DNA from: a virus
DNA: 24,722 bases
IMG/VR virus record: IMGVR_UViG_3300025646_000348
Span: 1 to 24,722 of that record
Direction: 5' to 3' (one strand)
The notes under the pieces were generated by a model, which did no database searches, was not told where the DNA came from, and saw nothing but the letters and a program-made list of their open reading frames with translations. Shown in pieces: positions 1 to 24,722 of the stretch. The position numbers and the translations under genes were made by a program. Within the stretch, counting starts at the first letter, position 1, and every line of letters starts with the position of its first letter.

Positions 1-521
1 TTGGTTGATACTATTTGAATAAGGTTACTTACTGTTCCATCGTAAGTTCCTGTGATTGTTTTAACAGATGCAGGAAGTGTAAGAGTAAAGTTTCCTGTGA
101 TTACTAAATCCTTAACCATACCTGTTTGTACGTTTGAAAAGGTTAAAGTAGTATTAGCTGATAATGTTTTTGTAAATACCGCAGCAGAACTAAAATCTAC
201 ATCACTTGCAGATATAACCGCAGCAGTTGTAAATTCAGCCCCCATTTTAGCGTAATCTATAACATCGTTTGCAATAGTTAAAGCAGTTGCTCCTGTTACA
301 TCTCCTGTGTGTGTTTGGTTGTAAAGGTTAGTAGAACCTTCAGAAATATCATCTGAATCTAAAGTAACTACTCCTGTTTGACCATTTACAGAGTTTACAT
401 CTGCTGCATCATCACTATACAGTTCGGTAAAGTTATCATTGATTTTATCAAAGGCGGTTCTTAACGGATCCCCTGTCCCATCGTTAGCAACGGTGCCTAT
501 ATTGATTGTTTGTTGTGCCAT
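1..521 (-). CDS. Tail fibre / virion appendage protein, N-terminal part (runs off the left edge)
   Basis: The reading frame opens with ATG at 519-521 and stays open to base 1, giving 173 residues with the C-terminus outside the window. The first 35 residues contain NIGTVANDGTGDPLRTAF followed by DKINDNFTELY, an N-terminal module widely seen in tail fibres and other virion appendage proteins of tailed phages, where it probably anchors the protein to the virion. A VNSVNGQTGVVTL segment follows, also typical of phage fibres, and the rest is Thr/Ala/Val-rich and beta-prone. The leader before ATG is A-rich with no Shine-Dalgarno sequence. It is the last gene of the structural block, a usual place for receptor-binding proteins. 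The fibre role is inferred from the N-terminus only; the receptor-binding part is not visible. Confidence 0.8.
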   Translation of the reverse strand, partial: MAQQTINIGTVANDGTGDPLRTAFDKINDNFTELYSDDAADVNSVNGQTGVVTLDSDDISEGSTNLYNQTHTGDVTGATALTIANDVIDYAKMGAEFTTAAVISASDVDFSSAAVFTKTLSANTTLTFSNVQTGMVKDLVITGNFTLTLPASVKTITGTYDGTVSNLIQIVST

Positions 522-533
522 TTTTTTATTTTA

Positions 534-701
534 TTATGTTTCTGTCGCGTCTGCTTTATATAAAGTTGTATCTGCTGTGAATACGGTTTGGTCAGCAGTT
601 ATATATGAACCTCCTGCAGTTAAAGGGTAAACAAACCCCCATCCATTTGCTTCGTTAGCATTTCCCCACCAAGATTCTGAATATATTGCTCCCCAGCTCA
701 T
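534..701 (-). CDS. Small virion-associated protein, 55 aa (hypothetical)
   Basis: This is a short gene of 55 residues starting MSWGAIYSESWWGNANEANG. The Trp-rich opening (SWWGNANEANGWGFVYP) followed by Thr/Ala/Asp repeats (TADQTVFTADTTLYKAD) resembles small proteins found beside fibre genes in flavobacterial phages. Its start overlaps the stop of the preceding 35-residue frame in an ATGA arrangement, and it ends 12 bases before the fibre start, so the genes are probably translationally coupled. The TADxTVFTAD stretch recurs in the 1183-residue tail protein of this window, which suggests a virion role. No enzymatic motif is visible and the function is unknown. Confidence 0.6.
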   Translation of the reverse strand: MSWGAIYSESWWGNANEANGWGFVYPLTAGGSYITADQTVFTADTTLYKADATET

Positions 702-805
702 TTAGTTTCTTTTATATTATAACAATTAATTTTTTTACTTTTTGTTATATAAGCTAAATACTGTTTTAACTTAACAACGTTTTGTTGTTTTGGTTTATAC
801 TTCAT
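698..805 (-). CDS. Hypothetical 35-aa basic peptide
   Basis: The frame encodes 35 residues, starting MKYKPKQQNVVKLKQYLAY and rich in lysine. Its ATG overlaps the stop of the connector-like gene (ATGA at 802-805), and its TGA overlaps the ATG of the following 55-residue gene (ATGA at 698-701). A double stop/start overlap that fills an otherwise empty 100-base gap is the main argument that it is translated. There is no recognisable domain. It could be a coupling ORF that carries ribosomes to the next gene rather than a functional protein. Confidence 0.45.
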   Translation of the reverse strand: MKYKPKQQNVVKLKQYLAYITKSKKINCYNIKETK

Positions 806-1305
806 AATACCCAGCCTTGAAAATTTGCATTTGTATCAGGATATTTGTCATCATTTGAGTTTGTATAATACTCAGGGAATTTTGTACTTGCATAAAAAGT
901 CATATAACTAATAAACCTGTCAGTATAATACTGGGCTATATTTCTTTCTTTTTGTACTAAAAAATCAACTTCATTTTTATCTACAGTTGTAGCATTTTCG
1001 CTATTGTGTTTAAATACACCTTTATTTGCTATTGTATAAGCTGCAAAAGGTAAATACTCAACCATTGCCCAATGGATTAACATGGGTTTTATATGATCGT
1101 TTACTAATGCAAGATAATCGCCTGTTAAGGTACTGCCTTCAATATCGGTTTGTATTTTATTGTAAAGGTCAGTTCCTAAATAGTTTTGTATATGTATATC
1201 TTGTGCTATTTTGATATACTGAAGGAATTTGTCATTATCCACATTACCATTTACGGAAGTGAATTTTACTAAATCTTTTCTAGTTATAAATAGTGCTTCT
1301 GCCAT
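802..1305 (-). CDS. Putative head-tail connector / adaptor protein (167 aa)
   Basis: The 167-residue protein is mainly helical, with an N-terminal FITRKDLVKFTSVNGNVD segment and a QDIHIQNYLGTDLYNKIQ motif. This combination resembles the Bacteroidota phage family annotated as DUF6712, which lies next to the portal and is thought to be a connector of the gp6 type. Its start overlaps the portal stop by one base (TAATG at 1303-1307), so the two are probably made together. In assembly it would bind under the portal vertex after packaging. The family match is from memory of its sequence style and position. The connector role is inference. Confidence 0.6.
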   Translation of the reverse strand: MAEALFITRKDLVKFTSVNGNVDNDKFLQYIKIAQDIHIQNYLGTDLYNKIQTDIEGSTLTGDYLALVNDHIKPMLIHWAMVEYLPFAAYTIANKGVFKHNSENATTVDKNEVDFLVQKERNIAQYYTDRFISYMTFYASTKFPEYYTNSNDDKYPDTNANFQGWVL

Positions 1306-3032
1306 TACTTACGAGGTTTTAAAAATCCTTCATGTTCCATATCTTTAGGCTTTGTACTAACCTTTAAATCATTTGGTTGTGGCCTAAAGCCTTGTCGTTT
1401 TGCTTCTTCAGTTGTAGTTTGTGCATTTGGGTTATTTACATCTGGTTGTACATCTTTTGCCATGTAGGTTTTTCTTAACCAAAAATGGTGACAAGCTCCA
1501 CCTCCTTTATAAAACCATATATCATAAGTATCTGCACCTTTTGGACCCCAGCCTGCATTAACTGCCATTGTACTCATACGCATAATATCTTCCTTGCGGT
1601 ATATTTTTGCATCTGCTACCATTTTTTTACAAAACTCCCTACTATTTTCTTGTGTTTTTAGTGGTGCGTATTGGTAACGTACTTTAAATTTCATATCATC
1701 TACTTGACCATCTTGCTCGCTTTGAGCATTTGGTATAGCTGTACCTGTACTGGCTAAATTAATCATTTTATCTAATGCTTCTTCTTGGTCGTAGTCTACT
1801 GCACGTTCATCAACAAGTTCCCAGTTATCTAAGTCCTCCTCTTCGCCAAAATCACTAAGCAAATCAAACATTTTGTTGTCGTCAAAAGTAGCTGATAGCT
1901 TTACGCCTGTTTCTTGTTCCCTTGCTTCGTCAGTTATTGCGTTTTCGGTATCAATAAATGCAAGCGGTTGTAAAGTTTTAAAGTAAAGTTTTAAAGCAAT
2001 ACCATTAACTGCTAAAATATCGTCTATATGCTCGCAAATTAGTTCTTGGTAAGGTTTTATAGTTATATTGTCAAAAAGTAAAGCAGCGGTCTTTATTTCA
2101 TCCGCATTTGATCCTAAACCATTATTTTCAGTTCTAATACCTAAAAGTAGTGGACTAGTTACTCTGTGTGCTACAATTAACTTTTTAGAACATTCGTTAG
2201 ATAAATATTCGTAGTGCTGTGGTGCATCGTTTAATGGAATATCGTCAACCGTTGTTTTAGCTTCAGCATTGTTGTTAAAGGCAATTATTACTTTTTCGCC
2301 TCTTGCGCCTGTTAGCTTGTGCATTACATCATTTTTGATTTGCATTTGCTTTTCACGGTCAGGCACGCCATTGTTAAAGTTGACTACCTTTGTACCACTA
2401 AATCCATTTTGTACATCGTTTATTAAATAGTCGGCTATCTCGCTTTCTAATTCAGCATAAGCTAGACCACCTTGATAATCTACTGGACAATAGTAATCAT
2501 ATCCTGAAACGTAACGTTTTACTATTTTAATTTCAGGTTCTTTACCATTACCAAAACCAAAAGCAGCAATTCGCTGAGGTTTGTCGCTACGTTTTACCTT
2601 TACCCAATTAGGGTGATAGTAATATGCTTCTATTTCGCCATTATCGTTACATTTTTCTGCTCGTAATGTTTGGCGTGGAAAGTGTTCAGCTCTTACTACC
2701 TTACCATTTTTATAAAGTACTTGAAAAGAACCCTCGCCTAATAGTTTAAGGTCTAATACAAGTTTACGCAAACAGTTATCATGAAAAATAGAGCGCATTG
2801 CAGCATACTCATCAGGCTTTTGGTTACTATCTAACGCATCAAGCCCTTTTCCATATACCATATTTACAACCCCATTAATAATTGAGTTATTTGTAGTTGA
2901 GTTAGTATAAAGTTCTATTAGGTAAGAATAGTAATCGTTGTCATCTCCGTATTCAACCCAGTCACGATTCTTGTCTTCGCTTATTTTAGGGCGGTTGTAG
3001 GAAGCTAAATTAACTATATGTAAATTATCCAT
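1305..3032 (-). CDS. Portal protein with a C-terminal extension
   Basis: The 575-residue protein forms the dodecameric ring at the DNA-entry vertex of the capsid. Supporting features are the length, an N-terminal region that begins with an acidic, Tyr-rich segment (about 25-45), a middle region containing SPLLLGIRTENNGLGSNADE (about 290-315) that is typical of HK97-type portals, and a helical stem region. After about residue 440 there is an extension that a minimal portal does not need, with KEDIMRMSTMAVNAGWGP and YKGGGACHHFWLRKTYM (about 505-520). That Cys-His-His-rich block occurs in other Bacteroidota phage structural proteins and may bind metal, which is inference. The start overlaps the stop of the upstream Ig-like gene by one base. 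The portal lies downstream of the capsid gene, which is unusual. Confidence 0.82.
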   Translation of the reverse strand: MDNLHIVNLASYNRPKISEDKNRDWVEYGDDNDYYSYLIELYTNSTTNNSIINGVVNMVYGKGLDALDSNQKPDEYAAMRSIFHDNCLRKLVLDLKLLGEGSFQVLYKNGKVVRAEHFPRQTLRAEKCNDNGEIEAYYYHPNWVKVKRSDKPQRIAAFGFGNGKEPEIKIVKRYVSGYDYYCPVDYQGGLAYAELESEIADYLINDVQNGFSGTKVVNFNNGVPDREKQMQIKNDVMHKLTGARGEKVIIAFNNNAEAKTTVDDIPLNDAPQHYEYLSNECSKKLIVAHRVTSPLLLGIRTENNGLGSNADEIKTAALLFDNITIKPYQELICEHIDDILAVNGIALKLYFKTLQPLAFIDTENAITDEAREQETGVKLSATFDDNKMFDLLSDFGEEEDLDNWELVDERAVDYDQEEALDKMINLASTGTAIPNAQSEQDGQVDDMKFKVRYQYAPLKTQENSREFCKKMVADAKIYRKEDIMRMSTMAVNAGWGPKGADTYDIWFYKGGGACHHFWLRKTYMAKDVQPDVNNPNAQTTTEEAKRQGFRPQPNDLKVSTKPKDMEHEGFLKPRK

Positions 3033-3376
3033 TATAAAGTAATAAACTCGTTATCTGTATCGTTATAAATATACTCATTTTGGTTTACCGTATAAGCTGG
3101 TAAATTAGTTTGGTTTGTACAGTATATTTTGTCTTTAAATATTACATCACTTCCGCTTTTTATTGTTAGGTTATAAGTAACATCTTGCGTAAGCGTAAAT
3201 ACAGCATTATAACGGTTGTAATACAAGTTTTCAGTTATACTTGTAGTATCTACGTTGTGTGCTTCTGTATTAGTTGTTTCATTCACTATTGTAACATTAT
3301 AAGTGTTACCACTTGTGTATGTTCTTGGAATGAAGTCTATATTTTGTGCTGATGCACTTTGTTGTAATACTATCAT
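3032..3376 (-). CDS. Small Ig-like virion protein (114 aa)
   Basis: The 114-residue protein is rich in Thr, Asn and Tyr, and its alternating hydrophobic pattern (YNAVFTLTQDVTYNLTIKSG, then DKIYCTNQTNLPAYTVNQ) suggests a single beta-sandwich domain. Similar short proteins sit near tail-tube and portal genes in flavobacterial phages, so a virion or tail accessory role is likely. It starts after a terminator-like hairpin and directly behind an ATTGTA-containing leader (3378-3392), so it may begin a separate transcript that includes portal and connector. No catalytic motif is visible. Confidence 0.55.
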   Translation of the reverse strand: MIVLQQSASAQNIDFIPRTYTSGNTYNVTIVNETTNTEAHNVDTTSITENLYYNRYNAVFTLTQDVTYNLTIKSGSDVIFKDKIYCTNQTNLPAYTVNQNEYIYNDTDNEFITL

Positions 3377-3377
3377 A

Positions 3378-3392
3378 TTTATACAATAAAAA
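3378..3392 (-). promoter_or_regulatory. ATTGTA-type leader element before the 114-aa gene
   Basis: Read on the minus strand this is TTTTTATTGTATAAA, ending one base before the ATG region. The same core, T-ATTGTA followed by A/T, occurs in the leaders of four other genes in this window (19545-19560, 17068-17080, 7443-7454, 5683-5696). It may be a phage promoter or a leader signal. A/T-rich DNA can produce such matches by chance, so confidence is low. Confidence 0.3.
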
Positions 3393-3411
3393 TACTACAA
3401 TTTTGTTATAA

Positions 3412-3437
3412 TAAAAAAGGGCAGCATATAGCCACCC
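3412..3437 (-). terminator. Rho-independent terminator after the tail tube gene
   Basis: On the minus strand the sequence is GGGTGGC, loop TATAT, GCTGCCC, then TTTTTT. The seven-pair stem has two G-U pairs and is followed at once by the U-run. It lies just past the tail tube stop and before the 114-residue gene. Its loop region GGCTATATGC is the same as in the terminator at 17102-17123. Confidence 0.75.
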
Positions 3438-3460
3438 TCTTTAACAAATGAATACTCAGT

Positions 3461-4009
3461 TTATGAGTTTGTTCCTTCTGTAATTGTTACAGTTGCAGAA
3501 GCCATTCCATCAAATGGGTCAGCACTTGTTGGTGATGCTACAAAGTTAGCAGGTTTTAATTCAGTAGCTGAAAGGGTAAGGGTATATCCGCTTAGGTCTC
3601 CCATTGCTGCTCCTGTTGAAATAGTACCGCCAGTTACTTCAGCCCCATGCTCAAGCCCCATTACAAAAACATTTCCGTTGTAATCTTCAACAGCTACATG
3701 AGGTCTTCCGTATGCTAAAAGTTTAATTTCTTTGTTATCCTCTTTGCTTAACTTTTTAAGTGTTAAGTTTAAAGTTTGTTCAAAAAAAGTAGTACCATTT
3801 TCACGTGATGAGGTTATAGTTTGCTCAAAGCTACTATTTCCTTTTAATTCATATTTGTAGGCAGTAAATGTTCCTGACATATCTGTAATTTCGTCGTTTG
3901 TTTGCGTTACAGTACCATAGTCACCATGATCTGTAAAATATACCGCTTTTAGTCCGCCGACTACGTCTTTGCAGGGTTCTTTTCTACCTTTCGTTAAATC
4001 GCATGCCAT
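3461..4009 (-). CDS. Putative major tail tube protein (182 aa)
   Basis: The 182-residue protein probably forms the stacked hexameric rings of the non-contractile tail tube. It has no signal peptide and is beta-rich. Features include an N-terminal MACDLTKGRKEPCKDVVGG, a central block of alternating hydrophobic residues (FFEQTLNLTLKKLS), and GNVFVMGLEHGAEVTGG followed by a GYTLTLSATE strand, the pattern seen in tail tube-like proteins of Bacteroidota phages. It is flanked by terminators on both sides (4024-4061 and 3412-3437), which fits a highly expressed structural gene with its own transcript. A capsid decoration protein is the main alternative, since the gene directly follows the capsid gene. 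Confidence 0.6.
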   Translation of the reverse strand: MACDLTKGRKEPCKDVVGGLKAVYFTDHGDYGTVTQTNDEITDMSGTFTAYKYELKGNSSFEQTITSSRENGTTFFEQTLNLTLKKLSKEDNKEIKLLAYGRPHVAVEDYNGNVFVMGLEHGAEVTGGTISTGAAMGDLSGYTLTLSATELKPANFVASPTSADPFDGMASATVTITEGTNS

Positions 4010-4023
4010 TTTTTATATGTATT

Positions 4024-4061
4024 AAAAAAAGGGTAGGCAGGTGCAATCCCTTACCTACCCT
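4024..4061 (-). terminator. Rho-independent terminator after the major capsid gene
   Basis: On the minus strand AGGGTAGG pairs with CCTACCCT (eight perfect pairs, with a 16-base intervening loop), followed by a run of seven T. It fills the gap between the capsid stop and the tail tube start. No long U-run follows in the plus direction, so it works only for leftward transcription. It probably sets the ratio of capsid to downstream transcripts. Confidence 0.82.
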
Positions 4062-4083
4062 CTTTAGTTATTTATTATTTTTA

Positions 4084-5037
4084 TTAGTTAGCAGAGTTGG
4101 TAATACCGTAAGTTACGATGTCATCAACAATACCATACTGAACACCAGCAGTAAAACGCATTACTACACGAATGTTATCAGAACCGTCAAGGTCACTCAT
4201 GTCTAATACTTTTACTTCGTTATGATCAGCAAGAAGCCCAGTTCCAAAGAATAGGTTGCTTTTTTCAGCTGCGATAGCTACGTTGTCACCAAGACCATTA
4301 GCTACGAATAATTTAACACCATCAAAAGAAAGTGAACCGTTATTCCACCACTGAGTTCCCATTGCGTTTGTACCTGCTGCTCCTAAACCTGAAGCACCAA
4401 AACCGCCTAATGCACGAACATAAGCACGAGCAATATTCTGAGAAACATAAATATTAAGGTCTTCGCTACCATAAAGTGTAGAAGGGATAGCGTCAACAAT
4501 TTTACCTAATTCAGTAATTACGTTTGCAGCAGTTACAGTAGTACCAGCAACTTCGTTAGCAGTTGGTAAAGCAGCATCTAATGCTAAAGTAGTTGAAAAA
4601 CCATCAAACTGTCCGCTAGTAGCAGTTGAACCAGCCCAAATTGATTGCTCAGTTCTTTGTGCAACTTTAGCAGCTACATGACCGATTAAGAAATCGCTAA
4701 ATGAAGGAGGTAAATTGTGATGAGCTGAATATCCCATTTGTACAGCTTCCCAGTCAGAAATAAAGTCTTTTTTACAAAGTTGTAAATTTACTTGTTGGAA
4801 TTCTGGTTGTAGTATTCTTTCAGTAAGTGTAATTGTAGAAGTTGCTGTAAAGTCACAAGACGCATCTTTTACTAAGTCGTCAGTTGATACCTTTTTAATA
4901 ACTTCTTTAAATTTTACGTTGGGTTTTACTGTAATCCCACCGTTTTCAATTGTGCTCGCGCTAAGTAAAGCTGCAGAAATATACTGTCCTGCAAATTCGC
5001 CTGCGTATGAGCTAGTGATTGAAGTAGTTGTTGCCAT
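4084..5037 (-). CDS. Major capsid protein, HK97 fold (317 aa)
   Basis: The 317-residue protein would form the hexamers and pentamers of the head. Its size, Ala/Gly/Thr-rich composition, a central P-domain-like stretch with LNIYVSQNIARAYVRALGG (about 190-210), and a C-terminal strand RVVMRFTAGVQYGIVDDIV ending close to the C-terminus are typical of HK97-fold capsid proteins of Bacteroidota phages. It lies directly downstream of the scaffold-like gene and near the prohead protease, as in other tailed phages. The leader (TAACAAAAA before ATG) is A-rich without Shine-Dalgarno. A strong terminator follows. There is no obvious separate N-terminal delta domain, in line with a separately encoded scaffold. 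Confidence 0.85.
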   Translation of the reverse strand: MATTTSITSSYAGEFAGQYISAALLSASTIENGGITVKPNVKFKEVIKKVSTDDLVKDASCDFTATSTITLTERILQPEFQQVNLQLCKKDFISDWEAVQMGYSAHHNLPPSFSDFLIGHVAAKVAQRTEQSIWAGSTATSGQFDGFSTTLALDAALPTANEVAGTTVTAANVITELGKIVDAIPSTLYGSEDLNIYVSQNIARAYVRALGGFGASGLGAAGTNAMGTQWWNNGSLSFDGVKLFVANGLGDNVAIAAEKSNLFFGTGLLADHNEVKVLDMSDLDGSDNIRVVMRFTAGVQYGIVDDIVTYGITNSAN

Positions 5038-5048
5038 TTTTTGTTAAT

Positions 5049-5669
5049 TTATTTTTTAATGTTAGCTATTTTTGCAAACACTCTATCCGCTGTGGTCATT
5101 TCTCTTTTTTGACCATAAAGGTTAAGGTTTGTCTTTTCTTCTCTTTCAGGATTGTGTGTAACTTTAGCTACTGGCTCTTCAGCTGATAATTCAACAGCTT
5201 CTGTAACTTGTTCGCTAAGTTCTTCCTTAGTTTCTTCTACGATTTGTTCAGCACTCATTTCTTCCTTAGGCTCTAGCATTGCTTTAATTTCTTCAATCAT
5301 TGCTTTAACCTCTGCGAGTTCTTCTTTTGTTGCGTAGTTCATTTCTTCTTTTTCTTCTTCAGCTGCTTCAATTTCAATTTCCACATCTGCTTCAGCTTCT
5401 TCTTCTGCTGATTCACCTATGGCTGCAATAATGCCTTCTTCTTTAACAGATAACATTTCGCCATCTTCTAAAGTGTACTCGCCAATAGGTAACGCTACTT
5501 TTTCATCTTCTGTTACAATAAATACTTCGCTACCTACTGCAAAGTCTTCACTTTCTATAACAGTTCCGTTTTCCAAAGTAGCTTGCGCTAATTTTACTTC
5601 TTGGGTTTCTTCTTTAAGGTCAACACCAACAAGTTCTTTTACTTTGTTTAACATGTCTGTCGCTTTCAT
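5049..5669 (-). CDS. Putative capsid scaffolding protein (206 aa)
   Basis: The 206-residue protein is very acidic, with a Glu/Ala-rich region at about 85-165 that is predicted helical or coiled-coil. The N-terminal part (about 25-85) is a small beta domain with VKLAQATLENGTVIESEDFA and VGSEVFIVTEDEKVALPIGE. The C-terminus is basic (ADRVFAKIANIKK), a common feature of scaffolds, whose basic tails dock on the capsid protein. It sits immediately upstream of the capsid gene with an 11-base gap. In assembly it would direct procapsid formation and be removed by the nearby protease. Proteins with this N-terminal pattern are common just before capsid genes in flavobacterial phages. Confidence 0.7.
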   Translation of the reverse strand: MKATDMLNKVKELVGVDLKEETQEVKLAQATLENGTVIESEDFAVGSEVFIVTEDEKVALPIGEYTLEDGEMLSVKEEGIIAAIGESAEEEAEADVEIEIEAAEEEKEEMNYATKEELAEVKAMIEEIKAMLEPKEEMSAEQIVEETKEELSEQVTEAVELSAEEPVAKVTHNPEREEKTNLNLYGQKREMTTADRVFAKIANIKK

Positions 5670-5682
5670 ATAATTAGTTATA

Positions 5683-5696
5683 TTTAATACAATAAG
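5683..5696 (-). promoter_or_regulatory. ATTGTA-type leader element before the scaffold gene
   Basis: On the minus strand this reads CTTATTGTATTAAA, 13 bases before the scaffold start codon. It matches the recurrent T-ATTGTA-T/A-WA element seen at four other gene leaders in the window. It lies in the only free gap (5670-5719) between the 49-residue gene and the scaffold gene. The function is unproven. Confidence 0.3.
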
Positions 5697-5719
5697 TTAA
5701 TAATAGGTTTGTTATATTT

Positions 5720-5869
5720 TTAACTAGTAATTCCTGTTATGTTACCTATGCCTTGAGCTTGAAAACTACCATCACAGCATTTTCGTGAATAGGTTTTACC
5801 ATCTTTACAAAGGCATCCTCTATTATTATTTTTTGGACTGGGGTTTTTGCTAGTATCTTCTTTTTTCAT
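5720..5869 (-). CDS. Cys-rich small protein (49 aa)
   Basis: The gene encodes 49 residues beginning MKKEDTSKNPSPKNNN. The core RGCLCKDGKTYSRKCCDG has four cysteines (19, 21, 31, 32) and is followed by SFQAQGIGNITGITS. I recognise this pattern from small proteins that sit in the structural blocks of flavobacterial phages. The CxC...CC arrangement could bind a metal or form disulphides in the virion. The start overlaps the preceding stop by one base (TAATG at 5867-5871). The real function is unknown. Confidence 0.65.
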   Translation of the reverse strand: MKKEDTSKNPSPKNNNRGCLCKDGKTYSRKCCDGSFQAQGIGNITGITS

Positions 5870-6507
5870 TAGCTAAAGTCTGCGTTTTGTGTTCGTTGTA
5901 TAAAGTAAATAATATCCCAAATTAAAGCACTACCTCCATTTGCAGTAACCCTCCAATCTGTTCCATTTGCAACAAAACTTGCATCCGCATAATATTGAAA
6001 CATTTGATGGAAATCGTGAGTCACATCGTTACCTTTTGCAAAAGTAATATCACTTTTTATTCTATCGTAAGGTGTACCGTTGCCTCCTTGAAAGTGCATA
6101 CTTAAATATGTTTGATTAGCATTTGCTGCTGAATATCTAAATACTACTGTTATTTGATAAACATCATTTTCGTTTATAGCAAGTACTTTTTTTGTAGTTC
6201 CGTTATAGAAATTAATTGAAGGATGACTTTTATATACTGCCCCTGCGTTATTAGGTAATACTACTTCAACACCATCAGATAGTGCTAATTTATTAGATAA
6301 GGTGTATATTGTATCATCGTATCTTGCCCAACCGTTTACAGTTATTACGTTTTGTGGATATACCACTACATTACTACCGTTGTGACCCATATAAAGGGCA
6401 TCAGTAGTATGTAGCATTGCACCATCCTCAATATTTACTGCGTTTACTTCAGCTTGATTTGTGTGTTCAACGTGAACTTTATAAGCCGAATTAAATACGT
6501 TACTCAT
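5869..6507 (-). CDS. Putative virion surface/fibre-like protein (212 aa)
   Basis: The 212-residue protein is beta-rich with many aromatic residues. The C-terminal half (about 120-205) has the look of a jelly-roll surface domain: YQITVVFRYSAANANQTYLS, FQGGNGTPYDRIKSDITF, HDFHQMFQYYADASFVANG and ALIWDIIYFIQRT. Such domains occur in phage head or tail appendage proteins. The start lies inside the end of the protease gene (8-base overlap), and the stop overlaps the next start by one base. Placed between the protease and the scaffold, it is more likely a head-associated protein (head fibre or decoration) than a tail fibre. No family is firmly recognised. Confidence 0.5.
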   Translation of the reverse strand: MSNVFNSAYKVHVEHTNQAEVNAVNIEDGAMLHTTDALYMGHNGSNVVVYPQNVITVNGWARYDDTIYTLSNKLALSDGVEVVLPNNAGAVYKSHPSINFYNGTTKKVLAINENDVYQITVVFRYSAANANQTYLSMHFQGGNGTPYDRIKSDITFAKGNDVTHDFHQMFQYYADASFVANGTDWRVTANGGSALIWDIIYFIQRTQNADFS

Positions 6508-7441
6508 TTTCTATACTTTTTATTTTTGCTTCAGCCCAAGACTTTGCACTTTTGCCACCCCAAAGTAAATAAGAAATATAACCGCAATCAGTCTTTTCAC
6601 CTTTTTCGTAATACACCTCAGCCCTTGAAAGGTAACTAAACATTCTTTTAATTGTTTCTAAGCTGACAGGTTTACCTTGTGCTAATTGTTGAGCTCTAAC
6701 TTTTCCTACTTGGGTAGCGCATTTATTATTGACTGCCTCGTTTAATTTAAGTCCTCTTTTAGCGTTGTTTTTTACTGACTCGGGGTAATCACTATACGAT
6801 TCCATTTCTAGTCTTTTACCATCCTTTAAACGCTTGTCTTGTTTTACAATGCCTTTAATTTGTTTTAATAGGTAAGCAGCTTCCTCTTCTTCTATTTGTG
6901 CTAACTCATCTTTTATGGTTTTGTCTTTTGGGCGTTCAGCCTTGTCTGCAAAATAACCTTCAATACTAAAACCTTTTACTCTACCAGTTTTAACGTAGTT
7001 ATCCCAAATGTCATCATTTAGTACTTTCATAGAAACCATCCAAGTTCCAACTGGCACTTCCATACCGTAGTGGCGTGACTTGTCTTTTTCACTTTCTACT
7101 ATCCAGCTTTCAACAACGCTTAACCCAGTAAGTGGCATTTGATGCTCTAGCGTGCTTTTATTTTGGTTACCATTTATAAAAAATAACTCACTAGCTTTAC
7201 GAACAGTACTTTTAGAAAAATAAATATAATATTCATGTTCGCCACTTTTACGGTAAATAGGCTTATTGGGTATTAAGGCAGCACCCATTAAAATACGCTT
7301 TTCACTATCTACTTCTGCAAGTTTAAACTCTTGCCCTTTAAGTGCTATAAAGTCTTCTTCTATTGCTGGGTATTCTACAACGCTAATAGCTTCAATACCT
7401 ATTGCTTCTTGTTCGTCTATAAAAAGTTCTACTATATCCAT
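6500..7441 (-). CDS. XkdF-like prohead protease with a C-terminal extra domain (313 aa)
   Basis: The 313-residue protein probably matures the procapsid by cutting the scaffold. The N-terminal 170 residues resemble the XkdF-type phage serine protease. They include VEYPAIEEDFIAL near 22-34, RILMGAALIPNKPIYR, a candidate catalytic His100 in TLEHQMP, the SWIVESE strand, and candidate nucleophile Ser159 in RVKGFSIEGYF. After a charged linker (170-212), residues 213-313 form a second domain with YPESVKNNAKRGLKLNE, TQVGKVRAQQLAQGKPVS, IKRMFSYLSRAEVY and YLLWGGKSAKSWAEAKI. That domain recurs in Bacteroidota phage proteins, but its role is not known to me. The catalytic residues are inferred from motif position. 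The gene is at the start of the head block, upstream of scaffold and capsid. Confidence 0.72.
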   Translation of the reverse strand: MDIVELFIDEQEAIGIEAISVVEYPAIEEDFIALKGQEFKLAEVDSEKRILMGAALIPNKPIYRKSGEHEYYIYFSKSTVRKASELFFINGNQNKSTLEHQMPLTGLSVVESWIVESEKDKSRHYGMEVPVGTWMVSMKVLNDDIWDNYVKTGRVKGFSIEGYFADKAERPKDKTIKDELAQIEEEEAAYLLKQIKGIVKQDKRLKDGKRLEMESYSDYPESVKNNAKRGLKLNEAVNNKCATQVGKVRAQQLAQGKPVSLETIKRMFSYLSRAEVYYEKGEKTDCGYISYLLWGGKSAKSWAEAKIKSIENE

Positions 7442-7442
7442 A

Positions 7443-7454
7443 TTAATACAATAC
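7443..7454 (-). promoter_or_regulatory. ATTGTA-type leader element before the protease gene
   Basis: On the minus strand the sequence is GTATTGTATTAA, ending two bases before the protease ATG. It shares the TATTGTATTAA string with the scaffold leader and the ATTGTA core with three further gene leaders. It lies in the 29-base gap after the tape-measure-like gene. The function is unproven. Confidence 0.28.
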
Positions 7455-7470
7455 TTTTTTTACTTTTTTG

Positions 7471-9198
7471 TTACCCAAGTGATGCGCCTTTAACAATGTT
7501 ACGTTCCAACGCTTGTGCATTTGTCACTTCGTTACTTACTACAAACGCTTTAATAGGTCTTTGTTCTCTATCACCTAAAGCCTGTGCTAATTGGTTTTCT
7601 GGTGCCGAACCTACAATATTAAAAGCTGGGGCTTGTACTGGTGCTAAGGCTACCGAACCACCACTATCCATTCCAGCTGCAGAACCTTTAGCCGCATTTA
7701 CAGCAGCTTTAACACTAGATATAATCCCAGCAGCTTGTGCCGCAAACGCAAGTAATAAAGGAATGTTAGCTGGAAAACCTACTTTAGCTGTGGCTGCTGC
7801 ACCTTTAGCAACATCAACACCTGCTTCGCTTGCCCTTAATGTAACACGCTGTAATGTAGCTTTAGCTTCAGCAATTTGTTCCCTAACTAACATGGCTTGG
7901 CGTGCAATAAATAAGGCTCGCCCGACTTTTGTTTCTGCGCCTGCTGCTTCAATAACAGCATCTAAAGTTTCGTATATTTGTTGTCTTCTTGCGAGGGCTA
8001 ATTGTTTGTTTTTTTCTTTTTCTTCTTCAATTAAAGCATCTTGAATAGCAGCTTCTTGGTCAGCATAATATTGCAATAACTCTATTTTTTGCTCTTCAGT
8101 TGCATTTAATTCTTCTAACCTTAATAAATCCCTTGACCTTTGTAAATGTAATTTTTGTAATTCAGTTTTGGCTTCAGCATCCTCATTTTTAATACGGAAC
8201 TCATCGCGTATTTTTTGTATATCTTCTTGGCGTTTGGTTTCTTCTGCAAGTATTTTATCGGCTTCAGCTTTGGCTTTTTCTTCTTCTGCTTTACGTTCAG
8301 CAGCAGCTTTGTCAGCTTCCATTTTACGCAACCCAGCAGCTACGCCTAAAAGTTCTTTATTTCTTACTAAACGTTGTTCTTGTAATTTAATTAAATCAGC
8401 TTCTAATTGTGCTTCTTCATCAAGGTCTTCTTTAGTACTTTCACTTAAACTATTTTCTTGTCTTTTAACGTCTAACCTTGTTTGTGCTAACTCTATTTCT
8501 TTATCTGTAATTTCATTTTCTAATTTTGCTGCTGCTTCTAAAAACCCTATACGTTGTTCAGTGGTGTATTTATCAACCTCAGCTGCTTTAGTTTTAAGTT
8601 CATTTATTTTAACATTTGTTTTAGCACGTTCTACTAATAATGCACGTTCCTTTTTATTTGCGTCTGCTATTTTGTCTGCTAATTCGCCAGCAAGTTCTAA
8701 TTCCCTTTTGGTTTCTTCGCCAAAATTTGCTATCCTAGATTTTAATTGATCAAATGCTTCGCCTGCTTTTGCAAAATTACCAGTAAATACGTTATAAATA
8801 GTATCACCTAAACTGTAAAATATATCACCTATATTACCAGCAATTACTCCAAGTTGCTTTAGTATTTTAGCCATTCGGTTTTGACCCTCCTCACTTGAAG
8901 TAAATGCTTTTGTTAAGGATACAACCGCAATAATTAAAGCACCAATACCAGTTGCTATTATAGCACCTCTTAAAGTACCAAAACTTTTAACCACACCTTT
9001 AAGCGTACCTGTAAGCCCTTTGAATTTAGTTATCGCGCCACCTGATACTTGATCAAGCTGGTTACCTAGTTCGCCAGAGGTTTCATTTGTTTTTTCTACT
9101 TGTTTTTCTAGACCTACTATTTGTTTATTAAGCTGCTCAATATCATAAGCAGCCTCTTTGTATTTAGCCTCAAAGTCTATTACTACCTTTTGTCCCAT
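7471..9198 (-). CDS. Tape measure-like tail protein (575 aa)
   Basis: The 575-residue protein would set tail length and line the tail lumen. Residues 10-50 and about 180-400 are long coiled coils, with extended Glu/Lys/Ala repeats such as ADKAAAERKAEEEKAKAEAD. A hydrophobic segment (about 72-97, GTLRGAIIATGIGALIIAVV) and another at about 475-505 (AAATAKVGFPANIPLLLAF) are typical of tape measures, which insert into the host membrane. The C-terminus has PIKAFVVSNEVTNAQALERN, often seen at the end of Bacteroidota phage tape measures. At about 0.15 nm per residue (the usual scaling for tape measures), it would specify at most about 85 nm of tail, so a short-to-medium siphovirus tail is expected. 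It lies after the 1183-residue tail protein and not before it, the reverse of the common order. Confidence 0.72.
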   Translation of the reverse strand: MGQKVVIDFEAKYKEAAYDIEQLNKQIVGLEKQVEKTNETSGELGNQLDQVSGGAITKFKGLTGTLKGVVKSFGTLRGAIIATGIGALIIAVVSLTKAFTSSEEGQNRMAKILKQLGVIAGNIGDIFYSLGDTIYNVFTGNFAKAGEAFDQLKSRIANFGEETKRELELAGELADKIADANKKERALLVERAKTNVKINELKTKAAEVDKYTTEQRIGFLEAAAKLENEITDKEIELAQTRLDVKRQENSLSESTKEDLDEEAQLEADLIKLQEQRLVRNKELLGVAAGLRKMEADKAAAERKAEEEKAKAEADKILAEETKRQEDIQKIRDEFRIKNEDAEAKTELQKLHLQRSRDLLRLEELNATEEQKIELLQYYADQEAAIQDALIEEEKEKNKQLALARRQQIYETLDAVIEAAGAETKVGRALFIARQAMLVREQIAEAKATLQRVTLRASEAGVDVAKGAAATAKVGFPANIPLLLAFAAQAAGIISSVKAAVNAAKGSAAGMDSGGSVALAPVQAPAFNIVGSAPENQLAQALGDREQRPIKAFVVSNEVTNAQALERNIVKGASLG

Positions 9199-9335
9199 AG
9201 TCCGTTTTTATATTGCGTTAAACCCTCTTTTAATGTTTCTGGGTATTTATACTTACCTAAGGCAATATCTATATATTTGCCATTCCATTTTTCGCTTCTT
9301 GCAAATTCTAATAGATCTAATATATTTTGTATCAT
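9183..9335 (-). CDS. Hypothetical 50-aa protein between two tail genes
   Basis: The frame encodes 50 residues (MIQNILDLLEFARSEKWNGK...). Its ATG overlaps the stop of the 1183-residue tail gene (ATGA at 9332-9335), and its end overlaps the start of the tape-measure-like gene by 16 bases. It fills a 133-base gap exactly. The sequence is a plausible helix-plus-turn mini-protein with no known domain. Coupled translation with the tape measure is likely. Confidence 0.6.
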   Translation of the reverse strand: MIQNILDLLEFARSEKWNGKYIDIALGKYKYPETLKEGLTQYKNGLWDKR

Positions 9336-12300
9336 TTTGCGGTTGCTCCTTTTTGTATTCCAAATCTAATATCTGATGAATTACACCAGCCCATAAACAT
9401 TCGTACAGTATATATTCCTGGGCTCATTCCTGTTTTTCTAATTACTTGTGTAGAGTTACTTAATGTTCCTTGGAACCATTGAGTTACTGAACCGTTTTCG
9501 GTTGCGTTGCTTTCTTCAATATACACTATTCCTACATTTGCAGGTAATGAACCAGTTCTAATATAATTTAATACAATATCAGCTGAGTTATTATATATAG
9601 CTGTATAAGCAGCAGAATAACCATCTACACCTTTAGCAACTGTTGAATATAACATACCTACATAAGTAGCTATTTCTTTTCCTTTAGAACTTGTTTTATT
9701 AAGCTCTACAGGTGTAGCCTTTGCTCCAATAGTTGCAACTTCACTAATTGTAAAATTGTTTAACAATCTACCACCTGCTAAATAAGAATCAGGGTCGCAT
9801 AAACTAGCTGGGCATTGGTAAGAAGCTACAACCGTTGCGGTATCAAATTCAACTACTATGTAATTAGTAATTAGTGAATAATAAGGTTGTGTTGAAACGT
9901 TGTCCACAGATATTGCTAAAGCCATGTATTTTCCAATACCTGAACTTGTACCGCTTATTGTTGGGAATGAATTACTTCCCCCAGTATAATCATTAGTAGT
10001 TGCTATTTTTATTTTGTCGTTTACTCTAGGTATATCCCTGTTTCCATTGTGATACCATTTTTCAAATGTTACAAACTCTCCACATTTACCTGCTCCTTGA
10101 GTCACATTTTGTTTCGCATCTATTTCAGCTAGAGTAGGTATAGTACTATAACCTGTAACATTACCAGCACCAGCACTAAGTACAAAGAAACTAGTTTGTA
10201 AAGTATCGCCTGGATCAGTTGTAGCACTAATAACAGAACTTATAACATTAGCTTCAGCAAAGTTTATATTATTGTTTGTTTTAACATAGAACCTCGCATA
10301 TCTTGTTGCTGGGTGCGTTAAATTTAGTATTCTTTTTTGTTTAGTTCCAACAGTTAACGATGGACTACCTTCAAGCCTTATAGTTGATACAGTTGTTATG
10401 TTAGCATTTGCTTTAAGTGTATCAATATTATCACTAGCTGTTAAATAAGATTGCTGGCTTGCTATTAAGAAACCATATTCATCAATATTTGGTATATCAC
10501 ATATCGTTCCTGAATCTAGTATGTCAAACGAAAATTCTACATAATCAGTTCCATTAACTTTTGTGCCTGTACTTATTGTTGCAGGTGTTACATCACAAGG
10601 TTGAGTTCCATCGTTAGTAATATCGTTACCACTTATGTTAGTATTAATTTCTTCATCTAATGGAGGCGAATCAAAGTCCTCATTACCTAAACCACCTGTA
10701 TAATCAGCTGTAAATACTGTTGAATCAGCAGTTAACTCATCGGTAGATGAATCGTAGTTTGTATTATATTTATTAGTATTTGTTGGTGCAGCTATTGGAA
10801 TAATGGTATCAGTTCCACCTACAGACTGTGTACTTATTATGTTTGTTAATACTAAATCACTTTTGTTTGTTTCAAAATTTGTTGTTAATTCGTTTATGCG
10901 GTAAAGTTTATCAAATATCCTAATATTATCTGCTAACGTAAGCGTTTCAGTAATCCTTAAAGGTAAAAAAGCTGATATTTTAGTAATTCGTTTTCTTAAA
11001 TCAAATAGGTCTTTTATATAACCCTCATAATAGGTTTTAAATAATGTTTTTTCATTTGGTATGCGTACATATTCATCTATTTCACTATGGAAATTTAATG
11101 ATTGTGTCATGTCGTCAATTGTAGTACCTGTCCAAGTAGTTAATGAATTTGAAGGCATGTAAGGGTCACTAACATCTACTTTGTCATTAGCTATATTACG
11201 AGTAGCTATTGAACCACTACCCGACTTAACTGCATAAAATAATAAAGGTTTACCTGAACTTGATTGTTGTGCTTCATCAACAAACCACCCCCACTGAACA
11301 TTAGTTAAAGCCCCAGTATTAATGTCATTTAACCTTTCAAATAAAACATGCTCAAAAGGTAATTTTATTTCGTAAAAACTACCCTCGTATTTTGCCTGTG
11401 ATTGGTATTCTAAAGTACCCCATCCTTTATTATTTAACTGCTTAAATGTTTTAGCTAAAAAAGTATCTAAACCTTCGTATGTTAAATTGACTTGTTTATA
11501 AGGTATTGGGGCATCTACTTGACTTTCATCACTTATTACAAAAGGCGTAATATCGTGGGTTATATTAGATGAATTATAATAATCATTTAACGTTTGTACT
11601 ACTATAATATTAGAATCATTTACATACGCAGTTAAATTAAACATTTTAAAAATACCAATTAAAAAGTCTAATATTTTTATGTCTGGTAACTGCGAAACTA
11701 TAGATATATTTGTGTCGGTAAATGTTTCAAGTGTTGAATTTAATGTAACACTTTTATTACCGCCTAAAAACCTAGTATTTACTCTTACTAGTAATATTTC
11801 CATGTCAAAGGTAGTGGCTGAAGCTGTTTCTATAAAAAAAGTAAACTCACCGTTATCAACTATTATAGCGTTATTTTCAGGTGTATAATCAGCTACATTT
11901 ATACCATTTACTTTAGTGCCTGTTAAATCATTAAAGCGTTTAAATTCTTGCCCATTCCTTTGTATAACTAAATTGTATTTAGCAGAACCTAGTGCTGGGG
12001 TTATTGTTACTTTATAATGAAATTCTATTTTAACGTCAGCATTGTTTATTCTAAAATTATTAGAACGTACTATTAACTCATCAAATTTATCCCCTGTTAT
12101 TTGTAGCCTTGTGAATTGTTGAGCTTTATCTTGGTCAATAAACAAACCTCCAGCTTTTGTGTGTAGCCAAATGTATAAATTATAAAAAGCTGCATTATCT
12201 TTATTAAAAAAGTCTGTACTGAATTTAATATCGTAATGCGTTTCTATTGCTTTTATTATTGCATATAATTTTAAAGCTGGTTTTAATTCTGTAAAAGGTA

Positions 12301-12883
12301 CGCCATTGTTTGAACCAGTTGTATATAAATTATAAGTTTCATTTAAACTTGAATCATATATAAGCCTGTTTGTGTGTGTTATTAACGGGAATATAATACC
12401 GTCAGTTATTTGTTCAGCACCTATAACCGCATCTTTTCCATCTGTTAAAAATGCTTCAATATTAGTGTCGTTATATCTAAAATCAAAAGAACTTAATTCG
12501 GTAAGGTTTGCAAGTTTATCCTCGCCTAATAAATCAGGTAATAAAACAGTATTCCCAAAAAATGTTATTCTATAATTTGCTGCTTCGTTATTTCTTAAAC
12601 TAGCACCCTCTAATCTTATTTTACCTTTTTTAAATGGTTTATAGTTTAAATGTATTTCAGCACTTTTTTTAGTTCTTGCATCAAAACCCTCAATAAAATA
12701 GTTGTAAAAATGCTTAAATATTTTGTTATTGTTTTTAGATGCAGGTACTGTAAACGTTCTAGTATAATCAGTAAATATTTTTTCAATATCCCTAACATCT
12801 TGTATAGATTGCGTTAGGGTTATAGATTCATCTTGATATAGTTCTACTTCTTGACCCTCAATGTATAACTGTATTTGTAGCAT
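9332..12883 (-). CDS. Large Bacteroidota-type tail protein, baseplate/tail-tip (1183 aa)
   Basis: At 1183 residues this is the largest gene in the window. The N-terminal 125 residues (LQIQLYIEGQEVELYQDES, then SIQDVRDIEKIFTDYTRTFT, VPASKNNNKIFKHFYNYFI) are a hallmark of a large tail protein family in flavobacterial phages. Its position next to the tape measure suggests a tail-tip or baseplate-hub role. Residues about 715-735 contain the TADSTVFTADYTGG stretch also seen in the 55-residue protein. Residues about 775-890 look like a fibronectin-type or similar beta domain (YVEFSFDILDSGTICDIPNI; RYARFYVKTNNNINFAEANV). The C-terminus (about 1085-1183) is another beta domain, perhaps carbohydrate-binding. 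The family and tail association are fairly safe; the exact role is inference. No peptidase or lysin motif was seen. Confidence 0.68.
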   Translation of the reverse strand: MLQIQLYIEGQEVELYQDESITLTQSIQDVRDIEKIFTDYTRTFTVPASKNNNKIFKHFYNYFIEGFDARTKKSAEIHLNYKPFKKGKIRLEGASLRNNEAANYRITFFGNTVLLPDLLGEDKLANLTELSSFDFRYNDTNIEAFLTDGKDAVIGAEQITDGIIFPLITHTNRLIYDSSLNETYNLYTTGSNNGVPFTELKPALKLYAIIKAIETHYDIKFSTDFFNKDNAAFYNLYIWLHTKAGGLFIDQDKAQQFTRLQITGDKFDELIVRSNNFRINNADVKIEFHYKVTITPALGSAKYNLVIQRNGQEFKRFNDLTGTKVNGINVADYTPENNAIIVDNGEFTFFIETASATTFDMEILLVRVNTRFLGGNKSVTLNSTLETFTDTNISIVSQLPDIKILDFLIGIFKMFNLTAYVNDSNIIVVQTLNDYYNSSNITHDITPFVISDESQVDAPIPYKQVNLTYEGLDTFLAKTFKQLNNKGWGTLEYQSQAKYEGSFYEIKLPFEHVLFERLNDINTGALTNVQWGWFVDEAQQSSSGKPLLFYAVKSGSGSIATRNIANDKVDVSDPYMPSNSLTTWTGTTIDDMTQSLNFHSEIDEYVRIPNEKTLFKTYYEGYIKDLFDLRKRITKISAFLPLRITETLTLADNIRIFDKLYRINELTTNFETNKSDLVLTNIISTQSVGGTDTIIPIAAPTNTNKYNTNYDSSTDELTADSTVFTADYTGGLGNEDFDSPPLDEEINTNISGNDITNDGTQPCDVTPATISTGTKVNGTDYVEFSFDILDSGTICDIPNIDEYGFLIASQQSYLTASDNIDTLKANANITTVSTIRLEGSPSLTVGTKQKRILNLTHPATRYARFYVKTNNNINFAEANVISSVISATTDPGDTLQTSFFVLSAGAGNVTGYSTIPTLAEIDAKQNVTQGAGKCGEFVTFEKWYHNGNRDIPRVNDKIKIATTNDYTGGSNSFPTISGTSSGIGKYMALAISVDNVSTQPYYSLITNYIVVEFDTATVVASYQCPASLCDPDSYLAGGRLLNNFTISEVATIGAKATPVELNKTSSKGKEIATYVGMLYSTVAKGVDGYSAAYTAIYNNSADIVLNYIRTGSLPANVGIVYIEESNATENGSVTQWFQGTLSNSTQVIRKTGMSPGIYTVRMFMGWCNSSDIRFGIQKGATAK

Positions 12884-13870
12884 TTACCTAATGTTATTTA
12901 TTTTATTAAATGCAAACTCAAAATCAATAGTATAATTTATTAGCCTGTCATTTAAAGAAGTTTTCTTTTGTAGGTTTTTAGTTACTGGGTTTATAGGTAA
13001 CGTTTTATTGTCCCATCGTATCCAAGCATTTTCTGTAATAAGTAACTGCTCAATAGTACTATTCATATCCTCATTAATAAAACCTGTATTTAAAGATATG
13101 CTAGTATTTGCATTTACGTTATATAGTTGTCTTTGTGTAGAATATAATGGGTATGTTACCGAACTTGTATTAATGGTATTTGTTTTATATGATTCACTTG
13201 TAATGTCAAAAGTTTCAGTAGTCTTTTTGAAAAAATACAAGTCTTGATAAACACCAAATTTATTTATAAAAGTAACTTTATAAGGAGTAAATTTTGGCTC
13301 ACATATATTTGTTACTTTAATTGTTTTTAGCAATGTAGTATCATCCGTATCATAAATCTGAATAGTATTGCTATCGGCAGGAATGTCCACATATTGTATT
13401 TTTTGATTTGAATTACCGTTATCTATTATTTGTGTATCTACACTATCTATTGTTACTTTACCTACTCCTTCTGCAAATATTGGCAACTTTCCAGCTACTC
13501 CTTCAGGTAAGTATATATTATTAGCACTTATTAAGGCGTGCCTTTGTAGTTCTGGGTTTATTTCTTCATCAAAATAACCATAACCATCTAAAGCAATATA
13601 ATTAAAAGACTGAGGGTTGTTATAATTAAATAAAGCCCCAGTATCGTCATAATAATAAACAACTGCGGTAACCCATTTTGAATTACATACATAATCGTTA
13701 TTGAAATTAAAACTTATATAATCCCTAATTAATTCAGATACTTCAAGTACAATATTGTTTTCGCCCTGTATTACTGATTTTTCTAAAGTGTATTTTAAAT
13801 CGCCATTGTCGTAACTGCCTTGAGTTCCGTCATAAACATATAAGTAAAGTCGTATGCTACCTAGTGCCAT
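12884..13870 (-). CDS. Tail protein upstream of the tail-tip gene, possible distal-tail role (328 aa)
   Basis: The 328-residue protein is beta-rich, with many Tyr and Asn residues. The conserved-looking core is TNICEPKFTPYKVTFINKFG followed by VYQDLYFFKKTTETFDI (about 188-225). Proteins of this type precede the large tail protein in flavobacterial phages, and here the two genes are directly adjacent with no gap. A baseplate or distal-tail (Dit-like) role is a reasonable guess, but no distant homology can be shown by eye. The start lies three bases after the adhesin-like gene stop. Confidence 0.5.
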   Translation of the reverse strand: MALGSIRLYLYVYDGTQGSYDNGDLKYTLEKSVIQGENNIVLEVSELIRDYISFNFNNDYVCNSKWVTAVVYYYDDTGALFNYNNPQSFNYIALDGYGYFDEEINPELQRHALISANNIYLPEGVAGKLPIFAEGVGKVTIDSVDTQIIDNGNSNQKIQYVDIPADSNTIQIYDTDDTTLLKTIKVTNICEPKFTPYKVTFINKFGVYQDLYFFKKTTETFDITSESYKTNTINTSSVTYPLYSTQRQLYNVNANTSISLNTGFINEDMNSTIEQLLITENAWIRWDNKTLPINPVTKNLQKKTSLNDRLINYTIDFEFAFNKINNIR

Positions 13871-13873
13871 TTT

Positions 13874-15346
13874 TTAAAGTTTTACAGAAAATCCTAAACC
13901 GCTATCACTACCATCTGTAGGACAATCACAAAGGACTATATCCATTATTATACCATTTGAATCTATTTGCCAAGCGTAAAATTTACCTGTTCCCTTGCCT
14001 ATTGTTACTCCAGAAGTACTTGAAACTGCATAGTAAAAGTTACTACCATCAAAGGGGGCGTTGTTTCGGCACACTCTTTCCCCTAAAGCAGTTGTTACTG
14101 ATGAGCCTGTACAAGTAACTGCTGTTCTTACAGAATAAGTTGAATCACAATAGCCGCCTTCAGCTGTTTTGGGTGCAGCTAAATAAAAACTATTTGACCC
14201 ACACAAAGCTGCTGCTGCTGGTTGTGTTATAGTTTTTGTACAACTTATATCACTGCCTCCACTATTTGAATAACCACTAGAAGGAGGTGTAACGTAAAAA
14301 GTAACGCTTCTTGAAGTATCTACTGAAACTGTATCAAAACTTAAAGGGCTCCATCCAGATATTGTTCCTAAAGAATTATTACCTTTTAATACTGAACCTT
14401 TTGATGATATTTGTTGTCCACTTAAATTAGCAAGTTCACAAGTAAATTCTGGATTTGCTGCTGGTTGTGTAAATGTTTTACTACATTCTAAAGTACCACT
14501 ATTAGAATAACCTGCTGGTATTGTTAAATCAAAATATAAGGTAACACTTCTGTCGCTTCCAGTTGTGTTTGCAGGGTAACTAGTAATTGCTGAACCTCCT
14601 GAACTGCTTTTAATAGTTCCAACGCTTGCTACACTTGTAGGCTTTACAATAGTACCGCTTTGTGATATTGAACCACCTGTTAAGTTAGCTATTGTACAAT
14701 CAAATGCAGTTGATGGCGAACTTACCGTAACGCCTATACTTTGTGTAGCTGTACAAGTATTACTGTCGTTGTCGTATGCTGATACTTGTAAAGTTGTTGA
14801 ACCACCAATAGAACTTGAAACAATAGTTAAATTAGTTCCAGTTACAGTAGCTGAAACTAATGATTTGTTTGGATTGTAAACAGTATAACCAGCAATAGCT
14901 GAACTGCCTTGTGTAAAGTAAGAACTTAAATTTATAGTAACACTATCACCGTCAACTGCTAAACTTTGCGCTGAAATGCTTCCATTTGTCGTTGGTCCAC
15001 CTGAACAAGTTGTTCCTGATATATATGCAGGTTGTGTAATACTTTTAACGCAGTCTATATAACCATTCTCACTATTGTTAAATCCTGATGGTATAGCTAT
15101 TCTTACAGTTAATATTCTTGTTGTGGATGTTGTTTCTACAGCAAATTTGTCGTTACTAAAGTCAGGGTCTGTTGACGTTATAGAAAGTACAGTTCCATAA
15201 TCTAATACTGGGTCTATTATTTGCCCTTGTTGGTCAATAGCTAGGTTTTGTATATTTGCTATTTCACAAGTAAAAAGCGGTTCAGGTACCGATGGTTCTG
15301 TTAAATTTAAATAAAATGGGCTTCTTACGTTAATTTTTGTGCTCAT
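13874..15346 (-). CDS. Repeat-containing adhesin-like tail protein (490 aa)
   Basis: The 490-residue protein is built from beta-sandwich modules. Three imperfect repeats run at about 25-106, 215-295 and 301-376. Each starts F[TD]C-x-[IL]AN[IL] and ends with C-x-K-[ST]-[IF]-TQP, and each holds a P-[SA]-S/G-[FY]-[NS]-NS motif. The cysteines pair naturally within each repeat (27/99, 217/288, 303/369). Between repeats 1 and 2 lies a fourth, cadherin- or Ig-like domain (about 107-210). The last 110 residues have six or more additional cysteines (382, 400, 412, 426, 473, 475). This layout suggests an extracellular, disulphide-stabilised adhesion protein in the tail. The gene overlaps the gp10-like gene by four bases. 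The exact partner or receptor is unknown. Confidence 0.55.
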   Translation of the reverse strand: MSTKINVRSPFYLNLTEPSVPEPLFTCEIANIQNLAIDQQGQIIDPVLDYGTVLSITSTDPDFSNDKFAVETTSTTRILTVRIAIPSGFNNSENGYIDCVKSITQPAYISGTTCSGGPTTNGSISAQSLAVDGDSVTINLSSYFTQGSSAIAGYTVYNPNKSLVSATVTGTNLTIVSSSIGGSTTLQVSAYDNDSNTCTATQSIGVTVSSPSTAFDCTIANLTGGSISQSGTIVKPTSVASVGTIKSSSGGSAITSYPANTTGSDRSVTLYFDLTIPAGYSNSGTLECSKTFTQPAANPEFTCELANLSGQQISSKGSVLKGNNSLGTISGWSPLSFDTVSVDTSRSVTFYVTPPSSGYSNSGGSDISCTKTITQPAAAALCGSNSFYLAAPKTAEGGYCDSTYSVRTAVTCTGSSVTTALGERVCRNNAPFDGSNFYYAVSSTSGVTIGKGTGKFYAWQIDSNGIIMDIVLCDCPTDGSDSGLGFSVKL

Positions 15347-15864
15347 CGTAATCTATCTTCTTTTAATGTATATGCTAAAAAGTCTTCCACGTCAAGTGCG
15401 TATGACTTAGCTAATTCTTCTGGTAGTTTTTTAAAACCTTGTTGAAATGGTATAGTAAAAAATAAACTGGGTTTAATACCTTTTTTAAATATACTATTTG
15501 CTAATATATGCCCTATTGTTGTGTAATTACCTTTTTTAAATTTACCACTTTCATCTCTTAGCCTTATATTGCGTGCTTTTGCCCATTTAGCTAATGGTTC
15601 GGCAGGCGGTTTTTTATCCCTAAATGAATAAGGCGTATCGTATTTTTTATCTTTACCACTTACACCCTTGTCAATAAATACGCCATAGTCTTCCATTATA
15701 AACTCAACACGGAATGAGTTTTCACTAGCTTTAACATCACCTTTTAAACTATTATATAAGTCCTTAGATACGTTTTTTTTGCCTTTGGTTAGCCTTGTCC
15801 TGGCTTGTTTAATAACAAACTTTTTAAAAGCATCTAATACAGCTTGCGTTCTTTTAATTTCCAT
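15343..15864 (-). CDS. HK97 gp10-like tail-completion/connector protein (173 aa)
   Basis: The 173-residue basic protein resembles the HK97 gp10-like family, which sits at the head-tail joint. Key stretches are YGVFIDKGVSGKDKKYDTPY, PPAEPLAKWAKARNIRLRDE, and TTIGHILANSIFKKGIKPSL followed by FFTIPFQQGF. I recognise this combination from gp10-like proteins of Bacteroidota phages. It overlaps the terminator-like gene by one base and the adhesin gene by four. Its place between the tail terminator and adhesin fits a head-tail joining function. The family call is fairly firm; the precise contacts are inference. Confidence 0.68.
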   Translation of the reverse strand: MEIKRTQAVLDAFKKFVIKQARTRLTKGKKNVSKDLYNSLKGDVKASENSFRVEFIMEDYGVFIDKGVSGKDKKYDTPYSFRDKKPPAEPLAKWAKARNIRLRDESGKFKKGNYTTIGHILANSIFKKGIKPSLFFTIPFQQGFKKLPEELAKSYALDVEDFLAYTLKEDRLR

Positions 15865-16322
15865 TAGTCACAAATTGTCATATCGTTTTGTACCACTACG
15901 TCAAACGTAGCTGCCCAGCCTGCAAGTTTATTTTCAAACCTGTCTACAAATGGTTCACAGCTTACATCGCCCTCTATTTGGTAAAGGTTAGTATATAAGT
16001 CGCCACGCTGTAAAAGGTTTATTACTCTTGTTTGTACTGCTAACTGGGTATTTAATACGTCTTGTTCGTTATCGTTTCCTACAAATATATCAGTAACCGC
16101 ATCTTTACTAATGTCAACAACATCCATTGAAAGTATGCTAATATTAAAGGTTAATGTTTTAGTTCCTATTGTTGTGTTATTTACTATAACATGCGAAAGT
16201 GGAAATATTGTAGTTTTGTTTAAATCAACATCATCAATAGAACCAAATGTAACTGTATTTACAAACGGTTCAGCTTGTAATGCTTCTTTTATTTGTTTTG
16301 TAACGTTGTAAAAACCTTTCAT
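15864..16322 (-). CDS. Putative tail terminator / completion protein (152 aa)
   Basis: The 152-residue protein has the profile of tail terminators (gpU-like). An N-terminal helix (FYNVTKQIKEALQAEPFVN) is followed by beta strands (TTIFPLSHVIVNNTTIGTKT; LTFNISILSMDVVDIS), a helical VQTRVINLLQRGDLY and a C-terminal strand WAATFDVVVQND. It would cap the tail tube and bind the head connector. The ATG overlaps the stop of the -1 frame of the tail assembly chaperone (ATGA at 16319-16322) rather than the zero-frame stop, which is 77 bases upstream. This is good evidence that the -1 frame is translated. Confidence 0.62.
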   Translation of the reverse strand: MKGFYNVTKQIKEALQAEPFVNTVTFGSIDDVDLNKTTIFPLSHVIVNNTTIGTKTLTFNISILSMDVVDISKDAVTDIFVGNDNEQDVLNTQLAVQTRVINLLQRGDLYTNLYQIEGDVSCEPFVDRFENKLAGWAATFDVVVQNDMTICD

Positions 16323-17061
16323 CGTTTTTTAATTAACTTCTTTTCTAATTCTACCTTGTCCTTTTCAAATGCTAAATACAATAGGCATTGATGAACGTTT
16401 AATTTTGTAACCTCGTCAAATCTGGTAACATCCCCTTGAGCCAAACCATAGATTGACTGGAACCAGCCCCACTTAGCCCCAAACGTTCCATCTGCTGAAT
16501 AGTCAGTGTGTTCGGTATCTCCTTGTGTAAATAACTCAGGATAGTTTGTACTAATTCGTTGCTTAAATTGTAAAAAAAAACCATAGCACCAAACACAATG
16601 TCTAAAGGCATTTTTTTAAACGTATTGGCTTGTTCTAAGCCCTTATATTCTTCTATCTGGTACTTAGTACCCTTTTTATATTTTATTGGTCTATAAAGCA
16701 CGCTCATAGCTTTGTGCATTGTTTGCCAGTCTGCAAGGTTTTCATCAAGGTCAATATATTCGCCAAGTGTTAAATCGTCAAGTACTGGAATAAACCCATA
16801 CTCATTACCATCTAATTCAAAAGTTGGTATAAGTTTGTGCTTAACATCAAACACCTCATTAATTAAACCTGTTACATGCTGTACACTTTTATACTTTATA
16901 GCAGCTACATCTTTAAGGTCTAGGTTACAAAATATTTCTATCATTTTTTGCAATAAAAACATTGTATCCTCGTTTTCCTTTGTGTTTAGTTTTTCAAAAC
17001 GTTGGTACTGTTCTAAGGTTATTTCGTTTAAACTTTCCGGAACTGTTATTTCTAGTTTCAT
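16319..17061 (-). CDS. Tail assembly chaperone, -1 frameshifted long form (247 aa)
   Basis: This is the predicted long product of a programmed -1 frameshift, like lambda gpG-T. Residues 1-163 are shared with the short form. At U UUU UUU (16579-16573) the ribosome slips back one base and reads 84 more residues to TGA at 16319-16321. The -1 frame is open from just after TAA near 16615 to 16319, so the shift must happen in a short window that includes the slippery run. The added segment (FGAKWGWFQSIYGLAQGDVT then RFDEVTKLNVHQCLLYLAFEKDK) has the coherent amphipathic look of a real protein and matches the style of such extensions in Bacteroidota phages. Its stop overlaps the start of the next gene. 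The efficiency of slipping cannot be judged. Confidence 0.78.
16399..17061 (-). CDS. Tail assembly chaperone, short form (220 aa)
   Basis: The 220-residue zero-frame product would chaperone the tape measure and recruit tail tube subunits. The sequence is acidic and helical. It has an N-terminal ITLEQYQRFEKLN segment, a central LTLGEYIDLDENLADWQTMH (about 97-116) and MSVLYRPIKYKKGT, which I recognise from flavobacterial phage proteins in this position. The start is the first ATG after a terminator and an A/T-rich gap (17062-17101), with no Shine-Dalgarno. The run GTT TTT TTT TAC at codons 161-164 is a -1 slippery site. The zero-frame stop is followed by a 77-base gap that only the -1 frame explains. 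Confidence 0.8.
   Translation of the reverse strand: MKLEITVPESLNEITLEQYQRFEKLNTKENEDTMFLLQKMIEIFCNLDLKDVAAIKYKSVQHVTGLINEVFDVKHKLIPTFELDGNEYGFIPVLDDLTLGEYIDLDENLADWQTMHKAMSVLYRPIKYKKGTKYQIEEYKGLEQANTFKKMPLDIVFGAMVFFYNLSNELVQTILSYLHKEIPNTLTIQQMERLGLSGAGSSQSMVWLKGMLPDLTRLQN
16573..16579 (-). promoter_or_regulatory. -1 ribosomal frameshift slippery site (U UUU UUU)
   Basis: The minus strand has nine T in a row (16580-16572), in zero frame GTT TTT TTT TAC. The heptamer T TTT TTT fits the X XXY YYZ rule. Downstream the -1 frame runs 84 codons without a stop and ends in the next start codon. I did not see a clear pseudoknot by eye. Confidence 0.75.
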
Positions 17062-17067
17062 AGTATA

Positions 17068-17080
17068 TAATTACAATAAC
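17068..17080 (-). promoter_or_regulatory. ATTGTA-type leader element before the tail chaperone gene
   Basis: On the minus strand this reads GTTATTGTAATTA. It belongs to the recurrent ATTGTA leader group in this window and lies 6 to 19 bases before the start codon. It overlaps the end of the -7-like box at 17080-17087 by one base. Confidence 0.28.
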
Positions 17081-17087
17081 AAATATA
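17080..17087 (-). promoter_or_regulatory. Bacteroidota -7 promoter box (TATATTTG) before the tail chaperone gene
   Basis: TATATTTG matches the Bacteroidota -7 consensus TAnnTTTG and lies between a terminator and the first morphogenesis gene, where a new transcript would be expected. At the usual distance of 19 bases upstream there is CCTT, not TTTG, so the -33 box is missing. The call is therefore weaker than that for 18036-18066. Confidence 0.4.
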
Positions 17088-17101
17088 AAACTTTGTATAA
17101 T

Positions 17102-17123
17102 AAGAAAAGGGGCATATAGCCCC
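17102..17123 (-). terminator. Rho-independent terminator after the small accessory genes
   Basis: On the minus strand GGGGC, loop TATAT, GCCCC is followed by TTTTCTT. The five-pair G/C stem and U-rich tail lie 30 to 50 bases after the 75-residue gene. It separates the promoter-driven small genes (17154-18009) from the tail chaperone gene. The loop context GGCTATATGC also occurs at 3412-3437. Confidence 0.72.
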
Positions 17124-17153
17124 AGTTCCCAATCAAAAACAAAATGAAAAAAT

Positions 17154-17381
17154 TTATTGACCTAATATAAATCTTTTGTAAGCATACCTGTAAGCAACTT
17201 CAATAGCTGCTTCAAGTTCAGTGCTGTTTTGTTTGTATGTTTCTTTTCCATCTATTTTTGTTTGCCCCTTGTAATCAATATATAGTTTAACCTCAACATT
17301 TTTAGTCCCTGTCGTTGTAGGCTTTTGCACTACATATATTTTTTCATACCAGCAGGCTTCTTTCATTTTATAGTATTCCAA
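17154..17381 (-). CDS. Hypothetical protein (75 aa)
   Basis: The 75-residue protein has an N-terminal ACWYEKIYVVQKPTTTGTKN strand and a C-terminal helix STELEAAIEVAYRYAYKRF. It is a small alpha/beta protein without catalytic motifs. Its start lies 14 bases inside the end of the upstream membrane-protein gene, so the two are coupled. It is the last gene before a terminator. The function is unknown. Confidence 0.6.
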   Translation of the reverse strand: MEYYKMKEACWYEKIYVVQKPTTTGTKNVEVKLYIDYKGQTKIDGKETYKQNSTELEAAIEVAYRYAYKRFILGQ

Positions 17382-17553
17382 TTATTTTATCACTTATTTT
17401 GTTAGCCCATAGCATAAAGTACATAAAGAAGTACATTGATGCAATAGCTAAAGTAACAAATAAAAACGCACCGCCTATAATTTTAAGTACATTTTTACGG
17501 TTTTCTTTTTTAGTTAACTTACTAATTAAAAGATACTCAGTTGTGTTTTCCAT
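17368..17553 (-). CDS. Small predicted membrane protein (61 aa)
   Basis: The 61-residue protein has a basic segment (KLTKKENRKNVLK) followed by one long hydrophobic stretch (about 26-50, IIGGAFLFVTLAIASMYFFM), giving one transmembrane helix with a likely cytoplasmic N-terminus. It lies in the accessory gene group after the host-type promoter. Possible roles are superinfection exclusion or a lysis accessory, but nothing in the sequence decides this. Confidence 0.6.
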   Translation of the reverse strand: MENTTEYLLISKLTKKENRKNVLKIIGGAFLFVTLAIASMYFFMYFMLWANKISDKIIGIL

Positions 17554-17554
17554 T

Positions 17555-17740
17555 TTAACTTATTTTAATTAAACCTAAACCCAGTTCGTTAGCTGCATAG
17601 TTAATATGCTTTTGGGTTGTTACACTCCACCAGCCTAATTGTATAAGCTGCGTTCCTTCTATTGTGGCTACATGCGTATTATAAGAATATACTTTATTGC
17701 CATCTATTTTTAAATTCTGTTTGTATTTGTCAAGTGTCAT
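17555..17740 (-). CDS. Small conserved protein, DUF8033-like (61 aa)
   Basis: The 61-residue protein reads NLKIDGNKVYSYNTHVATIE, then QLIQLGWWSVTTQKHINYAA and NELGLGLIK. I recognise this as resembling the small DUF8033 proteins, which occur in phages and plasmids of many hosts and whose function is unknown. The leader before ATG is A-rich. It is the second gene after the promoter at 18036-18066. Confidence 0.65.
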   Translation of the reverse strand: MTLDKYKQNLKIDGNKVYSYNTHVATIEGTQLIQLGWWSVTTQKHINYAANELGLGLIKIS

Positions 17741-17751
17741 GTTCTTTGTTT

Positions 17752-18009
17752 TTAAATTAATTCTATAATTAAAGCCCTGTCATCTACCGTTGCTGTTATT
17801 AAACCAGCTTCAACTAATTCTTGTATTACTTGTTGATATTCATCTAAGTATAATAATTTTAACATACCTTTTACTGTTTTAGGTTCCTTAGGCTCATCAT
17901 CATGTAACCATATAGCATATAAAGTATCTGTTTGCTTTTCAAAATACCTTCTGAACATGGTATCTAGTGTTCTTAATTTTGGGGGGTAAGTGTAAATAAA
18001 ATCTTCCAT
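17752..18009 (-). CDS. Hypothetical protein with a helical C-terminal half (85 aa)
   Basis: The 85-residue protein has FIYTYPPKLRTLDTMFRRYF at the N-terminus and LDEYQQVIQELVEAGLITAT near the C-terminus. The C-terminal half looks helix-rich, with a final beta-like turn, and could be a small winged-helix-like protein. No family is recognised. It is the first gene after the perfect host-type promoter and starts about 20-30 bases after the expected transcription start. Confidence 0.55.
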   Translation of the reverse strand: MEDFIYTYPPKLRTLDTMFRRYFEKQTDTLYAIWLHDDEPKEPKTVKGMLKLLYLDEYQQVIQELVEAGLITATVDDRALIIELI

Positions 18010-18035
18010 TTTGTTTTTGTTTTTAAATTATATAC

Positions 18036-18066
18036 CAAATGTACAACCTTTTTTTATACTTACAAA
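18036..18066 (-). promoter_or_regulatory. Bacteroidota-type promoter (TTTG-N19-TACATTTG)
   Basis: On the minus strand TTTG (18063-18066) and TACATTTG (18036-18043) are separated by 19 bases. Both boxes match the Bacteroidota consensus (-33 TTG/TTTG and -7 TAnnTTTG) without a mismatch, and the spacing is standard. It lies in a 99-base gap between the large terminase and the small accessory genes. Transcription should start near 18025-18030 and run leftward. Confidence 0.78.
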
Positions 18067-18108
18067 CATTTAATTAACTTTTTTTTAATTTTAACAAAAT
18101 TTTAACAT

Positions 18109-19278
18109 TTAGTAAATATAATATTCCCCTTTGTTTGGGTTTTCAAGCTGGTCGGTTAGTATATAGCGTGCAGCATCAATACAGTCTGGGTGCGCCCCTG
18201 TGGGCTTTTGTAGCGTATTACCTTCTTTGTCTTTAGACCATACATAACCCTGTAATTCTTTTTTAAGGTTTTTACTATTAGCTGTAATGTATATTTCATT
18301 TTGGTTTATTAGGTTTATTCCATACACTACGCTATCCCTGCCTTTGCTTACTGGGTAAACGTTATGACCGTAACTTTGTAGTTCTGCTATTGACTTAGGT
18401 TCTGCACTATCCGCTACTATTGTTTCGTTAATGCCTTGTTCAGTTAGGAACCTACTTATATCCCTATTTAACATTCCCTTTTTATATAACACCTCATCGT
18501 ATATGTAGGCATCGTTCCATTTGTATAATGCTATTAAAGTTGTAGGATCCACACTATACCCAAAGTCCATTCCGTAACCTAAAAGCCTTGCATCAATAGG
18601 CAGGTTGTCTATTTCTTTCCAATCAGGTATACAGGCACCCTCTAAACTACCTTGTTCACCTAGTCCGTACACTTTCCACCAGTTAGCCCAATAGGTTGAG
18701 GTTTTAGCCTTTTCCCTAGCCTTTTCTATTTCCTTTACAATGCTTTCAGGTAGTGCGTCATTGTCTTTATAGGTTAAAGTAATGTAATCGGTATCGGGTT
18801 TACCTATTAGTTCTTTATCTACCCAGAACAAACTACTGGGGTTATAGTCTAACCATATTGTGCCGCTTGTTCTTATTGCTAATTGGGTGTAAGCATCAAA
18901 GGGTACATTGTTACATTCGTTTATGTATAAGTCAGTCCGCCTTGCACCCCTTAACTTGTCAGGCTGGTCTGTACTAAAAAACTCAATATAGCTGCCATTG
19001 CTAAAATTGTACTTTAAAGTGCTTTTATTGAACTGGGTGTCATTATACCTGTTTTGCCCTTTAAGTATTCCTAAGAAGTCCTTTAATGCACCTCTACGCA
19101 GGTGTGGTATGCTTTCACTAACTACACTTATTTCCTTGTAAGGGTTTTTAATAGCGTAGTCAATTAATATAGCAAGTATGGAAATTGTTTTAGAAGCAGA
19201 AGTACCGCCTTTTACTATGCGTATCCTACTTTGTAATTCCCTTAACTTTCTAGTCGCAATAGTTTGCTTAATGCGCAT
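18109..19278 (-). CDS. terL: Large terminase subunit, Terminase_3 / PBSX type (389 aa)
   Basis: The 389-residue ATP-driven packaging motor and nuclease cuts and pumps DNA into procapsids. The ATPase has a variant Walker A, GGTSASKT (24-31), and Walker B LYINE (117-121, catalytic Glu121), with SVVSESIPHLRRGALKDF in between. The C-terminal nuclease has Asp238 in YGMDFGYSVDPTT, Asp290 in IVADSAEPKSIAEL, and Asp368 in HPDCIDAARYIL, which together fit the RNase H-like fold. The size and motifs fit the compact terminases of Bacteroidota phages. It follows the small subunit by one base. The portal, usually next, is about 16 kb away at the other end. Confidence 0.92.
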   Translation of the reverse strand: MRIKQTIATRKLRELQSRIRIVKGGTSASKTISILAILIDYAIKNPYKEISVVSESIPHLRRGALKDFLGILKGQNRYNDTQFNKSTLKYNFSNGSYIEFFSTDQPDKLRGARRTDLYINECNNVPFDAYTQLAIRTSGTIWLDYNPSSLFWVDKELIGKPDTDYITLTYKDNDALPESIVKEIEKAREKAKTSTYWANWWKVYGLGEQGSLEGACIPDWKEIDNLPIDARLLGYGMDFGYSVDPTTLIALYKWNDAYIYDEVLYKKGMLNRDISRFLTEQGINETIVADSAEPKSIAELQSYGHNVYPVSKGRDSVVYGINLINQNEIYITANSKNLKKELQGYVWSKDKEGNTLQKPTGAHPDCIDAARYILTDQLENPNKGEYYIY

Positions 19279-19279
19279 G

Positions 19280-19522
19280 CTAGTCTACAAACAACGGTAA
19301 GTCTTCGTTGATTGTAATATCTTTGGTTTCTCTAGGCTTACCAGCGTAGTAATTATAAAAAAGCTGTACATATTTAAAATCACCCCTTTGTAAACCTTGT
19401 GTAAGTGCTTCAAAAGCTAAAGGTTCTAATGGCGTTAGTTTTTCTATTAATTGTATTTCTTCAGCCTTTGGTTTACGCCCTGCGCCTTCACGTGCGCCTC
19501 CATTAAATATGCGTTTATCCAT
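19280..19522 (-). CDS. terS: Small terminase subunit-like protein (80 aa)
   Basis: The 80-residue protein begins with a basic AT-hook-like segment (GGAREGAGRKPKAEE, about 8-22) followed by IEKLTPLEPLAFEALTQGLQ and KYVQLFYNYYAGKPRET. The GAREGAGRKPK pattern is common at the N-terminus of small terminases and other DNA-binding phage proteins. It lies directly before the large subunit, with one base between genes. It would recognise the packaging site on phage DNA. At 80 residues it is short for the family, and no downstream oligomerisation domain is clear. Confidence 0.75.
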   Translation of the reverse strand: MDKRIFNGGAREGAGRKPKAEEIQLIEKLTPLEPLAFEALTQGLQRGDFKYVQLFYNYYAGKPRETKDITINEDLPLFVD

Positions 19523-19544
19523 TTGAAAAAAATTGTTTATTCAA

Positions 19545-19560
19545 TTATACAATAAAAAAA
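19545..19560 (-). promoter_or_regulatory. ATTGTA-type leader element before terS
   Basis: On the minus strand this reads TTTTTTTATTGTATAA, about 22 bases before the terS start and immediately past the 27-residue gene. It is the strongest member of the recurrent ATTGTA leader group and could mark the start of the packaging and structural transcript. The gap also has TATAATTG, one base away from the host -7 box. Confidence 0.33.
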
Positions 19561-19561
19561 G

Positions 19562-19645
19562 TTAACGTTTGTTAAAAGCGTATGCCATACCCATTACAAA
19601 ACCAAAGCCTATTAAACCAAAAAGTTCTACCAGTTCAGCAGCCAT
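19562..19645 (-). CDS. Tiny membrane peptide (27 aa)
   Basis: The frame encodes 27 residues: MAAELVELFGLIGFGFVMGM followed by AYAFNKR. A hydrophobic, Gly-rich helix is followed by a basic end, so one membrane segment with the C-terminus inside is likely. Its ATG overlaps the stop of the DnaA-like gene by one base (TAATG at 19643-19647). The good start context and absence of stops suggest a real gene, but it is short enough to arise by chance. The function is unknown. Confidence 0.5.
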   Translation of the reverse strand: MAAELVELFGLIGFGFVMGMAYAFNKR

Positions 19646-20118
19646 TATTCAACAGTTTGTAGCCCTTCTTTTTCTACCAGTTCAGGCTCGTATTTATTTA
19701 AACGTTGTGCAAAGTAACCATACTTAATCATTACTTCTTTATGCTTTGCTAGTAGTTTGTTGTATTGTTCTTCGTAAAAGCCTTCTATACTTTCTGCTAA
19801 CCTAAAACCTTTAGGGTCTATTGCTATTGCCTTTTGTAGCCTTGTATTAATTTCATCATAGTTGTGTTTTAATACTTTGTCTACTTTTAACCAATGTTCC
19901 ATCTTACGGTTAAAGTGTAATACTGTGGCATGATCACGCCCCATTGAACGCCCTATGGATGATAGTGTGTCGTGTGTGTTTTCTTTTGTTAATTTGTAGT
20001 ATATTGCTCGTGCGTCAATATATTCTTTTACCCTAGTGTCTTTAGTAATGTCTAGGTTAAAGTATTGTTCAACTACTTCTTTAATTAATTTTTGTGCGTT
20101 TGTTAATTTGTTTTTCAT
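19645..20118 (-). CDS. DnaA domain IV-like DNA-binding protein (157 aa)
   Basis: The 157-residue protein carries the origin-binding signature of DnaA: SSIGRSMG then RDHATVLHFNRKM (about 53-73), preceded by KEYIDARAIYYKLTKE. In cellular DnaA the HTH domain with this (R)DHATV motif binds DnaA boxes. Here the AAA+ ATPase domain is missing, so it is a stand-alone DNA-binding protein. It may direct replication initiation on phage DNA, act as a repressor, or compete with host DnaA. The C-terminal half (about 80-157) is helical and unknown. The fold is fairly certain; the job is inference. Confidence 0.8.
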   Translation of the reverse strand: MKNKLTNAQKLIKEVVEQYFNLDITKDTRVKEYIDARAIYYKLTKENTHDTLSSIGRSMGRDHATVLHFNRKMEHWLKVDKVLKHNYDEINTRLQKAIAIDPKGFRLAESIEGFYEEQYNKLLAKHKEVMIKYGYFAQRLNKYEPELVEKEGLQTVE

Positions 20119-20119
20119 G

Positions 20120-20323
20120 TTAATTGTCTGTTAGTTTTTTTTTAATTTCTTTAATTGTCATATACTCACTTTCGTGTAGTGCTTTTAAAATACCAGCGCA
20201 GGCTTCGTAGTCTTCGCTTTGTTCATATATTTCTATTGCTTCATATAGTTCGTGTCTTGGTCTACCATTTACAAGGTCTATAAGTGCTAAATTATAAAAT
20301 TCTTCTATTATATCTTTATTCAA
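20120..20323 (-). CDS. Hypothetical helical protein (67 aa)
   Basis: The 67-residue acidic protein is probably all-helical (IIEEFYNLALIDLVNGRPRH; YEAIEIYEQSEDYEACAGIL; MTIKEIKKKL). It overlaps the downstream end of the second glycosyltransferase by four bases and precedes the DnaA-like gene by one base. The helix pattern resembles small regulatory or adaptor proteins, but no family is recognised. Confidence 0.55.
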   Translation of the reverse strand: MNKDIIEEFYNLALIDLVNGRPRHELYEAIEIYEQSEDYEACAGILKALHESEYMTIKEIKKKLTDN

Positions 20324-21060
20324 AATAAGCTTTGCTGTTTGCTATGTAGTATTTCATAGCTGTTTTTATTTAACAATATTTCATTTTCCCTTTTAGAGTT
20401 TAGCTTTATACATTCGCCCCATTTAGTTTTTAAATAATTAATCGTTTCTTGTTCTAATTTATTTGTCCTGTAATCTACTGCCCCACCTTTATTAGAATAA
20501 TGTTTAAAAGAATTTAAGTACTTTTGGTACCTGATGCACCCATTAGCTGCAATATGCTGTAAAGTATAATCGTAATCTTCTTTTAACCTTAAGTTTGTGT
20601 CAAATATATATTGATTTGGTTTTACTATTATAAAATCACCTACTATGAATTTATTATATTCTTTTTCCTTTAAAGCAAAAAATGGGTTATTAGTAGGAGG
20701 AAATCCAGCAAAGTAATATATTGAATTTATAAAATCAAATAATATATCATTTAATACATCAATAACCTTTACATATTTATGCGTTCTTTTACCAGTAAAA
20801 TCATTTACCATTATATTTTCAAGATCATCACTTAACTGAATACATATTTTATTTAAATTGAAACAATGTTTTAAACTTGCGTTTCTACTATCCATTAATG
20901 AACCTGATATAATAACTTCTTTAGCCCCATTTTGTAAATACATTTTTTTATCTGCTTCATTTTTTACAAAAAAAGTAACATTATCAGTACCTACTTTTTC
21001 TAAAAAATTAAATACATTTTCATGACGGTTATGGCTAATGCAAGTTATAATATATTCCAT
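20320..21060 (-). CDS. GT-A-like glycosyltransferase B, candidate DNA base transferase (246 aa)
   Basis: The 246-residue protein starts with a Rossmann-like MEYIITCISHNRHENVFNFL and has DSRNASL (57-63) followed by IQLSDDLENI (74-83). The SDD in this position corresponds to the metal and nucleotide-sugar binding DxD of GT-A transferases. It resembles the glycosyltransferases that accompany TET/JBP dioxygenases in phages, though not closely. Together with the preceding transferase it may attach sugar to hydroxymethylated bases. It starts at the stop of that gene (TAATG). A KxxxWxE-like C-terminus is not diagnostic. The sequence is markedly A/T-rich and Asn/Lys/Ile-rich. A lipid or protein glycosylation role cannot be excluded. 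Confidence 0.58.
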   Translation of the reverse strand: MEYIITCISHNRHENVFNFLEKVGTDNVTFFVKNEADKKMYLQNGAKEVIISGSLMDSRNASLKHCFNLNKICIQLSDDLENIMVNDFTGKRTHKYVKVIDVLNDILFDFINSIYYFAGFPPTNNPFFALKEKEYNKFIVGDFIIVKPNQYIFDTNLRLKEDYDYTLQHIAANGCIRYQKYLNSFKHYSNKGGAVDYRTNKLEQETINYLKTKWGECIKLNSKRENEILLNKNSYEILHSKQQSLF

Positions 21061-21830
21061 TACAATAATGTTAATTGGTTTTTAACTTTAGGAGTTATAT
21101 ACCTTAATCCAACCCCAGTATTTTTAATTGCACAAAATTTAGGATAATTTTCAACTAACCATTTATCAGATAACCTCTGTTTATAATCACGCTCTTGTTT
21201 TGTCATAACTTGTTGTATGCCCCCTTCTGTTTTTTTATTAGGTAACATATCTAATCCTATATAATTTAATCTAACTAAACTACCATACTTTTCAAAAACT
21301 TTAATACATACTTCGCCATCTTCTGTTAATTCATAAGGGTTTGTAGCTTTAATAGTTTTATCATTTATAAAAACGTAATAACACGCTGGTAACAAACAAT
21401 TTTTATAATGTATTTTATTATTCATAAAAAATGGATTGCTTACCATGTTTACACCGCCTAAAATAGTTTTTTTATCATACATTTCTTTTATTAAAATGTT
21501 TGTTATTGTTTTAATATCAGTATATTTTTCTAAAGTTTTATCATCAACCTTTTTTAAAAAACCCTTTACATCATCATCCATACCTACTATTATTTCATTA
21601 TCATCAAAATAATTTCGTATAAAATTTCTAGTTTGCTGTATACTATTGCTATTAATTGGTATTATATTAATATTTTTATCTAAAGTATTTCTATAAGCAT
21701 TATAACAATCATTATTTGTAAATATGAAAATGTCCTGTAATGGTATTGAATTACTTTGTAAAAATTTTAAAGTATTTTTTTTTAATATGTTTTCCCTATA
21801 TATACTTGGAATTGCTATCTTGTATTTCAT
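21060..21830 (-). CDS. GT-A-like glycosyltransferase A, TET/JBP-associated type (256 aa)
   Basis: The 256-residue protein has the layout of TET/JBP-associated glycosyltransferases: KIAIPSIYR (4-12) at the first strand, IFIFTNNDCYNAY (34-46), QQTRNFIRNYF (65-75), and IIVGMDDDVKGF (80-91) with the DDD metal/sugar-nucleotide site. LLPACYYVFIND and NPYELTEDGEVCIKVFEKYG follow, where TEDGE may hold the catalytic acid. It lies six bases downstream of the nuclease-like gene and two genes from the dioxygenase. The expected reaction is transfer of a sugar from UDP- or other NDP-sugar to a 5-hydroxymethylpyrimidine in DNA. The substrate is inferred from the neighbourhood only. It is conspicuously rich in AAA/TTA/ATT codons. 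Confidence 0.7.
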   Translation of the reverse strand: MKYKIAIPSIYRENILKKNTLKFLQSNSIPLQDIFIFTNNDCYNAYRNTLDKNINIIPINSNSIQQTRNFIRNYFDDNEIIVGMDDDVKGFLKKVDDKTLEKYTDIKTITNILIKEMYDKKTILGGVNMVSNPFFMNNKIHYKNCLLPACYYVFINDKTIKATNPYELTEDGEVCIKVFEKYGSLVRLNYIGLDMLPNKKTEGGIQQVMTKQERDYKQRLSDKWLVENYPKFCAIKNTGVGLRYITPKVKNQLTLL

Positions 21831-21836
21831 TGTTCT

Positions 21837-22319
21837 TTATATTATTGCAAGTTGTGTATCAAATATTTCAAAGGCTAATTCAGCACATTGCTTTTCGTTA
21901 AGTAAAAAGCCCCATTCTTGCCCACCGCCTTTACTTATAAAACCACCAGTTAAATAAGGTTTATTATTTAAATAATAGTTTCTAAGGTCTTTTAGTGCAA
22001 ATATGTAAAATTTATATTCGCCTCCTATAACAAAAAAACGTTTGTTGTGTTCTTTCATTATACCACTAGGCACCTCTTCTTTATAAGGGTATGTTCTTTT
22101 TACACTAATGTAAACGTTCTTACTTTTACCACTTTCAAACGTTTGGTCATGCTTTATTTCTATACCTTGTGCGTTTTCACCTTTTTCAAATTGGTTTTCT
22201 AAACTGGTGTGGTGTATTAAATTCCAACCCCACTCTTTGGCGAAGTATTCGTAAACTGTATCTTGAAATTTGTTTGCTGCTTCAGTCTTTTTTTTGTTTA
22301 ATGGTTCTTTATTGCTCAT
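21837..22319 (-). CDS. PD-(D/E)XK nuclease-like protein within the modification cluster (160 aa)
   Basis: The 160-residue protein begins with a basic, helical segment and has NKFQDTVYEYFAKEWGWNLI (16-35). Then follow GIEIKHDQTF (52-61) and NVYISVKRTYPYKEE (68-82). The G-I-E-I-K-x-D plus strand pattern, with a second I-S-V-K strand, resembles compact PD-(D/E)XK-type proteins of Bacteroidota phages. The Glu expected in the second strand is replaced by Ser, so catalytic activity is uncertain. The gene overlaps the dioxygenase stop by four bases and lies directly before glycosyltransferase A. It might cut unmodified host DNA or process modified DNA, which is inference; the sequence alone is not decisive. 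Confidence 0.45.
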   Translation of the reverse strand: MSNKEPLNKKKTEAANKFQDTVYEYFAKEWGWNLIHHTSLENQFEKGENAQGIEIKHDQTFESGKSKNVYISVKRTYPYKEEVPSGIMKEHNKRFFVIGGEYKFYIFALKDLRNYYLNNKPYLTGGFISKGGGQEWGFLLNEKQCAELAFEIFDTQLAII

Positions 22320-23194
22320 AATGTTAAATATCCTGTTTTATCTTGTTTAATTTCTTCTAGCTGTTCTTTTGGTCCTTTGCATTTATACATATATTCACGA
22401 TAGTATAATACAAAACTTACACGCATCCAGTCATCACTTCTATTAGTGTATTCTGTATTGCCATGCCATTTATGTACATCAACAAAAAGCAAGTCGGTAT
22501 TTTGCATATCAATCGCAACTGCATATTCAGGCAGCACAAAGTAACCACCATCGCAATGACCTTCACGATAAACTATTAAGTTTCCAAAGCCTTCTTGGAA
22601 GTCGCCTGCATCTTGGTGTACTGCTGTTCTAAAGTTTTTATTTACGGTTACAGTTGTAAAGCTAGTGTCTGCTATAACGTAGTTTTGATTCGTACCTAAA
22701 GCTATTGCTTTTTGCCTTGCATAATGTTCAGGGCAAAGTTCTTGATACTTTTGGTCTATAAACTGTACAAAGGGTATACCTGCTTTAAACTTGTTAAAAT
22801 ACTTTTTAGCAAATGCTGTTTTACGACAGTAGTGTATCATTGCACTTTTATCCATATAACCTACACTACCAGACTCAACTTTATTACCTACTGTTATATT
22901 ACTAATGCTGCCATCTTTACGAATACGTTTGTGGCTGCTTCCACTTGCTGCTCCCCTACTTTCTGTTAGTTCTATACTGTCTTTAAATGATTCGTACCCT
23001 GTTTTTAATAAGTCGTAAGGTATTACCCCTTTACGGTACCTAAACAATAAAGCCCCAGTATAAGCATCGTAACCATCAGCGTCACTTGTTATTAGTGTAT
23101 TATAGTGGCTATCATCTAAATATTGGGTTTTAAGTTTAGCAGCTTGCTCATCATCAAGTACTCTTTTTAAATTATAAGTTTCCATATCTTTCAT
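22316..23194 (-). CDS. TET/JBP-family Fe(II)/2-oxoglutarate dioxygenase acting on DNA (292 aa)
   Basis: The 292-residue protein is recognisable as a TET/JBP-type dioxygenase. The double-stranded beta-helix has VNKNFRTAVHQDAGDFQEGF with the HxD pair His193 and Asp195, then GYFVLPEYAVAIDMQNTDLL, DVHKWHGNT with distal His244, and MRVSFVLYYR with Arg258 to bind 2-oxoglutarate. The N-terminal extension has SRGAASGSSHKRIRKDG (79-95) and CRKTAFAKKYFNKFK, which occur in phage JBP/TET relatives. These enzymes hydroxylate the 5-methyl group of thymine or 5-methylcytosine in DNA, using O2 and 2-oxoglutarate. Two glycosyltransferase genes follow. The start could be Met1 or Met4; both overlap the 72-residue gene. 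Which base is oxidised is not visible. Confidence 0.85.
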   Translation of the reverse strand: MKDMETYNLKRVLDDEQAAKLKTQYLDDSHYNTLITSDADGYDAYTGALLFRYRKGVIPYDLLKTGYESFKDSIELTESRGAASGSSHKRIRKDGSISNITVGNKVESGSVGYMDKSAMIHYCRKTAFAKKYFNKFKAGIPFVQFIDQKYQELCPEHYARQKAIALGTNQNYVIADTSFTTVTVNKNFRTAVHQDAGDFQEGFGNLIVYREGHCDGGYFVLPEYAVAIDMQNTDLLFVDVHKWHGNTEYTNRSDDWMRVSFVLYYREYMYKCKGPKEQLEEIKQDKTGYLTL

Positions 23195-23390
23195 TTAATA
23201 TTTTTAGTAAAAAGTCACTAAGGTTTCCCTTTTGTTGGTATTCCTCACCAAATTCAATTTTTATGCCAACTTTACAAAGTTTTTTAAACTTCCTTAGTTC
23301 TTGCGCACTAAAATATAAAATAGTAGTGGTTATTTCTGTTTCGTCTATTGGGCTGTTATCTATACCCCAGTCATCTTCAAATAGCTTCAT
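23172..23390 (-). CDS. Hypothetical protein (72 aa)
   Basis: The 72-residue protein has an acidic N-terminus (MKLFEDDWGIDNSPIDETEI) and a helical middle (FSAQELRKFKKLCKVGIKIE), ending with LSDFLLKILNERYGNL. Similar small proteins with a SAxELxxFKxL segment occur near early genes in phages of this group. It overlaps the exonuclease end by four bases and the dioxygenase start by 23. It may be an accessory to the exonuclease or dioxygenase; the function is unknown. Confidence 0.55.
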   Translation of the reverse strand: MKLFEDDWGIDNSPIDETEITTTILYFSAQELRKFKKLCKVGIKIEFGEEYQQKGNLSDFLLKILNERYGNL

Positions 23391-24148
23391 AATACACCTC
23401 GTAAAACGTATTGGTCTAAATCGTGTTCTTCTTTAAAAAAATAAACATAGTTATCAACCGCTTGATGGAACTTTTGTTCCCCCCTGTTTAAAAACTCTTC
23501 GCTTACATCAAATATACCTATGTCGGTACTACCTTTGTCAACTACTAAAAAAATAAACTTACTTTTATTAAATAACTTTAAGTATAACCACGCTTGTAAA
23601 TCATACCCATACTTGTCGGCACTATACCTAAAAGTATTAAGGTCGGCAGTTGTTTTAAGGTCTATAATAGTATCACCTTGTATAATATCAGCCTTACCCC
23701 TAAAAGGTAAACCGTTTATCATTTGTATAGCAGGAATTTCAAACTCTGACTTAGATAATAGTTTTAATGCTGCTTCGTTTCTTAATACAGCATCAGCTAA
23801 CCTTTCAGCAGCTTCACGTTCTTTTGTTAAAAATACATGCTCATATTCTTTTTTGGCATCTTTATACTTATTGGTGTTTTTAGTAGAAGCATCTACAAAA
23901 TGTAACCTATCTATTTTGTGTGGTTCAAGTATAAACCAATGAGCCAGCCTACCCTCACTTAAAGCCTGTGTATCGCCCCCACCGTATTTAATAATATTTC
24001 TATACGTCTTAGGGCTTTTAAGTAATGTTCTTAAACTACTGCTACTAAGTGCGTTTTTATTTAAATGCCCATAGTAAAAGTCATCGCTATACATTTGTGT
24101 GAGTATCTCAGTATGGTTCCAAGTATCACCGTTTAATAGTTTTATCAT
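23387..24148 (-). CDS. PD-(D/E)XK RecB-like exonuclease (253 aa)
   Basis: The 253-residue protein has the PDDEXK_1 / RecE-like motif order: a SSSSLRTLLKSPKTYRNIIK helix (35-54), EGRLAHWFI with His70, LPFRGKADII with Asp154, IIDLKTTADL with Asp163-x-Lys165, and YGYDLQAWLYL with Gln185. This matches 5'-3' exonucleases of phage recombination systems and related nucleases, which produce 3' single strands for annealing. No annealing protein (Bet/RecT/SSB) was seen next to it, so the partner may lie to the right. It is coupled to the 72-residue gene by a four-base overlap. Catalysis needs a divalent metal. Confidence 0.82.
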   Translation of the reverse strand: MIKLLNGDTWNHTEILTQMYSDDFYYGHLNKNALSSSSLRTLLKSPKTYRNIIKYGGGDTQALSEGRLAHWFILEPHKIDRLHFVDASTKNTNKYKDAKKEYEHVFLTKEREAAERLADAVLRNEAALKLLSKSEFEIPAIQMINGLPFRGKADIIQGDTIIDLKTTADLNTFRYSADKYGYDLQAWLYLKLFNKSKFIFLVVDKGSTDIGIFDVSEEFLNRGEQKFHQAVDNYVYFFKEEHDLDQYVLRGVL

Positions 24149-24150
24149 AA

Positions 24151-24381
24151 TTATTTTCTTTTACCACAAAGTGGATACATTCTTGTATAATATTTAGTTC
24201 CTTTTTTAACAACTTTATTGCGTTGTAGTATTATATCAGTTTCTGCTATTGCATCTATTCTGCCATGATAACCGACATGTTCCCTGTCTGGTTTTTCTAA
24301 TAATTGAGTGCCAATAAGTTTTCCATCTACTAGGTATTCTAAAAAATAACCCATGTCTTCAAAAGGATTATAATAATTCAT
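24151..24381 (-). CDS. Hypothetical protein (76 aa)
   Basis: The 76-residue protein has GYFLEYLVDGKLIGTQLLEK, then HVGYHGRIDAIAETDIILQR and a basic C-terminus with KYYTRMYPLCGKRK. It is probably a compact beta-rich fold. It overlaps the upstream 49-residue gene in an ATGA arrangement and lies two bases before the exonuclease start. No family is recognised. Confidence 0.58.
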   Translation of the reverse strand: MNYYNPFEDMGYFLEYLVDGKLIGTQLLEKPDREHVGYHGRIDAIAETDIILQRNKVVKKGTKYYTRMYPLCGKRK

Positions 24382-24527
24382 AACTGTGTAAATTCTTGTT
24401 CTTCTTGGTATCTTTTTATTAGTTCCTGCTCGCAGCGTTTTCTATAACCATCTAACTGGTTAGTGTCATAAACAACCATTTCTAACTCTTGGGTTGTCAT
24501 CATTTGGTAATAATAATTTTCGTACAT
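24378..24527 (-). CDS. Hypothetical small acidic protein (49 aa)
   Basis: The frame encodes 49 residues, MYENYYYQMMTTQELEMVV followed by a charged helix (YRKRCEQELIKRYQEEQEF). Its TGA overlaps the start of the 76-residue gene (ATGA at 24378-24381). The leader has AAAGAAC before ATG. It looks like a small helical protein of the early region; the function is unknown. Confidence 0.55.
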   Translation of the reverse strand: MYENYYYQMMTTQELEMVVYDTNQLDGYRKRCEQELIKRYQEEQEFTQL

Positions 24528-24583
24528 TGTTCTTTAGTTTAAAATTATATGTTAAAGGTAATAAACATTTTTTTAATATACAA
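24528..24583 (-). promoter_or_regulatory. A/T-rich intergenic gap, possible weak promoter
   Basis: The 56-base gap contains TACCTTTA on the minus strand, one mismatch from the host -7 box TAnnTTTG, with a TTG about 20 bases upstream. It also has CATATAAT closer to the gene. Either could initiate transcription of the exonuclease and modification genes, but the matches are imperfect. Confidence 0.22.
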
Positions 24584-24722
24584 CTAATTATTTTTAAAAA
24601 CTTTTTCTTCTAGTGCTTTTATTTTTTCTAAAGCCACTACTAAAGCCTGCTGCGTTAACTTTAAGTCATAACGCATTTTAACAAGTTCAGCTTCTTTCAT
24701 CCTTATATATTTGTGAGCATAC
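24584..24722 (-). CDS. Small helical protein, possibly truncated by the right edge
   Basis: From ATG at 24698-24700 the frame gives 38 residues (MKEAELVKMRYDLKLTQQAL...) ending KALEEKVFKNN, a continuous coiled-coil-like helix. The frame stays open upstream to the window end, with AHKYIR before Met, so the true start may lie outside. An AAGG just before the ATG is too close to be a good ribosome site. The function is unknown. Confidence 0.5.
   Translation of the reverse strand, partial: YAHKYIRMKEAELVKMRYDLKLTQQALVVALEKIKALEEKVFKNN

Follow-up and report, generated by a model that had tools for sequence, protein, structure and literature searches.

A phage TET/JBP dioxygenase block with two TET-associated glycosyltransferases, predicted to hypermodify a pyrimidine, in a lineage largely without C5-methyltransferase

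The window, that is the whole analysed stretch of 24,722 bases, is an incomplete IMG/VR record of an uncultivated tailed phage and contains a gene block whose encoded enzymes very probably oxidise a pyrimidine of the phage's own DNA and attach one or two sugars to it. The core of this block, a TET dioxygenase with a TET-associated glycosyltransferase (TAGT), is already known, and the window does not represent a new kind of system. The window is a variant, marked by two divergent TAGTs, the interposed predicted nuclease and the membership in a lineage that has lost or never possessed the C5-methyltransferase. The unusual part appears to be the missing C5-methyltransferase together with an exchangeable tailoring slot, not the two transferases. 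We favour, with moderate confidence, a pathway in which thymine is converted post-replicatively to 5-hydroxymethyluracil and then receives a base-J-like sugar, where direct action of the enzyme on thymine is the step that we infer. We give an even chance to the broader proposal of a marine phage lineage that combines direct thymine oxidation with a swappable decoration, exchanged by recombination between close relatives at a single slot: either a sugar or two, as a phage base J, or an adduct of phosphate/amino acid.

All recognisable genes of the window are on the minus strand. Transcription runs from a 72-aa ORF through TET, the nuclease-like ORF and the two transferases, TAGT-a before TAGT-b, to a 67-aa ORF and a gene whose product has a DnaA C-terminal domain (Table 1). 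The four ORFs from TET to TAGT-b, described in a preliminary description as one coupled block at 20320-23194, are all present there, with overlaps of 1-4 bases or a spacing of 6 bases. Because each adjoining pair of frames from the 72-aa ORF through TAGT-b overlaps or sits 6 bases apart, the arrangement suggests coupled translation over this entire stretch. Promoter and terminator scans gave matches at the level expected from shuffled sequence. The window phage can fairly be regarded as marine and as having a flavobacterial host, the latter because the nearest relatives of its terminase are found in Flavobacterium phages (51%) and its TET is nearest to that of the Nonlabens phage P12024L.

Table 1 Features of the predicted hypermodification block, in order of transcription
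Feature	Position	Strand	Basis
72-aa small protein (c1), probable TET partner	23172..23390	-	overlaps TET start; just upstream of TET in 83/91 loci
TET/JBP Fe(II)/2-oxoglutarate dioxygenase, 292 aa	22316..23194	-	PF12851, fold, invariant motifs
Predicted PD-(D/E)XK nuclease (c4), 160 aa	21837..22319	-	AlphaFold fold, invariant E48, E54, K56
TAGT-a, GT-A glycosyltransferase, rare subfamily, 256 aa	21060..21830	-	PF20691 31.7 bits
TAGT-b, GT-A glycosyltransferase, common subfamily, 246 aa	20320..21060	-	PF20691 30.4 bits

The assignment of a TET/JBP dioxygenase with complete His193, Asp195, His244 and Arg258 motifs, made in the preliminary description, is confirmed by profile and fold comparison. 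The ORF matches PF12851 (Tet_JBP) with E=5.1e-25 and 88 bits at a cut-off of 34.9, and the four residues are invariant across 34 diverse homologues. For the AlphaFold model, which was built from 33 homologues (pLDDT 93), the top Foldseek matches are NgTET1, TET2, CcTet and CMD1 (E 1e-12 to 1e-10); the comparison with human TET2 gave a VIA Z of 21.5 over 265 residues and that with NgTET1 a Z of 18.5. The window TET has the double-stranded beta-helix fold, the HxD...H iron triad and the 2-oxoglutarate-binding arginine. In searches of PDB sequences with a profile or a single sequence no TET was found; only the comparison of folds found TETs. By homology, H193, D195 and H244 are predicted to be the iron ligands and R258 the ligand of 2-oxoglutarate, while Y264 and R266 are predicted to line the base pocket.

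Both GT-A-like transferases score above the cut-off of PF20691 (TAGT, 27.5 bits) and match phrog_842 'beta-glucosyl-HMC-alpha-glucosyltransferase' as well (4e-9 for TAGT-a, 2e-12 for TAGT-b), so that in the profile search, named in the preliminary description as a check, all three proteins exceed the cut-offs of the TET_JBP and TAGT profiles. TAGT-a and TAGT-b share 17% identity and belong to separate subfamilies, which rules out a recent duplication. The TAGT-b subfamily is the sole glycosyltransferase in many sister loci; the TAGT-a subfamily is rare and otherwise occurs only in locus L038, whose copy is sister to that of the window and 65% identical to it. In L030, L056 and L080, a 'Gly_transf_sug' (PF04488) protein replaces TAGT-a between the nuclease ORF and TAGT-b. 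The second transferase is thus a facultative addition that precedes the common TAGT, which fits a two-step synthesis of a disaccharide. A T6-type TAGT is described as adding the second glucose (PMC13390438). The suggestion that two different transferases downstream of TET would be an undescribed variant was overstated: the family owes its very name to the association with TET, P12024L already combines TET and TAGT, and the passage of PMC12730594 that cites Burke et al. 2021 names phages encoding a C5-methyltransferase, TET/JBP and 'a couple of glycosyltransferases'.

The ORF between TET and TAGT-a matched no sequence family. Its AlphaFold model (pLDDT 87) agrees with the nuclease-like protein noted before, in that its top matches are mainly PD-(D/E)XK folds at Z 7.7 and below, with I-Ssp6803I as the best (Z=7.7; Foldseek probability 0.99, but E=0.015), followed by Hjc, RecU, PvuII, EcoRV and DpnI. 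Residues G47, E48, N49, G52, E54, I55 and K56 are invariant. The fold and the acidic-x-Lys motif moderately support the prediction of a PD-(D/E)XK nuclease. This ORF is present in 60 of 91 loci and had no tblastn match in 50,697 phage records. The 72-aa ORF, which overlaps TET, lies outside the range covered by the preliminary description. In a profile comparison, its product showed weak similarity to the C-terminal tail of a ParB-like protein that precedes TET in HTVC112P-type phages (hhalign E=1.6e-4, probability 51%).

Relatives of the window TET were found in at least 546 stretches of IMG/VR. We compared about 190 loci (85 window-type, 37 HTVC112P-type and 69 Melnitz-type) and built a TET tree that also took in additional isolates as well as copies found on bacterial contigs. 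In 62 of 69 Melnitz-type loci a C5-cytosine methyltransferase gene lies no more than 1.5 kb from TET, compared with 2 of 122 window-type and HTVC112P-type loci (Fisher p ~1e-39, a value that is overstated since the loci are related). The trait changes once on the tree, and because it represents one split, the contrast has to be counted as one evolutionary event, not many. At the level of contigs, the methyltransferase is present in 9/9 of the Melnitz type and 0/7 of the HTVC type. Most long contigs outside the Melnitz type are without it; a few window-type loci do have one, mostly at a distance (L048, L051, L052, L057, L071, L081 and L088). Whole-record searches with PF00145 found no match in the complete genomes of P12024L, HTVC112P, DLP_6, Cr30, S-CBWM1 and C48C1, nor in the five records tested from mycobacterial and Arthrobacter phages, and no C5-methyltransferase was found in the incomplete 24.7 kb window, which therefore does not have the adjacent gene that defines the C5-methyltransferase-coupled phage TET system. 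These results suggest that the window lineage has dropped or never had a C5-methyltransferase. Hydroxymethylation at the nucleotide level by a thymidylate-synthase homologue was ruled out for 16 records including the window and P12024L, in which no pyrimidine hydroxymethylase of the thymidylate-synthase family scored over the cut-off. The TET of S-CBWM1, used as query against viral contigs, found only itself.

The content of the slot after TET is cleanly swapped: almost always it is either TAGT or, in its place, a P-loop kinase that may be accompanied by an amino acid:DNA transferase. Among the 85 window-type loci, 57 have one TAGT alone, 3 have two TAGTs (the window, the near-identical L002, and L038), 10 have the kinase alone, 9 the amino acid:DNA transferase with the kinase, 2 the transferase alone, 1 both routes and 3 neither; grouped by route, these are 60 loci with TAGT only and 21 with kinase/transferase only. 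The flanks of the slot share 80-95% DNA identity; the match breaks off near the end of the nuclease ORF and resumes past the slot, whose content is unrelated, and swaps are seen even between loci whose TETs are ≥85% identical. L057 (TAGT) and L061 (kinase), for example, agree by 95.5% over 2,940 bases and are then unmatched until past the slot. A slot that holds either a glycosyltransferase or a DNA-base kinase in near-identical phages would show arms-race diversification of DNA decoration. The slot transferase belongs to PF18724 'Amino acid:DNA transferase' (E down to 1e-21), which has relatives in ViI-like Salmonella, Klebsiella and Dickeya phages and, directly after TET, in Coopervirus mycobacteriophages. 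Phage ViI contains a base derived from 5hmdU (PMC6449724). The amino acid:DNA transferase was found in 14 of 122 non-C5 loci versus none of the 69 C5-linked loci, and it was not found in the complete Melnitz genome. The P-loop kinase is not thymine-specific, because it is also present in 27 of the 69 C5-linked loci.

A further clue to the substrate comes from the base pocket. In the structural alignments of the model with TET2, the residue numbers of the two proteins near the C-terminus always differ by 1638 (280, 283 and 286 versus 1918, 1921 and 1924), which, absent a gap between 258 and 280, puts R258 on R1896, Y264 on Y1902 and R266 on H1904. From the TET2 and NgTET1 structures, we take Y1902 to be the base-stacking and H1904 the base-contacting position. 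In the aligned sets, the equivalent of H1904 is Arg266 in all aligned window, HTVC and T4-like members and Asp in 93% of the C5-linked lineage; it is Leu or Ile in the TETs of mycobacterial and Arthrobacter phages, whose tested records are without C5-methyltransferase, and this counts against the thymine reading. On chemical grounds, arginine as a donor would be a good partner for O4 of thymine, and aspartate as an acceptor for the amino group of methylcytosine. Both the gene context and the residue at 266 would agree with a thymine hydroxylase of the base J type. Asp198 corresponds to the residue by which NgTET1 contacts the amino group of cytosine; its conservation in the window-type as well as the C5-linked TET lineage speaks weakly against thymine as substrate.

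In the mechanism that we propose, the TET/JBP enzyme would act after replication and hydroxylate a pyrimidine of the phage DNA at its 5-methyl group. In the window lineage, the substrate would most likely be thymine, which would yield 5-hydroxymethyluracil without the need for a methyltransferase. TAGT-b would probably put on the first sugar and the optional TAGT-a most likely extend it by a second, so that the product would be a base-J-like mono- or disaccharide. We speculate that the PD-(D/E)XK protein may cut unmarked DNA, much like the T-even nucleases that attack host DNA. The sugar mark should protect the phage DNA against host nucleases. The available part of the DLP6 paper reports restriction digests, there without a clear statement on resistance. 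The predicted logic of oxidation followed by glycosylation, already put forward in the preliminary description, is well supported. We prefer thymine because the lineage is largely without a C5-methyltransferase while the C5-linked sister lineage keeps one, and because the amino acid:DNA transferase, an enzyme of 5hmdU phages, occupies the slot. To our knowledge, direct oxidation of thymine in DNA has been shown only for eukaryotic JBPs and, weakly, for NgTET1.

It is possible, but rather unlikely, that TET instead oxidises 5-methylcytosine made by a C5-methyltransferase of the host (or of an unsampled phage), which would result in sparse glycosylated hydroxymethylcytosine. Phage TETs act on 5-methylcytosine according to the passages of PMC12730594 and PMC11404850 that refer to Burke et al. 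2021, Asp198 is conserved, a few related loci have a C5-methyltransferase, and the fold is nearest to enzymes acting on 5-methylcytosine, though no thymine-acting structure is among the matches. However, complete isolates from very different hosts are without a methyltransferase, the lineage with an adjacent methyltransferase keeps it almost always, the amino acid:DNA transferase occupies the same slot, and reliance on host methylation would confine the mark to host motifs.

Two further alternatives concern the role of the block as a whole. The transferases might be chance neighbours of TET and act on a host surface glycan or a virion glycoprotein, in line with the frequency of GT-A enzymes in phages and the modest TAGT scores of 30-32 bits. 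This is very unlikely, as the Pfam match is specifically to the TET-associated family and as TET has a TAGT in its vicinity in 61 of 85 sister loci, in addition to HTVC-type, C5-linked, mycobacterial and Arthrobacter phages. It is likewise very unlikely that TET serves to remove methylation marks of the host, or restriction tags placed by it, and builds no hypermodified base, since the constant downstream tailoring enzymes require a stable hydroxymethyl acceptor. Metazoan TETs feed demethylation, PDB titles show that CcTet was crystallised with 6mA DNA, and an N6/N4 DNA methylase adjoins the cluster of P12024L, all of which would suit an eraser, but such a methylase occurs in only 5/91 loci.

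Clusters of TET with TAGT, and of TET with a kinase or an amino acid transferase, as well as phage TETs active on 5-methylcytosine, have reportedly been predicted or shown by Iyer 2013 and Burke 2021. The clusters of the type found in the Methylophilales phage Melnitz likewise consist of a TET/JBP oxygenase and a downstream TAGT and/or P-loop kinase. They differ by the adjacent C5-methyltransferase, which is absent from the window, and their TETs are only ~20-23% identical to the window TET, with Asp instead of Arg at the TET2 His1904 position. Much closer is gp25-gp28 of the Nonlabens (Persicivirga) phage P12024L, with the 72-aa ORF, a TET of 76% identity and then a TAGT, in a complete genome that is, like the window, without C5-methyltransferase; in contrast to the window it has one TAGT, no PD-(D/E)XK ORF and the extra N6/N4 DNA methylase. 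As a cultured relative, P12024L allows a direct test of the thymine question. In the mycobacteriophage subfamily Bclasvirinae (Acadian, Indlovu, Zemanar) and the Arthrobacter phage Prairie, a ParB-like protein and TET are combined with a TAGT or an amino acid:DNA transferase at a slot position that matches the one of the window lineage, and the five tested records are without C5-methyltransferase. These blocks differ by a separate TET lineage, Leu or Ile at position 266 and a GlcNAc-type deacetylase after TAGT.

The logic predicted for the window resembles base J synthesis in kinetoplastids, where thymine is hydroxylated by JBP1/2 and then glycosylated by the J-glucosyltransferase (PMC6449724). 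In contrast to that pathway, the target in the window would be phage DNA, TAGT does not belong to the JGT family and no J-binding domain was recognised. If thymine is indeed the substrate, the block would be the phage equivalent of base J synthesis, which may even have arisen from it, and its TET would offer a new enzyme specificity, direct conversion of thymine to 5-hydroxymethyluracil in DNA, for use in sequencing and labelling. T-even glucosylation likewise employs a TAGT-family enzyme, and in T6 two transferases, an alpha-glucosyltransferase and a TAGT, lead to a disaccharide (PMC13390438); T-even hydroxymethylation takes place at the nucleotide level on dCMP, whereas that of the window is predicted to be carried out on DNA by TET.

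Other surveyed loci show further variants of the genes beside TET. In locus L015 (HTVC112P, 7599-9195) and in loci L176-L198, the TET gene overlaps a gene for an FkbM-family methyltransferase that takes the place of the glycosyltransferase, which points to a possible O-methylation of the hydroxymethyl base. In loci L205-L208, TET and the TET-associated glycosyltransferase (TAGT) are accompanied by an unknown protein of 334 aa and a cytidylyltransferase-like protein; the phage may produce its own nucleotide sugar. In L203 and L204, TET is directly followed by an amino acid:DNA transferase and then a P-loop kinase, with a domain that weakly resembles PLP-dependent enzymes (PALP) in frame ahead of the transferase.

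The DnaA C-terminal domain protein lies just downstream of the slot and is retained in most sister loci. The position of the recombination nuclease upstream of the block is taken in some sister phages by c16, an unrelated ORF of ~237 aa.

Genes flanking the block in the window
Feature	Position	Strand	Evidence or location
DnaA C-terminal DNA-binding domain protein	19645-20118	-	PF08299, E=1e-11
DUF3799/exonuclease VIII-like PD-(D/E)XK recombination nuclease	23387-24148	-	upstream of block

TETs with Arg at window-TET residue 266 also occur in L213-L219, contigs assigned to Neisseriaceae, Parcubacteria, Terriglobia, Betaproteobacteria and further groups; these are probably prophages or phage contigs. 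The TET/JBP-like mycobacteriophage gp2 (L221, L223, L225, L226) is annotated as “queuine tRNA-ribosyltransferase” and the TET of other phages as “SNF2 DNA repair” or “DnaJ”; these names are likely misannotations propagated across databases.
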